A DNA stretch of 64,000 nt from Eubacterium sp. GTDB taxonomy: Bacteria > Bacillota > Clostridia > Lachnospirales > Lachnospiraceae. Every line of letters starts with the position of its first letter. Position 1 is the first letter of the stretch. Shown here in pieces: positions 1-64,000 of the stretch. The translations under genes were made by a program, and so were the position numbers. A model generated the notes under the pieces. That model worked only from the letters and a program-made list of their open reading frames with translations. It was not told where the DNA came from and ran no database searches. The stretch is taken from positions 62,001-126,000 of the forward strand of contig JAFRGL010000013.1 of the NCBI GenBank assembly GCA_017433825.1. The letters run 5' to 3'.

Positions 1-976
1 TTTTGATGCGCAGCAGTTCGCACAGCTCCAGGGCTTCCTCACGGGTAATCAGGCCTGCGTCCAGATCCTTTTTGTAGTAGGGATACATGTACTGGTCGAT
101 TCTGCCGCCGGGAAGCGTCGGGTTCGCGATGGAGAAATAATAGAAAAGGAAAAACTGCATGGCCTCCCGGAAGGTACGGGCCGGCTTCCTGGGCACCCGG
201 GCACAGATTTCCGAAATCTGGTAAAGCTCCGCCTTCCGCTTTTCATCCGTTTCCGCTTCCGCCATTTCCTTCGCCAGCGCACTGAACCGGTCGCCGGTGC
301 GGCACAGGGCTTCCATCTGGATGACGGACGCCTCAAAGAAATCGTATTTTTCCATGTCATCGGAGGAATGGAAGCGGATTTCGCTCATGGCTTTCTTCAC
401 TTCCTCAATCTTCGCCTCCATGCCGGTGGAAATGATTTCGCCGTACATCGGCACATACAGTCCCAGCCCGCTGAAATTGCCCCAGGGTGCACCGGCACCG
501 CCGTAGCCTCTGCCGGCTTTCTTGGATTTCCACGCGGGGCACAGGATTCCCTGCTTTACGAAGGGCCAGATGCGGTCGTCGGTATAATACCGGCTGCGGC
601 GTTCGCTGTTGGTGCGGCCGCGGTCGCGCCAGTATTCATTGACCTTGCCCAGCTTCTCTTTGGCATCCTCCGGTATCTCTATATCATTGCTGTTCAGCAT
701 TTCCTCCAGGTCATCCTCGTCCCAGGAGGGCCCGTTGTAATCCGCCTCCATGCCCATATATTTCGACGCGAAATTCCCCACCAGGAGCTCGCCGTCATTG
801 ATGAAAATGGTTCTTTTATCCAGGTATGCCGCCATGCCGTAAGCCCTGCGGACGATATGTGGGTCTCCGTCGTGCTTTTTGTAAACGTCGATAACAATGT
901 CCGCAGCCTCGGTGCATACGGTATATTTCTTCTCCGCCCGCATGGCAGCAAGGCGTTTCTGTACTCTGTCGGTCAT
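1..976 (-). CDS. Glycyl radical enzyme (pyruvate formate-lyase family), N-terminal part only
   Basis: The first 325 codons are present and the frame is open through the window edge, so the gene continues outside. The ATG at 976 has AAGGAG six bases upstream. The PFL-type N-terminal domain is recognisable from segments such as FREAMQFFLFYYFSIANPTL and, near residue 290, GGRIDQYMYPYY, which is typical of the dehydratase/C-N or C-C lyase branch of glycyl radical enzymes. The thiyl cysteine loop and the C-terminal glycyl radical loop lie outside the window, so the substrate (diol, choline, hydroxyproline or other) cannot be assigned. These enzymes work in anaerobic cytoplasm and need a radical-SAM activase, which is not in this window. 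A TATAAT-like -10 box lies upstream at 1015-1020. Confidence 0.85.
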   Translation of the reverse strand, partial: MTDRVQKRLAAMRAEKKYTVCTEAADIVIDVYKKHDGDPHIVRRAYGMAAYLDKRTIFINDGELLVGNFASKYMGMEADYNGPSWDEDDLEEMLNSNDIEIPEDAKEKLGKVNEYWRDRGRTNSERRSRYYTDDRIWPFVKQGILCPAWKSKKAGRGYGGAGAPWGNFSGLGLYVPMYGEIISTGMEAKIEEVKKAMSEIRFHSSDDMEKYDFFEASVIQMEALCRTGDRFSALAKEMAEAETDEKRKAELYQISEICARVPRKPARTFREAMQFFLFYYFSIANPTLPGGRIDQYMYPYYKKDLDAGLITREEALELCELLRIK

Positions 977-1014
977 GGCAATCTCCTTTATCTGCAATGA
1001 TTGAATTTGCAAAT

Positions 1015-1048
1015 ATTATACTACAAAATAATTTTCCTGTGTTATAAT
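1015..1048. promoter_or_regulatory. Divergent promoter pair between glycyl radical enzyme and nitroreductase
   Basis: On the minus strand 1015-1020 reads TATAAT, and on the plus strand 1043-1048 reads TATAAT. Each faces the gene on its own side. The -35 hexamers at 17-bp spacing are poor (each keeps only an ACA-type end), so only the -10 boxes are convincing. The two promoters would overlap, which could couple the two genes. This is inference from sequence only. Confidence 0.45.
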
Positions 1049-1141
1049 TCTTAAATAAGATTCGGACGTAAGACAGTCTTTCGTCCCTGCCATGCCGATA
1101 CGGCATTACCTGTTGATTCAGAAAATGAATGGAGGTTTTTT

Positions 1142-1660
1142 ATGAACAGTTTTCTGGAACTTGCCAAAGAGAGATATTCCGTGAGGGATTTTAAGCCGGA
1201 CGCAGTGGAAGATGAGAAAATCGCGAAAATTCTGGAAGCCGGCCTGGCCGTGCCCACGGCCCGCAACAACCAGCCGCAGAAAATCTATGTGCTGAAAAGC
1301 GAGGAGGCGCGTAAAAAGCTTGCGGAGCTGTCGCCCTGCACATTTGACGCACCGGTCATCTTCATGGTGGGCTATGACAGCAGTCTGGCCGCCGTGGGAA
1401 GAATTGCCGAGGATTACAGCTTCGGCGATATTGATTCCGCCATCTGCATGACGCATTTGATGCTGGCGGCCTGGGATCTGGGGCTGGGCTCCTGCTGGGT
1501 CGGCCATTTCATGGCCGATGAAGTGGAGAAGGCCTTCGCCCTGCCGGAGAACATCCGTATCCGGGCCCTGCTGCCCGTCGGCTACGCCGCAGACGGCTCC
1601 GTTCCCGGCCCGATGCATTCCGCCTCCCGGAGCATGGCTGACGTCGTGACCGAATTATAA
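1142..1660 (+). CDS. Nitroreductase family FMN oxidoreductase
   Basis: This 172-residue protein is at the short end of the nitroreductase family. The N-terminus (ERYSVRDF) matches the conserved FMN-phosphate-binding R-S-x-R-x-F region, followed by the family's NNQPQ segment near residue 40 and a C-terminal LLPVGYA strand. Members are cytoplasmic FMN flavoproteins that use NAD(P)H to reduce nitro compounds, quinones or related acceptors. The substrate here is unknown. GGAGG lies six bases before the ATG. The gene stands alone, divergent from the glycyl radical enzyme and convergent with the glycoside hydrolase cluster. Confidence 0.85.
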   Translation: MNSFLELAKERYSVRDFKPDAVEDEKIAKILEAGLAVPTARNNQPQKIYVLKSEEARKKLAELSPCTFDAPVIFMVGYDSSLAAVGRIAEDYSFGDIDSAICMTHLMLAAWDLGLGSCWVGHFMADEVEKAFALPENIRIRALLPVGYAADGSVPGPMHSASRSMADVVTEL

Positions 1661-1694
1661 ACACTATGCAGCAATCACTCTTTCTGACATGAAC

Positions 1695-1940
1695 ACCGGC
1701 TGAACCGGCAGAAAATGCGCCAGTAGGTCGCTTCGCTGTAAAAAACATGCCGCCGCAGAAAAGTCTGATTTCGGGTACCGGCCTGATTCGACGAGTTCTC
1801 TGATGACAACTCGCCTCAGCAGGCCTCAAAAAGAATTGCTCCGTGGCAACTTTTTGCCCCTCATCATCCTTTCCTGACAGCGGCGTTTTTAATCGCGCTT
1901 GCTCCAATACTGGCGCATTTTTTCTGCCGGTTCAGCCGGT
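1695..1940. repeat. 246-bp palindromic element with 31-33 bp inverted terminal arms, non-coding
   Basis: This fills most of the 318-bp gap between two convergent genes. The left arm (1695-1725) and right arm (1908-1940) are reverse complements over 31 bases except for two extra T in the right arm. The left arm contains ACCGGC TGA ACCGGC. Inside is a second nested hairpin: GGCCTG (1780-1785) pairs with CAGGCC (1820-1825), and CGAGTT (1792-1797) pairs with AACTCG (1808-1813). I see no convincing open reading frame and no target-site duplication. It could be a MITE-like or REP-like element, or a large structured 3' region serving both converging transcripts. The remaining bases of the gap (1661-1694, 1941-1978) show nothing notable. 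Confidence 0.75.
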
Positions 1941-1978
1941 TGATTATGCCATAAAACGAATGATAACTAACATATAAT

Positions 1979-3736
1979 TTACATATTACAATACATATTC
2001 GCCATGATCTGGAAGGCGCAGGCGCCCCAGGTGCCGGGGAAACCGATCTGGGCCGGCCAGAAAGGCGTATCGATGCCCATGATTCCCCTGCAGAACCTTC
2101 CGGCAACTTCGCGCGCCAGGTCCGTCTTTCCGGCATAATACAGCGCGGTAATGATCAGGATGTTGTCCGAGGAAGTAATGGCGCCTCTGCCGAAGGCCGA
2201 CCGGCTGTAATCAATACTGGTAAGCCGCTCCGCCATGTAGCCGTAAGGCGTCAGGTATCCGCCCTCTTCCGCCAGGTCCGCCGTCATCTTCTCCAGGATC
2301 TCCGGAGGAAGCCGTTTTCCCAGTACCAGCGGCCGGTAGAAATGCAGCGACGTACCGTCGATTACACGGTGGTCTCCGAAAGTCCTTCCCACAAAACGCT
2401 CACCGTTCCAGAACGTCTTAATCATCTTGTCGATCAGCACCCTGCTCTTCTCATACCAGGCCTCACTCTCTTCCGGCCTGTCCACGATAACCGCCAGATC
2501 GCCCAGCTTCTCATACAGCAGTGCGATGAACGCGCAAAGCTCCGGCAGCTCGACCTTGCTGGAGTATTTGAACAGCGGGCTGTCGTCATTGCCCGTCTCG
2601 TCGCCGTGCTCGTACTGCGGGATGCCGTCCTCGTCGTCGTCACGGTATTTCATGAACCACTCCGCCCATTTGCCGAAGCCCTCATACATATAAACCAGCT
2701 TGTCTTTGGGCACTTCCTTCTTCAGGTCATGCTCACGCATCAGGATATCCAGCGCCCAGCCCTGGATCGGGGGCTTGAAACAGCGGTCCCAGACCCGGAC
2801 GTCGTCATAGAAATCCGGAAGCTGGCCCTTGTCCGACTGCCGGTCGATCATATTCAGAAGCAGCTCCACCGCCAGCGGCAGGTTATTCTTCAGGCAGACC
2901 GCATTCTCGCACATCTGCCAGGAGGAAGCCGCCATGGCCGGATACATGTACAGATAAGGCCTTTTTATATGGCCGGAAGGACTCACCAGATGCGACCAGG
3001 TGATGTAGGCAGCCTTTTCCCGCATGCCTTCAAATTCACCTGAAAGGGGCGGCTGTTTTTCCAGGAAGCTCTCCCAGTCCGCCGTTACGTCCGCCAGTGC
3101 TTCCTCGTATGTCGGATATTCCGCCCTGACCGCACCGGTCTGGGTGAACTCTTCCACGGCAAGCAGGAATTCGCCGTTCCCGTCCGGCATAACCTCGCCC
3201 CGCATATCGGTTGTGAGCAGCCTCTCGTAATCCCATCTGGAATCCATTTTCATGCTGCCCTTCACCGGGTTGAACACCATGCCGCATACATAGCGGAAGC
3301 CGCATTCCCAGCCTTTTTCTCCCCTCTTGCGCACGAAATCATGCATTTCCGTATCACATTCCAGGCGCAGCCCGAGGCCGTTTTCACCCTTGATCATGAT
3401 GAGGGAAGTTTCCGCGAAGGTACATTTTATGGTGCCGTATGCCGTACGGACGATCAGCTCCGTCGGCGTGGCGGATACCGCGAAGGGGATGATTTCCCCG
3501 TGATGCACCGGTATCAGCTGGAGCAGGAGGTTGGATTTCAGCTTAATGACGCTGCCCCTCCTGGTATTGATGAAAATATCGCTGCAGCCCCAGTCACCGA
3601 CGGTCGCGCCGGAGGCGAAACGGGAGGGTCTGACAAAAATGCCGAACCAGGAGCCTGCACGGTTAAAGGCATTCAGGCCCATGTTAAAGGTATCTTCCGG
3701 TTTTACCGAAAAGACATTGAATTCTTCTGTACGCAT
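1979..3736 (-). CDS. Six-hairpin-type glycoside hydrolase (MGH1/GH63-like), unfused paralogue
   Basis: The 585-residue protein appears to lack a signal peptide. It has an N-terminal beta-rich region (about 1-210) followed by an (alpha/alpha)6-barrel-like region rich in W, D and E, with motifs such as ASSWQMCENA, KPPIQGWAL and the acidic DDDEDGIPQYEHGDETG. These fit MGH1-like/GH63-type glycosidases. The ATG at 3736 is preferred because AAAGGAGGG lies just upstream; a GTG at 3757 would begin inside the previous stop region. It is a clear paralogue of the C-terminal 578 residues of the upstream gene, with 17 bases between the two, so they form an operon. The substrate is unknown; cytoplasmic processing of an imported glycan or glycoside is inferred. 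Confidence 0.75.
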   Translation of the reverse strand: MRTEEFNVFSVKPEDTFNMGLNAFNRAGSWFGIFVRPSRFASGATVGDWGCSDIFINTRRGSVIKLKSNLLLQLIPVHHGEIIPFAVSATPTELIVRTAYGTIKCTFAETSLIMIKGENGLGLRLECDTEMHDFVRKRGEKGWECGFRYVCGMVFNPVKGSMKMDSRWDYERLLTTDMRGEVMPDGNGEFLLAVEEFTQTGAVRAEYPTYEEALADVTADWESFLEKQPPLSGEFEGMREKAAYITWSHLVSPSGHIKRPYLYMYPAMAASSWQMCENAVCLKNNLPLAVELLLNMIDRQSDKGQLPDFYDDVRVWDRCFKPPIQGWALDILMREHDLKKEVPKDKLVYMYEGFGKWAEWFMKYRDDDEDGIPQYEHGDETGNDDSPLFKYSSKVELPELCAFIALLYEKLGDLAVIVDRPEESEAWYEKSRVLIDKMIKTFWNGERFVGRTFGDHRVIDGTSLHFYRPLVLGKRLPPEILEKMTADLAEEGGYLTPYGYMAERLTSIDYSRSAFGRGAITSSDNILIITALYYAGKTDLAREVAGRFCRGIMGIDTPFWPAQIGFPGTWGACAFQIMANMYCNM

Positions 3737-3753
3737 GGATGCTTTCCCTCCTT

Positions 3754-6144
3754 TCACATATTGCTGATCATGTCAGCCAGTACCAGGTATGTGCATACCG
3801 GCCAGGAACAGCCGAAATAGCCTTTTCCGCCCTTAATGGGGTTCACCAGCATGTTAAAGCCGAATTTTTTCATGGCCAGGCAGTAACGCTCTGCAATCAT
3901 CTTCGCCTCTTCCACCTTGCCCGCGTCGTACATGCCGGTAAGAATCAGCAGGTGGTACGGCGGCAGCACGAAGCCTCTTGCCATGCCGGAAATCCTGAAC
4001 TGGGTGCTGGTAAGCTTCTCACTTGCCAGGCCGAAGGGCGTAAGGAATTCATTTTCCACCAGGAGGTCTGCCGTCATCTTGTCAATAATTTCCTGCGGCA
4101 GTCTCTTGCCCAGCACGATGGGCAGATAATGAATCAGGGATTCGGATACGATGGGCTCGTGGGTGCCGTTGACCCGGGCGGTGAAGATTTCGCCGTTCCA
4201 CAGTTCGCTGACCAGAAGATCAATGATTTTCTTTGATTTGGCATACCATTCTTCCGCCTCGTCATCTCTTCCCAGGATTTTCGCGAGATCGCCTTCCGCC
4301 TCGAAAAGCAGCCCGAGATAGGCGGCAAGGTCCGGGCTTTCCACCATATTTGTCTTTACGAATACCGAGCTGTCGTCAAAGCCGGATTCATCCCCGTGTT
4401 CATACTGGGGAAGGCCGTCCGCGTCATCATCCCGGATGTTCAGGAACCAGTCGCCCCAGCGGCCTACGCTTTCGTAAAGGAATTCCAGGTCTTCCGCAGA
4501 CCATTCCTCCTTCAGGCTATGGTCCTTCATAATCCATTTCAGCGCCCAGCCCTGTACCGGCGGCTTGATGCCCTGGCCCAGAATCATGCATTCATCCACG
4601 AAATCCGGAATCTGGCCGAAGGGGCTCTGCTCGTAGAAATATGACAGCAGCAGGTCGGTCGCCACCTTGGTATTCCTGTGCAGGGCCACCGCATTGTGGC
4701 ACATCTGCCAGGAGGAGGCGATGGCATTGCCGGTCATGAACATCACCTGCCGCTTCACCCTGCCGCAGGGATTCACAAAGGCAGACCAGAGGATATACGC
4801 AGCTTCCTCCCGCATCTCTTCCAGCTCTTCGTTGAAATGAGGAATGCAGGCGAGGAATTCCTCCCAGTCCTTCGTCACGTCTTCTTTGGCTTCTTCCCAG
4901 GTCGGATAGCTGTCCCGCAAAGTGGCCGCGAAAAGGGATTCCTCCACCGCCAGCAGGAATTCGCCGTTTTCATCCGGCGTTGCCGTGGCACGCATCCTTA
5001 AGGTGCTGATATATTCGGTTTCCCAGAGGGCATCCACATCCATGCCGCCTTTCAGGGGGTTGAAAAGCAGGGTGCCGATATCCTGCAGCACGGCCTCCCA
5101 GGCATTGCCTTTCCTGGGCTTCAGGATTTCATGCTGCCTGGCGTTCTTCTCAAACTTCAGGGAAAGTCCGTTTTCGCCTTTGAAATAAACCATTTTGTCA
5201 TCCGGCCAGCAGATGGAGATTTTGCCGTAAGCGGTAATCATATCCAGCTGTGTGGCGGAAACATGGATGGCGTAGCTCACCTTCTGTCCGCCGTAAACCG
5301 GGTAGAATTTGAACATCATCTTGCTGTCGCCGGCCGTAGCTCTCCTGGAGCCCAGCATAAGCCTGCCGCCGCCGAAGATGGGGTCTACCCTGCGGAACCC
5401 GCCCGGGTCTGCAAACACGCCGAAATACGCGCCTTTTCTGGTAAACGGCCAGCTGCTGCCGATATCGAAAAGGTTGTTCTCATGTTCCATTATGGTAAAT
5501 GAGGTGTCGCTTACCGCGGTAAAGCGTTTCCGGATAAAGCGGCCCTGCTCCGCCTCGTCCGCCATGGCAATGGCGTAGTCCGCGTAGGTAATCCGGCTTT
5601 CGCCGTCGGCATTGCGGATCAGGTAATCTGTACCGAGGATGTATCTCCCGGTCTTTTTCCCGGCGTAGTCAAATTTAGCGGCCGGACTGAAGAAGGTCCA
5701 GTTCACCTTGCTCTTCTTCAGCTCTTCAAACGCGGCCATCTGGTTCCTGGGCACCGCGCCGGCCGGGCCTTCCGGTATGTCATCCACGATTCGTTTCCCG
5801 CTGATGTCGTCTTTGTAAAGGCTTGCCGCGCCGCCGACCACCAGCAGGCGTACGTCCGGGATGGGCTCCATGATCTCAATCATGTGACGCATGGCGGTCA
5901 CATGCACGCCTTCGTTTCCCGGACCGTAGCTGGCGGAACCGAAAGCGTCCACCACCACGTCAAAGTCCGCAAGATCCGGCGTTTCCAGATCAAACAGGCT
6001 CTTGTTCAGTACGGGGTAATCACCTTTAAGCTTGCCTTCGGAACCCGGACGCACCACGGCTGTCACCGCATGGCCCCGGTTTTTCAGTTCTTCCGCTATC
6101 AGGCTTCCGGCCTTCCCCGTCGCTCCGATTACTGCGATTTTCAT
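3754..6144 (-). CDS. Fusion of NAD(P)-binding SDR-like domain and MGH1-like glycoside hydrolase
   Basis: The 796-residue protein has two halves. Residues 1-212 are a complete atypical short-chain dehydrogenase/NmrA-like domain: the GATGKAG nucleotide loop at 8-13, VVDAFGSA near 65-72, VGGAASLY near 103-110, and the typical terminal RFTAVSD at 208-213. Residues 219-796 align along their whole length with the adjacent 585-residue glycoside hydrolase, including QYEHGDESG and KPPVQGWAL. Met219 (codon at 5488-5490) matches the start of a stand-alone hydrolase but has no ribosome-binding site before it, so a single polypeptide is expected. The ATG at 6144 has GAAAGGAG upstream. This looks like loss of a stop codon between two once-separate genes. 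An oxidoreductase fused to a glycosidase recalls NAD-assisted glycoside chemistry, but that is inference. Confidence 0.75.
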   Translation of the reverse strand: MKIAVIGATGKAGSLIAEELKNRGHAVTAVVRPGSEGKLKGDYPVLNKSLFDLETPDLADFDVVVDAFGSASYGPGNEGVHVTAMRHMIEIMEPIPDVRLLVVGGAASLYKDDISGKRIVDDIPEGPAGAVPRNQMAAFEELKKSKVNWTFFSPAAKFDYAGKKTGRYILGTDYLIRNADGESRITYADYAIAMADEAEQGRFIRKRFTAVSDTSFTIMEHENNLFDIGSSWPFTRKGAYFGVFADPGGFRRVDPIFGGGRLMLGSRRATAGDSKMMFKFYPVYGGQKVSYAIHVSATQLDMITAYGKISICWPDDKMVYFKGENGLSLKFEKNARQHEILKPRKGNAWEAVLQDIGTLLFNPLKGGMDVDALWETEYISTLRMRATATPDENGEFLLAVEESLFAATLRDSYPTWEEAKEDVTKDWEEFLACIPHFNEELEEMREEAAYILWSAFVNPCGRVKRQVMFMTGNAIASSWQMCHNAVALHRNTKVATDLLLSYFYEQSPFGQIPDFVDECMILGQGIKPPVQGWALKWIMKDHSLKEEWSAEDLEFLYESVGRWGDWFLNIRDDDADGLPQYEHGDESGFDDSSVFVKTNMVESPDLAAYLGLLFEAEGDLAKILGRDDEAEEWYAKSKKIIDLLVSELWNGEIFTARVNGTHEPIVSESLIHYLPIVLGKRLPQEIIDKMTADLLVENEFLTPFGLASEKLTSTQFRISGMARGFVLPPYHLLILTGMYDAGKVEEAKMIAERYCLAMKKFGFNMLVNPIKGGKGYFGCSWPVCTYLVLADMISNM

Positions 6145-6189
6145 TTTCTTCTCCTTTCGGGCAGTACCATTTGTCTTTTAACAGCAAAA

Positions 6190-6220
6190 CGGGAGGCATG
6201 CTTTTTACGCATGCCTCCCG
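6190..6220 (-). terminator. Rho-independent terminator after the alcohol dehydrogenase
   Basis: A perfect 12-bp stem, CGGGAGGCATGC (6190-6201) with GCATGCCTCCCG (6209-6220), has a 7-base loop and is followed on the minus strand by TTTT. The A-rich other side (CAAAAAAAG) could make it bidirectional. It separates the dehydrogenase from the glycosidase operon. Confidence 0.8.
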
Positions 6221-6229
6221 CAAAAAAAG

Positions 6230-7303
6230 TCAGAATCTGAAAGCCACCTTGAAATCGCCGTATTTTCCGGTGGCGTAGTCGAATGCCTTCTCCCAGTCTT
6301 TCAGTTCAAACCAGGTTTTGAGGATTCCGTCGGTCTTTAAGGAACCGTCCATCATGTGCTTGATGACAAAGGGATAGGTGTAGGGTGACAGGTGGGAACC
6401 CAGCACATCCAGCTCCTTGCCGTCGCCGATGATGGACCAGTCGAGGGAGGTGGGCTCGGCAAATACGCCGAATTCCACGAATCTTCCCAGCTTTCTGAGC
6501 ATCAGCATGCCCTGGGTTACGGATGAAGGCGCGCCTACCGCTTCGATGTAAATATCGCAGCCGTTGCCGTCGGTCAGTTTCTTCACTTCCTCCACCACGT
6601 CGCATTTCGTGGGATTGAGAACGATGTCCGCGCCGAACTCCTTCGCTTTTGCCAGACGGTCATCCTTCAGGTCCAGCACGATCAGCTTGTCCGGGTTTTT
6701 CATTCTGGCATAGGTGATCATACCCTGGCCCAGGGTACCCGCGCCGGAGATTACCACCACGTCGTCGTTGGTGATCTGTGCACGGTCCACACAGTGCTTG
6801 GAGCAGCCGTAGGGCTCGATAAGGGTGGCCTGGTCCACGGACATTTCTTCCGGGACGCGGCTGATATGGGCTGTTTTCTTATAGCGGACGTATTCCGCCA
6901 TGCCGCCGTTGTTCTGCTTCTGGTAGCCGTACATCCTGTGGGGCTCGCACATCCAGTATTTGCCGCTCTTGCAGAAACGGCATTCCCCGCAGGGAGCGAT
7001 CTGGTCTGCTGTAATCCTGTCGCCCACCTTGTACTCGGTGACATTCTCCCCAACCTCAGCCACCCGGCCGAAGAACTCATGTCCGGGAATGAAGGGCGGC
7101 TCCGCCCAGGACGGGAACATCTGGCCTCCCCAGATACGCTCCGCACCGTGGTAGGTCTTCAGGTCACCGACGCACACGCCGCAGGCTTCGGTTTTGATAA
7201 TGACATCATCCGGGCCGCATTCGGGCACCGGGTAGGCTTCTTCATACTTGTACTCGCCTTTGCCGTAACAGACAAGGGCTTTCATGGTTTTTGGTAATGC
7301 CAT
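6230..7303 (-). CDS. Zinc-dependent medium-chain alcohol/polyol dehydrogenase
   Basis: The 357-residue protein has the MDR layout. The catalytic zinc ligands are Cys and His in EACGVCVGDLK and PGHEFFG, and the structural zinc loop is CGECRFCKSGKYWMC. The cofactor-binding GAGTLGQG lies near residue 195. Length and order are normal for threonine/sorbitol/threitol-type dehydrogenases; the AERIWGG stretch reminds me of erythritol/threitol dehydrogenases, but I am not certain. GGGAGG precedes the ATG. It lies 27 bases after the lipoprotein gene and ends at a strong terminator, with the glycosidase pair just beyond. A role in polyol or sugar oxidation is inferred. Confidence 0.85.
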   Translation of the reverse strand: MALPKTMKALVCYGKGEYKYEEAYPVPECGPDDVIIKTEACGVCVGDLKTYHGAERIWGGQMFPSWAEPPFIPGHEFFGRVAEVGENVTEYKVGDRITADQIAPCGECRFCKSGKYWMCEPHRMYGYQKQNNGGMAEYVRYKKTAHISRVPEEMSVDQATLIEPYGCSKHCVDRAQITNDDVVVISGAGTLGQGMITYARMKNPDKLIVLDLKDDRLAKAKEFGADIVLNPTKCDVVEEVKKLTDGNGCDIYIEAVGAPSSVTQGMLMLRKLGRFVEFGVFAEPTSLDWSIIGDGKELDVLGSHLSPYTYPFVIKHMMDGSLKTDGILKTWFELKDWEKAFDYATGKYGDFKVAFRF

Positions 7304-7330
7304 ACAATACCTCCCGAATTATTGATGGCA

Positions 7331-8446
7331 TTATTGTACAATATTATTATCCTGTTGGCAATTCTGATCTTTATCTTCTGTCTGCGTACCTGCGTCCGCC
7401 GTCATGTTTCCGCCGTCTTCACCGCGGGCGTCTCCCTGCGCACCGCCGCGCCGGGCTGTCATGCGGTTCTGTCTTCTGAATTCCTGCTGCTGTCTGCGGT
7501 CCATTCTCCTCTGCTGCTGCATGGAAGGCTCACGGTACTGTCTTTCGGGTCTGGGACGCGCTGCCGCCTTTTTCACCAGGTATTTAATCACCTTCACAAC
7601 CACGATGACAATGACAATGAAGATAACCCAGCCATGCCAGGTGGCCGCCAGGAAAATCACGAAGTTCTGGGCGCCGTTCTTCAGGTTTTCAATGCCGTTT
7701 TCGAAGGCAATGCCGATCCGCTCACCGAAGGTGGACTCGGAAGTCGCCGGGGTAACTGCCCTCTCGGAAATGTAAATGTGGATTGTGGAATATCCGATAA
7801 GGCTGTCGTAATTGTTCTTTTCGGTGGTATAGCGGTTGATTTCGTACTCCACGTCGGAAAGAGCATTTTCCAGTTCGATAATATCGGCCATGTCTTCCGC
7901 CCGGGACAGCAGGTCCTGGAGACGCTCCTGCTTGATGCGCAGGGTTTCCAGCCGGCCTTCGATATCGGAATACTGGGCGCCTACATCCTGGACATTTCTG
8001 GAAACGGAGCTTATCGTACCTTCGCTGTCCGTTTTCATGCGTGCCAGGAAATTGTCGAATTCTTCACTTGCCACCCGCACGGTGAAATCCGCATAGGAGG
8101 TACCCACGGTACAGCTTTCAATGTAGCCGCCGAAGGAATTCACCAGCTCCTCGATTTTGGAAATGGTCAGATTCAAATCCTTCGTGTTCATGCTGACGTC
8201 GGCGGTAAATATCAGCTTGACATTGCCGTTTTTCGCCATATCCGAGAAGCTGTAGCTGCCTTCCGAAAAGTCTCCCGCATAGGCGGGTTCTGTCTGCCGG
8301 GCATCGTATTCCGCCGCTTCTTCCGCCTTCGCTGAATCCGCAGCGTAATATGCGCCGTTTCCTGAGCGTCTGCCGCCGCAGGCGGACATCAGCACCATTA
8401 AAAGGCCGGCGAGGGCAATCACCGCAAATCTTTTCACTTTATTCAT
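7331..8446 (-). CDS. DUF4349 domain lipoprotein
   Basis: The 371-residue protein has a lipoprotein signal (LLMVLMSACGG, lipid Cys near residue 23), a disordered linker, then the DUF4349 domain: VKLIFTADVSM, repeated beta strands and a long coiled-coil hairpin (EGRLETLRIKQERLQDLL) with a final IHIYISERA strand. One transmembrane helix (about 275-295) follows, then a basic, Gln/Arg-rich cytoplasmic tail. The protein is thus anchored at both ends in the cell membrane. The family's function is unknown; a role in envelope scaffolding is only a guess. AGGAGG precedes the ATG. Confidence 0.85.
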   Translation of the reverse strand: MNKVKRFAVIALAGLLMVLMSACGGRRSGNGAYYAADSAKAEEAAEYDARQTEPAYAGDFSEGSYSFSDMAKNGNVKLIFTADVSMNTKDLNLTISKIEELVNSFGGYIESCTVGTSYADFTVRVASEEFDNFLARMKTDSEGTISSVSRNVQDVGAQYSDIEGRLETLRIKQERLQDLLSRAEDMADIIELENALSDVEYEINRYTTEKNNYDSLIGYSTIHIYISERAVTPATSESTFGERIGIAFENGIENLKNGAQNFVIFLAATWHGWVIFIVIVIVVVKVIKYLVKKAAARPRPERQYREPSMQQQRRMDRRQQQEFRRQNRMTARRGGAQGDARGEDGGNMTADAGTQTEDKDQNCQQDNNIVQ

Positions 8447-8481
8447 ATCCTTAATCCTCCTGAAAAATCATTTTGGAAAAT

Positions 8482-8534
8482 AAAAAATCCTCCGTCTTCC
8501 TGTATTTAGTATACGAAAAGACTGAGGATTTTTT
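8482..8534 (-). terminator. Terminator after the ECF S component gene
   Basis: AAAAAATCCTC (8482-8492) pairs with GAGGATTTTTT (8524-8534), and GTCTT pairs with AAGAC inside. The A/T ends make it usable from either strand; no plus-strand gene lies before it. It separates the transporter gene from the DUF4349 gene. Confidence 0.7.
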
Positions 8535-8611
8535 ATGGATTTACCTGTCGGAATTTTTCACAAATTTTTCCGGATGTTTTTGTGCAGCCTGCCCTTATGT
8601 TTGCATCCGCG

Positions 8612-9166
8612 TCAGTTCATGGGCGGCATCATCTTAAGAAACAGCTTTCCGAGACCGGCCTTCCAGTACAGAAGCGGACCGACGACTGCGCCGACGCCGG
8701 CCTGCAGGATCTGGAACGGCAGCTTTAATACGGCATATGCCGGGGTGCTGTAGACATAGGCCCTTCCCAGGGTGTAGCCCACCACCATGATAACCGCGCC
8801 GAGGATGGCGCCGATAACGGTGGCCTGCCGGGGATGATGCTTTAAGGTTTTATGGAAAATCACGGATATCACGACGGCCTGTATGCCGTGCACCGCCAGG
8901 GAGACGAACATGGGTGCCGGATAAAAAAGCATATCGCCGATAAACGCGCCGACGCCGCCCACCATAAAGGCACAGAAGGGGTCCAGCAGCAGGGCCGCCA
9001 GCACGATAATGATGTCATTCAGATATAAATGGCCGCCGGGTACAGGCACGCCGAAAGAGCTGAAGACGATGTTTACCGCCATCAGCAGGGCTGTTGTGGT
9101 GAGTTTAACGGTTACGATTCGTTTCATGCCGCGGTTTCTCCCGGCAAGGTTTTCTGTCTGGTTCAT
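8612..9166 (-). CDS. ECF transporter S component, predicted vitamin (possibly B6) uptake
   Basis: The 184-residue membrane protein has about five to six hydrophobic helices and the small-protein layout of ECF S components. The segment PGGHLYLNDIIIVLAALLLD is typical of the substrate-binding region of the ribofla/HMP-type group. It would partner with the shared EcfA/EcfA'/EcfT energising module, which is not in this window. It is divergent from a MocR (PLP-sensing) regulator. In published comparative-genomic work MocR/PdxR regulators control pyridoxine S components, so vitamin B6 is a reasonable but unproven substrate. The ATG at 9166 has GGAGG seven bases upstream. Confidence 0.75.
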   Translation of the reverse strand: MNQTENLAGRNRGMKRIVTVKLTTTALLMAVNIVFSSFGVPVPGGHLYLNDIIIVLAALLLDPFCAFMVGGVGAFIGDMLFYPAPMFVSLAVHGIQAVVISVIFHKTLKHHPRQATVIGAILGAVIMVVGYTLGRAYVYSTPAYAVLKLPFQILQAGVGAVVGPLLYWKAGLGKLFLKMMPPMN

Positions 9167-9226
9167 GGTACTTCCTCCGCCGCTTTTTCTGCAGCTTTAC
9201 AAGATTTTAATCGGAGGATATAATAA

Positions 9227-9276
9227 ATCTGATTATATATAAATAACCAAAAATGATATTTTTAATATAACCAGAT
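9227..9276. promoter_or_regulatory. Candidate MocR operator repeats between ECF S gene and regulator
   Basis: ATCTGATTAT (9227-9236) and ATAACCAGAT (9267-9276) form a 9/10 inverted repeat. A further half-site, ATAACCA, occurs at 9243-9249, a direct repeat of 9267-9273 spaced 24 bp. MocR proteins bind repeated half-sites in divergent promoters, so this AT-rich intergenic region is a plausible operator. No clear -35/-10 pair stands out. Confidence 0.45.
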
Positions 9277-9306
9277 TGCCGGATTACAGAAAGGATTCCA
9301 TCTGAA

Positions 9307-10413
9307 ATGAATTACAGAATTGATGCTGAAGGCGGACAGCCGGCTTACATCCAGCTGTACCGCCAGCTGGTGGCGGATATTACCGCCGGGGTTTATACAG
9401 CCGGACAGAAGCTGCCCTCCAAACGGACGGTGGCGGAGGAATGCGGCGTCAGTGTGATTACCGTGGAGCATGCCTACGGCCTTCTTTGTGAGGAAGGCTA
9501 TGCCCTTTCCAGAGAGCGCAGCGGATATTTCGTGCTGTACCGGCCGGCGGATTTTCAAAGCAGGTCTTTTGGTTTTCCGCTGCAGACAGCCGGAAAAAAG
9601 AATCCGGCTGCCGCCCTTCCGGCCCTGCCGGAGGACAGCTACCCCTATCCGGCCCTGGCCAAAACCATGCGCAAGGTGCTTTCGGATTACGGGGAGGAGC
9701 TCCTCATCAAATCCGCCAACTGCGGCCATGACATCCTGCGGGCGGAAATTTCCGCCTATCTGGCCAGAAGCCGGGGAATCTTCGTACAGCCCTCCCAGAT
9801 AGTCATCGGTTCCGGCGCGGAATACCTGTACGGCCTGATTGCCCAGCTCTTCGGCCGGGAAAGGATATTTGCCCTGGAGGACCCCTCCTACGCCAAAATC
9901 CGGAAGGTGTATGAAGCCATGGGCATTTCCTGCCGCATGCTGACCATAACGGCTTCCGGTCTGTCTTCGGAAAGCCTGGCGGAAACGGATGCTGACGTGC
10001 TGCACGTAACGCCCTTCCACAGCTTTCCGTCGGGTGTGAGCATTGACATTTCCAAAAAAAGGGAATATTTAAGCTGGGCTGCAGACAGGGACGGTATGAT
10101 TATCGAGGACAATTACGACTCGGAGCTTACGGTTTCAAAAAAAGAAGAGGACACCCTCTTCGCCCTTACGGACCGTGAGAATGTCCTCTATCTGAATACA
10201 TTTTCCAAAACGGTGGCGCCTTCCATGCGCGCAGGCTACCTGGTGCTTCCGGAAAAGCTGCTTTCCGCCTTTGAAGAAAAACTGGGCTTCTACTCCTGTA
10301 CGGTTCCCGTGTTCGAACAGCTGCTCCTGGCGGAAATCTTAAGAAGCGGCGACTTCGAACGGCACATCAACCGGGTGCGCAGGAAACGCAGGAAGCAGGA
10401 GGCAAAGCTTTAA
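9307..10413 (+). CDS. MocR/GntR-family PLP-dependent regulator, C-terminally truncated
   Basis: Residues 1-70 are a GntR winged helix (AYIQLYRQLVADITAGVYTA, then LPSKRTVAEECGVS). Residues from about 95 on are a fold-type I aminotransferase domain with the PLP lysine in NTFSKTVAPSMRAGYL. The family is usually about 450-480 residues. This protein stops at 368 just after SGDFERHINRVRRKR, so about 90 C-terminal residues are missing. The stop codon overlaps the 3' end of the convergent zinc-ribbon gene by four bases, which suggests that arrival of the neighbouring island removed the end. DNA binding could remain while effector binding is impaired. The ribosome-binding site (AAAGG) is rather far (about 12 bases) from the ATG. 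Confidence 0.75.
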   Translation: MNYRIDAEGGQPAYIQLYRQLVADITAGVYTAGQKLPSKRTVAEECGVSVITVEHAYGLLCEEGYALSRERSGYFVLYRPADFQSRSFGFPLQTAGKKNPAAALPALPEDSYPYPALAKTMRKVLSDYGEELLIKSANCGHDILRAEISAYLARSRGIFVQPSQIVIGSGAEYLYGLIAQLFGRERIFALEDPSYAKIRKVYEAMGISCRMLTITASGLSSESLAETDADVLHVTPFHSFPSGVSIDISKKREYLSWAADRDGMIIEDNYDSELTVSKKEEDTLFALTDRENVLYLNTFSKTVAPSMRAGYLVLPEKLLSAFEEKLGFYSCTVPVFEQLLLAEILRSGDFERHINRVRRKRRKQEAKL

Positions 10414-11147
10414 CCCTCCAGCGCCGCCTTTGCCCTTCCGATGACGTAGGATTTGGTGTTCCACCAGCCTTCGTGGTCATAATAGAAACGCAGATAGGGA
10501 ATGCCTGCCGCGCGGCAGTCGCGCTGCATCTTGCCGGAGCTGCAGTTCTCGCTCATCAGTTCCACCACCAGCTTGGTAAATATCTGCTTCCGGAAGGTAA
10601 ATATCATGGTGCTGGACACCCTGGAAACCTGCTGCTCATGCTTTTCGATGGCATATTCGAGAAAAGCTTCCCGGAAAACCTTCTCGAAATACTCCACATA
10701 GCTGCCGCGGAAGCTGAACTGGTTCTCTTCCGCCGGCATCTGGGGTCCGTAGCTTACGGAAGCCGTCCCGGGAGCGGATGCGGCGGGCTTGTTCTCATCA
10801 AAACGGATTTTCACCCGCTCGTTGGCGCTTTCCAGGACGTCGGAGGCCTTCTTAACCGCGCCGGAGGCTGCCGGACGGAAGGGTGAGCGCCTGTCCACGT
10901 TCTCCCTGGCTGCCGGATTATTTGCAGTATCCGGTTTCCTGAACAGCCTGCCTGCGGCACCTGTCACCGCGCCGGCGGCACCGGTTACCGCGTCTGCAGC
11001 CTTCTGCATCATATTCTTTACCGGCTCTGCCGGCTTCTTCGCAGGCTCTCCCGCCGGTTTCGCACCTCTGCTGCGCACAGGCGCACCGCAGTTGTAACAG
11101 AATTTCTCATCATCTTCCAGTTTTGCACCGCAATTATAACAAAACAT
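10410..11147 (-). CDS. Zinc-ribbon protein with nuclease-like C-terminal domain (paralogue A)
   Basis: The 245-residue protein begins with a double CxxC zinc ribbon (MFCYNCGAKLEDDEKFCYNCG). A low-complexity Ala/Lys/Pro linker (about 30-125) follows, then a C-terminal domain (about 140-245) shared with the protein at 13128-13730. Shared features are FTF...KLVVELMS and GIPYLRFYYDHEGWWNTKSY. The strand-E-loop-helix-GIPxxRFYYD pattern resembles PD-(D/E)XK nuclease-like domains such as DUF2726, but the catalytic lysine is not obvious, so activity is uncertain. GGGAGG precedes the ATG. It is convergent with the truncated MocR gene. Its function is unknown. Confidence 0.6.
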   Translation of the reverse strand: MFCYNCGAKLEDDEKFCYNCGAPVRSRGAKPAGEPAKKPAEPVKNMMQKAADAVTGAAGAVTGAAGRLFRKPDTANNPAARENVDRRSPFRPAASGAVKKASDVLESANERVKIRFDENKPAASAPGTASVSYGPQMPAEENQFSFRGSYVEYFEKVFREAFLEYAIEKHEQQVSRVSSTMIFTFRKQIFTKLVVELMSENCSSGKMQRDCRAAGIPYLRFYYDHEGWWNTKSYVIGRAKAALEG

Positions 11148-11288
11148 ACCATGCCTCCCGTATATCCGGCTTGTCCGTCTGTTTATCTTAAATAAAAGTT
11201 ATCATATCCGCAGGCGGTAATCAAGAAGAAAGAATATGATTCTCCCGTACATCTGCGGGCGCTTTCCTTCCGTTTTACGCAAAAACTC

Positions 11289-11317
11289 TTTGCAGCATGA
11301 GGAAAATCCGTTATAAT
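11289..11317 (+). promoter_or_regulatory. Sigma-A-type promoter for the small zinc-ribbon gene
   Basis: The -10 box TATAAT (11312-11317) lies 17 bases after TTTGCA (11289-11294), or 16 bases after TTGCAG (11290-11295). The coding start follows at 11381. Confidence 0.6.
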
Positions 11318-11380
11318 AATGTCAGAAACCATCAGACTGCTTTCCCTTCTGGGTTTGTTAATATGGAAAGGAGGCCTGAC

Positions 11381-11578
11381 ATGGGCTTAATCACCTGTCC
11401 GAAATGCGGTGCCTGGGTTATCGATACTTCATCGGGCTGCACAAAATGCGGCGCCTTTCTGGGTGAAAACGGTGTCTCCATGACACTTTCCTGCAACTGC
11501 ACGCACCCTTCCACCGTAGAGGTCAAAAATGTGAAATTTGACCTGTTTTCCATTTTTAAAAAAGCAAGAAAACAGTGA
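11381..11578 (+). CDS. Small zinc-ribbon protein, function unknown
   Basis: This 65-residue protein has two N-terminal Cys pairs (CPKCGAWV, then GCTKCGAF) and a second Cys group (SCNC). It ends in a basic tail (FSIFKKARKQ). The ATG at 11381 is chosen because GGAAAGGAGG lies just before it; longer upstream reading lacks a ribosome-binding site. Its stop codon lies within the left arm of the palindrome around the 110-bp repeat, and it converges on the RT gene. A nucleic-acid or protein-binding role is inferred from the ribbon only. Confidence 0.6.
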   Translation: MGLITCPKCGAWVIDTSSGCTKCGAFLGENGVSMTLSCNCTHPSTVEVKNVKFDLFSIFKKARKQ

Positions 11579-11723
11579 ATAGCATGTAATATGTATTCTG
11601 AAGGGGACATCCGCAGCCCCGGCACTTTGCGATTCGTGAACGAATGTGAACGAGAGCATTAGTGCCGCTGGAGCGAGGACTAAGCGAGAGCGGTCCCCGG
11701 AAGAAACATATTACATGCTATTC
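11577..11723. repeat. 110-bp repeated structured element inside an 18-bp palindrome, copy 1
   Basis: The outer arms 11577-11594 and 11706-11723 are perfect 18-bp reverse complements. They carry the stop codons of the two converging genes. The core (11597-11705) matches the copy at 22400-22509 at all but three positions. The core can fold: GGGGAC (11603-11608) with GTCCCC (11693-11698), extended by CGC/GCG; CGGCACT (11620-11626) with AGTGCCG (11661-11667); ATTCG-TGAA-CGAAT at 11632-11645. The outer arms are unrelated in sequence to those of copy 2, although both are perfectly palindromic. Its minus-strand reading follows the RT gene, just as copy 2 follows pnp. Confidence 0.85.
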
Positions 11724-12919
11724 TATTTGGTTTCCTTATAATATTCATGCACCAGCGAGCGGTAGCCCAGCGCCTTCATATCCTCATAACGGACATTGAA
11801 CCGGGCCTTCGTGTGCTTTCCGCTTACCAGATACCGGATACAGTCCTGGGCGTACAAATCGATGGCCTTCAGACTGTCCGTGGTGTTGATGACCGGGAAA
11901 TACCAGCGGGACCAGGTCAGGTCATTCTCCTCAGACGCTTCAAAAAGCTTCCGGTTGAACACCTTGATGAACGCCTTCGCAGCCTTGTCGCCTGTCAGCT
12001 CTTTCCTCTGCTGCCAGCGCCGCAAGGCTTCTCTTTTTCTGCGCATCTTCCCCTTCAGCTTGTCCACGGATGCCGGCGCGATATCCAGGACGCCTTCCTG
12101 ATAGGCGAATCCCAAAAATGTCCACTGCTCCCCCGGTACCGTTACAAATTCCTTGTCCGGGTTCATGGCCAGATGCTTCTTTTCAAGATGCTCCCGGATA
12201 TGGTCCACATAAGTATCCAGTTCTTCCTTTGTCTCCGCAAATACGATGATATCGTCGGAATACCGGGCGTAAAGGATGCCTTTTTCCTCGAAATACCAAT
12301 CCAGATCCTTTAAGAACAGGTTGGCGTAGAAGCAGGCCAGCGGGGTGCCCGCCATTATGCCTTTTTCTTCTATGGCCAGACCGCTTCCGCTGCGCACCAG
12401 CGGCTCGGAAAGAAGGCTTTTTAAAAATGCCAGAAGCTCAAGGTCGTCCGCCAGTGCTTCCGACAGTTCCGGCAGGAAAAGCTCCAGATCCACCGAATTG
12501 AAATAATTGCTGATATCGGCTTTATAGGTATACATCCTGCTGACATTCTTCGTGCCGGCCAGCTTCCTGATGGCTTCCTTGGCCCCGTGGGCGGGCCGGA
12601 AGGAGTACAGGTTCTGCGAAAAAAGCCCGTCGTACTTCCGCAGCAGCAGGTAGGTGAGCGTTTTAAGCACCTGGTTTTCCGGCTGCGGATACGTATAAAC
12701 AATCCTTTTCTTCCCGGTGTACAGCTTATTGATGATTTTCTTCTTCGGAAGGGGGAAATCTTTCCCTTCCCGGATCGCGTCAAGGACCGGCAGATATTTC
12801 TTTTCGGAAATATACCCTTCCAGGAATTTCAGATAATGCTGCTTTCCTATCTGGTTTTCCTTATAGGCGAAGTAGTCCTGCCAGACGCTTTCCTTACCCA
12901 GTTCGTCCAAAAGGCCCAT
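11723..12919 (-). CDS. Reverse transcriptase, non-classical, with upstream structured RNA element
   Basis: The 398-residue protein has RT motifs in order: KKRIVYTYP (RT1-2), NLYSFRPAHGAKEAI, TYKADISNYFNSVD (RT3, catalytic Asp), GIMAGTPLACFYANLFLKDLD (RT4), ARYSDDIIVF (RT5, catalytic DD), LAMNPDKE (RT6) and WTFLGFAY (RT7). A thumb-like C-terminal region ends in LGYRSLVHEYY. There is no maturase X/En domain of a full group II protein. I also find neither the NAxxH nor the VTG motif of classical retron RTs, so it belongs to group II-like or unclassified bacterial RTs, some of which act in phage defence. GAGG precedes the ATG. A 178-nt inverted-repeat-bounded element sits 18 bases upstream on the same strand, as in retrons. 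Confidence 0.85.
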   Translation of the reverse strand: MGLLDELGKESVWQDYFAYKENQIGKQHYLKFLEGYISEKKYLPVLDAIREGKDFPLPKKKIINKLYTGKKRIVYTYPQPENQVLKTLTYLLLRKYDGLFSQNLYSFRPAHGAKEAIRKLAGTKNVSRMYTYKADISNYFNSVDLELFLPELSEALADDLELLAFLKSLLSEPLVRSGSGLAIEEKGIMAGTPLACFYANLFLKDLDWYFEEKGILYARYSDDIIVFAETKEELDTYVDHIREHLEKKHLAMNPDKEFVTVPGEQWTFLGFAYQEGVLDIAPASVDKLKGKMRRKREALRRWQQRKELTGDKAAKAFIKVFNRKLFEASEENDLTWSRWYFPVINTTDSLKAIDLYAQDCIRYLVSGKHTKARFNVRYEDMKALGYRSLVHEYYKETK

Positions 12920-12937
12920 GTTTACCTCAAATAAAAA

Positions 12938-13115
12938 AGACAGAAAGAGAAACCTTTAAACGCAAAGGCGGGATTGCCTTTGCGTCCGGGCAGTTCGGAA
13001 TCCGGGATTGGATTCAGAACTGCAAGAACCTTACACAGACCGGCTGCCTGCGAAGCCTTTCTTTATCGTCTGTGCCGGATTCACAGCAGGCGCATCATGC
13101 ATTCTCTTTCTGTCT
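12938..13115 (-). ncRNA. Retron-like structured non-coding element immediately 5' of the RT
   Basis: Perfect 14-bp terminal arms AGACAGAAAGAGAA (12938-12951) and its complement (13102-13115) bound the region. Inside are three stems. CACAGAC (13034-13040) pairs with GTCTGTG (13068-13074). A long hairpin pairs GCAGTTC (12990-12996) with GAACTGC (13017-13023) and GAATCC with GGATTC, with one mismatch between. A 10-bp hairpin pairs ACGCAAAGGC (12960-12969) with GCCTTTGCGT (12976-12985). The last two hairpins have the identical hexaloop GGGATT (AATCCC in the transcript sense). The element begins 12 bases after the stop of the zinc-ribbon gene and ends 18 bases before the RT start. This matches the a1-msr-msd-a2-RT order of retrons, but reverse transcription of it is inferred. 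Confidence 0.65.
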
Positions 13116-13127
13116 GATTAACAGTAT

Positions 13128-13730
13128 TTATTTACGGATTGCGGCGTATGCCCTTTCCCTGATGTAGGATTTGGTGTTCCACCAGCCGTCCACATCATAA
13201 TAAAACCTGGTGAAGGGGATATGCTGTTCTTCAAAGGTTTTCCGGTTGTTTTTACGGTTTTTGCTTGCCTGTGACAGAAGTTCCACCGCCAGCTTAACCT
13301 CGCTGCCGTCCTGGACCGTGAAAATATAGGCAGGGACCGGCTTCCCGGGAATCTGACGATAGCTTCCGAAGGGACCGCGCTCCCAGGATGGCCTGGTGGG
13401 ATACGATGCGTCGTGCATCCTTACGGTATACTCCGGAAATGCTGCCGTAAGCACCTCCAGGAAGAAATTCTTCGGTTCACCTTTATAATTGTACTGGTTG
13501 GGCTCATCGGGCACAATGTCGCCGATGCTGCCGTCTGTAGCGGCTTTCAGCGCTTCAGGCGTACCCGGCGCAGGACCGTATACCACTGTATGCTCCTCGA
13601 CCCGGACCGGCTCCGGCGCAGGTGTCATCTTAACCGGCACATTGCCGCTCCTGTCGCGTACTTTTGCCCCGCAGTTGTAACAGAATTTCTCAAAGTCCTC
13701 CAGTCTGGTTCCGCAGTTATAACAAAACAT
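13128..13730 (-). CDS. Zinc-ribbon protein with nuclease-like C-terminal domain (paralogue B)
   Basis: The 200-residue protein starts with the same double CxxC ribbon as paralogue A (MFCYNCGTRLEDFEKFCYNCG). A short linker with YGPAPGTPEAL follows, then the shared C-terminal domain: YNYKGEPKNFFLEVL, FTVQDGSEVKLAVELLSQ, HIPFTRFYYDVDGWWNTKSY. The D...VEL...R pattern suggests a PD-(D/E)XK-like fold, perhaps catalytically altered. AAGGAG precedes the ATG. The stop lies 12 bases before the structured RNA element and about 210 bases before the RT start, all on one strand. The three are probably transcribed together, and this protein is the best candidate partner or effector of the RT. Confidence 0.6.
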   Translation of the reverse strand: MFCYNCGTRLEDFEKFCYNCGAKVRDRSGNVPVKMTPAPEPVRVEEHTVVYGPAPGTPEALKAATDGSIGDIVPDEPNQYNYKGEPKNFFLEVLTAAFPEYTVRMHDASYPTRPSWERGPFGSYRQIPGKPVPAYIFTVQDGSEVKLAVELLSQASKNRKNNRKTFEEQHIPFTRFYYDVDGWWNTKSYIRERAYAAIRK

Positions 13731-13874
13731 TGTAAGATTCTCCTTGCCCTGTTAACATTCTTTTTTTGCTTTTCAAGCATATCACAACAAGGGTTTTTAA
13801 GCAACCACAAGAACTTGTGCAGGGTTCTTGTGTCCACCCCAAAAGCAGGTCCTCCTGCCGGGTTTAACTGTCTG

Positions 13875-14579
13875 TCAGATGTTTTTCTTCAGAGCACCCA
13901 ACAGCTTTCTCACCGCGCTTTCCGAAGCTTCCGGCACCAGCTTCATCAGCTGCTCCAGGACAAGCGTGCAGGATTCCTCCGGCGTTTTCCTGTACACCTC
14001 GTCGGTAAATGCCCGGCCCATCAGTTTCTCCGGCGTGGAATACTCGGCCACGCCCCAGCCATATGTTTGTCCGGATTTGCTTTTCAGGTATACAAAGTCG
14101 CTTATCACTGCATAGCACATGGCCTGCAGATGGTTCATGACGGTGTCAAAACCCTTTTTCCCGCCTTTGCGGTAATCGCCTTCTTCCTTCAGGGTCCGGG
14201 ACAATACCGGGGCATGTTTGTCCAGCAGGTCAAAGAGGTCTTTCTCCCGGTAGGATGCCAGCCCGTCGTCAAACCGTGCGTCAAAATCATAGCCGTCCCT
14301 CCTGAAATTGGCAAAATCCGGGAACCATTTCCTGCTGATGAAGACAGCCTTGTGCTCAAAGAATTTGCCGTAGGCACAGCCGGTTTCCCGGATGACCGGG
14401 CCCTTCCATTCCCACACCGGCCAGAAATCATCCGTGGCATTGTACCAGACTGCCGGCGAGGCATGCTCCTCCACAGAGAATCCCGGTATGGAATTCTTAA
14501 ACAGCGGCACGATGCCGAATTCTTCCACCGCATTTATCAGATCTTCTTTTGTCTGTACGTAAAAATCAAAGCCTGCCAT
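13875..14579 (-). CDS. AlkZ-related (winged-helix glycosylase-like) protein
   Basis: The 234-residue protein has WPVWEWKGPVIRE, YGKFFEHKAVFISRKWFPDF, NFRRDGYDFDARFDDGLAS and YGWGVAEYSTPE. This layout matches what I recall of bacterial 'AlkZ-related' proteins, distant relatives of HTH_42 DNA glycosylases that lack the glycosylase QxQ signature. Most are of unknown function. The ATG at 14579 is chosen because GGTGAG lies seven bases before it; a GTG twelve bases earlier is less well placed. The gene lies between zinc-ribbon protein B and the tRNA-Leu gene, on the same strand as both. Confidence 0.5.
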   Translation of the reverse strand: MAGFDFYVQTKEDLINAVEEFGIVPLFKNSIPGFSVEEHASPAVWYNATDDFWPVWEWKGPVIRETGCAYGKFFEHKAVFISRKWFPDFANFRRDGYDFDARFDDGLASYREKDLFDLLDKHAPVLSRTLKEEGDYRKGGKKGFDTVMNHLQAMCYAVISDFVYLKSKSGQTYGWGVAEYSTPEKLMGRAFTDEVYRKTPEESCTLVLEQLMKLVPEASESAVRKLLGALKKNI

Positions 14580-14745
14580 ATTATTTCTCACCAGAATTGT
14601 TTTCTTTCCTGTTGTTTTTCAAATTGGCTTTTTAACCGTCTGCACACGGTTTTGACAACAATCAAACTTCAATAAATATGTTATTTTTTATTCTACCACA
14701 AAAAGCTTGTCTGCGGAATACAGTGTTCCTACTCATCTTCCGCAT

Positions 14746-14771
14746 AAAAAAGCCCAGGCAAAAGCCTGGGC
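14746..14771 (-). terminator. Terminator of tRNA-Leu, extended by an inverted copy of the tRNA 3' end
   Basis: GCCCAGGC (14752-14759) pairs with GCCTGGGC (14764-14771) across an AAAA loop, with six T following on the minus strand. Pairing continues outward: 14734-14759 and 14764-14789 are complementary at 25 of 26 positions, so CATCTTCCGC (14734-14743) is an inverted copy of the last ten bases of the tRNA gene. Confidence 0.8.
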
Positions 14772-14779
14772 CTTTTTAT

Positions 14780-14863
14780 GCGGAAGATGGGACTTGAACC
14801 CACACGACTGCAATAGTCACTAGATCCTTAGTCTAGCTCGTCTGCCAGTTCCGACACTTCCGC
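14780..14863 (-). tRNA. tRNA-Leu (anticodon AAG)
   Basis: The 84-nt gene has the acceptor stem GCGGAAG/CTTCCGC, a D arm, an anticodon arm CTAGA-CTAAGGA-TCTAG giving anticodon AAG, the long variable arm TGACTATTGCAGTC expected for leucine, and a T arm with GTTCAAGTC. CCA is not encoded. It faces the RT island, with its 3' end toward it. Confidence 0.9.
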
Positions 14864-14958
14864 ATTTGTTCGTTATCCGAACAGAAGACATAGTATCATC
14901 CCTTCCGCCTTTTGTCAACCACAAATTTGGGGATTCACAGGCAGACGGAACGGTATGT

Positions 14959-16245
14959 TTAAAACAGTCCGGCCACATCCTTGACGGCGATGAGAACCGC
15001 CAGCACCAGCAGGGCCATCATACCCACATAATGCACCATGCCTTCCACCCTGCGGCTCACCGGTTTCTTCCGTATGGCTTCGATAAGGAAAAACACCAGT
15101 CTTCCGCCGTCCAGCGCGGGCAGCGGCAGCAGGTTCATGATGCCGAGGTTCACGGAAATCATGACGATAAACTCGATAATCGTGACCAGCACCATGGAAA
15201 TGCCGTAAGGCGCAGCCTCGTCAATAACCGTGCTCATGGCGGAGACAATGCCCACCGGGCCGGAAAGTTCCCGCACGGAGAAACGGCCGCTGATAAGCCC
15301 GCCCAGGGATTTCACCGTAACGGACAGCCAGTACTTCATTTCCGAAAAGCTGTAGCGGATGCCGGACAGGAAGCCCTGCTTCTCCCGGAGGGTATTTACG
15401 TCAAAGCCCGTGGTCATTTCGGAGTGGATAACCGGCGTGACCACCGCTTCAGCTGCCTGACCATCCCGGATATAACTGATGGTAATCGGCGTGCCGTCCA
15501 TTGGATGTTCTGCCCAGTAGACGTCAAGGTCGGCGGCTGTTTTCACCTCATAGCCGTTCATGCCGGTAATGATGTCCCCGGTCTGAAAGCCGGCTGCTTC
15601 CATGGGAAGTCCCTCTATCAGGCCGGCAATTGCCAGCTGTTCGTCGTCGTAATTGTACTGGTATCCCAGCATATATCTGGTATTGTCATACGGTGCGAAG
15701 GAGAATGTCTGCTTTTCGCCGTCACGCAAGACCGTCAGCGTGATTTCTTTCTCCGGTACGCCGTCCAGCAGGATGCCGGTATACAGTTCACGGCCGCAGC
15801 CCACACCGTGCCCCTGATAGGAAAGGATGATGTCCCCGGTTTCCAGCCCGGCCGCTTCAGCGCCGGAGCCGGGAACAACGGCTTCCACCCTGGCGGGATC
15901 CCCGCCTGCCGCGGCTACGATAACAGCCGAAAAGACAAAGGCCCAGAAAAAATTGGCCAGAGGACCTGCCGCCACTACCGCAGCGCGTTTGGGCAAAGGC
16001 GCCGCGTTGAAGCTGCCCTCCGATTCATCGTCCTCGTCTTCCCCCTGCATCGAACAGAAACCGCCGATGGGAAAAACGCGCCACGAATACACCGTGCCGT
16101 TCCTGGTACGGGAAATCAGCTTCGGGCCCATGCCGATGGCAAATTCCAGCACACGGATGCCTGAAGCCTTGGCGACAATGAAATGCCCGAATTCATGCAG
16201 GAAAATCACGACGCTCAATATGATAATTGCAATTACTATTTTCAA
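14959..16245 (-). CDS. rseP: RIP metalloprotease RseP (site-2 protease)
   Basis: The 428-residue membrane protease begins with the zinc-binding HEFGH in the first helix (VVIFLHEFGHFIVAKASG). Two PDZ domains occupy roughly residues 115-280, and a C-terminal LLPLPALDGGRL segment supplies the third zinc ligand. It cleaves anti-sigma factors and other proteins inside the membrane. The start is a TTG at 16245, placed correctly after AGGAGGAAA; reading further upstream adds a basic stretch with no ribosome-binding site. It is the last gene of the pyrH-frr-uppS-cdsA-dxr-rseP cluster common in Firmicutes. Confidence 0.93.
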   Translation of the reverse strand: MKIVIAIIILSVVIFLHEFGHFIVAKASGIRVLEFAIGMGPKLISRTRNGTVYSWRVFPIGGFCSMQGEDEDDESEGSFNAAPLPKRAAVVAAGPLANFFWAFVFSAVIVAAAGGDPARVEAVVPGSGAEAAGLETGDIILSYQGHGVGCGRELYTGILLDGVPEKEITLTVLRDGEKQTFSFAPYDNTRYMLGYQYNYDDEQLAIAGLIEGLPMEAAGFQTGDIITGMNGYEVKTAADLDVYWAEHPMDGTPITISYIRDGQAAEAVVTPVIHSEMTTGFDVNTLREKQGFLSGIRYSFSEMKYWLSVTVKSLGGLISGRFSVRELSGPVGIVSAMSTVIDEAAPYGISMVLVTIIEFIVMISVNLGIMNLLPLPALDGGRLVFFLIEAIRKKPVSRRVEGMVHYVGMMALLVLAVLIAVKDVAGLF

Positions 16246-16290
16246 AATTTCCTCCTGCCGCCTGCGTTTCCTTTCCGCAGGCATTCCGGC

Positions 16291-17457
16291 TTATACGGTC
16301 CTGCCCTGGCGGATGCGGTTTCTGACTTCCGCTTCCGTTTCCAGAATGACCTCAAGCGAAGGGTCGGGAACCGGCGTATGCCTGGCCATTTCCTCTTCGA
16401 TAATGTCGTAAATGCCGGTAAATCCGATTTTCCCGGCAAGGAAAAGCGCCACAGCCTCCTCATTTGCCGCATTCAAAACCGTGGGCATGGACCCGCCGGC
16501 TTTTATTGCCTGATATGCCAGGGGAAGGCCCTTAAAGGTTTCCATATCCGGATTTTCAAAGGTAATGCTCTGTATTGTCCTGAAATCCAGCCGGCCGGCC
16601 GAAAGCGCCATCCGTCTGGGATATGTCAGGGCGTACTGAATCGGCAGACGCATGTCCGGGGCGCCCAGCTGGGCCATCACCGTGCCGTCCGTAAACTCCA
16701 CCATGGAATGGATGATGCTCTGCGGCTGCAGGATAACCTGGATTTTGGACGGATCAGTATTAAACAGCCACTTTGCCTCGATGACCTCCAGGCCTTTGTT
16801 TACCATGGACGCGGAGTCAATGGTGATCTTGCTGCCCATGGACCAGTTGGGATGCTTCAGGGCGTCCGCAGCGGTCTTCGTCTTCAGTTCTTCGTATTTC
16901 ATTCCGCGGAACGGCCCGCCGGAAGCGGTCAGCCAGATGCGCTCCAGGGGCGGGTCCTTTTCATCCCGGTCTTTTAAAACCTGCATGCACTGGAAAATGG
17001 CGGAATGCTCTGAATCCACCGGCAGGATGGCCGTGCCGGTCTTGCGGATGAGCGGCATGATCAGATGTCCCGCGCACACCAGGGTTTCCTTGTTTGCGAA
17101 AGCGATATCGCTGCCTTCGGAAATGGCTGCCAGGGTCGGCCGTATGCCGATCATCCCCACGATGGCGTTCACAAACATATCCATGCCGGAAAGCTTCGCC
17201 AGCTCGATGAGGCCTTCCATGCCGCTGGCCACCCTGATACCGGTGTCCGCCAGCCGCACTCTTAAATCCGCCGCGTCTTTTTCTGCGTCAATAACAACAA
17301 GTTCCGGCAAAAATTCCCTCGCCTGCTTCTCGAGCAGGGTGGTATTTCTGCCGGCACTTAAACCCGCCACCTTAATGCCGGGAATATTCCGTACAACGTC
17401 CAGGGTCTGGGTCCCGATGGAACCCGTTGAGCCCATGACTGCAATTGTTTTCTTCAT
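16291..17457 (-). CDS. dxr: 1-deoxy-D-xylulose 5-phosphate reductoisomerase
   Basis: The 388-residue enzyme converts DXP to MEP with NADPH, the committed step of the MEP isoprenoid pathway. The N-terminal GSTGSIGTQT binds NADPH. VDSEHSAIFQC, ASGGPF and NWSMGSKITIDSASMVNKG are the metal- and substrate-binding segments, and length is normal. It starts within three bases of the cdsA stop. Its product feeds undecaprenyl phosphate synthesis by UppS in the same operon. Confidence 0.96.
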   Translation of the reverse strand: MKKTIAVMGSTGSIGTQTLDVVRNIPGIKVAGLSAGRNTTLLEKQAREFLPELVVIDAEKDAADLRVRLADTGIRVASGMEGLIELAKLSGMDMFVNAIVGMIGIRPTLAAISEGSDIAFANKETLVCAGHLIMPLIRKTGTAILPVDSEHSAIFQCMQVLKDRDEKDPPLERIWLTASGGPFRGMKYEELKTKTAADALKHPNWSMGSKITIDSASMVNKGLEVIEAKWLFNTDPSKIQVILQPQSIIHSMVEFTDGTVMAQLGAPDMRLPIQYALTYPRRMALSAGRLDFRTIQSITFENPDMETFKGLPLAYQAIKAGGSMPTVLNAANEEAVALFLAGKIGFTGIYDIIEEEMARHTPVPDPSLEVILETEAEVRNRIRQGRTV

Positions 17458-17460
17458 TTA

Positions 17461-18258
17461 TCAGATTCCTATGAAAAGACTTGCCATGAAATAAATCACC
17501 GGCGCGGTGAAAATCACGCTGTCAAAGCGATCCAGGATGCCGCCGTGGCCGGGAATCAGCTTGCCGTAGTCTTTAATGCCCATGCTTCTCTTAATGCCGG
17601 AAGCCGTCAGGTCGCCGAACATGGCGATAACCGCGCCTGCGGTACAGATAATCACAAACGTCAGCACCGGTCCGTGAAATACCAGGGCGTAAATCCATCC
17701 GAGAAGCGCCGCGCCTAAGATGCCGCCCACCGCGCCTTCAATGGATTTCTTCGGACTTAAGACGGGGGCCATCTTGTGCTTCCCGAACAGCATGCCCGTA
17801 CAGTAGGCAAAGGTATCGCTGCCCCAGCTGGCCAGGATAATCAGCCACACAATAAGCCAGCCGTCCGTCAGGCTCCTGGTCAGGTAGACGCAGGAAAACA
17901 GAACGCCGGTATAGATAATACCGCCGAAAGCGGAAAACATCTGGTACGCGGTGTACCTGGGATAGGTAATGACAAAGACAAAGGCAACGATCATGAAATC
18001 CGCCACGATATACATCAGCCAGTAATATCTGGGAGTGAAATAAATACCCAGGTAATAAATCACGATGCCGATGTACGCGGCCAGATCCAGCGGCCCGAAA
18101 AGGCCTTTATCCCGCACTTTTGTTGCCATGAAAAGTTCGCCGGCTGCTATCAGCGAAAGCACCAGCGAGGCAAAAAAGCATATAATGCCGCCGGCCCCGA
18201 TCAAAAGGACCGCAGCAATAACAAGGATTATTCCGCTTGCCAGTCTAGTCTTGAACAT
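17461..18258 (-). CDS. cdsA: Phosphatidate cytidylyltransferase
   Basis: The 265-residue protein has about eight membrane helices and the CDS signature near the C-terminus (GDLTASGIKRSMGIKDYGKLI, then PGHGGILDRFDS). It makes CDP-diacylglycerol from phosphatidate and CTP for phospholipid synthesis. It begins one base after the uppS stop and is followed directly by dxr, so translation is likely coupled. Confidence 0.95.
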   Translation of the reverse strand: MFKTRLASGIILVIAAVLLIGAGGIICFFASLVLSLIAAGELFMATKVRDKGLFGPLDLAAYIGIVIYYLGIYFTPRYYWLMYIVADFMIVAFVFVITYPRYTAYQMFSAFGGIIYTGVLFSCVYLTRSLTDGWLIVWLIILASWGSDTFAYCTGMLFGKHKMAPVLSPKKSIEGAVGGILGAALLGWIYALVFHGPVLTFVIICTAGAVIAMFGDLTASGIKRSMGIKDYGKLIPGHGGILDRFDSVIFTAPVIYFMASLFIGI

Positions 18259-18259
18259 T

Positions 18260-18979
18260 TTACTGTTTTTGCTCCTTGGACAGCGCGTCGCCGAAACGTC
18301 TGTCTCTGTTCTCGTAAGCGTCCAGAGCTTTATGCAGCTCTTCTTCGTGGAATTCCGGCCAGGGAACCGGCGTAAAATAAAACTCGGTATACGCCAGCTG
18401 CCAGCAGAGGAAATTGGAGGTCCGCATTTCCCCGCTGGTCCGGATCAGCAGATCCGGGTCGGGGATGTCCGCCGTATCCAGATACTGCTCGAAAAGCTCT
18501 TCCGAAGGCTTCCCTTCCGGGAACTTCCCGGCTCTCGCGTCCGCGGCGATTCTCTGCGCGGCCCTTAAGATTTCATCCCTGCCGCCGTAGTTGATAGCCA
18601 TCTGAAAGTACATTTTGTCGTAGCCTTTGGACATTTCCTCCAGCTCTTCCATGATCCTGCGGATATCCGGGGCAAGGCCCGCCTTGTCTCCGAGGATTCG
18701 CACCCTCATCTGATTCTTCACGGCCTTCTTCTCAACCCGCCTCAGGTATCTGCGGAACAGGTTCATCAGCACCCGCACTTCGTCCTCGGACCGTTTCCAG
18801 TTCTCCGTGGAAAATGCGTAGACCGTCAGATACTTCACGCCGAGATCGCAGATGTAGTCGCACATATGTTCCAGGTTGTCGCAGCCCACCACATGGCCGT
18901 AGCTTCTGGGCATGCCTTTCGCCTTTGCCCATCTGCCGTTTCCGTCCAGTATGATGGCGATGTGATTCGGCAATGACAT
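18260..18979 (-). CDS. uppS: Isoprenyl transferase (undecaprenyl diphosphate synthase)
   Basis: The 239-residue cis-prenyltransferase has the catalytic HIAIILDGNGRWA with its Asp, NLEHMCDYICDLGVKYLTVYAFSTENW, and the C-terminal RTSGEMRTSNFLCWQLAYTE. It elongates farnesyl diphosphate to the C55 carrier used for peptidoglycan and wall polymers. The ATG at 18979 is preferred: AAAGGA lies eight bases upstream and the protein then begins MSLPNHIAI as in relatives. It is in the pyrH-to-rseP cluster. Confidence 0.95.
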   Translation of the reverse strand: MSLPNHIAIILDGNGRWAKAKGMPRSYGHVVGCDNLEHMCDYICDLGVKYLTVYAFSTENWKRSEDEVRVLMNLFRRYLRRVEKKAVKNQMRVRILGDKAGLAPDIRRIMEELEEMSKGYDKMYFQMAINYGGRDEILRAAQRIAADARAGKFPEGKPSEELFEQYLDTADIPDPDLLIRTSGEMRTSNFLCWQLAYTEFYFTPVPWPEFHEEELHKALDAYENRDRRFGDALSKEQKQ

Positions 18980-19075
18980 TGTATCGTTCCTTTCTGTGCC
19001 GGCATTTCTGAAAGCCGGCATTTCCTTAAAAGAGGTAAGGCTGCCACTTTTTGCAAAGCGGCAGCCCGAACAACC

Positions 19076-19630
19076 TTAAACGGTAAGAATTTCTTTAGAT
19101 TTTGCTTCTACGGTTTCGTCTACCTGCTTGATGTACCTGTCCGTCATCTTCTGAAGCTCCTCCTGGAGCCACTTGATGTCGTCTTCGGACACATCTTCCT
19201 TCTTATCCAGCTTTTTGAAAGTATCGTTGCCGTCGCGGCGGATATTCCTTACCGCAACCTTGGCCTCTTCACCCTTCTTCCTGACTTCCTTTACCAGGTC
19301 TTTTCTGCGTTCCTCGGTCAGTTCCGGGAAAATCAGCCGGATAACCTTGCCGTCATTGTTGGGGTTGATGCCCAGATCGGACATGTTGATCGCCTTGGTA
19401 ATTGCCTTGATCAGGGAAGACTCCCAGGGCTGAATCTGCAGGATTCTGGCTTCGGGAACGGTGATATTCGCCACCTGGTTCAAGGGTGTCTGGGTGCCGT
19501 AATAATCCACGGTAATCCGATCAAGTACGTGGGGATTGGCTCTTCCCGCGCGGATGGTGGCAAGCTCACCTTCCAGATTATCCATGGTTTTGGTCATTTT
19601 CGTATCATAAACCTGAAGTCTCTCGTCCAT
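19076..19630 (-). CDS. frr: Ribosome recycling factor
   Basis: The 184-residue protein is the usual length, with the conserved [23 protein letters not shown] split by the hinge and the C-terminal helical [23 protein letters not shown]. It acts with EF-G to split post-termination ribosomes. GGAGG precedes the ATG. It lies 11 bases after pyrH, the classic arrangement. Confidence 0.97.
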
Positions 19631-19641
19631 AACTGTCCTCC

Positions 19642-20340
19642 TTAATCTACTGTAACAGAAGTGCCGATAGCCTCTCCCCTGGCCGCCCTGATAATGCCGT
19701 CCTGCTCATCCAGTCCGAACACCACCATGGGCATCCGGTTCTCCTTTGCCAGAATGGTCGCGGTAAGATCCACCACCTGAAGCTGCTTTTCCAGGACTTC
19801 CGAAAGGGAAACCGTGGTGTACTTTTTCGCGTCCGGGTTTTTCGCCGGGTCGCTGTCGTAGACGGCATCGATGGATTTCGCCAGAAGAATGGTATCCGCC
19901 TCAATCTCGATGGCCCTTAAAACCGTACCCGTATCCGTTGAGAAATACGGATGTCCGGTGCCTCCCGCAAAGAAAACCACTGTGCCTTCCGCAAAATACG
20001 CATTGGCCAGGTCCTTTGAGAAGCCTTTGGTAAATTCCCCCACCTTAAAGGGGGTCATAACCACTGTCTTCATTCCCTCGGTACGGAAAATCTCCGAGGT
20101 ATAAATACAGTTCATAACGGTGGCCAGCATGCCGATCTGATCGGATTTGGTCCGGTCAATGCCCTTGCTGCTCCTGCCGCGCCAGAAATTGCCGCCGCCG
20201 ATAACAATGCCCACCTGGATTCCTTCATCCACCAGCGTCTTCACCTGCAGTGCCACCTGTGTAATGACCTCATCGTCGAAGCCCTTCTGCGCCTGTCCGG
20301 CCAGGGCCTCCCCGCTGAGTTTCAGCATTATCCTTCTCAT
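19642..20340 (-). CDS. pyrH: UMP kinase
   Basis: The 232-residue amino-acid-kinase-fold enzyme has LKLSGEAL at the N-terminus, [16 protein letters not shown] for the nucleotide loop and [13 protein letters not shown]. It phosphorylates UMP to UDP in pyrimidine synthesis. It is the first gene of the pyrH-frr-uppS-cdsA-dxr-rseP run, and a TATGAT -10-like box lies upstream at 20371-20376. Confidence 0.96.
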
Positions 20341-20454
20341 AGCAGTCCCTCTTTTTTCGTTGCTACGTGTATCATAGCATGAAATTTTGGAAAAGAAAAG
20401 AAAGTTTTACGGTAAATATGCAGTACTGAACAGGGCGGAAAAAGGCTTCCTGTT

Positions 20455-21774
20455 TTACAGCTGCGTCAGTACAAAAATATCATAAATCGCCTTGATGGCT
20501 GTCTCGAAATCCTTGTTCTTCACACCGATAATGATATTCAGCTCGGAAGAACCCTGGTCAATCATTTTCACATTGACCCTGGCATGGGAAAGCGCTGCGA
20601 AAATCCGGCCGGCTGTACCGAAGTTGTCCTTCATGCCGCGGCCCACAACCGCAATCAGGGCCAGGTCGCTTTCCAGCTCCACCAGGTCCGGGTTGACGGC
20701 TTTGTGAATGCCGCTGATAACCTTCTGCTCCACCTTCTGGAAATCTTCCTGGTTTACATAAACGCAGAAAGTATCAATGCCCGAAGGCGTATGCTCGAAG
20801 GAAAGCCCTGCTTCCTCGAAAACCTGCAGCAGTCTCCTGCCGAAACCGATTTCCGAGTTCATCATATCCTTTTCAACGGTTACCGATACGAAGCCCTTCT
20901 TGCCGCCGATGCCGGTAATCGTGTATTTCGGCTTGCTGCAGGTGGTTTCCACGATCATCGTACCCGGGTCATCCGGGCAGTTGGTGTTGCGGATATTGAC
21001 CGGGATGCCCTCGGAGCGCAGCGGGAAAATCGCGTCCTCATGCAGTACGGAAGCGCCCATGTAGGAAAGCTCACGCATCTCCCTGTAGGTGATGATGGAA
21101 ATCCTCTCCGGATTCTCCACCACGTGGGGGTCCGTTACAAGGAAACCGGATACGTCCGTCCAGTTTTCATACAGATCCGCATTAACCTCACGGGCAATAA
21201 TTGAACCGGTCACGTCAGAGCCGCCGCGGGAGAAGGTAACCACACGGCCGGTCTTGTCCGCACCGTAAAACCCCGGGATAACGGCATTCTTCAGCTGCTT
21301 GACCCTGGGGGGAAGCACCTGGTCCGTAGCCGCCATATTAAACTGGCCGTCCGTACTGAAGACAATGATCTCCGCGGGATCCACAAATTCGAAGCCCAGA
21401 ATTGCCGCAAGAAGCTTTCCGTTCAGGTACTCGCCCCGGGATGCCACATAATCCCTGCCGGCTCCTGCTTTGATATTTTCCTCAATAACGGCAAATTCGC
21501 TGTCCAGGTCCACCGGTGCGTCGAATGCCTGCCGGATTTCCTCATACCTGGCCTTGATGTCCTTCAGCCGGGCCGTGAAATCTCCGCCCTCCTCGTACAG
21601 ACGGTATGTGTCGTAAAGCATGTCGGTAACCTTCTCGTCACCGGAAAACCGCTTGCCCGGCGCGGAAGGAATCACAAACCTTCTGTCGGGATCCGATTGA
21701 ATAATATCAACAACCTTCTGAAACTGTTCTGCGTTGGCCAGCGAGCTTCCGCCGAATTTCACTACCTTAATCAT
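20455..21774 (-). CDS. lysC: Aspartate kinase
   Basis: The 439-residue monofunctional aspartokinase begins with KVVKFGGSSLANAEQF (kinase P-loop region). It has FSRGGSDVTGSIIA for substrate binding, and two C-terminal ACT domains (about 300-439) for allosteric control by lysine and/or threonine. It makes aspartyl phosphate, the first step to Lys, Thr, Met and diaminopimelate. No lysine riboswitch is visible in the short 114-bp upstream region. AGGTGG precedes the ATG. Confidence 0.94.
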   Translation of the reverse strand: MIKVVKFGGSSLANAEQFQKVVDIIQSDPDRRFVIPSAPGKRFSGDEKVTDMLYDTYRLYEEGGDFTARLKDIKARYEEIRQAFDAPVDLDSEFAVIEENIKAGAGRDYVASRGEYLNGKLLAAILGFEFVDPAEIIVFSTDGQFNMAATDQVLPPRVKQLKNAVIPGFYGADKTGRVVTFSRGGSDVTGSIIAREVNADLYENWTDVSGFLVTDPHVVENPERISIITYREMRELSYMGASVLHEDAIFPLRSEGIPVNIRNTNCPDDPGTMIVETTCSKPKYTITGIGGKKGFVSVTVEKDMMNSEIGFGRRLLQVFEEAGLSFEHTPSGIDTFCVYVNQEDFQKVEQKVISGIHKAVNPDLVELESDLALIAVVGRGMKDNFGTAGRIFAALSHARVNVKMIDQGSSELNIIIGVKNKDFETAIKAIYDIFVLTQL

Positions 21775-21888
21775 GTCTGTACCACCTTATATCCGGCATT
21801 GATGCCTGTATCGTAAATTTACAATATGATACCACGAATTTTCTTTTTCACAATAGGGAAAATTACATAAAACCGCATAAAATGATTA

Positions 21889-22320
21889 TCACGAAATGCC
21901 CGTACTGCCGAAACCGCCCCGGTCACTGCCCGTAAGCTCGCCTTCCTCGAAGACAATCTCCGGCTGATGCCGCATGATCCGGAACTGGAACAGCCGGTCT
22001 CCCGCATGGATGACCGTATCCCGGACCGCCAGCACCGGCACAAACCACCAGTCGTTCGGCCCGCAGTAGCTCTCGTCAATAATACCGCAGTGGTTCGTCT
22101 GGATAATGCCGAAATTCCGGAAGGTGCTGCTTCTGGGCACCACATGGGCCTCATACCCGGCAGGCAGTTTCATGGCCACCCCGATGGGCACCAGCGTGGA
22201 TTCACCCTTCGCCAGGGTAATGTCCTCGCAGCTGGCCAGGTCAATCCAGTCCGACTTCCCGCCGATATACTCCAGCCGCTTCACGCTCTCATCCCTGTAC
22301 TTGATTATTATTTTCTCCAT
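21889..22320 (-). CDS. dut: dUTP diphosphatase
   Basis: The 143-residue protein shows the five trimeric dUTPase motifs: [31 protein letters not shown] and, at the C-terminus, RGGFGSTG. It hydrolyses dUTP to dUMP, keeping uracil out of DNA. GGAG lies before the ATG next to a small hairpin (GGAAAGC/GCTTTCC at 22331-22351). Copy 2 of the 110-bp repeat lies between it and pnp. Confidence 0.93.
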
Positions 22321-22383
22321 TTTCTGTTCTCCGGAAAGCTCCCGCTTTCCAATATGACAAACTGCCGCATTTGTACGTGCTTA

Positions 22384-22522
22384 AATAACATGTATCTTCT
22401 CTGAAGGGGACATCCGCAGCCCCGGCACTTTGCGATTCGTGAACGAAAGTGAACGGGAGCATCAGTGCCGCTGGAGCGAGGACTAAGCGAGAGCGGTCCC
22501 CGGAAGAAAGATACATGTTATT
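22384..22522. repeat. 110-bp repeated structured element inside a 15-bp palindrome, copy 2
   Basis: The outer arms AATAACATGTATCTT (22384-22398) and its exact complement (22508-22522) flank a core (22400-22509) that matches the core beside the RT gene at 107 of 110 positions. The outer arms share no sequence with those of copy 1. The changed bases weaken the small ATTCG hairpin by one pair but leave the two main stems intact. It lies about 40 bases after the pnp stop codon, where a terminator hairpin would be expected. Confidence 0.85.
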
Positions 22523-22562
22523 AATCCTACGAATCAATGCAGCAGTTTTGGCTATTCTTTAT

Positions 22563-24698
22563 TTATTTCTTATTTTTCGGCACATCCTTGATGGAGAAGC
22601 TCATCCTTCCCATCCGGTCCTTGCCAAGGCAGACAACCGTCACGGTATCACCCAGTGTCAGTACATCCTCCACCCGGTTGATACGCTCTTTGGCAATCTT
22701 GGAAATGTGAACCATTCCCTCCTTGCCCGGGGCGAACTCGACGAAAGCGCCGAATTCCTTGATGCTGACAACCTGGCCCGTAAGGATCTGGCCTTCTTCG
22801 AAATCGGCAACGATGGTCTGGATATACTTGATTGCCTTGTCCATCATCTCCGCTTCCGTGCCGCATACGCTGACGGCACCGTCGTCATTGATGTCAATCT
22901 TCACGCCGGTCCGGGCAATGATCTCGTTGATGGTCTTGCCTCTCTGTCCGACAACATCGCCGATCTTCTCCGGATTGATCTGAATCTGGACAATCTTCGG
23001 CGCGTATTTGCTGACAGTCGGTCTGGGCTCTGCAATCGCCTTGGACATGATTTCATCCATGATATACAGTCTGGCGTCCTTGCAGCGGTAAATCGCCTCT
23101 TCCACGATGTCCCTGGTCAGGCCGTGGATCTTGATATCCATCTGGATGGCGGTAATGCCTTCGTGGGTGCCTGCCACCTTGAAGTCCATGTCGCCGAAGA
23201 AGTCTTCCAGGCCCTGGATATCGGTAAGCACCAGATAATCGTCATCCGTATCGCCGGTCACCAGACCGCAGGAAATACCGGCAACAGCCGACTTGATCGG
23301 CACGCCGGCTGCCATCAGCGCCATGGAAGACGCGCAGACAGACGCCTGGGAGGTGGAGCCGTTGGATTCGAAGGTCTCGGATACGCAGCGGATGGCATAG
23401 GGGAAATCAGCCTCGGAGGGCAGCACCGGCAGAAGGGCCTTCTCGGCAAGGGCGCCGTGGCCGATCTCTCTTCTTCCCGGACCCCTGTTGGGCTTGGTTT
23501 CGCCAACGGAGTAGGACGGGAAGTTGTAATGGTGCATATATCTCTTGCCGGTTTCATTTTCATCCAGGCCGTCCAGACGCTGGGACTCCGACAGGGGCGC
23601 CAGGGTGCAGACGTCGCAGATCTGGGTCTGGCCCCTGGTGAACATGGCGGAGCCGTGAACACGGGGAACGGTATCCACTTCTGCGGACAGGGGACGGATT
23701 TCATACATATCCCTGCCGTCGGGACGCTTGTGGTCCTTCAGGATCATCTTGCGGACGGTCTTCTTCTGGTACTGGTAAACAGCCTCGTCAAGGAGGGCAA
23801 GCCATTCCTCATTGTCGGCAAAGGCTTCCGCCAGCTTGTCCTTGATGGCGGAAATATTGGCATCCCTCGCCTGTTTCTCATCGGTAAACACGGCTTCTTC
23901 CATCATTTCGGGCGTGATGATGGCCTTCATGGCTGCATTCAGCTCCTCCGGAATGACGTAGCTTTCATAAGCATGCTTTTCCTTGCCGCATTCGGCAATA
24001 ATCCCGTCGAAGAACTCGATCAGCTTGACATTTTCCTCGTGGGCCAGGTAAATGGCCTCGATCATCGTATCTTCCTTCACCTCATTGGCTCCGGCTTCGA
24101 TCATGATGACCTTTTCCCGGGTGGAAGCCACGGTCAGCTTCAGATCGGAGACAGCGTTCTCCGCCAGGCTGGGGTTAATGATAAACTTGCCGTCAATCAT
24201 GCCCACCTGGGTGGCTGCGATCGGGCCGTCAAAGGGAATGTCGGAAATGCAGGTCGCCAGTGCGGAACCCAGCATCGCAACCACTTCCGGGTTGCAGGCC
24301 GGATCTACGGACATGACCATGTTGTTCAGGGTTACGTCATTGCGGTAATCCTTCGGGAAAAGGGGGCGCATGGGCCTGTCAATAACACGGGAGGTCAGCG
24401 TTGCATGCTCACTGGCCTTGCCCTCCCTCTTGTTGAAGCCGCCGGGAATCTTGCCGGCAGCATACATCTTTTCCTCATAATCAACCGAGAGCGGGAAAAA
24501 GTCGATGCCTTCCCTGGGCTTCTCGGATGCGGTGGCGGTGCACAGCACGGTCGTATCGCCGTAATGCATGAACGCACAGCCGTTCGCCTGTTTGCCTACT
24601 CTGCCTATATCAATCGCCAGTGTACGTCCTGCCAGCTCATAGGTGTAGGTCTTGTAATCCCCTGTCGGGGCTTTAGAAAATGATTTTCTTTCTTCCAT
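22563..24698 (-). CDS. pnp: Polyribonucleotide nucleotidyltransferase (PNPase)
   Basis: The 711-residue protein has the expected order: RNase PH domain 1, alpha-helical linker, RNase PH domain 2 (FTRGQTQICDVCTLAPL; KSAVAGISCGLV), KH domain (IGDVVGQRGKTINEIIARTG) and S1 domain (GQVVSIKEFGAFVEFAPG). It is a phosphorolytic 3'-5' exoribonuclease of the RNA degradosome. The ATG at 24698 has GGAAGGAG nearby and is preferred to one nine codons upstream. It lies after rpsO, separated by a strong hairpin, as in many bacteria. Confidence 0.97.
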   Translation of the reverse strand: MEERKSFSKAPTGDYKTYTYELAGRTLAIDIGRVGKQANGCAFMHYGDTTVLCTATASEKPREGIDFFPLSVDYEEKMYAAGKIPGGFNKREGKASEHATLTSRVIDRPMRPLFPKDYRNDVTLNNMVMSVDPACNPEVVAMLGSALATCISDIPFDGPIAATQVGMIDGKFIINPSLAENAVSDLKLTVASTREKVIMIEAGANEVKEDTMIEAIYLAHEENVKLIEFFDGIIAECGKEKHAYESYVIPEELNAAMKAIITPEMMEEAVFTDEKQARDANISAIKDKLAEAFADNEEWLALLDEAVYQYQKKTVRKMILKDHKRPDGRDMYEIRPLSAEVDTVPRVHGSAMFTRGQTQICDVCTLAPLSESQRLDGLDENETGKRYMHHYNFPSYSVGETKPNRGPGRREIGHGALAEKALLPVLPSEADFPYAIRCVSETFESNGSTSQASVCASSMALMAAGVPIKSAVAGISCGLVTGDTDDDYLVLTDIQGLEDFFGDMDFKVAGTHEGITAIQMDIKIHGLTRDIVEEAIYRCKDARLYIMDEIMSKAIAEPRPTVSKYAPKIVQIQINPEKIGDVVGQRGKTINEIIARTGVKIDINDDGAVSVCGTEAEMMDKAIKYIQTIVADFEEGQILTGQVVSIKEFGAFVEFAPGKEGMVHISKIAKERINRVEDVLTLGDTVTVVCLGKDRMGRMSFSIKDVPKNKK

Positions 24699-24725
24699 AC
24701 ACGTCTCTCCTTCCGTACGAAACAA

Positions 24726-24790
24726 AAGACCTGAAGTATTCCGCCGTCAAGCGGGGTAGTACCGCTCGGCGGCAGACACCGTCAGGTCTT
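24726..24790 (-). terminator. Long hairpin between rpsO and pnp
   Basis: AAGACCTGA (24726-24734) pairs with TCAGGTCTT (24782-24790). An inner arm pairs CCGCCG (24741-24746) with CGGCGG (24767-24772) and AGCGG (24750-24754) with CCGCT (24762-24766). TTTTGTTT follows on the minus strand. It could end rpsO transcripts and/or be an RNase cleavage site controlling pnp, as the rpsO-pnp intergenic hairpin does in E. coli. Confidence 0.7.
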
Positions 24791-24804
24791 CGCACGTATC
24801 TTCT

Positions 24805-25071
24805 TTACTTTCTGATACCTAATTTCGCAATAAGCTCTCTGTATCTGTTGATGTCAACTTTCTTCAGATAGTCAAGCAGGCCACGTCTCTTACCGACCAT
24901 CTTCAGAAGGCCTCTTCTGGAATGATGATCCTTGTGGTTGGTCTTAAGGTGCTCGGTGAGCTCCTTAATGCGGTATGTAAGGATGGCAACCTGTACTTCG
25001 GGTGAACCGGTGTCGCCTTCTGTTCTTGCATACTCTTTGATAATTTCCTGTTTTGTCTATTTTGCGATCAT
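24805..25071 (-). CDS. rpsO: 30S ribosomal protein S15 with an in-frame TAG at codon 5
   Basis: The frame encodes a normal-length S15 (88 codons): [38 protein letters not shown] and the final [15 protein letters not shown]. It starts with ATG (25069-25071) nine bases after AGGAGG. The reading is M-I-A-K-stop-T-K-Q: codon 5 (25057-25059) is TAG, one change from GAG or CAG, which relatives would carry. No alternative ATG, GTG or TTG start follows in frame before the conserved part. TAG serves as a normal stop elsewhere in the window (RT gene and a flavoprotein gene). Sequencing or assembly error, a real nonsense mutation or amber read-through are the options. S15 helps assemble the 30S platform. 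Confidence 0.85.
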
Positions 25072-25163
25072 TTTTTGTTTCCTCCTGATATTGTTAACCG
25101 CCGATGATTAAGGTGCGGCCGGAGTCTCCAAACACCCGAACCATGGCTTGACGTACAGCGGAC

Positions 25164-25192
25164 ATTTTAACACAGACTTTCCCTGCCGTCAA
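25164..25192 (-). promoter_or_regulatory. Sigma-A-type promoter of rpsO-pnp
   Basis: On the minus strand TTGACG (25187-25192) and TAAAAT (25164-25169) are separated by 17 bases. The leader to the rpsO ATG is about 90 nt with short inverted repeats, which could hold an S15 autoregulation site (inference). Confidence 0.7.
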
Positions 25193-25203
25193 GGAAAATT
25201 CCT

Positions 25204-26061
25204 TTAACTTTCGGATGCTTTCAGTTCATTTATGAACCGGTACAGGGCGTCTTTCCAGTCAGGCAGACGCTTAAAGCCTTTCGCGTCCAGTTTGTCTTTG
25301 GACATGCGGCTGTTCAGCGGTCTTTTTGCCTTCACCGGGTATTCCGCAGTGGTAAGCGGCGTCACCTTGACATCATCCATGCCTGCTGCCTTGAAAATCT
25401 CGCAGGCGAAATCATACCAGCTGCACAGGCCTTCATTTGTGGCGTGGTAAACGCCGTATTTATTGGTCTCAATCATATCCGCAAGAAGGACGGAAAGGTC
25501 GGGCGTATAGGTGGGTGAGCCGATCTGGTCATTGACCACGGAAACCGCGCCTTTCTTCCTGCCGTGCTTGAGCATTGTCTTGACGAAATTGCTGCCGTTC
25601 AATCCGAACACCCAGGAAATCCGGACGATATAATATTTCAGCACCCGGTCTTTGACCTTTTTCTCGCCTTCGTATTTGCTCATGCCGTAGACGTTGATGG
25701 GATCCGCCTCGTCATCCGGTTCCCAGGGACGTTCTCCCTGTCCGTTGAACACATAATCGGTGCTTAAATACAGCATCCGGATGTTCAGTTCGCCGCAGAC
25801 GTGGGCGATATTGTCCGTACCGATAACATTGACGCGCATGCAGGCGGCCACATTATCTTCGGCAGCGTCCACCGCCGTGTAGGCTGCGCAGTGTATAACC
25901 GCGTCCGGTCTTACTTTTCTGATGTATGCGTCCACATCGGCAAATACCGTGATATCCAGTTCCTGGATATCCACCGGCACCACCTCGTGCCCCCTTGCGT
26001 TAAGCTCTTTTACCAGATCGGTGCCCAGCTGGCCCCTGGCTCCTGTTACCAAGATTTTCAT
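25204..26061 (-). CDS. rfbD: dTDP-4-dehydrorhamnose reductase
   Basis: The 285-residue extended SDR protein has KILVTGARGQLGTDL at the N-terminus, the catalytic Thr/Ser and YxxxK region (STDYVFNG, then YGMSKYEGEK) and the RmlD-type C-terminus. It performs the last step in dTDP-L-rhamnose synthesis for surface polysaccharides. The ATG at 26061 is chosen because GGAGG lies five bases before it. rfbA, rfbB and rfbC are not adjacent. Confidence 0.92.
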   Translation of the reverse strand: MKILVTGARGQLGTDLVKELNARGHEVVPVDIQELDITVFADVDAYIRKVRPDAVIHCAAYTAVDAAEDNVAACMRVNVIGTDNIAHVCGELNIRMLYLSTDYVFNGQGERPWEPDDEADPINVYGMSKYEGEKKVKDRVLKYYIVRISWVFGLNGSNFVKTMLKHGRKKGAVSVVNDQIGSPTYTPDLSVLLADMIETNKYGVYHATNEGLCSWYDFACEIFKAAGMDDVKVTPLTTAEYPVKAKRPLNSRMSKDKLDAKGFKRLPDWKDALYRFINELKASES

Positions 26062-26105
26062 AGCTTCCTCCATAAACTTTTTCTAAACGGGAAACGCTTC
26101 CGCGC

Positions 26106-27401
26106 CTACCGCACAGCTTTTTCTTTAATATGTACGGAAATAATCACGTCATTTACCAGCGAGCAGCCGTCCGGCAGCTGCGCCTCGATGGGCAGCTGAT
26201 AATCGCCGATGGCCAGGCCCGTCACGTCAATGGTCGCCGAACGGATGGTTTCCTCAAGGCCTCTCAGATCTTCCACGGCACCCTGCACGCGCAGCTCTAC
26301 CGCAGCCTGGTCATAGGAAACGGTCCGGTTGTCCGCCAGGCCCGTTACGGTAATCTCATCCACATCCAGCGTGTAGGTTTTGCTTCCGAAGGGCATGATG
26401 GGCACCGTTACGGTAATGGTATCCTTCGCGGAGGATGACAGCTTCATACCGGAAGGAATCAGATCCGTGATGTCCACCACAAAGGTGGTGTCGTTGATTT
26501 CCTCCCCGGTAAGCACCATCTTCTCCTGCGGGACGACGAGGACGTTGCCCTGCGCCGCCAGGGCCTGAATCGCCTCGGAGGTGCCTGCCAGTGTAATCTC
26601 TTCCGGTACGCTGGTCAGGGTTCCCACTATGTAGCCGGGATTCGGATCGCCGGAATAATGCAGTTCAAAGGTGACGCCTGAGACCTTCCTCCACAGCTCC
26701 ACGGCCACCTTGATTTCGGGCATGCCGCCGTCAAAGGTCAGGTCGTCATTGATAATGGTTTCCGATATCTCATTCTGGTTCCGGTCACGCAGGATAAGCG
26801 TGGCATTCTTTGTCCGGTCGAAGGTCATGTTGGACACGTCGATGCGGGCCACTACGGTATCGATGCTGTTTACGATGGATTCCGGACCGTTTATTACCAC
26901 GCTGTCCGGATTGGGCGTCAGCTTTCCGATTTCGTAGTCCTTGCCCGGCACAGTCTCGCCCGTGCTGACCACCACCGGGAATTCCTTCCGGGCGATGTTC
27001 TCGATGACAATCGGAATCGTGCTTCTGGACAGTGACAGGGCGCTCCTGTCAAACCCCCTGCAGCTGACGTCCAGCGGCACGGTTACCGGGTCCCTTTCCA
27101 GGTCCACAATCTGGGTCAGATCCGCGGTAACGCTGATGCTGTCCGCCGAAAGCTTGTTCAGCTCGGAACGGTTGCCTTTGACATAGACGGTCACCTGTTT
27201 GTATTCATCGTCGATGCTGTACACCTGCTTGCCGTTGGCAATGTAGGTTTCATTGAGCACCTGCACCTTGACATTGAAGCTCTCCGTTTCCTGCGGGTCG
27301 CTGGCATAGACCACGGCGTACCAGATAACGATGGCTATCAGCAGGGAAATAACCTTATATGATAAATTATGTGTGATGATTCCCAGGGGATTCTTCTTCA
27401 C
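26106..27401 (-). CDS. cdaR: YbbR-domain protein, regulator of the c-di-AMP cyclase
   Basis: The 431-residue protein has one N-terminal membrane helix (LLIAIVIWYAVVYA) and about four extracellular YbbR repeats (for example QVYSIDDEYKQVTVYVKGN, and later VSTGETVPGKDYEIG). In Firmicutes this protein pairs with CdaA and modulates c-di-AMP synthesis. It starts at a GTG that overlaps the cdaA stop (GTGA), so translation is coupled. Confidence 0.9.
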   Translation of the reverse strand: MKKNPLGIITHNLSYKVISLLIAIVIWYAVVYASDPQETESFNVKVQVLNETYIANGKQVYSIDDEYKQVTVYVKGNRSELNKLSADSISVTADLTQIVDLERDPVTVPLDVSCRGFDRSALSLSRSTIPIVIENIARKEFPVVVSTGETVPGKDYEIGKLTPNPDSVVINGPESIVNSIDTVVARIDVSNMTFDRTKNATLILRDRNQNEISETIINDDLTFDGGMPEIKVAVELWRKVSGVTFELHYSGDPNPGYIVGTLTSVPEEITLAGTSEAIQALAAQGNVLVVPQEKMVLTGEEINDTTFVVDITDLIPSGMKLSSSAKDTITVTVPIMPFGSKTYTLDVDEITVTGLADNRTVSYDQAAVELRVQGAVEDLRGLEETIRSATIDVTGLAIGDYQLPIEAQLPDGCSLVNDVIISVHIKEKAVR

Positions 27402-28252
27402 GATACTTCCTTTCTGACAAACTTCGGCGTCTTCACGGCGCTCTGTATCTGATGCAGCGTCTCTCTTAAGTCACTTAAGTTCACGCCGGTATACAGCCGG
27501 CCTTCCCGGGCGTAGGAAACCTTCCCGGTTTCCTCGGACACGATAATCGTAATACAGTCCGAGATTTCGGAAACGCCCACGCCGGCCCTGTGCCTTGTGC
27601 CCAGGTTTTTGGACAGCGCCGTGTTCTCCGAAAGGGGAAGGTAGCAGGTGGCTGCCACGATACGGTCCTTGCGGATAATCAGCGCGCCGTCATGCAGGGG
27701 CGTATTGTGCTCGAAAATATTCTCTATCAGCTGACTGGTAATCTGGGCGTCCACGGGGATGCCCGTCTCCTCGAATTCCTTCAGCTGTACATCCAGTTCC
27801 ACAACGATAAGGGCGCCTGTTTTGCTCTCGGCCATATTGAAGGTGGCCCTTGTGATTTCATTGATGGTCTTGTCATTGAAATACAGGTTTTCCCGGTCGG
27901 ATTTGGAGGAAAACCAGTTCGTCAGCGGGTTGCTGTGGCCCATCTGCTCCAGTACCCTTCGAAGCTCAGGCTGGAAGATGATGATGATGGCCGTAATGGC
28001 AATACCGGTGACGTTCTGGATCAGCCATGAAATAATCTCCATGTGCAGGATATTCACGATAAATACGAAGACCAGGATAACCAGGATACCTTTCAGCAGT
28101 GCATAGGCCCTGGTATTCTTCAGCCAGAGAATCATCCGGTAGACGAATATGGCAAGCAGGGCAATCTGTATGATATCGATTACCTGTATACTCTTCGGCG
28201 GAGCCAGCCATGACAGCAGATTTACCTGGAGCCAGTTCCAAATTGCTTCCAA
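27398..28252 (-). CDS. cdaA: Diadenylate cyclase CdaA
   Basis: The 284-residue protein has three N-terminal membrane helices and a cytoplasmic DAC domain with the catalytic DGALII and GTRHRAGVGVSE motifs. It condenses two ATP to c-di-AMP, a second messenger for potassium, osmotic and wall homeostasis. The start appears to be TTG at 28252, with AAGGG about 12 bases upstream, so the exact start is a little uncertain. glmM, the usual third gene of the operon, is not here; rfbD follows cdaR instead. Confidence 0.95.
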   Translation of the reverse strand: MEAIWNWLQVNLLSWLAPPKSIQVIDIIQIALLAIFVYRMILWLKNTRAYALLKGILVILVFVFIVNILHMEIISWLIQNVTGIAITAIIIIFQPELRRVLEQMGHSNPLTNWFSSKSDRENLYFNDKTINEITRATFNMAESKTGALIVVELDVQLKEFEETGIPVDAQITSQLIENIFEHNTPLHDGALIIRKDRIVAATCYLPLSENTALSKNLGTRHRAGVGVSEISDCITIIVSEETGKVSYAREGRLYTGVNLSDLRETLHQIQSAVKTPKFVRKEVS

Positions 28253-28310
28253 ACCGCTTCACATCCCTTCTTTAAATAATATACTCTCCCAACAAGTCCG
28301 GCCGGGGACA

Positions 28311-29291
28311 TCAAAGATCCTGAAGTGTATTCTCCAGGCCTTTCCGGAAGCCGCCTTCATCGTCGTCTTCCTCACTGAATTCAATCGGGCTGTCCTGCGC
28401 GATATTTCCCACGTTCTTGGGAACGGCCTTGACATAGTAATAATAATCGTCGTCCTCGAACTGCACGTTCCTGGCCCTGCTGTAATCCAGCGAATGAAGG
28501 AAGAAGGCCACGACAACGGCAATGCAGAAGGAAATGACCGTATCGAGAAGCAGGGGCTTCAGCTCCGGACTCGTCTCCAGCAGCACCCGCGTTCCCACGT
28601 AAGTCAGAATCAGGTAGGCGGCCGCTCCTGCGGCTGCGGAAACAAGCCAGGTAAAACCGGTCAGGATTTTCTTCAGGAAGCAGACTGCCAGGACCGCGGC
28701 CGCGGCTACGATCATCGCCAGAATCGTACTGCTGTTCAGCAGGGTATCGTCGATCAGCTTCTGCAGGACTTCCAGGTTGGAAAGCTCCCCGGCTTCCAGC
28801 AGCGCCGCAGTAGAGGGAAGCTGCCTTAAAAAGCCCATGGAAAGCACGGTCATGACAGCGGAAAGCGCGGAGCCCGCATTGCCGGCCAGGCCCAGTACCA
28901 GCGGCACGGCACCGGGGAAGCCCAGCATTCCCGCCACCGGCCCCAGCACCAGTGCCGGGGTATCCTTCGGCACAAAACGCATCACCAGGATCAGGATCAG
29001 CAGGTAAAGCGCAACTGCCGCCACGCCGATGAGCAGGTGCAGTCCGAAGCAGTGCAGCACGATAAACACCGCACCGATGACCGCCGTTCCTGTAAACGGC
29101 ATGATCGCGCACAGTATGGAAAGGATAATCACCAGGAAAAGGCTGTCCAGAATCGGCAGATAGCCCAGTTTTTTATTGATGATGGTCAGCACGCCGAAGG
29201 CCAGTATGAATTTCAGCACCGGCATGATGTAAATATCCCCGGCGGCAAAAATCTGACGTATTTTATTTCTGAATGTATTTAGTGCTGTCAT
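28311..29291 (-). CDS. Multi-pass membrane protein, function unknown
   Basis: The 326-residue protein has about eight to nine hydrophobic helices and ends in an acidic, tyrosine-rich cytoplasmic tail (FEDDDYYYYVKAVPKN, then EFSEEDDDEGG). I do not recognise the family with certainty. It overlaps the upstream membrane-protein gene by four bases (ATGA) and lies 58 bases before cdaA on the same strand. A functional link with c-di-AMP signalling or the envelope is possible but only suggested by position. Confidence 0.6.
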   Translation of the reverse strand: MTALNTFRNKIRQIFAAGDIYIMPVLKFILAFGVLTIINKKLGYLPILDSLFLVIILSILCAIMPFTGTAVIGAVFIVLHCFGLHLLIGVAAVALYLLILILVMRFVPKDTPALVLGPVAGMLGFPGAVPLVLGLAGNAGSALSAVMTVLSMGFLRQLPSTAALLEAGELSNLEVLQKLIDDTLLNSSTILAMIVAAAAVLAVCFLKKILTGFTWLVSAAAGAAAYLILTYVGTRVLLETSPELKPLLLDTVISFCIAVVVAFFLHSLDYSRARNVQFEDDDYYYYVKAVPKNVGNIAQDSPIEFSEEDDDEGGFRKGLENTLQDL

Positions 29292-29758
29292 CTGCCTGCT
29301 CCTCTTCCGGAAGACGCCTTCGTCTGCTCCGCGGCTTTTTTCTTCCTGGATTTTTTCCGGACAATGCCGTCCTCCGCGTCATAGCTGTCGGACAGCGCCT
29401 CCAGGGCTTCATAATACTCTGTTGCCCCTGCCTGGGCCTTCTCATAACGGATGCTTCTGACCACAAACACCAGTATGGTATACAGCGCCAGGATTATACC
29501 GTAGACCAGGAACACATACAGAAGGCTGGACTTGACAGACACAACGGTCATTTTTTCCATGTAGTCCGAAATATTCCTTATCAGGTAAACGGCAAGGATA
29601 ATGACGTAGGCAATGGTAATCAGGAAAATATTTCCCACTATGCCCGCGGCAATATAGTCTCTTTTATGGTATTTTACAATTTCCAGATCATTTCCCGTGT
29701 CCGGGTCCTGCTCATACATGGCAAGCCGGGTCATGAGTCTGATACGGTCTTCATCCAT
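29288..29758 (-). CDS. Small membrane protein, function unknown
   Basis: The 156-residue protein has a soluble N-terminus (MDEDRIRLMTRLAMYEQDPD), two membrane helices (about 48-70 and 88-110) and a basic C-terminal tail rich in Lys and Arg (VRKKSRKKK). The ATG at 29758 is preferred over one ten codons upstream because AGAGGAT lies just before it. It is coupled to the following membrane-protein gene by a 4-base overlap, so the two probably work together. Confidence 0.6.
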   Translation of the reverse strand: MDEDRIRLMTRLAMYEQDPDTGNDLEIVKYHKRDYIAAGIVGNIFLITIAYVIILAVYLIRNISDYMEKMTVVSVKSSLLYVFLVYGIILALYTILVFVVRSIRYEKAQAGATEYYEALEALSDSYDAEDGIVRKKSRKKKAAEQTKASSGRGAGR

Positions 29759-29847
29759 AACATCGATCCTCTGTCCGGCCCCCGGCATCCGGCGGCCGTT
29801 TCAGTTTTTGAATATAATTATTCGATCTATAATAGCACAGAACGGCT

Positions 29848-30348
29848 TTATATGCAAGTTCGGCAGATGGCCGAAACCACTTCTTCCACATCTGTGCCGT
29901 CGCAGTCAATGACATCGTCCGCATACTTCTCATACAGTACCGTCCTGCGTCGGAAAAGGTCCTCCATGGTCTCGCCGGGCGCCAGGAGGATGCCCCTGGT
30001 CTTAATGTTCTTGATCCGGCGCATCATTTCCTCAAAACCGACCTTCAGATAGACCACCCGGCCGATGGACTTCAGGTGCCGCATGGCATTGTCGTAATAC
30101 ACTGCGCTTCCCCCGGTGGCAATCACGGTATTGGTATAGGCAGCGAGGTCCGAAAGCACGGCCTCCTCGGTTTCCGCGAAAAAGTCCGTTCCCTTTGTCT
30201 CGATGATTTCCTGCAGGGGCATGCCCGTTCTTTCCTGGATCAGGATATCCGTATCCAGGAAGGATTTGCACAGTGCCTTGGCCGCCAGGACGCCGCAGGT
30301 ACTCTTGCCGCAGCCCGGCATGCCGATAAGAATGACGCTTCCGGCCAT
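29848..30348 (-). CDS. aroK: Shikimate kinase
   Basis: The 166-residue P-loop kinase has the Walker A GMPGCGKST, the substrate-binding FLDTDILIQERTG (DTD motif), FFAETEE and the shikimate-binding IATGGSAVYY. It phosphorylates shikimate in the aromatic amino acid pathway. The lid region (TRGILLAPGET) has the usual Arg. It follows comF by 16 bases. Confidence 0.92.
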   Translation of the reverse strand: MAGSVILIGMPGCGKSTCGVLAAKALCKSFLDTDILIQERTGMPLQEIIETKGTDFFAETEEAVLSDLAAYTNTVIATGGSAVYYDNAMRHLKSIGRVVYLKVGFEEMMRRIKNIKTRGILLAPGETMEDLFRRRTVLYEKYADDVIDCDGTDVEEVVSAICRTCI

Positions 30349-30364
30349 ATTTTATGTTCTCCTT

Positions 30365-31084
30365 TCAACAGTCCTCGCCGCCGATGCAGATGCAGGCAAA
30401 ATAAACCTCCGCCGCGCCGGCTTCCTTTAACAGCCGGGCCACTGCGTCCACGGTACTGCCCGAGGTATAAATATCGTCCACTATAAGCACGCGCTCATAG
30501 GGGCAGCTGTCCTTCGTCAGTGCGAAGGCTTCAAACAGGTTCCTGCGTCTTTCGCTGACGTCCAGTTCCTTCTGGGCTTTCGTCTTCACCCTCCGGACGA
30601 CCAGTTTTTCATCCACGGGGATTCCGGTAAGGCCTGAGAGGGCTTTCGCGGCCAGCGCCGCCTGGTTATACCCTCTTTTGTACAGTCTCTGACGGTGCAC
30701 CGGCACGGGCACGACGGCGTCAATCCGCCATTTTTCAAGCCGGTCTTTTCCGAAAGCCAGGATGGCTTTCGCGTAGAAGGAAGCGTACTCGCCCCTGCCG
30801 TAGTATTTGAACCGGACGACGGATTCCCGCATCACGCCGCGGTACAGGAAAGGCGCAAAGCCCTTTGTATAATAATGGTTTACCCTGCTGCAGTCCCTGC
30901 AGTAGGGTTTTGAAGCATCCGCCATGGCCTTCCCGCATTTCAGGCACCAGGGTTCTTCAATGAATTTCAGCTTCGGCCTGCATTTTCTGCAGACATGCAG
31001 GGTTTTGAATCCCAGAGGCGCATCGCAGAGCACACACCTTCTGGGAAACAGGATGTCCGCAAAACAGCTCAGTATTTTCAGCAA
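30365..31084 (-). CDS. comF: ComF family phosphoribosyltransferase-like protein
   Basis: The 239-residue protein has an N-terminal zinc region with four Cys pairs or singles (CVLCDAPL, CRKC, CLKCGKAM, CRDC). A PRTase-like domain follows with the PRPP loop VLIVDDIYTSGSTVDA. ComF proteins take part in DNA uptake or nucleotide handling. A TTG start at 31084 is preferred because AAAGGA lies six bases upstream; the open frame continues upstream without a ribosome-binding site. A TATAAT-like box on the minus strand at 31149-31154 may be its -10 element. Confidence 0.88.
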   Translation of the reverse strand: MLKILSCFADILFPRRCVLCDAPLGFKTLHVCRKCRPKLKFIEEPWCLKCGKAMADASKPYCRDCSRVNHYYTKGFAPFLYRGVMRESVVRFKYYGRGEYASFYAKAILAFGKDRLEKWRIDAVVPVPVHRQRLYKRGYNQAALAAKALSGLTGIPVDEKLVVRRVKTKAQKELDVSERRRNLFEAFALTKDSCPYERVLIVDDIYTSGSTVDAVARLLKEAGAAEVYFACICIGGEDC

Positions 31085-31197
31085 AAGGATTCCTTTCTCC
31101 CCCGAATCCTCTCTTCCGGGAATGTATACAGGATACGATTCCAAGTATATTATAACATATCCGCCCGGCAAAGGAAACCGCCCGGGGTCCCTCCAAT

Positions 31198-31225
31198 GGT
31201 GAACTTACGGTGAATTTACGGTGAA
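31198..31225. promoter_or_regulatory. Three GGTGAA repeats at 11-bp spacing upstream of a small gene
   Basis: GGTGAA occurs at 31198-31203, 31209-31214 and 31220-31225, separated by CTTAC and TTTAC, so each falls on the same face of the helix. It lies between the divergent comF gene and the small Cys-rich protein gene. It looks like an operator or activator site, but no regulator is identified. Confidence 0.4.
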
Positions 31226-31339
31226 GAAAAAAAGCCCGCTCAAAGATGCGGCTTTACACATGCTGCCGTTCTGTGGTAGAATACCCCCTGTCAAATGAAA
31301 AACAGTCACCGGCGGGGCTTTTCCCGGAAAGGATAACGG

Positions 31340-31540
31340 ATGGAAGACAATAAACTGAACATGGTTCCCGAAGACTGCACGCATGACTGCAGCACCTGCG
31401 CCGTGGCCTGCAATACCGTCACGGACAAGAACGAGCCTTACGGCATGTTTGAGAAGATGGATGCGCTGGCTCAGGACCTGATGAACGACGACCTGCAGGA
31501 CATGCTGAACAAGCTGGCAGCGGAACTGGATAACGCATAA
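31340..31540 (+). CDS. Small cysteine-containing protein, function unknown
   Basis: This 66-residue acidic protein carries a four-Cys cluster near the N-terminus (EDCTHDCSTCAVAC) and a helical C-terminus (MDALAQDLMNDDLQDMLNKL). The cluster could bind zinc or an iron-sulphur centre, or be redox-active. AAAGGA lies before the ATG and a strong bidirectional terminator follows, so it is a genuine single-gene unit. I do not recognise the family. Confidence 0.65.
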   Translation: MEDNKLNMVPEDCTHDCSTCAVACNTVTDKNEPYGMFEKMDALAQDLMNDDLQDMLNKLAAELDNA

Positions 31541-31550
31541 AGGCAACAAA

Positions 31551-31580
31551 AAAAGCAGCGGCTGTACAGCCGCTGCTTTT
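31551..31580. terminator. Bidirectional terminator between convergent genes
   Basis: AAAAGCAGCGGCTG and CAGCCGCTGCTTTT form a near-perfect palindrome with a TA centre. T-runs lie on both sides (plus after 31577, minus after 31554). It ends both the small Cys protein gene and the hydrolase gene. Confidence 0.88.
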
Positions 31581-31595
31581 TGCATGAAGGAATCA

Positions 31596-32402
31596 TTATA
31601 TTCTCGCATTTATCCAGCTTATAACGTCGCCGACCACTTCTTCCTTACAGTATTCATTGAAAATCTCATGGAAAAGGCCTCCGTAGATTTTCATCTGCCG
31701 GTCTTCTGACGCCGCCTTTTCAAAGAATCTGAAGGTGGCGGAAACATTCACCAGGGCATCTTTTTCCCCGTGAAGCATCAGTACCGGATAAGCGAACTTA
31801 TGGATGTTTTCAGACAGCCATTCCATACCCTTGCCCATTTGGATGAAAAGGCCCAGGGCAATACTCATTTCGTTATAGGGATCCTTTCCGTACCAGTCCA
31901 CTACCTCCTGTACGGAACAGACGCCGCTGCCCAGCGAGTTTTCGATTCTGGCATGGACGTCCGCGTCCTCCGGAAACGCATTGCCCGCATCTGTGCTGCC
32001 CGGCGCAACAGCCGCCCCGCTGGTTATAAAGCCCGCAAGTCTTTTGTCCGGATATTTGACGCCGTAACCTGCCACGGTAAACCCGCCCATGGAATGGCCT
32101 ATGACAAAGATCGGAAGATCGGGATTCTCGGCAATCGCCATGTCCACAATCACGTTCGTGTCATCCAGAAGTTCATTATAATCGTTCAGGAAAGTTCTCT
32201 CCCCTTCCGAACGTCCGTGACCCCTGTGGTCAAACCGGTAGGTTCCGATACCTGCTTCATGCAGCCGTTCCGCCACATAGTCGTAACGTCCCTGATGCTC
32301 CGCCAGTCCGTGTACAATTACCGCGACCGCCCTGTTCTGTGCATCTGTTTCTTTTTTCATGTACAGTTTCGTTCCGTCAAAGGACTGAATCATTTTTTCC
32401 AT
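31596..32402 (-). CDS. Alpha/beta hydrolase (monoacylglycerol lipase-like)
   Basis: The 268-residue protein has VIVHGLAEHQGRYDYVA (oxyanion region), YRFDHRGHGRSEG, the nucleophile elbow IGHSMGGF (Ser), and a C-terminal MLHGEKDALVN (Asp) with GLFHEIFNE (His). It belongs to the serine aminopeptidase S33/monoacylglycerol lipase group. It has no signal peptide, so it acts in the cytoplasm or at the inner face of the membrane. The substrate is unknown. AAAGGAGG precedes the ATG. Confidence 0.88.
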   Translation of the reverse strand: MEKMIQSFDGTKLYMKKETDAQNRAVAVIVHGLAEHQGRYDYVAERLHEAGIGTYRFDHRGHGRSEGERTFLNDYNELLDDTNVIVDMAIAENPDLPIFVIGHSMGGFTVAGYGVKYPDKRLAGFITSGAAVAPGSTDAGNAFPEDADVHARIENSLGSGVCSVQEVVDWYGKDPYNEMSIALGLFIQMGKGMEWLSENIHKFAYPVLMLHGEKDALVNVSATFRFFEKAASEDRQMKIYGGLFHEIFNEYCKEEVVGDVISWINARI

Positions 32403-32462
32403 ATCCGGACCTCCTTTATAAAATTCATAAACGGCTGATTTGTCTGCAGCCGGTTCTTTTTG

Positions 32463-34682
32463 TCAGACAAGTCCCTCCGCCAGTTCCCGGATCTCCTCCG
32501 CCAGGGAGGTAAATCTCTCGTCTTCCTTCACATTGGCAATCATCTCCAGCAGTGCTTTCCTGCTGCCGGTAATGACCACGCATTTCTTCGCCCTGGTAAC
32601 GGCGGTATAGATGAGGTTTCTGGTCATCAGCATGGCCGGGCCGGACAGAATCGGAATGACCACCGCCGGATATTCGCTGCCCTGGGATTTATGGACAGTG
32701 ACGGCGTAGGCCAGTTCCAGCTCGTCCAGCTGCCGGAAGCTGTATTCCACGTAACGGTTCTCATCGAAAATCACCGTAAGGGTTTCATTGAAGGCATTAA
32801 TTGAATCAATAATGCCCAGGTCCCCGTTGAAAACGCCGCAGCCCGCGGCGGCGGCAATGCCGTATTTCCCCCGGATTTCCCACTCCAGCTGGTAATTATT
32901 CTTAATCTGCATCACCTTGTCGCCCTCCCGGAAAACACACCGGTCGGCGGTATGTTCGTTTTTGTCCTTCGAAGGCGGGTTGATGTATTTCTGCAGGAGG
33001 GTGTTCAGGGCTTCCACACCCAGTGCGCCTTTGCGCATGGGGGTGAGCACCTGGATATCCCGGACGTCCGCACCGACGTAGGGCGGCAGCTTTTCGGAAA
33101 CCAGGGTAAGCACCACCTTCTGCACCACCCGTACGTCCGGACGCTCCAGGAAGAAGAAATCCCTGCTTTTGTTGTCCAGGCTGATTTCCTCCCCTGCGTT
33201 GATCCTGTGGGCATTGACGATAATATCGCTGGCGGCGGCCTGCCGGAAAATCCGGTCCAGCTTTACCACCGGGAATTCTTCCGATGCGATCATGTCCGCC
33301 AGCACCCTTCCCGGTCCAACGGAGGGCAGCTGGTTCACGTCTCCCACCAGGATCAGCCTCGTGCCCGGCAGTATGGCGGCCAGCAGGGCGTGCATCAGGA
33401 AAATATCAATCATGGAGGCCTCGTCCACGATAATGACGTCCGCCTCCAGCGGATTCTCCTTGTTGCGCATGAAATGCACTCTTCCGGAGGGGTCTTCCGG
33501 ATCGCCTGTCAGCTCCAGCATCCGGTGAATGGTGGACGCCTCGAAGCCGCAGGCTTCCGTCATCCTTTTCGCCGCCCTTCCGGTAGGCGCGGCCAGCAGG
33601 ATGTCCATATGCTGCGCCGAAAACACCTTGATCATGGTGTTGATGGCGGTGGTCTTGCCCGTTCCCGGGCCGCCCGTCAGGATGAACAGGCCGTTTTTCA
33701 GCGCTTCGGCAACGGCATTCCTCTGCAGCTCGTCCAGGATGATGTCGCTGTCGGACTCCGCCCTCCGGATCAGCTTTTCCACCCGGAGGCTGTCGCTGTC
33801 GCAGACAACATTCAGGGCGTTCAGCATCCGGGCAGTGTCCAGCTCGGTAAAATAAACCCGGGCGGAATACACCCGGTCTTTGTTTTTCACGACGATTTTG
33901 TGCTCCAGGACCAGGTCGGTCATGTATTTCCCGATTTCCTCCGGCTCCGATTCCAGAAGCTCACCGGCTTCCGCTGTCAGGCGGTCCACGGGCATGTATA
34001 CGCTGCCCGAGGTCAGGTTGGAGGAAAGCACGTAGAGGATACCGCTTTTGATCCGGTTGGGGGAATTCTTCCGGATGCCCGCCTGCATGGCGATTTCATC
34101 CGCAGTTTTAAAACCGATGCCTTCGATGTCCTCCGCCAGCCGGTATGGGTTTTCCTGGAGAATCAGGTAGAGGCTTTCCCCGTAATGCTGGTAAATCTTC
34201 AGGCTCATATTCAGGGAAATGCCGTAGCCGGACATGAATATCATGGCGTTCTGCAGCTGGGACCTCTCCTCTATCTGCAGGGCGATGGTCCTGGCCTTGT
34301 TCTCGGAAATGCCCTTGACCTCTGCCAGCCGTTCCGGCTCTTCATTCAGGACCCTTAAGGTATCGTCGCCGAACTTCTTCAGGATGCGGGCCGCCAGCGC
34401 CTGGCCGATGCCTTTGATGGCGCCGCTGCCCAGATATTTCAGGAGGGCTTTGGAATCCGCCGGCACAGAGCTGGTCCAGGTTTCCACTTTGAACTGCTCG
34501 CCGTAGGTGGGATGTACGATGGTGCGGCCGGTCATTTCCAGGAATTCCCCTTCAGCGATGTTCGGCAGGGTGCCCACGCACATCAGCTCACCGTCTTCGG
34601 TTTCCATTTCCAGGACGGTATAGCCGTTGTCCTCGTTTCTGTATACGATTCGTTCCACATAGCCGCTGGCAGTTTCTGTCAT
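32463..34682 (-). CDS. recD2: SF1B DNA helicase RecD2
   Basis: The 739-residue protein has an N-terminal OB/HhH region characteristic of RecD2 (FGDDTLRVLNEEPERLAEVKG). The helicase core follows, with Walker A TGGPGTGKTTAIN, Walker B VIIVDEASM, motif III GDVNQLPSVGPG and motif VI AVTVHKSQGSEYPAVVIP. It acts outside RecBCD in DNA repair and replication-fork maintenance. It overlaps the mreB stop by four bases. Confidence 0.95.
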   Translation of the reverse strand: MTETASGYVERIVYRNEDNGYTVLEMETEDGELMCVGTLPNIAEGEFLEMTGRTIVHPTYGEQFKVETWTSSVPADSKALLKYLGSGAIKGIGQALAARILKKFGDDTLRVLNEEPERLAEVKGISENKARTIALQIEERSQLQNAMIFMSGYGISLNMSLKIYQHYGESLYLILQENPYRLAEDIEGIGFKTADEIAMQAGIRKNSPNRIKSGILYVLSSNLTSGSVYMPVDRLTAEAGELLESEPEEIGKYMTDLVLEHKIVVKNKDRVYSARVYFTELDTARMLNALNVVCDSDSLRVEKLIRRAESDSDIILDELQRNAVAEALKNGLFILTGGPGTGKTTAINTMIKVFSAQHMDILLAAPTGRAAKRMTEACGFEASTIHRMLELTGDPEDPSGRVHFMRNKENPLEADVIIVDEASMIDIFLMHALLAAILPGTRLILVGDVNQLPSVGPGRVLADMIASEEFPVVKLDRIFRQAAASDIIVNAHRINAGEEISLDNKSRDFFFLERPDVRVVQKVVLTLVSEKLPPYVGADVRDIQVLTPMRKGALGVEALNTLLQKYINPPSKDKNEHTADRCVFREGDKVMQIKNNYQLEWEIRGKYGIAAAAGCGVFNGDLGIIDSINAFNETLTVIFDENRYVEYSFRQLDELELAYAVTVHKSQGSEYPAVVIPILSGPAMLMTRNLIYTAVTRAKKCVVITGSRKALLEMIANVKEDERFTSLAEEIRELAEGLV

Positions 34683-35665
34683 AATTCTCCCATTACTTCC
34701 GGATAACGCACCGTTCCCACAGCCACCACGGAGGCCGGGTTTTCCGCCGTCAGGGTGACGATGCCGGTTCTTCTGGTAATGATTTCATCAATGCCGCGCA
34801 GTCCCGCGCCGCCGCCGCAGAGCACGATGCCCCGCTGGGAAATATCCCCGGCAAGCTCCGGCAGAGTCTGGCGGATAACGGTGCAGACACTGTCTGCAAT
34901 TTTCTCTCCCACGTCCATCAGAGGCTCCACCAGCTCGGTGGAGGTCAGCGTTACTTCATTGGGCAGGCCGGTTACCACGTTACGTCCGCGGATGGCCGCC
35001 GTCTGTTCGCCGCCGCCGGTGGATGCGTTGCCGATTCTCAGCTTAACCGCTTCCGCGGTCTGCTCGCCGATGAAAAGCATGTGTTTTTTGCGGACATAAC
35101 GCACAATCTGCTCGGTAAATACGTCCCCGCCGTAGGGGATGGTCACGGCTTGTACGATGCCGCCGGTGGAAATCACCGCGATATTGGTGATGCCGCCGCC
35201 GATATCCACCACCATGTTGCCCACGGGCCGGGTTACCTCAAGACCGGAACCGATGGCCGCGGCGATGGGCTCGGGTACAATGATCACTTCCCTCGCGCCG
35301 GCCTGATAGGAAGCCTCTTCCACGGCCCTGCGCTCCACGTCGGTAAGCCTGGTGGGCACGCTGATGGCAATCCTGGGCTTGATGAAGCCGCGCCGGCCCA
35401 TGGCCTTCTGGATAAAATACCGCAGCAGCTGCTCGGTCAGCACATAGTCGGTAATGCTGCCCGTCTTTAAGGGCCGGACGGCGCTTAAGTTGCCGGGGGT
35501 CCTGCCCAGCATCTGCCTGGCTTCCTCGCCCACGGCCCGCACCTTGTCCACATCCCTGTCATACGCGATAAGCGCGCTTTCCCGGATGACAATGCCCTTG
35601 CCTTTTACATATACCACGATATTGCTGGTTCCCAAATCGATGCCGATATCTGCCGCAGATGCCAT
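34679..35665 (-). CDS. mreB: MreB-family rod shape-determining protein
   Basis: The 328-residue actin homologue has IGIDLGTSNIVVYVKGKG (phosphate 1), MVVDIGGGITNIAVIS (phosphate 2) and IVLCGGGAGLRGID (adenosine region). It polymerises under the membrane and directs wall synthesis. mreC and mreD are not adjacent; it lies between uvrA and recD2, so it may be an Mbl-like paralogue. AAAAGGAG precedes the ATG. Confidence 0.93.
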   Translation of the reverse strand: MASAADIGIDLGTSNIVVYVKGKGIVIRESALIAYDRDVDKVRAVGEEARQMLGRTPGNLSAVRPLKTGSITDYVLTEQLLRYFIQKAMGRRGFIKPRIAISVPTRLTDVERRAVEEASYQAGAREVIIVPEPIAAAIGSGLEVTRPVGNMVVDIGGGITNIAVISTGGIVQAVTIPYGGDVFTEQIVRYVRKKHMLFIGEQTAEAVKLRIGNASTGGGEQTAAIRGRNVVTGLPNEVTLTSTELVEPLMDVGEKIADSVCTVIRQTLPELAGDISQRGIVLCGGGAGLRGIDEIITRRTGIVTLTAENPASVVAVGTVRYPEVMGEL

Positions 35666-35668
35666 GGT

Positions 35669-38515
35669 TTACTCCTTTTTATCCTGCCCAAGCAGGGGTT
35701 TGATATACTGTCCGGTGTAGGACCTTTCGCAGGCCGCCACTTCCTCCGGGGTGCCGCAGGCGACCACCGTGCCGCCCTTGTCCCCGCCTTCCGGGCCAAG
35801 ATCAATGATATAATCCGCCGTCTTGATGACGTCCAGGTTATGTTCGATGACAATAACCGTATTGCCGCTTTCCGTAAGCCGCTGCAGGATCGCCACCAGC
35901 TTATGCACGTCCGCGAAATGCAGGCCCGTGGTGGGCTCGTCCAGGATATAGACGGTTCTTCCGGTTCCCCTGCGGGAAAGCTCCGTTGCCAGCTTGATAC
36001 GCTGGGCCTCGCCGCCGGAAAGGGTGGTGGAGGGCTGTCCCAGGCGGATATAGGAAAGTCCCACGTCATTCAGGGTTTCAATCTTCCGCTTTACGGAAGG
36101 AATGGGTTCGAAGAAGGTCAGGGCCTCCTCCACGGTCATATCCAGCACTTCGTAAATGCTTTTGCCCTTGTATTTCACATCCAGGGTTTCCCGGTTATAG
36201 CGCTTTCCCTTGCAGACGTCGCATTTCACATACACGTCCGGCAGGAAATGCATCTCTATCTTCAGGATGCCGTCTCCCTGGCAGGCCTCGCAGCGGCCGC
36301 CCTTCACATTGAAGCTGAAACGGCCTTTCTTATAGCCCCTGGCCTTCGCGTCCGTAGTCTGGGCAAACAGATCCCGGATCTGGTCGAAAACGCCGGTATA
36401 GGTAGCCGGGTTGGACCGGGGCGTCCTGCCGATGGGCGACTGGTCGATGTTGATGACCTTGTCCAGCTTTTTAATGCCGATAATATCCTCATGCTTCCCT
36501 GGAATGGTGTGCGCGCGGTTTAAATCCCGGGCCAGCCGCTTGTAAAGTATTTCATTGATAAGGGAGCTTTTTCCCGACCCGGATACGCCGGTAATGCAGG
36601 TAAATACCCCCAGGGGGATGTCCACGTCGATATTCTTCAGGTTATTGACCGCCGCGCCTTTGATGGTAATCCAGTCTTTCGGCGTACGCCGGCTTTCCGG
36701 CACCGGGATGTGCTTCCTTCCGGACAGGTAATCGCCGGTCACAGACTCCGGGCAGGCGCAGATATCCTCCACCGTGCCCTGGGCCACCAGCCTTCCGCCG
36801 TGTTCCCCCGCGCCGGGACCGATATCCACGATGCAGTCCGCTTCCCGCATGGTCTCCTCGTCGTGCTCCACGATGATGAGGCTGTTGCCCAGATCCCGCA
36901 GGCTCTTTAAGGAGTTCAGGAGCTTAGTATTGTCCCGCTGGTGCAGGCCGATGCTGGGCTCGTCCATGATGTAGGCCACGCCGATAAGGCCGGAACCAAT
37001 CTGGGTCGCCAGCCGGATGCGCTGGGCCTCTCCGCCGGAAAGGGAAGAGGTGGCCCTGGCCAGGGTCAGGTAGTTTAAGCCCACGGATGCCAGGAAATGC
37101 ACCCTGGCCCGGATTTCCTTCAGGATCTCGTCGCCGATCAGGTGCTGCTGTTCGGTCAGATTCATATCCTTCAGGAAGGCCGCCAGGTCATCCACCGGCA
37201 TGCTGGTCAGATCGAAAATATTCCTGTCCGCCACGGTTACCGCCAGGGAGGTGGGCTTCAGCCTTTTTCCCTTGCAGTCCGGGCAGGGGGTTATCTCCAT
37301 AAAGGACTCGTATTCCTGCTTGCTCCAGTCGGAACTCGTCTCCCGGTATTTCCGCTCCAGGTTCTTTATAAGGCCTTCAAAGGCGATATCGTACACGCCG
37401 ACGCCCCGCTGGCCCTTGTAATGCACCTTCACCGACTCCCCGCCGGTGCCGTAAATCAGGATGTCCTGAACCTTCTTCGGATAGTCCTTAAAAGGCGTAT
37501 CCAGAGAAAAGCCGTAATGCTTCGCCAGCGCTTTTAAGGTGGCGTTGGTAAAGCTGCCGTCGTCCGTGCAGGACTGCCAGCCCGGCGCGCAGATGGCTCC
37601 CTGGAGGATGGAAAGGCTCCTGTCCGGTATGATGAGGTCCGCGGAAAATTCCATCTTGTAGCCCAGTCCGAAACAGGTGGGACAGGCACCGAAGGGATTG
37701 TTGAAGGAAAAGCTCCTGGGCTCGATTTCTTCCATGGAAATATCGCAGTCCGGGCACGAAAAGCTCTGGGAATACCGCTGGATATTGCCGTCCAGGGTAT
37801 CGATGTCCACGATGCCCTCCGCCAGGTTCAGGGCGGTTTCCAGAGAATCCGCCAGCCTTTTCTCCATGCCTTCCCGCACCACCAGACGGTCCACCACGAT
37901 CTCGATGTTGTGCTTGATATTCTTGTCCAGGGTAATTTCTTCGGCCAGGTCGTACTGGCTGCCGTCTATCACCGCCCGGACGAAGCCGGCCCTTTTAGCC
38001 TGGTCCAGCACCTTTTCATGGCGGCCCTTCTTGCCGCGCACGATGGGCGCCAGGATCTGGAAACGGGTTTTCTCCGGGAGTTTTGCCACCTGGTCCACCA
38101 TCTGGTCCACGGTGGTGCGGGAAATCACCCGTCCGCAGTTCGGACAGTGGGGAATGCCGATGCGGGCATACAGGAGCCGGAAATAATCGTATATCTCCGT
38201 CACGGTGCCCACGGTGGAACGGGGGTTCCGGTTGGTGGTCTTCTGGTCAATGGAGATCGCCGGCGGCAGGCCCTCAATGCTCTCCACGGAAGGCTTGTCC
38301 ATCTGGCCGAGGAACTGCCTGGCATAGGAGGAAAGGCTTTCCATGTACCGTCTCTGCCCTTCGGCAAAAATGGTGTCAAAAGCCAGTGAGCTCTTCCCCG
38401 AGCCGGAAATGCCGGTCAGCACCACCAGTTTATTTCTGGGAATATCCACATCCAGCGCTTTCAGGTTGTTCTCCGAAGCGCCCCGGATGCGGATGTAAGG
38501 ATTAATCTCTGTCAT
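35669..38515 (-). CDS. uvrA: Excinuclease ABC subunit A
   Basis: The 948-residue protein has two ABC ATPase halves: Walker [16 protein letters not shown] and [14 protein letters not shown], signatures LSGGEAQRI in both halves, and zinc modules CPNC and CEACQGDG...CDVCKGKRY. It recognises bulky DNA damage with UvrB in nucleotide excision repair. uvrB and uvrC are not in the window. The mreB start follows its stop by three bases. Confidence 0.98.
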
Positions 38516-38560
38516 TTCTCTACCTGTACTTTAAACGTCTGTGATTTTTCCCGGCGTATT

Positions 38561-39694
38561 TTATACGAAATCCGCCAGGATATAGTTGGAAACCGGGAAG
38601 CCTTTTTCCGTCAGGCTTATCCGGCCGTTTTCTCTTTTCATAAAGCCGGTTTTCACGTATTTGTCCAGCGCGGGGCCGAAAACCGCATCCGGGCTTTCGC
38701 CGAAACGTTCCGTAAATTCCGCTTCTGAAACGCCGCGCACCAGCCGCAGGCCCAGGATCATGAACTCGCCCATGGCTTCCGCCCGCCCGACGGCGCGGAC
38801 ATTGCGGCGCAGCCTGTCCGGTTCCCCGGCAAGGCTTATGTACTCCCGCAGGTCCCTCGTGTTTTCATACCGCAGGCCCTCCGCAAAAGAAGAGGACCCC
38901 AGGCCCAGCCCCAGATAAGGCACGCCGGTCCAGTAGCCGGTATTGTGCCTGCATTCGAAGCCTTCCTTCGCGTAGTTGGAAATCTCATATCTGTGAAAGC
39001 CGTATTCCCCCAGGACGGCCGCGCAGTCCTCATACATGCCGGCTTCCTCCTCCTCGGAGGGGACCACCAGTTCATTTCTGCGTTCATAAAACGGCGTGCC
39101 CTCCTCCAGTATCAGGCTGTAGGCGGAAATATGCTCCGGGGAAAGTGCGGCTGTCTTCCTTAAGCTTTCCCTGAAAGCCTCCCTGCTCTGGCCCGGAAGG
39201 GCAAACATCAGGTCCACGCTGATGTTGTCGAATCCGGCCTGTCTTGCCCCTTCAAAGGCTTTCAGGAAATCCGCGTGTCCGTGAATCCTGCCCAAAAGCA
39301 GCAGCTCCTCTTCCCTTGTGCTCTGGCAGCCTATGGAAAGCCGGTTGAAGCCGGCTTCTTTAAGAAGCCGGAAATCTTCCGTCTTCACAGTGCCCGGATT
39401 GCACTCCAGGGAGACTTCCGCATCCTCTTCCACCTGATAATACTCTTTTATCAGGGTCAAAATACGGACAAGGTCAGAAGCCGGCAGTACCGTCGGCGTT
39501 CCCCCGCCGAAGAAAATGCTGACAGTCTTCCGTCCGCCGTATCTCTCCGCCAGCGCGGTTATTTCCTTTTCCAGCGCTTCCGTATAGGCCCTCCGCACCG
39601 TCTCTTCCGCCGGAAAGGACAGGAAGTCGCAGTAGGCGCATTTCCGGACGCAGAAGGGGATATGGATATATAATTCAAGCGCATCTCCGGTCAT
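38561..39694 (-). CDS. hemW: Radical SAM heme chaperone HemW
   Basis: The 377-residue protein has the radical-SAM CxxxCxxC as CVRKCAYCDF, preceded by YIHIPFC, and FFGGGTPTVL. The C-terminal HemN-like domain includes GYWTGVPYLGLGLGSSSF. It resembles oxygen-independent coproporphyrinogen oxidase but has the HemW-type cysteine motif without the extra Cys of HemN. HemW delivers heme to apoproteins. The ATG at 39694 fits GGTGG; a GTG nine bases earlier has no good site. It lies just after lepA, as in many Clostridia. Confidence 0.92.
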   Translation of the reverse strand: MTGDALELYIHIPFCVRKCAYCDFLSFPAEETVRRAYTEALEKEITALAERYGGRKTVSIFFGGGTPTVLPASDLVRILTLIKEYYQVEEDAEVSLECNPGTVKTEDFRLLKEAGFNRLSIGCQSTREEELLLLGRIHGHADFLKAFEGARQAGFDNISVDLMFALPGQSREAFRESLRKTAALSPEHISAYSLILEEGTPFYERRNELVVPSEEEEAGMYEDCAAVLGEYGFHRYEISNYAKEGFECRHNTGYWTGVPYLGLGLGSSSFAEGLRYENTRDLREYISLAGEPDRLRRNVRAVGRAEAMGEFMILGLRLVRGVSEAEFTERFGESPDAVFGPALDKYVKTGFMKRENGRISLTEKGFPVSNYILADFV

Positions 39695-39730
39695 TTCCGC
39701 CACCTTTTTAAGGTATCTGCAGCCGGACGG

Positions 39731-41545
39731 TTACTGGCTGTCCAGCTTCAGCACGCTCATGAAAGCCTTCTGCGGAATCTCCACGTTGCCCACCTGGCGC
39801 ATCCGCTTCTTGCCTTCCTTCTGTTTCTCCAGCAGTTTCTTCTTACGGGTAATATCGCCGCCGTAGCACTTGGCAAGCACATCCTTGCGCAGGGCTTTGA
39901 CGGTTTCCCGGGCAATAATGCGGGAACCGATGGCAGCCTGGATGGGCACCTCGAACAGCTGGCGGGGAATCTCTTCCTTAAGCTTCTCACACATCTTCCT
40001 GCCCCGCTCATAGGCAGAGCCTTCAAATACGATGAAGGACAGCGCGTCCACCTCTTCCCGGTTCACCAGGATATCCAGCTTGACCAGCGGGCTCCTCTGG
40101 TAGCCTTCCAGTTCGTAATCGAAGGAGGCGTAACCGCGGGAACGGGATTTCAGCGCGTCGAAGAAGTCATAGATAATCTCATTTAACGGCAGGATATAGT
40201 GCAGCAGCGCACGGGTCTGTTCCATGTATTCCATACCCTGGTACTGGCCCCTTCTCTCCTCGCACAGCTGCATGATGGAGCCCACATATTCCCGGGTAAC
40301 CATGATTTCCGCCTTCACCACCGGCTCTTCCATGTAATCAATCTCGGAAGGATCCGGCATGTTGGTGGGGTTGGTCAGGTCTATGCAGGTGCCGTCCGTC
40401 TTGTAAATCTTGTAAACCACGGAAGGCGCGGTGGTTACCAGGTCCATGTCGTACTCCCGCTCCAGCCGCTCCTGGATGATTTCCAGATGCAGCAGCCCCA
40501 GGAAGCCGCAGCGGAAGCCGAAGCCCAGGGCCACGGAGGTTTCCGGCTCGTAGAACAGGGAGGCGTCATTTAACTGGAGCTTTTCCAGGGCGTCCCGAAG
40601 GTCACCGTACTTGGAACCGTCCGCCGGATACATGCCGCAGTAAACCATGGGGTTGACCTTTTTGTAACCGGGCAGCGGCTCCGCTGCCGGCCGGTCAGCC
40701 AGGGTAATGGTATCACCCACCCGGGTGCTGGCCACGTTTTTGATGCTGGCGGTGATATAGCCCACCATGCCGGCGGAAAGCTCGTCGCAGGGGATCATCT
40801 GGCCGGGGCCGAAATAGCCGACCTCCACCACTTCCTCGACTGCGCCGGTAGCCATGAACAGGGCCTTCATGCCCTTCCGGATCCGGCCGTTCATCACCCT
40901 GCAGGAAACGATGACGCCTTTGTAGGAATCATAGACGGAGTCGAAGATCAGCGCCTGCAGCGGTTCGTTTTCGTCGCCTTCCGGCGCGGGAATCTTCTCC
41001 ACGATGGCTTCCAGTACCTGGTCGATATTAATGCCGCGTTTTGCGGAAATCTGCGGGGCATCCGCAGCTTCCAGGCCGATGACGTCTTCTATCTCGGCGA
41101 TAACCCGGTCCGGTTCCGCGCTGGGAAGGTCGATTTTATTGATAACCGGGAACACCTCCAGGTCATGATCCAGCGCCAGATATACATTTGCCAGTGTCTG
41201 GGCTTCGATACCCTGGGCCGCGTCCACCACCAGCACCGCGCCGTCGCAGGCTGCCAGGCTTCTGGACACCTCATAGTTGAAGTCCACGTGTCCCGGGGTG
41301 TCAATCATGTTCAGGATATACTCTTCGCCGTTTGCCGCGCGGTAAACCGACCGGACGGTCTGGGCTTTGATGGTAATGCCCCTCTCCCGTTCCAGGTCCA
41401 TGTTGTCCAGCACCTGGTCCTGCATCTCCCTGGCGGTTAAGAGTCCGGTCATTTCGATGATCCGGTCCGCCAGCGTGGATTTGCCGTGGTCGATGTGCGC
41501 GATAATGCAGAAATTTCGGATATGGTCTTTTTTAATCTCGGACAA
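39731..41545 (-). CDS. lepA: Elongation factor 4 (LepA)
   Basis: The 604-residue translational GTPase has [14 protein letters not shown] (G1), DTPGHVDF (G3), NKIDLPSA (G4) and the LepA-specific C-terminal domain ([40 protein letters not shown]). It remodels stalled or mistranslocated ribosomes. The start is TTG at 41545, after GGAGGG with a six-base gap; longer upstream reading is not supported. The preceding promoter at 41624-41652 fits. Confidence 0.97.
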
Positions 41546-41623
41546 GTGAATCCCTCCGCAGGTTATGATAAGCATGCCGCGGCGGCGGTACCGCCTGCCG
41601 GCACATAATTAACGTATCATAAC

Positions 41624-41652
41624 ATTATACATAAAACCTGCGTTTCCTGCAA
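41624..41652 (-). promoter_or_regulatory. Sigma-A-type promoter of lepA-hemW
   Basis: The minus strand carries a perfect -10 TATAAT (41624-41629), with a weak -35 TTGCAG (41647-41652) at 17-bp spacing. Confidence 0.65.
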
Positions 41653-41656
41653 GCAG

Positions 41657-41687
41657 AACGGACGGCATTCCTGCCGTCCGTTTTCGT
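41657..41687. terminator. Strong hairpin between the lipoprotein gene and lepA
   Basis: AACGGACGGCA (41657-41667) pairs perfectly with TGCCGTCCGTT (41672-41682) across TTCC. A T-run follows only on the plus strand (TTTTCGTTGTTTTT), where no gene precedes it. On the minus strand it may still end the lipoprotein transcript without a proper T-tract. Confidence 0.6.
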
Positions 41688-41701
41688 TGTTTTTCCGTAT
41701 T

Positions 41702-43162
41702 TTATTCTTCCGGCAAATCAAACCGGAGCTCACTGATTTTCCAGCCGTCTTCCGTTTCCCGGCACTTAAGCTCCCCGTTGATTTCCCTGGTTTCCGTACC
41801 GTCGGTTAATTCGATATGGAAAGGATATAAGCCGTCCGCCGGGCCCGCGCCGTCATCCGGTTCGGGTATCTCCCCGTAGGATATCTCCCAGCCGTCTTCC
41901 GTATTGCCGTACAGGCTGTCGAAACGCGCCAGCGTCCTGTTCAGTTCGATTTTCTGCAGCAGGTCTTCCGTCAGGAATCTTCTGATTCCGCTGTGATAAT
42001 TTTCCACGGCGGCCGTCCCGGCTTCCTCATCCCCTGCAGCATGTTCCAGCTGCTCCAGGAAGGTTTCATACCGTCCGTCTTTGCCGGGCGTAAAGAACTC
42101 CTCCAGAAATACGTATGCCAGATTGCGGTCTGCGTCAGGCCCGAGCAGCTGAAGCGCTTCGTAGCTGTCGGCCTCCAGATGCTCCTTTATCCAGGTGTCA
42201 AAGAAATCCAGCACCCTTTCCTTTACCTCTTCCCACTTTTGGGGACGGGCATCTTCATTCCGGTATTCCCCGTAAATCTGCCGGCCGCTTACGTAATCCA
42301 CATGGATTTCCAGATAGTCATCCAGTCCGTGGGCTTCTCTGTAAGAGGCGCGGTTGGCAAGCTCCTGCAGCCCCAGCTCCTCGATAAGGTCTGAAAACTG
42401 CTCCAGGAAACCGCCCTCCATGCCCGCATACAGCTCGGCAATCGTTTCCTGTTTCTCCTCATCCCAGGCCAGGTACATGAGCCGGACCTTGTCTGCGCAG
42501 ATTATCGTGGCATACTCATAATGCTCGGGCCCGTCATTGTATTCCAGCGAAAAATGGTCAATCGTATAGTCATCCGGGTCAGGCAGCGCCGCTTCCAGGC
42601 CGGATTCCGCAAATATACGGTCAAAGAGTTTCCGGAAGGCCTGTTTCCATTCTTCCTCCGGACTGCTGTCCGCATAGAAATGCAGCCGTTCCCCCGAAGC
42701 ATAGTACACATCCAGGGAAGCAGGCCCGTAAGCGGGGTCTATGCCGTCCGTGACGTCATACAGCCCGTTTCCCTTCACCAGGCCGTATTTGTCGATGATT
42801 TCCTGCACCTCCTGCAGGACCTCTGCGTCAATTTCCGTGCTGTAATCGTAATACCGGTCCTCCGAAAGGGTGTATTTTCCGTCTTCCGCCGTAATGGAAT
42901 AGTCAAAATATCCGTTTCCGACATCGCTGAAAAACGGCCCGTCCATATAAAAGGAGGCGGAGAACGAGGTTATTTCCTTCGATTCGATGGACGACGGCGC
43001 GTCAGAGTCCACATACCGGGTATTTCCGCCGGTAATGGGCTCTTCCGAACTTTCCGACTCTTCCGGTTTCCCCGGCTCCTCAGGCTTTGCCGTGCATCCG
43101 GCCAGAACGCCGGCTGAAAGCACAGCTGACAATACCAATACCATATATTTCCTGTATTTCAT
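41702..43162 (-). CDS. Large lipoprotein of unknown function
   Basis: The 486-residue acidic protein has a lipoprotein signal ending VLAGCT (lipid Cys near residue 23) and a Glu/Ser/Pro-rich linker. A long region with no domain I recognise then holds many aromatic-acidic strands such as SFYMDGPFFSDVGNGYFDY and YTIDHFSLEYNDGPEHYEY. It would be anchored on the outer face of the membrane. The ATG has GGAGAGGAG upstream. A TATAAT-like -10 box on the minus strand at 43228-43233 may drive it independently of leuD. Confidence 0.65.
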   Translation of the reverse strand: MKYRKYMVLVLSAVLSAGVLAGCTAKPEEPGKPEESESSEEPITGGNTRYVDSDAPSSIESKEITSFSASFYMDGPFFSDVGNGYFDYSITAEDGKYTLSEDRYYDYSTEIDAEVLQEVQEIIDKYGLVKGNGLYDVTDGIDPAYGPASLDVYYASGERLHFYADSSPEEEWKQAFRKLFDRIFAESGLEAALPDPDDYTIDHFSLEYNDGPEHYEYATIICADKVRLMYLAWDEEKQETIAELYAGMEGGFLEQFSDLIEELGLQELANRASYREAHGLDDYLEIHVDYVSGRQIYGEYRNEDARPQKWEEVKERVLDFFDTWIKEHLEADSYEALQLLGPDADRNLAYVFLEEFFTPGKDGRYETFLEQLEHAAGDEEAGTAAVENYHSGIRRFLTEDLLQKIELNRTLARFDSLYGNTEDGWEISYGEIPEPDDGAGPADGLYPFHIELTDGTETREINGELKCRETEDGWKISELRFDLPEE

Positions 43163-43233
43163 TCCGACGCTCCTCTCCAGCTGATTACTGCCGGCGCGAT
43201 AAACGGGCCGGCAGAACCATATGCTGTATTATA

Positions 43234-43725
43234 TCATTTGTTTTTGGAATTAATGTAAGGTACAAGGCCGCCGGACTTGATGATGTTCTGCATGAACTCC
43301 GGGAACGGCTGTCCCTGCCAGCTTTTGCCGGTGGTAATGTCCGTGATGATGCCGGTATCGAAATCCACTTCCACTTCGTCGCCCGCCGCAATTTCCTTCG
43401 CCGCTTCCGGACACTCGATGATGGCCAGGCCGATATTAATGGCGTTGCGGTAGAAAATCCGGGCAAAGGTTTCCGCGATAACGCAGTCGATGCCTGCGGT
43501 TTTGATGGCCAGCGGCGCATGCTCCCTGGAGGAACCGCAGCCGAAGTTCTTGTTTGCCACCATGATATCGCCGGGTTTTACCTTTCTGATAAATTCCGTA
43601 TCGATATCTTCCATGCAGTGGGAGGCAAGCTCCTTCGGGTCAGTGGTGTTCAGATACCGGGCCGGGATAATTACGTCCGTATCCACGTTGTCGCCGTATT
43701 TGAATACGCTTCCTTTTGCTTTCAT
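43234..43725 (-). CDS. leuD: 3-isopropylmalate dehydratase small subunit
   Basis: The 163-residue swivel-domain subunit begins [21 protein letters not shown], with [15 protein letters not shown] as the substrate-binding loop. It matches the short archaeal/clostridial LeuD type. With LeuC it isomerises 2- to 3-isopropylmalate in leucine synthesis. The ATG at 43725 has GGAGG seven bases upstream. It follows leuC by 13 bases. Confidence 0.95.
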
Positions 43726-43738
43726 AGCCAAGCCTCCT

Positions 43739-45001
43739 TTACAGTTCATCGGGAGAGGCGATCCGTCCCAGTACCGCGCTGGCAGCCGCCACTGCGGGAC
43801 TGGCAAGGTATACCTCGGATTTTACATGGCCCATACGGCCTACAAAGTTACGGTTGGTGGTGGAAATACAGCGTTCGCCTTCCGCCAGGACACCCATATA
43901 GCCGCCCAGGCACGGGCCGCAGGTGGGTGTGGAAACAATGGCGCCGGCCTCGATGAAGGTCTTTAAGAGTCCTTCCTCCAGCGCCTGCAGGTAAATCGCC
44001 TGCGTAGCGGGAATCACGATGCAGCGCAGGTTCTTCGCGACCTTCCTGCCTTTCAGGATTTCCGCGGCAATCCTCAGGTCGGAAATCCTGCCGTTGGTGC
44101 AGGAACCGATAACAGCCTGGTCCACGGCCACCGGCTCGGTGATTTCGTCGATGGTCTTTGTGTTTTCCGGCAGATGGGGGAAGGAGACCGTGCTCTTTAA
44201 TTCAGAAAGATCGATGGTATATTCTTCATCGTATTCCGCGTCGTCATCCGCATCGTAAACCTTGTATTCCCTGGCGGAATGCTCCTTCATATAAGCTTCC
44301 GTCTGTTCGTCCACCGGGAAAATGCCGTTCTTGCCGCCGGCCTCAATGGCCATGTTGGCAATGGTAAACCTGTCGTCCATGGAAAGGTATTTCAGGCCTT
44401 CGCCCGCGAATTCCATGGATTTGTAAAGCGCGCCGTCCACGCCGATAAGGCCGATGATATGCAGGATCACGTCCTTGCCGGAAACCCATTTCGACGGTTT
44501 TCCCACAATGTTGAACCGGATGGCGGAGGGAACCTTGAACCAGGCCTGTCCGGTGGACATGCCTGCGGCCATATCCGTGGAGCCTACACCGGTGGAGAAA
44601 GCGCCAAGGGCACCGTAGGTACAGGTGTGGGAGTCCGCGCCGATGATGACGTCGCCGGCCACAGCCAGGCCTTTTTCCGGCACGAGGGCATGCTCGATGC
44701 CCATCTGTCCCACATCAAAATAGTTGGCAATCTCATGCTTGCAGGCAAATTCCCGCACGCATTTGCAGTTTTCCGCGGATTTGATATCCTTGTTCGGAAT
44801 AAAATGGTCCATTACCAGGGCGATTTTGTCTTTGCTGAAAACGGTTTTCCGGTCAAATCTTTCCATTTCGTTAATCGCCACCGGCGTGGTAATGTCATTG
44901 CCCATTACCAGATCAAGGTCAACCTCGATAAGCTGGCCGGGCACCACTTTATCCAGATGCGCCGCCGCCGCAAGGATTTTCTGTGTCATTGTCATTCCCA
45001 T
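43739..45001 (-). CDS. leuC: 3-isopropylmalate dehydratase large subunit
   Basis: The 420-residue aconitase-family protein has the [4Fe-4S] ligands in GSCTNGR and the later [10 protein letters not shown], and [21 protein letters not shown] near residue 120. Its length matches the LeuC type that pairs with short LeuD. AAGGAG precedes the ATG. It is followed by leuD. Confidence 0.96.
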
Positions 45002-45043
45002 GGTGTATTCTCCTTAAAAAACGTCAGGGATTATTACAGCAGA

Positions 45044-45079
45044 GGCTGCCGTGGTCAGAATCTCCCTGCTGCGGCAGCC
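45044..45079 (-). promoter_or_regulatory. Hairpin in the ilvC-leuC gap
   Basis: GGCTGCCG (45044-45051) pairs with CGGCAGCC (45072-45079) in the 100-bp gap between ilvC and leuC. There is no T-run directly after it on the minus strand, so it may be a processing or attenuation structure rather than a terminator. Confidence 0.4.
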
Positions 45080-45101
45080 CCGTCTTTGTTATTTATCAGA
45101 T

Positions 45102-46121
<1,020 letters not shown>

Positions 46122-46163
46122 TTAAGTTTTCCTCCGCAAATAATATATATTATGATTTTATGT

Positions 46164-46664
46164 TCAATCGAGGTATGTAACCTGGTCCGTTCCCCTGGTC
46201 AGACCGGTAACGCCGGTTCTTGCCAGCTCGAGGACCTCGTAATCCTTCAGCATTTCAAGAAATGCTTCCAGTTTTGATCTTGCGCCGATGGCTTCCACCG
46301 TCAGGGATCCGGCGCTGATGTCAATAATGCTGCCTCTGAATATATTTACAATGGAAATAACGCCCTGGCGTTCGGCTGCGCCGGCTTTTACCTTGACCAG
46401 CATCAGCTCTCTCTGGACGGAATTTTCCGCGGTAAGTACTTTGATGTCTCTGACATCGACCAGTTTCTTAAGCTGCTTGGTAATCTGTTCCAGCACCTGG
46501 TCATCCCCGCTGGCCACAACGGTCATCCGGGAATACTTCGGGTCTGCGGTGGCACCCACCGTCAGACTGTCAATGTTGTAGGCACGGCGGCTGAAAAGAC
46601 CTGCGATACGGCTCAGCACGCCTGTGGAGTTGTCCACTAAAAGTGACAGCGTTCTCGTCTTCAT
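46164..46664 (-). CDS. ilvN: Acetolactate synthase small (regulatory) subunit
   Basis: The 166-residue protein has an N-terminal ACT domain (TLSLLVDNSTGVLSRIAGLF; RRAYNIDSLTVG) and the IlvH C-terminal domain. It makes the large subunit sensitive to valine. ilvB is not in the window, which is unusual since the two are commonly adjacent. GGGAGG precedes the ATG, and a clear promoter lies upstream. Confidence 0.95.
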   Translation of the reverse strand: MKTRTLSLLVDNSTGVLSRIAGLFSRRAYNIDSLTVGATADPKYSRMTVVASGDDQVLEQITKQLKKLVDVRDIKVLTAENSVQRELMLVKVKAGAAERQGVISIVNIFRGSIIDISAGSLTVEAIGARSKLEAFLEMLKDYEVLELARTGVTGLTRGTDQVTYLD

Positions 46665-46695
46665 GGTATCCTCCCATCCGAATAAACTTTTTCAA

Positions 46696-46724
46696 ATAAT
46701 ACACTTGAATTTTAAGCTTGTCAA
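46696..46724 (-). promoter_or_regulatory. Sigma-A promoter of the ilvN-ilvC-leuC-leuD operon
   Basis: On the minus strand a perfect -35 TTGACA (46719-46724) and -10 TATTAT (46696-46701) are separated by 17 bases. The leader to the ilvN ATG is only about 30 nt, so there is no room for a T-box. Confidence 0.85.
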
Positions 46725-46774
46725 ATATAAATACACGGTCTGAATACACAAAAATGAATTTTTATTCGTGCATA

Positions 46775-46852
46775 TCAGCTGCTCATGAACTTTTTCACCC
46801 TGTCGGACACTTCCTGCAGCTCCTCTTTCGACATTTCAGGCAGGCGTTCTTT
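46775..46852 (-). other. In-frame 25-codon extension of msrA beyond its TGA stop
   Basis: Directly after the TGA at 46853-46855 the same frame stays open for 25 codons to the next TGA. It reads KERLPEMSKEELQEVSDRV then KKFMSS, an amphipathic-helix-like, protein-like sequence. It may be the original C-terminus of MsrA cut off by a nonsense change (AGA or CGA to TGA), or be added by read-through. A separate small protein starting at the internal Met is unlikely. Confidence 0.5.
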
Positions 46853-47338
46853 TCAGGCAAGGGAGAAGTATTTCTCCGGGATATGACAGTAGCCGCCGGG
46901 ATTTTTCTCCAGGTATTTCTGGTGGTACTCCTCCGCGGAGTAGAAGTTCTTCAAGGGCTGCACTTCCACTGCCAGGGGCCGGTCATATTTCTCCTGTTCT
47001 TCCGCATAAACCACGTCGATTTCCGGCTTCTGATCGATATTTGTGAAATAAATGCCGGTGCGGTATTGAATGCCGGTATCGTGTCCCTGCCGGTTGACCG
47101 ATACCGGGTCGATCACCATGAAATAATACTTCAGGACCTGCGTCAGGGAAATCACCGTTTCGTCGTATTCGATGCGCACGGTTTCCGCGTGGCCGCTGTC
47201 TGCGCAGACTTCCTCATAGGTGGGGGCTTTTTCCGGGCCGTTGGCATAGCCGACCTCGGTTTTCACGATGCCGTCAAACTGGTCAAAAAATTTCTGGGTG
47301 CCCCAGAAACAGCCGCCGGCAAGATAGATTTCTTTCAT
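46853..47338 (-). CDS. msrA: Peptide-methionine (S)-S-oxide reductase MsrA
   Basis: The 161-residue enzyme has the catalytic GGCFWG near the N-terminus, GYANGPEKAPTYEEVC, and HQKYLEKNPGGYCH near the C-terminus. It reduces methionine-S-sulfoxide with thioredoxin. It ends at FSLA-TGA, after which the frame continues for 25 protein-like codons (see 46775-46852). GGAGG precedes the ATG, which overlaps the upstream small gene's stop by four bases. Confidence 0.94.
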   Translation of the reverse strand: MKEIYLAGGCFWGTQKFFDQFDGIVKTEVGYANGPEKAPTYEEVCADSGHAETVRIEYDETVISLTQVLKYYFMVIDPVSVNRQGHDTGIQYRTGIYFTNIDQKPEIDVVYAEEQEKYDRPLAVEVQPLKNFYSAEEYHQKYLEKNPGGYCHIPEKYFSLA

Positions 47339-47634
47339 TGTTCCTCCTCATCTTCGGTTCCCAGACCGTAGTACAGAAGCTCGTTGTACCTGCTGTTGTA
47401 ATACTCGGCTTCCTTTTTCTGCCGCCATCTTTCCCGGTCCTCCATGATCGCCAGCATTTCGTCCGCGATTTCCTCCGCGGATTTGGGTCTGGCGTAATGC
47501 AAGTAAGCGGTCATGCGGCGCATCATTTTCTCCGAACCCAGGTTTTCCGCCACGGCTTTGTCGAAAGCTTCCGGATAGCCCATGCGGACAATGGTTTTCA
47601 CCAGTTCGGTTTCCGCTTCCTTTCTGCCGTCCAT
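47335..47634 (-). CDS. Small conserved-looking protein, function unknown
   Basis: The 99-residue helical protein contains TIVRMGYPEAFDKAVAENLG and MMRRMTAYLHYARPKSAEEI, then an acidic end (GTEDEEEQ). No cysteines or membrane segments are seen. It has GGAG before the ATG and sits between mnmA (9 bases) and msrA (4-base overlap), so it is co-translated with msrA. I do not recognise it. Confidence 0.6.
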   Translation of the reverse strand: MDGRKEAETELVKTIVRMGYPEAFDKAVAENLGSEKMMRRMTAYLHYARPKSAEEIADEMLAIMEDRERWRQKKEAEYYNSRYNELLYYGLGTEDEEEQ

Positions 47635-47643
47635 GGTTTTCTC

Positions 47644-48708
47644 CTACTGTATAACCCCGCCGCCGAGGACGGTATCGCCGTCGTAAATGACGGCAGCCTG
47701 CCCGGCGGTGACCGCCCGCACAGGCTCGTCGAAAAGGATCTTCACCTTATCCTCGCCTTCCGGGAAGGCTGTGGCCGGCTGTTCTTTATGGCGGTAGCGG
47801 ATTTTCGCCGTACAGCGAACCGGGCCTTCCGGCGCATGTCCGCTTATCCAGTTGAAATCCGACACTTTCACTTCCTTCGAAAACAAATCCCGGTTCCTGG
47901 ACAGAATCACCCGGTTGTCCGGCACGTCCAGCCGCTTGACATACCAGGGCTCGGTTGACGAAATCCCCAGTCCCCGGCGCTGGCCCACAGTATAGTGGAT
48001 GATGCCTTTATGCCTGCCCAGCACATTTCCCTCTTCGTCCGTGAAATCGCCCGGCGGATAAGTCTTTCCGGTATTTGTTTCGATGACGGATGCATAATCG
48101 CCGTCCGGCACGAAACAGATATCCTGGCTGTCCGGCTTTTCCGCGTTGACAAAGCCGTACTGCTCCGCCAGCGCGCGCACTTCGGTTTTGTGCATCCCGC
48201 CCAGCGGGAAGATGGTGCGGGAAAGCATTTCCTGGGTCAGGAAATACAGCACATAGCTCTGGTCTTTCGCCGGGTCCAGCCCTTTTTTCAGGAAATACTG
48301 TCCGTCTGTGCTTTCAATCCTGGCATAATGGCCCGTCGCGATACAATCGCAGCCCAGAATCCGCGCCCGTTCGTACAGTTTTCCGAACTTCTCGTACCGG
48401 TTGCAGTCGATGCAGGGATTCGGCGTCCGGCCTTCTTCGTAGGCCCTGATAAACCGCGCGATCACTTCTTCCTTAAAGGAATCCGTGAAATTAAAGACAT
48501 AGTAAGGCATACCGATGGAATACGCCACGCTTCTGGCATCCTCGGTATCCTCCAGTGAACAACAGGCTTTTGACGGTTTCACACCCGCGTCTTCATTGTT
48601 GAAAAGTTTCATGGTGCAGCCGATGCATGAAAAGCCCCGTTCCGACATCAGTTTCGCCGCAACGGAGGAATCCACGCCGCCGCTCATGGCTATCAGTGCT
48701 TTCTTCAT
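47644..48708 (-). CDS. mnmA: tRNA-specific 2-thiouridylase MnmA
   Basis: The 354-residue enzyme has the PP-loop SGGVDSSVAAKLM, the catalytic cysteines in NPCIDCNRY and DSQDICFV, and GHYARIE. It makes the 2-thio group of wobble uridine 34 in tRNA Lys, Glu and Gln. The ATG at 48708 has AAGGA five bases upstream. It heads the mnmA-small gene-msrA operon. Confidence 0.95.
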   Translation of the reverse strand: MKKALIAMSGGVDSSVAAKLMSERGFSCIGCTMKLFNNEDAGVKPSKACCSLEDTEDARSVAYSIGMPYYVFNFTDSFKEEVIARFIRAYEEGRTPNPCIDCNRYEKFGKLYERARILGCDCIATGHYARIESTDGQYFLKKGLDPAKDQSYVLYFLTQEMLSRTIFPLGGMHKTEVRALAEQYGFVNAEKPDSQDICFVPDGDYASVIETNTGKTYPPGDFTDEEGNVLGRHKGIIHYTVGQRRGLGISSTEPWYVKRLDVPDNRVILSRNRDLFSKEVKVSDFNWISGHAPEGPVRCTAKIRYRHKEQPATAFPEGEDKVKILFDEPVRAVTAGQAAVIYDGDTVLGGGVIQ

Positions 48709-48720
48709 CTGCTTCCTTTG

Positions 48721-48750
48721 AAAAGCACCGGATGCATACACATCCGGTGC
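48721..48750 (-). terminator. Terminator after the EF-G paralogue
   Basis: GCACCGGATG (48725-48734) pairs perfectly with CATCCGGTGC (48741-48750) across CATACA, with TTTT following on the minus strand. It lies just before the mnmA ribosome-binding site. Confidence 0.8.
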
Positions 48751-48781
48751 CAGATATAATTGCTATGAATTGCTGGATATA

Positions 48782-50860
48782 TTATTCGTCTTCCTTCAGG
48801 GCAGCGCGCTCGGCAATTTCCCTTTCCTGTACATCGGAGGGAGCCTGCTCATAACGGCAGAATTCGAATTCGAAATCGCCGGAGCCGCCGGTCATGGAAC
48901 GAAGCTGGGTGGAGTAGCCGTAAATCTCAAGCTCGGGAACCTCGGCCTCGATACAGGTCTTACCGGAGCCGATGGGGTTCATGCCCAGTACACGGCCGCG
49001 GCGCTTGTTCAGGTCGCCCATAACATCGCCGGTGTACTTGTCGTTTACGGTTACGCGCATGATAACGATGGGCTCCAGAAGAACCGGGCCGGCTTCCATG
49101 AAGCCTTTCTTGAAGGCCATGGAGGTGGCGGTCTTGAAGGCCATTTCGGAAGAGTCTACCGGATGATAGGAACCATCGTACAGAACGGCCTTAACGCCTA
49201 CTACCGGATAGGAGGCAAGAGGTCCGGCCACAACAGCTTCCGCAAGGCCCTTTTCAACGGCCGGGAAGTAGTTCTTCGGAACGGCGCCGCCTACTACCTC
49301 TTCTTCAAAAACATAACCGGTTTCCATATCGCCTGAAGGCTCGAAACGCATCTTTACATGACCGTACTGGCCGTGGCCGCCGGACTGCTTCTTATACTTG
49401 GAATCCACGTCGGATTTCTTGCGGATGGTCTCGCGGAAAGCCACTCTGGGTTTCTCCAGCTCAACCTGGACCTTGTAGCGCTCCTGCAGCATGGAAACGA
49501 TAACGTCGATGTGCTGGTCGCCGATACCGTAGATAAGGGTCTGGCGGTTGGCAGCGTCATTGACAATCTTGATGGTCTGGTCTTCCTGCATCAGTCTCGC
49601 AAAGCCCTGGGCAATCTTGTCCACGTCGCCCTTGTTTACGGCCTTGTAAGCCTTGGAGGTATACGGCTTCGCCAGTTCAACCTTATCGAAGCTTACCTGG
49701 GCAGCCTTGGTGGCAAAGGAATCGCCGGTCTTCGCATCGGTCTTCGCAATGGCGCCGATATCACCGGCATGCAGTTCGGGAACTTCAATGGGCTTGGAGC
49801 CGCACAGGACATAAAGTTTGTTCAGCTTTTCTTCTCTTTCCTGGGTTACATTGTAAAGCACATCGTCATTCTTGATCACGCCGGAGCAGACCTTGATGAG
49901 GGAGTACTTGCCGAGGAAGGGATCCACGATGGTCTTGAACACGTATGCGCTCTTGGCCTTTGTGTCGTCATAATCCGCATCGAAAGCAGAACCGTCGGCG
50001 TTCTTGCCGGCAACAGTCCTCTTGTCAGGCGCGGGGAAGAAGCTGATAATGTCGTTCATCAGATAGGCAACGCCCTGGGCGTTGATGGGGGAGCCCATGC
50101 TTACCGGAACAAGGCTGTCATCGGCAATGTTGACTGCCATGGCTTCCGCCACTTCCTCATCGGTAAACTCATCGCCGCCGAAATATCTGTCCATGAACTC
50201 TTCGCTGGACTCGGCAACATTTTCCATGAGGGCTTCACGGAACTCTTCGAGGGTGCCTTCCGCATCACCGGGAACGTCGGCTTCCGTCTCCGCGTCCTTC
50301 GCGCCGAACTTGAAGGCTTTCTGGGAAACAACGCTGACACGGCCGGTCAGCTTGCCGCCTTCACGGATGGGGAAGTTTACAGGCGCAATCTTGCTGCCGT
50401 AAAGCTCCTTCAGGGCATCCACAACTGCGAAATAATCCGCGTCCTCGATATCCATATCGGTGATGTAGAACATGCGGGGAAGGCCGAAGCGTTCGCACAG
50501 CTCCCATGCCTTCTGGGTGCCTACCTGTACGCCAGCCTTGCCGGATACGACGATAACCGCGGCATCTGCTGCGGAGGCGGCCTCCTGGGTCTCGCCTACG
50601 AAATCGAAGAATCCGGGCGCGTCAAGCACATTTATCTTAACCTTGTTCCACTCCACGGGAATCAGGGATGCTGAGATCGAAAATTTACGTTTGATTTCTT
50701 CCTTATCAAAATCGCTGACGGTATTGCCGTCGGTAACCTTGCCCATTCTGGTAACGATGCCGGACAGAAATGCCATGGCCTCCGCAAGGGATGTCTTGCC
50801 GCAGGAACCGTGTCCTAAAAGAACTACGTTGCGGATTGCGCCGGTTTTGTAAACATCCAT
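48782..50860 (-). CDS. Elongation factor G-like translational GTPase (EF-G paralogue)
   Basis: The 692-residue protein has all EF-G domains but divergent G motifs: GHGSCGKTSLAEAM (G1), DAPGFFDFVGE in place of the usual DTPGHVDF (G3), and no standard NKxD at G4 (ITDMDIEDADYF). The C-terminus (GSYHPVDSSEMAFKTATSMAFKKGF) is clearly EF-G. It belongs to the FusA2-type paralogues of Clostridia, which may act in recycling or under stress rather than in elongation. GGAGG precedes the ATG; it has its own promoter and terminator. Confidence 0.9.
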   Translation of the reverse strand: MDVYKTGAIRNVVLLGHGSCGKTSLAEAMAFLSGIVTRMGKVTDGNTVSDFDKEEIKRKFSISASLIPVEWNKVKINVLDAPGFFDFVGETQEAASAADAAVIVVSGKAGVQVGTQKAWELCERFGLPRMFYITDMDIEDADYFAVVDALKELYGSKIAPVNFPIREGGKLTGRVSVVSQKAFKFGAKDAETEADVPGDAEGTLEEFREALMENVAESSEEFMDRYFGGDEFTDEEVAEAMAVNIADDSLVPVSMGSPINAQGVAYLMNDIISFFPAPDKRTVAGKNADGSAFDADYDDTKAKSAYVFKTIVDPFLGKYSLIKVCSGVIKNDDVLYNVTQEREEKLNKLYVLCGSKPIEVPELHAGDIGAIAKTDAKTGDSFATKAAQVSFDKVELAKPYTSKAYKAVNKGDVDKIAQGFARLMQEDQTIKIVNDAANRQTLIYGIGDQHIDVIVSMLQERYKVQVELEKPRVAFRETIRKKSDVDSKYKKQSGGHGQYGHVKMRFEPSGDMETGYVFEEEVVGGAVPKNYFPAVEKGLAEAVVAGPLASYPVVGVKAVLYDGSYHPVDSSEMAFKTATSMAFKKGFMEAGPVLLEPIVIMRVTVNDKYTGDVMGDLNKRRGRVLGMNPIGSGKTCIEAEVPELEIYGYSTQLRSMTGGSGDFEFEFCRYEQAPSDVQEREIAERAALKEDE

Positions 50861-50898
50861 ATGATTATACCTCCAAAATAGAATTCAACACTCATAAT

Positions 50899-50927
50899 AT
50901 ATTACTAAAAAATAATCTATAGTTCAA
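50899..50927 (-). promoter_or_regulatory. Sigma-A-type promoter of the EF-G paralogue
   Basis: On the minus strand -35 TTGAAC (50922-50927) and -10 TAATAT (50899-50904) are separated by 17 AT-rich bases. Confidence 0.65.
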
Positions 50928-50950
50928 GTTATTTATTTCCCTTATCGTAT

Positions 50951-50997
50951 AAAAACCGCAGGCTTTTCCATGGATTACGGACAAAACCCGCGGTTTT
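50951..50997 (-). terminator. Terminator after the LCP-family gene
   Basis: AAAACCGC (about 50952-50959) pairs with GCGGTTTT (about 50990-50997), with further partial pairing inside, and TTTTT follows on the minus strand. Confidence 0.6.
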
Positions 50998-51009
50998 AAT
51001 CATTTTTAT

Positions 51010-52620
51010 TCAGTTGGTCTTCCGCTGACTTTCGTACAGGACGTCGTGTATCCGTTCTTTTGCCGTATCCACGGTGCTCCAGTCGGGTATCATGACGTCG
51101 TTGGCCGATCCCAGGGAATAGCAGAACTGCCAGCTTCCCGCGCCGTCCACCTGGATGGCCTCCACATCCCAGGTGGCCATGTCGCTCAGCTGCATCTTCA
51201 CCAGCGCGTTGATGGTTTCCATCGGGATATTCGTCCGGGTATTTGCCGTAATGGCGTCCAGCACGTCGCTGAACCTGCGGATGATGGCCGGGGAAGTAAT
51301 CTTGTTCACGATGCCCCGGATAACCCGCTGCTGGTTCATGCCCCTGGTCCTGTCGCCGCCGGGAATGGTTTTCCGCACCCTGCCGAACTGCAGGGCCTCG
51401 TAGCCGTTCAGGTAGTTTTCTCCTTTATGGAAGGTGCAGTCGGCTATGCCGAAATCCATATCCGATTCCACGGTGATGCCGACCAGGGCATCCACGATAT
51501 TGATGACCGAACTGAAACAGATCTTCACATAGTATTTGGCATCCGTGCCGAACATGGCGTTCAGCGTGGCCAGGCCGCAGTCCGGGCCGTAATAGCCGGA
51601 GTGGGTCAGTTTGTCCGGATAGTTCTGATCTCCCCACAGGTAATAATAGTAATCCCTGGGAATGTTCACCAGCAGGATTTTCTTTGTCTGCGGGTTTACC
51701 GCTATCATCATGTTCACGTCGGAATTGCCCACGTCGGGCACCGAGGTGACGCCCCTGGTATCCAGGCCGCTTAAGTAGATCAGGAAAGGCTTGACCTCGG
51801 GAATCTCCTCTTCCGCCTTCTCGTAGCTGACGGTGATTTTTGCCAGGTAATCCGGCTCCCTTTTGGTAATGGTCTTGCGGGTCACGTCCATCGTGTCGGT
51901 GACCTCCGCCCAGTATTCAAAGCCGAAGAGGTTTTCCTTTACCACCTCGTCCAGGCCGGCATTTAAGAGGATGGCGTCCGCGTCGCCGTCTGACAGCAGC
52001 CGCGCCAGGGTCAGGATGCCGCCGACCTCCACGGTCTTCGGCGTTTCTCCGGTGATTTCCTCAATTCTTTCCAGCGCGATTTCCGTATTCTTCCTGTCCA
52101 GGAGCTCCAATACGCCGATGGTTTTGCCCGCCAGGCCAGCCGTATCTTCGATTTCATCGGATTTCAGGGTGTAGACGTTGACCTCGCTGGTCATGGTCAG
52201 CGATCCTTCAGCAAACATCCGCATCAGGCTGTCATATGTCCTTTTAAGGAAGAAAATTCCGAAGATGCAGAAGGCGGCAAATACCGCGCTTAAGACAATG
52301 CTTAAGATATACCTGCCCTTCTTCCTGTTTTTATTTAAGACAATAAGAAGCAGGCTGACTGCTGCCGCGGCCGCAAAAACCACACCTGCCGCGGCCAGGT
52401 ATTTCGCCGGCAGTACGCCTTTGCCCGCCACAAATGCCAGAAGGCCGATCATGGACGCAGCCTCTATGAACAGCATGATTATGGCAGCCGTTTTCAGTTT
52501 GCTGCGTGGTTTTTTCTCCTCCGGCGGCGGGGTCTCTTCCGCAGCCGGCGCCTTCGTCTCCTCCGGTGCCGCAGTCTCAGTCTTTGCTTCTTCCGGAACC
52601 TTTACCTCTTCCTCAGACAT
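51010..52620 (-). CDS. LytR-CpsA-Psr (LCP) family protein with an extra solute-binding-like domain
   Basis: The 536-residue protein has a cytoplasmic Glu/Pro/Ala-rich tail (about 1-40) and three membrane helices (about 43-130). An extracellular region (about 150-265) then resembles a periplasmic-binding domain: GLAGKTIGVLELLDRKN and LLSDGDADAILLNAG. The LCP domain follows, with SDVNMMIAVNPQTKKILLVNIPRDYY, FGRVRKTIPGGDRTRGMNQQRVI and the conserved Arg residues. LCP enzymes attach wall polymers to peptidoglycan from undecaprenyl carriers. The inserted domain might sense a ligand (inference). GAGGGAG precedes the ATG. Confidence 0.88.
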   Translation of the reverse strand: MSEEEVKVPEEAKTETAAPEETKAPAAEETPPPEEKKPRSKLKTAAIIMLFIEAASMIGLLAFVAGKGVLPAKYLAAAGVVFAAAAAVSLLLIVLNKNRKKGRYILSIVLSAVFAAFCIFGIFFLKRTYDSLMRMFAEGSLTMTSEVNVYTLKSDEIEDTAGLAGKTIGVLELLDRKNTEIALERIEEITGETPKTVEVGGILTLARLLSDGDADAILLNAGLDEVVKENLFGFEYWAEVTDTMDVTRKTITKREPDYLAKITVSYEKAEEEIPEVKPFLIYLSGLDTRGVTSVPDVGNSDVNMMIAVNPQTKKILLVNIPRDYYYYLWGDQNYPDKLTHSGYYGPDCGLATLNAMFGTDAKYYVKICFSSVINIVDALVGITVESDMDFGIADCTFHKGENYLNGYEALQFGRVRKTIPGGDRTRGMNQQRVIRGIVNKITSPAIIRRFSDVLDAITANTRTNIPMETINALVKMQLSDMATWDVEAIQVDGAGSWQFCYSLGSANDVMIPDWSTVDTAKERIHDVLYESQRKTN

Positions 52621-52640
52621 CTGAACTCCCTCGATGATGA

Positions 52641-52670
52641 AAAAGCCGCCGGATACTTATCCGGCAGCTT
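52641..52670 (-). terminator. Terminator after the cupin-tautomerase pair
   Basis: AAGCCGCCGGATA (52643-52655) pairs with TATCCGGCAGCTT (52658-52670) with one mismatch, followed by TTTT on the minus strand. Confidence 0.85.
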
Positions 52671-52689
52671 TCACGTTAGTCTCTTGCCG

Positions 52690-53070
52690 TTATTCTTTCT
52701 TCTCTTCCGGCTCCTGGTAATACATGTCGTTGAATTTTCCGAATCCGCCCCAGGTCGTCACCTCCGTGATATTCATTGAAATGGCATTGTAGGGGATGCC
52801 CAGCACCTTGTCAATCGCCTCAAAAGCGGCTTTTGTGAAATTGCTCTTCAGGTGGTATTCGAAATTGCCGAACCAGCGGACATCCACAAAGCAGAATTTC
52901 TCCTTCTTAACGCCGCCCATGTAGAAGGTAACGCCGTCGCAGACCTCTGCCATCAGCATGTTCCTCTTCTTGCCAGGGATCTCCTCCAGGGCGATACCCA
53001 ATTCTTCCACCAGTTCAACCCTTTTCTCCTCGGTCAGTTTCTCAGCGAGGGATATTCTCATGTATGGCAT
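52690..53070 (-). CDS. Tautomerase-superfamily protein
   Basis: The 126-residue protein begins MPYMRISLAEKLTEEKRVELVEEL, with a proline after the initiator Met. Removal of Met would expose the catalytic N-terminal Pro of the 4-oxalocrotonate tautomerase superfamily. It is longer than the 62-residue classic forms and closer to the MIF/cis-CaaD sizes. It starts directly at the end of the cupin gene (stop-ATG adjacency), so the two form an operon. The substrate is unknown. Confidence 0.65.
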   Translation of the reverse strand: MPYMRISLAEKLTEEKRVELVEELGIALEEIPGKKRNMLMAEVCDGVTFYMGGVKKEKFCFVDVRWFGNFEYHLKSNFTKAAFEAIDKVLGIPYNAISMNITEVTTWGGFGKFNDMYYQEPEEKKE

Positions 53071-53712
53071 TTATTCTCTCTCCCATTTCTCATATAAGCA
53101 TTTGCCGCAGGAATCGCATTTCTTCTGTGCATTGTATTTGCACTGCATCGGTCCGTTGTAGTACATTTCCTGGGTGGAGCCGTCGGGCATGTCGTAGATG
53201 CCGCCGAACATGGGCATCATGCAGGCTGCAAGGAAAAGAACGGGCTTGTTGACTTCCTTGAAGTTTAACGGGCAGTGGTAAACGCCGGCGGGCACACGGA
53301 TAACCGTGGGCTTGTCAATAACGAAGGTCTCGGATTCCGATTCCTTGCCGATGGTGAATTCGATCTTCGCGTCGAAATCAAATACGTTCGGGAAGGAAGC
53401 GCCAAGGAAGATCAGATACTCATCCTTGGGATGCCTGTGCTGTACCTTGTCCAGGAAGAAGGGCTTTACAAAAATCTGGAAGCTGGAGTTGAACTCCGCG
53501 CCGGGGATCTGGCTGGCGCCCCTGAAATAAGCCTGGGGGGATACCACGTAATCGATGGGATCGCCTTCGGCTACGATTTCATTGTACTCCTGGGGCAGTT
53601 CGAATACCAGCTTGCCGTATTTGGCAGTGGCTTTGCCTTCAGCGGAAACATAATTCTTCTCGAAATTCGCTTCCGTCAGTTTCCTCATGTCAAATTTCTT
53701 CTCTTCGCTCAT
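53071..53712 (-). CDS. Cupin-domain protein with C-terminal cysteine cluster
   Basis: The 213-residue protein has cupin motif 1 (HRHPKDEYLIFLG, ligands His, His and Glu) near residue 110 and motif 2 (VPAGVYHCPLNF) near 160. The C-terminus carries Cys residues in CKYNAQKKCDSCGKC, which could bind zinc or an iron-sulphur centre. Two ATGs are adjacent at the start; AAAGGATAAGA fits either, and the second is used here. It is paired with a tautomerase-like gene, which suggests modification of a small carboxylate or carbonyl compound. The reaction is unknown. Confidence 0.65.
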   Translation of the reverse strand: MSEEKKFDMRKLTEANFEKNYVSAEGKATAKYGKLVFELPQEYNEIVAEGDPIDYVVSPQAYFRGASQIPGAEFNSSFQIFVKPFFLDKVQHRHPKDEYLIFLGASFPNVFDFDAKIEFTIGKESESETFVIDKPTVIRVPAGVYHCPLNFKEVNKPVLFLAACMMPMFGGIYDMPDGSTQEMYYNGPMQCKYNAQKKCDSCGKCLYEKWERE

Positions 53713-53887
53713 CATTCTTATCCTTTCATGCATCGTTCTTTCAAAAGGTATTGCGGCGGCAGCTGCCGTCTATTTCATTATGTCTTAAATCCGGAAAATA
53801 GTAAAGGACTTTTCTGTGAAAATGTGCTATGATTTCCCTGAATAAACTGCGGCGGACAAACCGCCGGTGATACGGAAAGGATTTGCC

Positions 53888-54880
53888 ATGGAAATCGGAG
53901 GCTATCTCCAGCTGGACGAACTGAAGGGCCGGGAATTCTACCCGGATTTGATAAAAGTCAATCTCGCGCGCACTGCCATGCTGTGGCTTATGGAATCCAG
54001 GAACATTAAGAAGCTGCTGCTTCCGAAATTCCTGTGCGATTCCATGTACCTGGCCTGCGAACGGGGCGGTTACGATTATGAACTGTATGATCTGGATGAG
54101 AACCTGGACCCGGTGCTGGACCGGGAAATGGAAAAGGATGAATGGCTGCTTATCGTCAATTACTACGGCCAGCTTACGGATGAACATATACAGGCTTTGA
54201 AGGATAAATATGACCGGGTGATGCTGGACTATACCCAGAGCTTTTTCCGGAAGCCCCTGCCGGGCATCGATACCATTTATTCCTGCCGGAAATTCTTAGG
54301 GCTGTCCGACGGCGCCTACATCTCAACGGACTGCACCCTTACGGGCGGCAAGGACGCGGACGTGTCCATCGGGCGGATGGACCATGTGCTTGGCCGGTAC
54401 GAGGCCGCCGCGGGGGAATTCTACGGAAAGATGCTTTCGGTGGCGGACAGCTTCCACGAAGCTGATATCCGCACCATGTCCGCGCTGACGGCCAATCTCC
54501 TGAAAGCCATCGACTACGACCGGATTATCGAAGCCAGGCACGCCAACTATATGGAGCTTTCCGGCCTCCTGCCCTCGGACAATCCCTTTACGAAAACCGT
54601 GCCGGAGGCGCCTTTTGCCTATCCCTGGTACTGTGAAAACGGCCCGGCCTTAAGGAAAAGGCTTGCGAAGCGCAGCATTTTCGTGCCCACCAACTGGTCT
54701 TACCTTATAGGCCGGTACCCGTCAGGCACCCATGAGCATGACTGGTCCGCCGACATCCTGCCCCTGCCTGTGGATCAGCGCTATACCCCGGCGGACATGA
54801 AATACATGGCGGAGATCATCCTGGAGGAAAAGAAAAACTGTCGCAGGAAGGACAGCCGTAACTCCGGGACAAACCGGTAA
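53888..54880 (+). CDS. DegT/DnrJ/EryC1-like aminotransferase-fold protein
   Basis: The 330-residue protein shows the fold-type I layout seen in DegT enzymes: LLIVNYYGQLTDEHIQALKDKY, then VMLDYTQSFFR (PLP Asp), then SCRKFLGLSDGAYIS, where the Lys would be the PLP-binding residue. The C-terminus contains FVPTNWSYLIG and HDWSADILPLPVDQRY. It is shorter and more divergent than typical sugar aminotransferases. The ATG at 53888 has AAAGGA upstream. It may make an aminosugar or serve a surface glycan; no partner genes adjoin. Confidence 0.6.
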   Translation: MEIGGYLQLDELKGREFYPDLIKVNLARTAMLWLMESRNIKKLLLPKFLCDSMYLACERGGYDYELYDLDENLDPVLDREMEKDEWLLIVNYYGQLTDEHIQALKDKYDRVMLDYTQSFFRKPLPGIDTIYSCRKFLGLSDGAYISTDCTLTGGKDADVSIGRMDHVLGRYEAAAGEFYGKMLSVADSFHEADIRTMSALTANLLKAIDYDRIIEARHANYMELSGLLPSDNPFTKTVPEAPFAYPWYCENGPALRKRLAKRSIFVPTNWSYLIGRYPSGTHEHDWSADILPLPVDQRYTPADMKYMAEIILEEKKNCRRKDSRNSGTNR

Positions 54881-54948
54881 AACATGTGAAAGTTTACATA
54901 AGAAGCAATCGGAAATGCAGCATATTTTTAAGAAAGGAAAACGTAAAA

Positions 54949-55593
54949 ATGACCAAGATTATCGCCTTGAACGGAAGCCCCCGCAGAACCTGGAATACCG
55001 CGCAGATGGTGGAAGCCGCAGTACGCGGCGCCGCGGACGCCGGTGCGGAATGCGAACTCATCCACCTGACAGACCTGAAATACACCGGCTGTATGAGCTG
55101 TTTCGGCTGCAAAAGGCTGGGCGGGAAAAGCTTCGGCCGCTGCGCCTTAAGGGATGACCTGACGGAAGTGCTGGAAAAGGTTCTGACTGCGGACGGCGTC
55201 ATTATCGGCGCGCCAATCTATTTCGGCGATGTCACCGGCATGGTGCGCAATCTTTTCGAGCGCATCTGGGTCCCGGGACTTCTGTACAGCAAGGACGGCA
55301 GCATTGCCTATACGAAAAGAGTGAAAACCGCACTTATTTACACCATGAACTGCCCGGACGAGAACTTCTACAAGGATCTGATCGGCAGCCATAAAGCCAC
55401 CTTTGAACGGCTTGTGGGCGAGACGGAAACCCTTTGTGCCGTGGAGACCTGGCAGTTTGACGACTACAGTAAATATGCCTCCACAATGTTCGATGTGGAG
55501 GCACGTAGAAAGCGTCATGAAGAAGTCTTCCCGCAGGATCTGCAGAAAGCCTTCGAGCTGGGCAGGCGCATGGCCGGCTCAGATGCTGAATAG
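54949..55593 (+). CDS. Flavodoxin-family NAD(P)H-dependent FMN oxidoreductase
   Basis: The 214-residue protein begins MTKIIALNGSPRRTWNTAQ (FMN phosphate loop). It has CMSCFGCKRLGGKSFGRC, a Cys pair typical of iron-sulphur-flavoprotein-like members, and GAPIYFGDVTGMVRNLFER. The ATG at 54949 has AAAGGA ten bases upstream; a longer reading adds a basic unlikely leader. It follows the DegT-like gene by 68 bases. The physiological acceptor is unknown. It ends with a TAG stop. Confidence 0.85.
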   Translation: MTKIIALNGSPRRTWNTAQMVEAAVRGAADAGAECELIHLTDLKYTGCMSCFGCKRLGGKSFGRCALRDDLTEVLEKVLTADGVIIGAPIYFGDVTGMVRNLFERIWVPGLLYSKDGSIAYTKRVKTALIYTMNCPDENFYKDLIGSHKATFERLVGETETLCAVETWQFDDYSKYASTMFDVEARRKRHEEVFPQDLQKAFELGRRMAGSDAE

Positions 55594-55612
55594 AAGGTAG
55601 GGAAAAGCGGTT

Positions 55613-55804
55613 TTATCTTCTCTTCTTGCTGTCAATGATCATGAAAATCCAGATGGCAACGGGCACACCGATGAAGATAACGCCGAAAATGGGGTTCCTC
55701 CAGCCCTGGGACAGTCCCCCTGTTCTTCTGCTGGCCATAACCTGCTGGGCAGACATGGCAATCAGTACCGCTATGGAATAAAGCTTTACGAACCCTTTTT
55801 TCAC
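55613..55804 (-). CDS. Small membrane protein next to dacA
   Basis: The 63-residue protein has two hydrophobic segments (LYSIAVLIAM and FGVIFIGVPVAIWIFMII) and a basic end (DSKKRR). Its start overlaps the dacA stop by four bases, so it is co-translated. It is convergent with the flavoprotein gene. The function is unknown. Confidence 0.55.
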   Translation of the reverse strand: MKKGFVKLYSIAVLIAMSAQQVMASRRTGGLSQGWRNPIFGVIFIGVPVAIWIFMIIDSKKRR

Positions 55805-57111
55805 TTTTTTCTCTCCTTTGTGTTGTTTGCCGGTTTTCTGCCGGTATTATTGGATGAAGCCCTGGCGGAGGAATTTCCTTCCGTCCGGGTTTTCTTTTTC
55901 TGTGCTTCACGCCTTCTTCTGGCACGTTCCCTGCGCTGTTTCTCCCTGACGGCGGCATTTATGCCGACGGCCACCAGGATGGCCAGGATGATTATCAGAA
56001 TCACGATAACCGCCGTATAGCTTTTTCTGTGTCCGCCCGGTTCCGTGCCGTTTCCTTCCGAAGACGGTTCCGGCGTGACAGCTGCAGGCGTGCCGTTTTC
56101 GGAAGAAGCACTTGTGCCGGCCGCTGCTTCAGCGGATTCGGATACGGTTTCCTCCGCCGGTATGGCCGTGGGTAACGGTTCCGGTGTGGCTGCAGGCGCC
56201 GGGTCCGGGAAGGTGTTGTTGAAGCCGTAATCCAGGATGGTGTGCATGTCGAAGATAATGCCTTCGCCGCTGCCGTGGCCCATAATGACGCCGATAAGCG
56301 TTCTGCCGTTCCGTTCGGCTGCCATCACCAGGGTGGACATGGCCTCGTCCGTGTTGCCGGTCTTGCCGCCCAGGGTTCCCTCGTAGTAAAACCTGCCTTC
56401 CTTGAGCATTTCCAGATGGGTATCATAATACCGTGCCCCGGAATAGTTGGTCTCCGGTATGACAATCTGCAGTCTGGAAATGATTTCCCGGAATTTCTGG
56501 TATTTCAATGCTTCCTGCATAATCAGCGCAATGTCATGGGCGCTGGTGTAATGGTTGGGATCATGCAGGCCGCTGGCATTCGCGAAATGGGTGTGGGTGC
56601 AGCCAAGCTGCGCGGCCCTGGCATTCATCATATCCGCAAAGGCTTCCACCGAGCCGGCTATATAGGCGGCCATCTGGGTGGACACGTCGTTGGCGGATTT
56701 CACCAGGATCATCTGCAGGCACTCTTCCACCGTAAATATTTCCCCGTAGGTGGGGGTAATATTGGAGCTTCCCGCATAGGCATCCGCCATGCCAATCTCG
56801 TTCATGGTCACAAGAGACGTCATGTCGCAGTTGTCCATGATGAGGATGGCGGTCATTACCTTCGTAATGCTGGCCGGATACCGCTCGGCATCCATTCCCT
56901 TGGCATACAGTACCTGGCTGGTGTCCGCATCCATGACGCAGGCGGTATAGGCGGAAATATCCGGGCCGGCAGGCCAGCCTTCCCAGGTATTGGATTCCAC
57001 CTCGAAATAGGTCTGTCCTTCATCCACCTGCGCGGCCGCCGGCAGCGCCGCGCCGGCCAGTAGCAGGACCGCAAGGACCAGTCCCCAGACTTTCCATTTG
57101 ATTTTCTTCAT
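55801..57111 (-). CDS. D-alanyl-D-alanine carboxypeptidase (PBP5/DacF type)
   Basis: The 436-residue protein has a signal peptide (VLAVLLLAGAALPAAAQ), the SxxK motif in YPASITKVMTAIL, the SxN motif in VKSANDVS and the KTG motif in LGGKTGNTDEA. A Pro/Glu/Ala-rich linker, a C-terminal membrane helix and a basic tail (KQRRERARRRREAQKKK) follow. It removes the terminal D-Ala of peptidoglycan stems on the outer face of the membrane. It lacks the full PBP5 C-terminal beta domain. GGAG precedes the ATG. Confidence 0.92.
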   Translation of the reverse strand: MKKIKWKVWGLVLAVLLLAGAALPAAAQVDEGQTYFEVESNTWEGWPAGPDISAYTACVMDADTSQVLYAKGMDAERYPASITKVMTAILIMDNCDMTSLVTMNEIGMADAYAGSSNITPTYGEIFTVEECLQMILVKSANDVSTQMAAYIAGSVEAFADMMNARAAQLGCTHTHFANASGLHDPNHYTSAHDIALIMQEALKYQKFREIISRLQIVIPETNYSGARYYDTHLEMLKEGRFYYEGTLGGKTGNTDEAMSTLVMAAERNGRTLIGVIMGHGSGEGIIFDMHTILDYGFNNTFPDPAPAATPEPLPTAIPAEETVSESAEAAAGTSASSENGTPAAVTPEPSSEGNGTEPGGHRKSYTAVIVILIIILAILVAVGINAAVREKQRRERARRRREAQKKKTRTEGNSSARASSNNTGRKPANNTKERKK

Positions 57112-57173
57112 ACGTTTCTCCGGTTGCAGTTATCTTAAAAAGAATACGGGACGGCCGTACCTTTTTTACTATA

Positions 57174-58397
57174 TCAGATTATCACGGGCTTTTCATCAAC
57201 AAAAATACATTTTCCGATTTTTGCCATAAGTCCCGCGCATTCTTCCTCATCCGCCGTGGCCAGAATCACCTGGCCGATGCGGTCCGTGCCGTTCTCCGGC
57301 AGGTATACCTTCTCCCCTTCCTCATAATCAAGGGAAATGTCCAGCACCGGCCCGGTTTTAAGCCGTGCCAGGCCTTCCCGGTCAATCCTTGTGATGGTTC
57401 CGGTTCTGTCGCTGAAAACGAGCCTGCTCATGCAGGGCCTGGCGGAAAGGTCCCCGGGCTTTTCAGCCTGTCCCAGCGCGGCTTCGATAATCAGCCGGTA
57501 ATAATCCGCGCCGGTGTAATACGATGCCACTTCCGGAATGCCGGTGGCGCCGCAGCGGCCGCCCATTTCCAGGAAATACGGCAGCCCGTCCACGATCATG
57601 ATGTCCGCATTGACGGCACAGTTATCCGCGCCGGAGGCTTTTACTGCCAGGGCAAGCTGCCTCTCCAGCTCCTCCGTCAGCGCTTCGCTTCCCCGGAAAG
57701 GGAAGCTGTGTCCGGCAGGCATGCCTGCCCGGCGGGTTTTATACACTTCTTTATTGTGGGGCAGGAACAGCACGGCTTCCCCGTTCAGGATGAAGGCATC
57801 CAGGCCGATTTCATAACCGCCCGTGAGGCATTTCTCCACCACAATCCTGCCGCTTCTGGAGACCTTCACGGCCTCGTCATAAGCCTCTTTCAGGTCTTCG
57901 AAGGATTCCACCTTCGTAATACCCCGGCTTCCGGAGCTGTCAGGCGCCTTGGCCATCACCGGATAACCGATTTCTTCCGCTGCCTGCCCGGCTTCTTCAA
58001 AGCTTTCCGCCACACGGAAATCAGCGGTCCGCACCCCGCCCTTTTTAAACATTTCCTTCATGGCGCATTTGTCGGAGAGAACCGACGCGGCCGGTACGGA
58101 AATGCCGGGAAGATGCAAGGCTTCACAGACTGCCGCCAGCGCCGGGACGCACACGTCCGTGCCCGTGGTGCAGATGCCGTCAATCTTCTCCTCTTCCGCC
58201 GCAGCAAGGATGCCGGATACGTCCGTGGTATTGATATACAGGCATTTGTCCGCTTCCGCGAAACCGGGATAATGCCCGGGAATGCTGACCGCAATGGTAT
58301 AAAGGCCCATTTCCCTGGCTTTTCTTATCAGGGGCAGCTGGTAAATGCCCGCCCCCAGTATCATCAGTTTTTTAACCGGTTTATGCTCCGCTGTCAT
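57174..58397 (-). CDS. ATP-grasp family ligase
   Basis: The 407-residue protein has an N-terminal Rossmann-like domain (KLMILGAGIYQLPLIRKAREMG; DGICTTGTDVC) and the ATP-grasp core (GYPVMAKAPDSSGSRGITKV; FLEMGGRCGATGIPE). It resembles carbamoyl-phosphate-synthase-like or PurK-like ligases joining a carboxylate to an amine. Its stop overlaps the start of the glycosyltransferase by four bases (ATGA). The pair could modify a surface polymer or lipid carrier, but the substrate is unknown. Confidence 0.8.
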   Translation of the reverse strand: MTAEHKPVKKLMILGAGIYQLPLIRKAREMGLYTIAVSIPGHYPGFAEADKCLYINTTDVSGILAAAEEEKIDGICTTGTDVCVPALAAVCEALHLPGISVPAASVLSDKCAMKEMFKKGGVRTADFRVAESFEEAGQAAEEIGYPVMAKAPDSSGSRGITKVESFEDLKEAYDEAVKVSRSGRIVVEKCLTGGYEIGLDAFILNGEAVLFLPHNKEVYKTRRAGMPAGHSFPFRGSEALTEELERQLALAVKASGADNCAVNADIMIVDGLPYFLEMGGRCGATGIPEVASYYTGADYYRLIIEAALGQAEKPGDLSARPCMSRLVFSDRTGTITRIDREGLARLKTGPVLDISLDYEEGEKVYLPENGTDRIGQVILATADEEECAGLMAKIGKCIFVDEKPVII

Positions 58398-59335
58398 TTA
58401 TTGTCCTTCTTTTCAGGGACATTTACGGTATCCCTGATAATGTACTGGGGCGTGTCGCTTAAGGCCATAACCGCCTTGCCCACATATTCCCCGATAATGC
58501 CGATAACCAGCAGCACCAGGCCGAAGAAAAAGACCATGGCGCTCATGAGCGAAGCCCAGCCCATCAGGATATCCGGATGAATCAGCTTCCGGATAACCAC
58601 GACGATGGCGAGTATAATGCCCGCCGCCGAAGCGATGCCGCCCAGGACGGTGGCGATGCGCAGGGGAATCACTGAGTAGTTCAGGTAGGCCATCCACAGC
58701 TTCAGAAGCTTTTTGAAGGTGTAGTTCGAGGTGCCGTATTCCCTCTTGTGATGTTCGATTTCCACGTTGCCTATGCGGTCGGTGATCCGGTAAAAGATGC
58801 CGTCCACATAAGGATTGAAGCCTTTGTACTTAACCGCTTCGTCCCGCACGGCCCTGGTGATGATCCAGAAATTGCTGGAGGCAATGTTCTTCGGCCGGCC
58901 CAGAAGGATCCGGGAAGTAACCTTATTGATCCAGCTGCTTAAGTTCTTCGCCTTCGAATTCTTATGCGTTTTGTAGATGCCGTAGGCCAGGTCGTAGCCT
59001 TCCTCCAGCTTGGCGATAATCTTCGGAATCTGGGAGGGATGCGTCTGCATGTCGTCGTCCATGCCCATGATATAGTCGCCGTTTGTATAGTTCAGCCCGC
59101 ACATCAGCGCATTATGCTGCCCGAAATTGCGCATCAGGCTGATGCCCTTGACATTACTGTATTTTTTCGCCAGTTTTTTAATCTGTCCGTAGGTATTGTC
59201 CCGGGAATTGTCATTTACCAGGACAAACTCGCAGGTGTAGCCTTCCATCTGCTCAAACTGTTCCATGGTCAGCTCCACCACCTTGGCGATGGATTTTTCG
59301 CTGTTGTAACAGGGTATTACAATCGAAACCAGCAT
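58394..59335 (-). CDS. Family 2 glycosyltransferase with membrane anchor (DPM1/GtrB-like)
   Basis: The 313-residue protein has a GT-A domain (VSIVIPCYNSEKSIAKVVE; FVLVNDNSRDNT; DYIMGMDDDMQTHPSQIP with the DxD-like DDD). Two C-terminal membrane helices (about 232-255 and 266-290) follow, as in polyprenyl-phosphate hexosyltransferases. It would load a sugar on undecaprenyl phosphate. The ATG at 59335 has AAAGGA six bases upstream. It is coupled to the ATP-grasp gene. Confidence 0.88.
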   Translation of the reverse strand: MLVSIVIPCYNSEKSIAKVVELTMEQFEQMEGYTCEFVLVNDNSRDNTYGQIKKLAKKYSNVKGISLMRNFGQHNALMCGLNYTNGDYIMGMDDDMQTHPSQIPKIIAKLEEGYDLAYGIYKTHKNSKAKNLSSWINKVTSRILLGRPKNIASSNFWIITRAVRDEAVKYKGFNPYVDGIFYRITDRIGNVEIEHHKREYGTSNYTFKKLLKLWMAYLNYSVIPLRIATVLGGIASAAGIILAIVVVIRKLIHPDILMGWASLMSAMVFFFGLVLLVIGIIGEYVGKAVMALSDTPQYIIRDTVNVPEKKDNK

Positions 59336-59486
59336 CTTATTCCTTTCCGCTCTCCCGCCGGATGAACAGGCGGGGATTTCCGGTATTTTGTCGGCTGCCG
59401 ACATAATCCGTAATATTATACATCAAACGTACGTTTTTGTACAGCAGTGAATATGCGAACCGGAAGCCCCGGCAAAATGCGGCCGG

Positions 59487-60896
59487 TCACGCCTGCCAGT
59501 CCGTATGGAAAAACATGCCTTCCGGCCGGTCCGTCCGCTCATATGTATGCGCCCCGAAGAAGTCCCGCATGGCCTGCAGGAGGTTTGCCGGAAGGCCTGC
59601 ATCCGTCGAACCGTCAAACCAGGCCAGGCCTGCGGAAAACGCCGGTACGGGAATGCCCGCAAGCACGGCATAAGACGTCACCTCCCGCAGGGAAGCGAGT
59701 CCGTCCGCCGTTTTCTGCCGGAAATATCCGTCGCAAAGGAGACCCGGCAAGGCGGGATCCTTTTCGTAAGCTTTCCGGATTTCTGACAGAAATACGCTCC
59801 TTATGATGCAGCCGCCTTCCCATGAGCGCGCAATGCCGGCATAATCCGGCTGCCATCCGTAATGCGCTGAAGCGGCGCGCAGCAGGTCAAAGCCCTGGGC
59901 GTAGGAAAACAGCTTTGCCGTATATAAAGCCTTCTGCAGTTTTTCAATGAAAGCCTTCCTGTCACCTTCAAAAGGAGGGATTTTCTTCGGGTAAAGGCCG
60001 GAAAGCGCTTCCCTTTCCTTTTTCCGGGCGGACAGGAAGCGGGCAGATACCGCCTCCGTGATAAGGTTTAAGCTGACGTCTTCCTCCAGAGCGGTCATGC
60101 CGGCCCATTTCCCCGTGCCTTTCTGGCCGGCCCGGTCCAGGATGCGGTCAACCGTGTAAATGCCGTCAGGTTCCTTATGCGCCAGGATTTTTCCGGTGAT
60201 TTCTATCAGATAGCTTTCCAGTCCGGTCCGGTTCCAGCCGCTGAAGATGCCGCTCATTTCCTCATTGGAAAGGTGCAGCGCCTTGCGTAAGATATCATAG
60301 CTTTCGCAGATAAGCTGGATGTCCCCGTACTCGATGCCGTTGTGCACCATTTTCACAAAATGGCCCGCGCCGCCTTCCCCCATCCAGGAACAGCAGGGAA
60401 AGCCGTCCGGCGTTTTCGCGCAGACAGCGGTAAGAACGGGCCGGATCAGCGGCCAGGCAGCCTTTGAGCCGCCGGGCATCATGGAAGGCCCGGTCAGGGC
60501 GCCTTTTTCACCGCCGGAAACGCCGCAGCCCACATACAGCAGACCTGCTTTTTCCGCTTCCGTAACCCTGCGGTCCGTATCCTTAAAATTGCTGTTTCCG
60601 CCGTCAATCAGGATATCCCCGGGGGAAAGAAGGGGGATCAGCTCCGAAACAAGCCAGTCCACCGGCTCTCCGGCAGGCACCATCATGAATACTTTACGCG
60701 GCGTTTCCAGAAGGCCGGCCAGTTCAGGCAGGGATTCTGCCGGCAGGAAGCCCTCTTCCGCCAGCGCCGCCGTTTTCTTTTCATCCGTATCGAAAACCGC
60801 CACCGAAAAGCCTCTGCTTTTCATGTTCCTTGCCAGGTTCGCGCCCATGACGCCCAGGCCTGCCATGGCGATATCCGCTTTTTCCTTCCGGTTCAT
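59487..60896 (-). CDS. gnd: 6-phosphogluconate dehydrogenase, decarboxylating
   Basis: The 469-residue protein has AMAGLGVMGANLARNM (NADP loop), DGGNSNFKDTDRR, GCGVSGGEKGALTGPSMMPGG and the catalytic FVKMVHNGIEYGDIQLI. It oxidises 6-phosphogluconate to ribulose 5-phosphate with NADP+. It overlaps the sugar-kinase gene by four bases, which suggests a gluconate or ketogluconate route. Confidence 0.94.
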   Translation of the reverse strand: MNRKEKADIAMAGLGVMGANLARNMKSRGFSVAVFDTDEKKTAALAEEGFLPAESLPELAGLLETPRKVFMMVPAGEPVDWLVSELIPLLSPGDILIDGGNSNFKDTDRRVTEAEKAGLLYVGCGVSGGEKGALTGPSMMPGGSKAAWPLIRPVLTAVCAKTPDGFPCCSWMGEGGAGHFVKMVHNGIEYGDIQLICESYDILRKALHLSNEEMSGIFSGWNRTGLESYLIEITGKILAHKEPDGIYTVDRILDRAGQKGTGKWAGMTALEEDVSLNLITEAVSARFLSARKKEREALSGLYPKKIPPFEGDRKAFIEKLQKALYTAKLFSYAQGFDLLRAASAHYGWQPDYAGIARSWEGGCIIRSVFLSEIRKAYEKDPALPGLLCDGYFRQKTADGLASLREVTSYAVLAGIPVPAFSAGLAWFDGSTDAGLPANLLQAMRDFFGAHTYERTDRPEGMFFHTDWQA

Positions 60897-61987
60897 CTGT
60901 CCAGATCCCTGCCTCCGTTATAGATTTCTTCCAGCTGTCTCTCATCCGCCGGTACCGCATAGTCCGTCAGGCTGCTGCAGGCCAGGGCGCCGCAGGAAAC
61001 TGCCACGGGCAGCCATTTCTCCTTCGGCATATCCTTTAAGACGGCATACAGAAGGCCTCCCGTCATCGCGTCACCGGTTCCGATGCAGTCCGTCACCGGG
61101 ATGCGGCGGTAGTTTTCGGTATACCAGCCGCCTTCCGCCCACAGGCAGTCACCCACCAGGTGGTCCGCCGCGTTTATTATTTTCCGGAAGGGCAGCGCCA
61201 GCACTTTCGCTTTCGGAAAACGGTATCTTACCTCGTCCAGGAGGTTTCTGTAACGTTCAAAGTCACCTTCACTGCCTTCCTTAACGGGTTTCGGCTTACT
61301 GCCGTGCAGATGCTCCTCCGGAAGATCCAGGCAGAAGCAGTAATCCTCGTCCGTACCCTCCAGGATATCGGAAAGCGCCGCCAGCTGTGTGAAAACCGGC
61401 AGGAGTTCTTCCTTCCTGCCCTCCCAAAGTGAAGCGCGGTAATTCAGATCGAAGGAAACCAGGGTGCCGGCTTCGGATGCGGCCTTTGCTGCCTGAAGGC
61501 AGCAGTCGGCTGCCGAGGGGCTTACGGCCGCAATCAGGCCGGACAGATGCAGGATCTGCACGCCGTCTTCCCGGAATATTTTATTGAAATCAAAGTCGGA
61601 AGCGGAAATCAGCTGCCCGGCTTCGCCTGCCCGGTCATTCCAGACCCGGGGCAGCCTGAGGCCTTCGCCGCTGTCCGCGATATTAAACTGATGGCGGTAT
61701 CCCCAGGGGCCTTCCTGGGAAATCTCTTTTCCCGTAAAGTCGATGCCCCTCATCCGAAGCTGCCTGCGGATAAATGCCGCAACCGGGCTTTCCCGGACGA
61801 AATTCGTCATCGCCAGTGTCTTCATCCCCAGGGAAGAGGCGATATTCAGGGCATTGGTCTCCGCGCTGGAAGCCTGCATGAAAAACCGGGTGCTGTCCTG
61901 CACCGTCTGCCGGTTCTCCGGCGTCAGCCGCACGCCCATGCTGGTAATACAGGCCAGGGCGTATTTACAGTTGCTTTTCAGATTCAT
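60893..61987 (-). CDS. PfkB-family sugar kinase (2-keto-3-deoxygluconate kinase-like)
   Basis: The 364-residue ribokinase-fold protein has AETNALNIASSLGMKTLAMTN near the N-terminus and the catalytic CIGTGDAMTGGLLYAVL near residue 310. LVSFDLNYRASLW is typical of KDG kinases. It would phosphorylate a keto-sugar acid. Its stop overlaps the gnd start (ATGA), so kinase and dehydrogenase are co-translated. GAGGG precedes the ATG. Confidence 0.82.
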   Translation of the reverse strand: MNLKSNCKYALACITSMGVRLTPENRQTVQDSTRFFMQASSAETNALNIASSLGMKTLAMTNFVRESPVAAFIRRQLRMRGIDFTGKEISQEGPWGYRHQFNIADSGEGLRLPRVWNDRAGEAGQLISASDFDFNKIFREDGVQILHLSGLIAAVSPSAADCCLQAAKAASEAGTLVSFDLNYRASLWEGRKEELLPVFTQLAALSDILEGTDEDYCFCLDLPEEHLHGSKPKPVKEGSEGDFERYRNLLDEVRYRFPKAKVLALPFRKIINAADHLVGDCLWAEGGWYTENYRRIPVTDCIGTGDAMTGGLLYAVLKDMPKEKWLPVAVSCGALACSSLTDYAVPADERQLEEIYNGGRDLDR

Positions 61988-62090
61988 GGCATTTCCCTCT
62001 GACTGTGGTTTAATTATCCGACGCTTAAGGATGCCATATTATACACCGGCCGGGAATGATAACACAAGCCGTTTTCCTTAAGAAACGTTT

Positions 62091-62119
62091 TTGCTTTTCC
62101 CGGCGGATCATGGTAAAAT
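62091..62119 (+). promoter_or_regulatory. Sigma-A-type promoter of the flavodoxin-family gene
   Basis: -35 TTGCTT (62091-62096) and -10 TAAAAT (62114-62119) are separated by 17 bases; the coding start follows at 62158. Confidence 0.65.
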
Positions 62120-62157
62120 GGCCGCATAAACACCACAATGCAAAAAGGAGAAAAGCA

Positions 62158-62778
62158 ATGAAAGTACTTATTATCAACGGCAGTCCCCATGCCGCAGGCA
62201 ACACATACATCGCCCTCCACGAAATGGAGAAAATATTCGAAGCGGAAGGCGTGGAATACGAAACCGTCCAGGTCGGCCACCTGGAGCTGCACGGCTGTGT
62301 CGGCTGCCACGGCTGCATGAAGCTGGGCAAATGCGTGTTCAATGACATTGTCAACGAGCTGGCTGTCAAATTCGAGGAATGCGACGGCCTGGTCGTAGGC
62401 TCCCCGGTGCATTTTGCATCCGCCGGCGGCGCGGTCATCTCCGTCCTGGACCGTCTGTTCTTCTCCACGCATTTCAACAAGGCCATGAAGGTGGGTGCTG
62501 CAGTCTGTGCCGCAAGGCGCGGCGGCCTTACCGCCACCTTTGACCAGCTGAACAAATACTTCACCATTTCCGGCATGCCGGTGGCCTCCGGCCAGTACTG
62601 GAACGGTATCCACGGCAGCATGCCCGGCGAAGCCGAGCAGGACGGCGAAGGCATGCAGATGATGCGCACCCTTGCCAGGAATATGGTGTTCCTGATGAAG
62701 AGCATTGCTCTGGGCAAGGAGAAATACGGCCTGCCCGAGCCGGAAAAAGACCGGGTAATGACCAATTTCATCCGCTGA
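62158..62778 (+). CDS. Flavodoxin-family FMN reductase with Cys pair
   Basis: The 206-residue protein begins MKVLIINGSPHAAGNTYIAL, with GCVGCHGCMKLGKC near residue 46 and VVGSPVHFASAGGAVISVLDR. It is of the same type as the protein at 54949-55593 and shares the Cys pattern. AAAAGGAG precedes the ATG. A downstream amidohydrolase follows after 31 bases. Confidence 0.88.
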   Translation: MKVLIINGSPHAAGNTYIALHEMEKIFEAEGVEYETVQVGHLELHGCVGCHGCMKLGKCVFNDIVNELAVKFEECDGLVVGSPVHFASAGGAVISVLDRLFFSTHFNKAMKVGAAVCAARRGGLTATFDQLNKYFTISGMPVASGQYWNGIHGSMPGEAEQDGEGMQMMRTLARNMVFLMKSIALGKEKYGLPEPEKDRVMTNFIR

Positions 62779-62809
62779 GAAGACATAAAGGATAAGCATA
62801 CAGTTACCG

Positions 62810-63673
62810 ATGAACGGAAATCTTTTTGAATGCCACGGCCATCTCCTGATGGACGGCACGGATTACGCAAAAGCCAGAAAAAGACATGAAAAAGGCCCGG
62901 ATGAGGAAATCATCCGGGCAGAACTTGCTGCTCTTAAGCAAACCGGTATCGGCTATTTCCGGGACGGCGGGGACGCCTGCGGCGTCTGTCTGGCCGCCAG
63001 GGATTATGCGCCGGAATACGGTATTGAATACGTGACGCCGGGTTTTGCCATTCATAAAAAAGGCCGTTACGGCGATATCGTGGGCAGGAGCTTTACGGAT
63101 TACGCGGATTTCAGGGCCCGGCTTTCGGAAGTGAAGGCCTGCGGCGGCGTCTTCGTGAAAATCATGCTCTCCGGCATTATCACCTTCAAAACCTACGGCG
63201 GACTTTCCTGCGAGAGCCTCCCGCCGGATGAAATAAAGGAGCTGGCGAACATAGCCCACGGCGAAGGATTCCCGGTGATGGTGCATGTAAACGGGAGGGC
63301 GGCCATCGGGGCGGCCGCTTCCTGCGTGGACAGCATCGAACACGGATATTTCGGCGACGAAGACACTCTTTCCGCCATGGCCGAATCCGGCACCGTCTGG
63401 GTGCCTACCCTGGCTGCGGTCGCGGCTTTCGTAGGAAGGCCGGGCTTTGACGAACAGATCGCTGCGCAAACGCTGGAAACCCAGCTTATCATGCTGAAAA
63501 AAGCGGAAGAACTGGGCGTTTCCATCGCCTGCGGCTCGGATTCCGGCGCGGTGGGCGTTCCCCACGGAGAAGGCACCCTGGCGGAGATGCGGCTGCTGAA
63601 GAAAGCCGGGCTCGCCCCGGAAACCATTTCCGCCGGAAATGAAAAAATCCGGCGCGTGTTCCGCGCCGGATAA
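62810..63673 (+). CDS. Amidohydrolase-family protein
   Basis: The 287-residue protein has ECHGHLLMDG with HxH near the N-terminus (metal site), a central VFVKIMLSGI, MVHVNGRAAIG, DSIEHGYFG and the late IACGSDSGAVGVPHGEGT (metal Asp). This is the imidazolonepropionase-like amidohydrolase layout. It is shorter than most (about 390) because the N- and C-terminal beta-sandwich is missing. The ATG at 62810 lacks a close ribosome-binding site (AAAGGA is about 18 bases away), so the true start could be slightly upstream. The substrate is unknown. Confidence 0.75.
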   Translation: MNGNLFECHGHLLMDGTDYAKARKRHEKGPDEEIIRAELAALKQTGIGYFRDGGDACGVCLAARDYAPEYGIEYVTPGFAIHKKGRYGDIVGRSFTDYADFRARLSEVKACGGVFVKIMLSGIITFKTYGGLSCESLPPDEIKELANIAHGEGFPVMVHVNGRAAIGAAASCVDSIEHGYFGDEDTLSAMAESGTVWVPTLAAVAAFVGRPGFDEQIAAQTLETQLIMLKKAEELGVSIACGSDSGAVGVPHGEGTLAEMRLLKKAGLAPETISAGNEKIRRVFRAG

Positions 63674-63675
63674 AT

Positions 63676-63864
63676 TTATTCTTCCTCTCGGATAGCACGC
63701 ACCGGGCAGCTGTCGATTGCGTTGTCCACCGCAGCCGCATTGGCCTCGGTGGTGTCCGCCACGGCTTCTGCCTTGCCGGCGGCATTAAACTCGAAAACCT
63801 CCGGGCAGATGCCCGTGCAAAGTCCGCAGCTGATGCATTTATCTTCTTCTACGTATGCTCTCAT
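63676..63864 (-). CDS. Ferredoxin (single-cluster [4Fe-4S] type)
   Basis: The 62-residue protein has CISCGLCTGIC and the distant Cys in DSCPVRAI, giving one complete CxxCxxC...C [4Fe-4S] site as in clostridial monocluster ferredoxins. The ATG at 63864 is preferred because GGAGG lies eight bases before it. It is convergent with the amidohydrolase gene, with two bases between. Confidence 0.92.
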   Translation of the reverse strand: MRAYVEEDKCISCGLCTGICPEVFEFNAAGKAEAVADTTEANAAAVDNAIDSCPVRAIREEE

Positions 63865-63918
63865 GGTATAATCCTCCGTATTCTTTTCCAAACAGCTATA
63901 TGGTCTGTATATGAAAAC

Positions 63919-64000
63919 ACCTGCAGATGTTTTTTTCGTAATGGAAATCCGGTTTTTCTTGCCGTTTTCTCCTTACGGTATTAAGATAACATCTGCAGGT
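63919..64000. repeat. 13-bp inverted repeat at the right edge of the window
   Basis: ACCTGCAGATGTT (63919-63931) and AACATCTGCAGGT (63988-64000) are exact complements, 56 bases apart. The right arm ends at the window edge, so the structure may be longer. The left arm is followed by TTTTTTT. It could be part of a leader or terminator for a gene outside the window. Confidence 0.4.

Follow-up and report, generated by a model that had tools for sequence, protein, structure and literature searches.

What is a zinc-ribbon gene, followed by a structured RNA element and a reverse transcriptase (RT) gene, doing in the genome of a Eubacterium sp.: is it a retron-like locus with a new class of RT, as an earlier note on this DNA had proposed, or a system already on record? 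In the window (the whole stretch of 64,000 nucleotides that was analysed), all three parts turned out to be catalogued already, the RT as PADLOC RT_UG26, its partner as PADLOC RTasCOG2852 and the RNA as Rfam RT-5; thus, the locus is a UG26 system; it is not a retron, and its RT belongs to no new class. Its features are as follows.

13128..13730, minus strand: partner protein, 200 aa, with an N-terminal zinc ribbon and a putative C-terminal PD-(D/E)XK-like domain (PADLOC RTasCOG2852)
12938..13115, minus strand: whole RNA element (UG26 ncRNA, an extended RT-5; covariance model R1, Rfam RT-5 core)
13102..13115, minus strand: 5' arm of helix P1 (perfect complement; double changes in relatives)
12938..12951, minus strand: 3' arm of P1, then a terminator-like run of T (perfect complement; double changes in relatives)
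13086..13090, minus strand: 5' strand, CCTGC, of the pseudoknot helix P3 (covariation in the family)
13047..13051, minus strand: 3' strand, GCAGG, of P3 (covariation in the family)
13026..13082, minus strand: P5 (13079-13082 with 13026-13029) around P4 (13068-13074 with 13034-13040), assigned by hand from the sequence
12960..13023, minus strand: variable 3' domain with an extra hairpin, P6a (12990-13023), and hairpin P6b (12960-12985) (sequence and fold)
11723..12919, minus strand: reverse transcriptase of the UG26 group, 398 aa, with YSDD at the active site (PADLOC RT_UG26)
10410..11147, minus strand: second protein of the partner family, 245 aa, also with a zinc ribbon (PADLOC RTasCOG2852, E 1.6e-47)
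11577..11723, no strand: one copy of a dispersed repeat, its inverted arms specific to this locus, probably outside the system (genome-wide matches)

The coordinates confirm the order first described, zinc-ribbon protein, 178-nt element and RT on one strand. The end of the zinc-ribbon ORF is separated by 12 bases from the element, which is in turn followed after 18 bases by the RT start, and the arms of 14 nt each are indeed 100% complementary. The view of partner, RNA and RT as one conserved unit was right as well: the relatives keep the structured RNA upstream.

The RT matches the PADLOC RT_UG26 profile over residues 1-397 (582.5 bits, E 8.4e-176), far above any other RT profile, and on this sequence evidence it is assigned to the UG26 group. 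The next PADLOC profiles are the generic RT (114 bits), UG4 (102), the Cas1-fused RT (100) and UG27 (97), followed by UG17/DRT10 (91), Drt9/UG28 (89) and Drt2 and Drt3a (61 each); the NCBIfam models for Drt4 and Drt5 score 36.9 and 30.1 bits. It is these profile scores that suggest a Class 2 affinity. All 55 aligned rows keep the Asp of motif A and the two Asp residues of YxDD. The earlier note had taken the RT for a non-retron enzyme without a maturase, and had named a place within ordinary group II maturases as what would refute its proposal. The former holds and the latter was rejected: the score against the group II maturase model TIGR04416 is 104.9 bits, as high as that against UG4, compared with a curated cut-off of 300, and RVT_1 is the sole Pfam match above cut-off, with no maturase or endonuclease domain. 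St85, the sole retron model among the matches listed, scores 44.7 bits where its cut-off is 235, and reading the translation by eye revealed neither the VTG nor the NAxxH motif named in the note. In a tree of 54 UG26 RTs, built with no outgroups, the window RT groups with that of locus L098 (100/100); the tree shows nothing further. The RT profile matched 34 solved RT structures, none of them labelled as UG26.

PADLOC RTasCOG2852 matches both nearby zinc-ribbon proteins (E 7.4e-29 and 1.6e-47), the second of which is encoded 0.6 kb downstream of the RT, and it matches 18 of the 19 partners in set A3. Two expectations about this protein did not survive the comparison with its relatives. Pfam zinc ribbons are matched in only 2 of 19 family members, both from the window, which does not support the zinc ribbon as a family trait; it is a local variant that replaces a commoner N-terminus. 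By eye, the N-terminus elsewhere in the family is amphipathic or coiled-coil. Nor does "nuclease-like" stand as an activity: at catalytic positions picked from the alignment, 30 partner rows have D in 4, E in 19 and K in 1, and D together with D/E in none. We regard the partner as a putative PD-(D/E)XK-like fold that lacks a complete active site across these 30 relatives. A sequence search found no solved structure of it.

The RNA is recognised by Rfam RT-5 (RF03026) at 13005-13095, with 50.1 bits against a gathering cut-off of 45.7, and over its whole length by our own covariance model R1, which was built without the window sequence (77.2 bits, E 2.5e-14). Folded as RNA, the minus strand of 12920-13127 reaches -81.5 kcal/mol (z -6.4), and none of 200 shuffles came as low. 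The element is beyond chance because relatives keep it with compensatory changes. In P1, 13 of 14 pairs show double changes over 40 relatives (11 of 15 in a plain alignment of 26). Across 40 RNAs, in an alignment fitted to the structure except for P3, and with 26 of the 40 also used to build the model, 90.5% of cells are paired compared with 40-52% in slid controls, and 0 of 500 shuffles did as well. In the same set the P3 pseudoknot has 99.5% of cells paired and double changes in 5 of 5 pairs; P5 and the inner P4 have 94.4% and 89.9% of cells paired, and two further P4 pairs only 54.5%. What appears to be new here is that the arms form a covarying helix predicted to close the RNA, and that an internal pseudoknot covaries in all five pairs. 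Neither the P1 nor the P3 pairing is present in the Rfam RT-5 match alignments. A covariance model cannot represent a pseudoknot.

A consistent promoter upstream of the RNA was not found (mean z 1.05 over 40 loci). Scattered good promoter sites were present, for example at L058, L008 and L010 and, judged by eye, at a solitary RNA. A telomerase-like template was considered and rejected: no direct repeat common to most of the RNAs at fixed places was found, the commonest repeat occurring in 7 of 40 RNAs, and no conserved homopolymer stood out in these RNAs.

RNA and RT go together. RTs with at least 457 bits were found in 16 of 120 genomes searched, and all 16 have an RT-5 match, 15 over the Rfam cut-off and one (G061) below it at 41.7 bits; in an order sample of 290 genomes, the RNA is present in 13 of 13 with an RT of at least 463 bits. 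The partner was recognised beside 30 of 38 RT-linked RNAs and was not recognised at six, despite at least 1 kb of upstream sequence. For two RTs (L005 and L014), neither RNA nor partner was found within about 11 kb. Over 30 loci, distances correlate between RT and partner (r 0.89), RT and RNA (0.80) and partner and RNA (0.75), with 0 of 2000 permutations as high; these correlations reflect joint inheritance, not binding.

The interval first marked out starts at 11577 and thus includes a second, undiscussed inverted repeat with 18-bp arms (11577-11723). It has 19 matches at 18 loci in its own genome, and all 7 of the 7 genus genomes have matches, compared with 2 of 7 for the UG26 RT; four of the seven are only 77-82% complete, and two of the three near-complete ones carry the RT. 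Weak matches are also present in G058 and G081, two family genomes that lack UG26. A tie between the two, with the repeat as a product of the UG26 RT, is thus unlikely, and the repeat, a dispersed element, is probably unrelated to the system. In another genome (G122), what comes after the UG26 locus is a relative of the gene at 7331-8446 of the window; no empty site for the repeat was found in the same-position comparison with it.

No defence island was seen in the surroundings: 104 of 111 neighbouring ORFs chosen at 16 loci yielded no more than scattered PADLOC matches at 1e-10. No relatives were found in viral_contigs, in plasmids at 1e-30 or in phages at 1e-20, and carriage by phages or plasmids was rejected for lack of close relatives in these sets. 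At 1e-3 there were 626 plasmid and 10 phage records; among the 60 plasmid matches listed of the 626, most are group II RTs, with identity of at most 33%. UG26 is listed among cold-seep virus RTs in an excerpt of PMC10504277, so the absence from viruses is not general.

How would such a system work? A conserved cis-encoded ncRNA, as in Class 2 UG/DRT RTs, is present with UG26 RTs, and by analogy with the studied Class 2 defence RTs we lean, at somewhat better than even chances, towards a complex of RT, RNA and partner that makes RNA-templated cDNA. The RT would bind the pseudoknotted RNA encoded directly upstream. This RNA, closed by P1 and ended by the terminator-like U run, would be a scaffold and, at the same time, the template from which a short or repetitive cDNA is copied. 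The partner, PD-(D/E)XK-like and presumably without a working active site, might associate with the RNP, or with the DNA that it makes, and relay or restrain the output, its variable N-terminus setting the site or target of action. Defence against phages is the likely purpose, by analogy with those Class 2 UG RTs that have been characterised; the gene neighbourhoods lend this no support. The computations show the RT's family and its intact catalytic residues, the structure of the RNA, the joint inheritance and the partner's loss of catalytic residues, whereas binding, templating, cDNA, readout and defence are inferred. Against this reading stand the lack of a recognisable template and of a defence island, the RTs of L005 and L014 and the six RNAs with no recognised partner, the inconsistent promoter and a TIGR04416 score as high as that of UG4.

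It is unlikely, if conceivable, that the RNA works like that of a retron without retron ancestry, P1 corresponding to a1/a2, UUUAA to the template start and P6 to the msd, with a short hairpin cDNA, kept with the partner, as the product of the RT. Such a reading draws on the partner-RNA-RT order and the covarying terminal helix, and on the variable P6 hairpins (double changes in 9 of 9 pairs and 83.7% of cells paired over the 40 RNAs), which lie beside an unpaired UU(U/C)AA conserved just before the 3' arm of P1. P6a and P6b both have AATCCC loops. The P6 domain also accepts insertions, being longer in the window's genus: the RNA measures 178 nt in the window and 218 nt at L098, compared with a median of 133.5 nt over 36 RNAs. 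However, the low St85 score and the apparent lack of VTG and NAxxH in the RT speak against it, as does the RNA itself. The branching G of retrons directly follows a1. In 38 of 40 RNAs, P1 abuts P2 with no unpaired base between them. Together with the St85 score, this rejects "retron-like" in the sense of membership.

We also find it doubtful that the RNA serves mainly as a scaffold or as a switch for oligomerisation or activation, with the RT making untemplated, protein-primed DNA. No recognisable template is present in the RNAs, and a Tyr pair (Y393/Y394) lies near the RT C-terminus, with Tyr at one or both positions in 51 of 53 rows whose C-terminus is homologous (counted by eye, leaving out L070 and the truncated L121); DRT9 and DRT10 are described, in excerpts of sources including PMC12483538, as primed from a C-terminal Tyr or Ser. 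The Tyr is not strict, however (Phe-Trp in L063 and L122), and in the excerpted sources untemplated synthesis belongs to Class 1 RTs, to which the UG26 RT is less similar. That the RNA is no partner of the RT, and acts for the RT gene as a cis-regulatory leader or a processed UTR, is very improbable: it lies 12-228 nt upstream of the RT start in 36 loci and has a T-rich end in most, but at L006 the RT is on one strand and partner and RNA on the other, a second RT-5 RNA in the window's own genome (G000:C1:2149-2315) is solitary, neither RT nor partner lying within 1.5 kb of it, and such deep covariation plus a pseudoknot would, in our judgement, be unusual in attenuators.

The RNA-templated complex of RT, RNA and partner thus remains our preferred reading. 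A bolder version of it is a long shot: UG26 might be a further ncRNA-dependent, DNA-writing form of immunity, in which a non-retron RT copies P6 into a hairpin cDNA, the pseudo-nuclease partner reads it, and the solitary RNA, with its different P6, provides a second template in trans.

UG26 is already catalogued as a defence RT. We found no experimental study of it and no description of its RNA in the literature searched, a scope outside which the 2022 UG survey and the 2017 survey of 224 RNAs fall; in the excerpt of a short review (PMC13213688), the table goes up to DRT9. What the analysis provides is not a new retron class. It unites RT, partner and Rfam RT-5 in a defined three-part cassette, complete with the ends of the RNA, its pseudoknot and a putative pseudo-nuclease partner, open to RNA/DNA pull-down and phage-defence testing. 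According to excerpts of the published work, the Class 2 UG RTs DRT2, DRT3a, DRT9 and DRT10 each make a different DNA product; UG26, with a different partner, may therefore well add one.

Among known systems, retrons share with UG26 the accessory-RNA-RT order and the paired RNA ends, and differ in that UG26 has a non-retron RT and a predicted pseudoknot core, with no place for the branching G. DRT2, like UG26, has a pseudoknotted ncRNA adjoining the RT (PMC12039810, in part), but its profile gives the window RT only 61 bits, and its template alone is ~120 nt, compared with a median of ~133 nt for the whole UG26 RNA. DRT10 (UG17) and DRT9 (UG28), among the nearest named profiles, belong to the Class 2 UG RTs and also come with an ncRNA, and the excerpted reports describe RNA-templated, repetitive cDNA that depends on the ncRNA for both and for DRT2 (PMC12632851; PMC12039810; PMC12483538). 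They too can have an accessory protein, SLATT with DRT10 and at times with DRT9 (excerpts of PMC12632851; PMC12483538), but it differs from the UG26 partner, and their A-B-A' repeat template was not found in UG26 RNAs. Rfam RT-5 has the same RNA core, matched over the gathering score; its match alignments show neither P1 nor the P3 pairing, and the 3' domain of the copy in the window carries one hairpin more. With PADLOC RT_UG26 and RTasCOG2852 the likeness is that the RT matches over its full length, that the partner model fits the two zinc-ribbon proteins and that the genes lie near one another. Compared with such systems generally, the locus in the window stands apart by its zinc-ribbon N-terminus, a second partner gene, a longer RNA and a solitary second RNA.

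The RT, the RNA and the partner protein form a real and well-conserved unit, and the system in the window is a new member of the catalogued UG26 group, unstudied as far as literature searches show. The layout described in the earlier note, with a zinc-ribbon gene, an element with inverted arms and an RT, was accurate:

13128-13730, minus strand: zinc-ribbon partner protein, 200 aa, first in order
12938-13115, minus strand: RNA element, 178 nt, with perfect 14-nt inverted arms, between partner and RT
11723-12919, minus strand: RT, 398 aa, starting 18 bases past the RNA element
10410-11147: another member of the partner's family, also with a zinc ribbon

The note's further reading, a retron-like locus or new RT class, is not borne out: the system is neither a retron nor a new class, and all three of its parts are catalogued. 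The RT matches the PADLOC model RT_UG26 (582.5 bits, full length), PADLOC RTasCOG2852 matches both zinc-ribbon proteins in the window and 18 of the 19 partners in our protein alignment, and Rfam RT-5 lies inside the element (50.1 bits; gathering score 45.7). The next PADLOC profiles for the RT were generic RT (114 bits), UG4 (102), Cas1-fused RT (100) and UG27 (97), followed by UG17, which is DRT10 (91), and Drt9, which is UG28 (89). Retron St85 RT (44.7 bits against an NCBIfam cut-off of 235) and group II maturase (104.9 against 300) were rejected. No publication on experiments with UG26 or on a link to RT-5 came up in the literature search; two likely source papers were outside its reach.

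RT and RNA occur together. In the family sample, RT_UG26 was detected at 1e-40 or better in 17 of 120 genomes, 16 of them with scores of at least 457 bits, and RT-5 matched in exactly those 16. Fifteen of these matches were above the Rfam cut-off; the RNA of genome G061 scored 41.7 bits, under it, and 63.8 bits with our own model (locus L062). The 17th genome (G084) has a distant RT (139.5 bits) and no RT-5 match. In the order sample, an RT of at least 463 bits was found in 13 of 290 genomes, all 13 with the RNA; the RNA search there gave 14 of 295 genomes, and the additional one (G409) also has an RT. No RNA match was reported for three order-sample genomes with RTs of 343 bits (G243, partial), 204 bits (G331) and 139 bits (G142). 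Two full RT loci, L005 and L014, with 55-57% identity to the window RT, have neither RNA nor partner in about 11 kb.

The partner was recognised with 30 of the 38 RT-linked RNAs (our 40 aligned RNAs less two: L095, which is the orphan, and L096, which sits at the end of a contig). In 28 cases it shares the strand of the RNA and precedes it by 5-130 nt; the window, at 12 nt, and locus L006 make up the 30. In L006 the partner (6950-7504) and the RNA (6799-6933) are together on the minus strand, opposite to the RT; therefore, the RNA goes with the partner rather than with the RT. Eight RNAs have no recognised partner: contig ends truncate L023 and L062, and in L008, L010, L058, L063, L066 and L067 the partner is either truly absent or too diverged. 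Across 30 loci, pairwise distances correlated at 0.89 (RT-partner), 0.80 (RT-RNA) and 0.75 (partner-RNA), with none of 2,000 permutations as high, which demonstrates joint inheritance but not binding.

A covariance model was built from 26 relatives, with the window left out. Across 49 sources it matched 40 RNAs, including the 26 used to build it, and it scored the window RNA at 77.2 bits. In these 40 RNAs, P1, the helix of the inverted arms, has 13 of 14 pairs changed on both sides and 94.9% of cells paired; P6 has 9 of 9 changed and 83.7% paired. P5 is paired in 94.4% of cells and inner P4 in 89.9%, with two further P4 pairs at 54.5% only. The alignment was fitted to every helix other than the P3 pseudoknot, which was added by hand and is not in the model; its pairs changed on both sides in 5 of 5 cases, with 99.5% of cells paired. 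A plain sequence alignment of 26 RNAs had a similar outcome (P1, 11 of 15 pairs and 90.7%; P3, 4 of 5 and 99.2%). Overall, 90.5% of cells are paired; sliding the partners by 1-3 columns lowers this to 40-52%, and none of 500 shuffles equalled the observed values. Both P1 and P3 are missing from the Rfam RT-5 alignments shown. The order in the RNA is P1, P2, P3 5', P5 5', P4 5', a variable loop, P3 3', P4 3', P5 3', P6, UU(U/C)AA, P1 3' and a U-run. At 178 nt, the window RNA exceeds most others in length (median of 133.5 in 36 RNAs) because of an extra hairpin in the 3' domain; that of L098, from the same genus, reaches 218 nt.

The window's own genome has one UG26 RT and a second complete RNA (L095, G000:C1:2149-2315; 83.2 bits). 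Its arms are intact, and immediately upstream lies a promoter judged by eye (TTGTAT-17-TATAAA). No RT or partner was found in its flanking 1.5 kb. This solitary RNA may be a relic or a second template acting in trans. No other orphan was seen among the listed RNA matches of the family and order samples; in G089 the RNA is at a contig end and the RT on a separate contig.

The segment behind the RT, 11577-11723, within the locus as first delimited, belongs to a set of 18 copies (19 matches) that share a 121-bp core across this genome; another window copy is at 22386-22522. Near-identical cores carry unrelated, locus-specific inverted arms of roughly 10-20 bp, with a mean pairing score of 13.1 within a copy (including one misparsed copy at 2.0) versus 4.4 between copies, as if the core inserted into existing palindromes or made inverted target copies. 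Some copies (L049, L050, L053) have an additional internal segment. The repeat matched in all seven genus genomes, four of them incomplete, with 1-3 weaker matches in each of the other six, and UG26 is present in two of the seven. An Rfam scan of five copies gave no match, and no empty site was found. It has the look of a dispersed repeat specific to the lineage; no connection with the RT was seen.

Between the RT and the second zinc-ribbon gene, a small ORF on the opposite strand (11382-11578, plus) has zinc-ribbon-like CxxC motifs; its Pfam matches are weak, all under cut-off. Immediately upstream of the cassette is an AlkZ-related protein (13875-14591, minus; Pfam AlkZ-rel, E 2.3e-75), with 40-44% relatives in four of the six other genus genomes. 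From the group, we infer a probable role in phage defence. Among 104 ORFs flanking 16 loci, PADLOC matches were no more than scattered and lend defence no support; the neighbour families shown are ordinary chromosomal genes, and searches of viral, plasmid and phage collections turned up no close relative.

No template was found: of the direct repeats at fixed places, even the most frequent is confined to seven of the 40 RNAs. The most template-like site is the conserved, unpaired UU(U/C)AA together with the variable P6 domain, preceding the 3' arm; its copying would yield a retron-like product. What speaks against genuine retron chemistry is that no unpaired base separates P1 and P2 in 38 of the 40 RNAs. 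A C-terminal Tyr pair of the RT, missing in two relatives, could serve as primer, as in DRT9. Our best guess is an RT-RNA complex that would make RNA-templated DNA, because UG26 shares the setting of the Class 2 UG RTs DRT2, DRT9 and DRT10, whose profiles are nearest among named systems; in these, according to excerpts of the published reports, the adjacent ncRNA is bound and part of it is copied repeatedly (PMC12039810, PMC12483538, PMC12632851).
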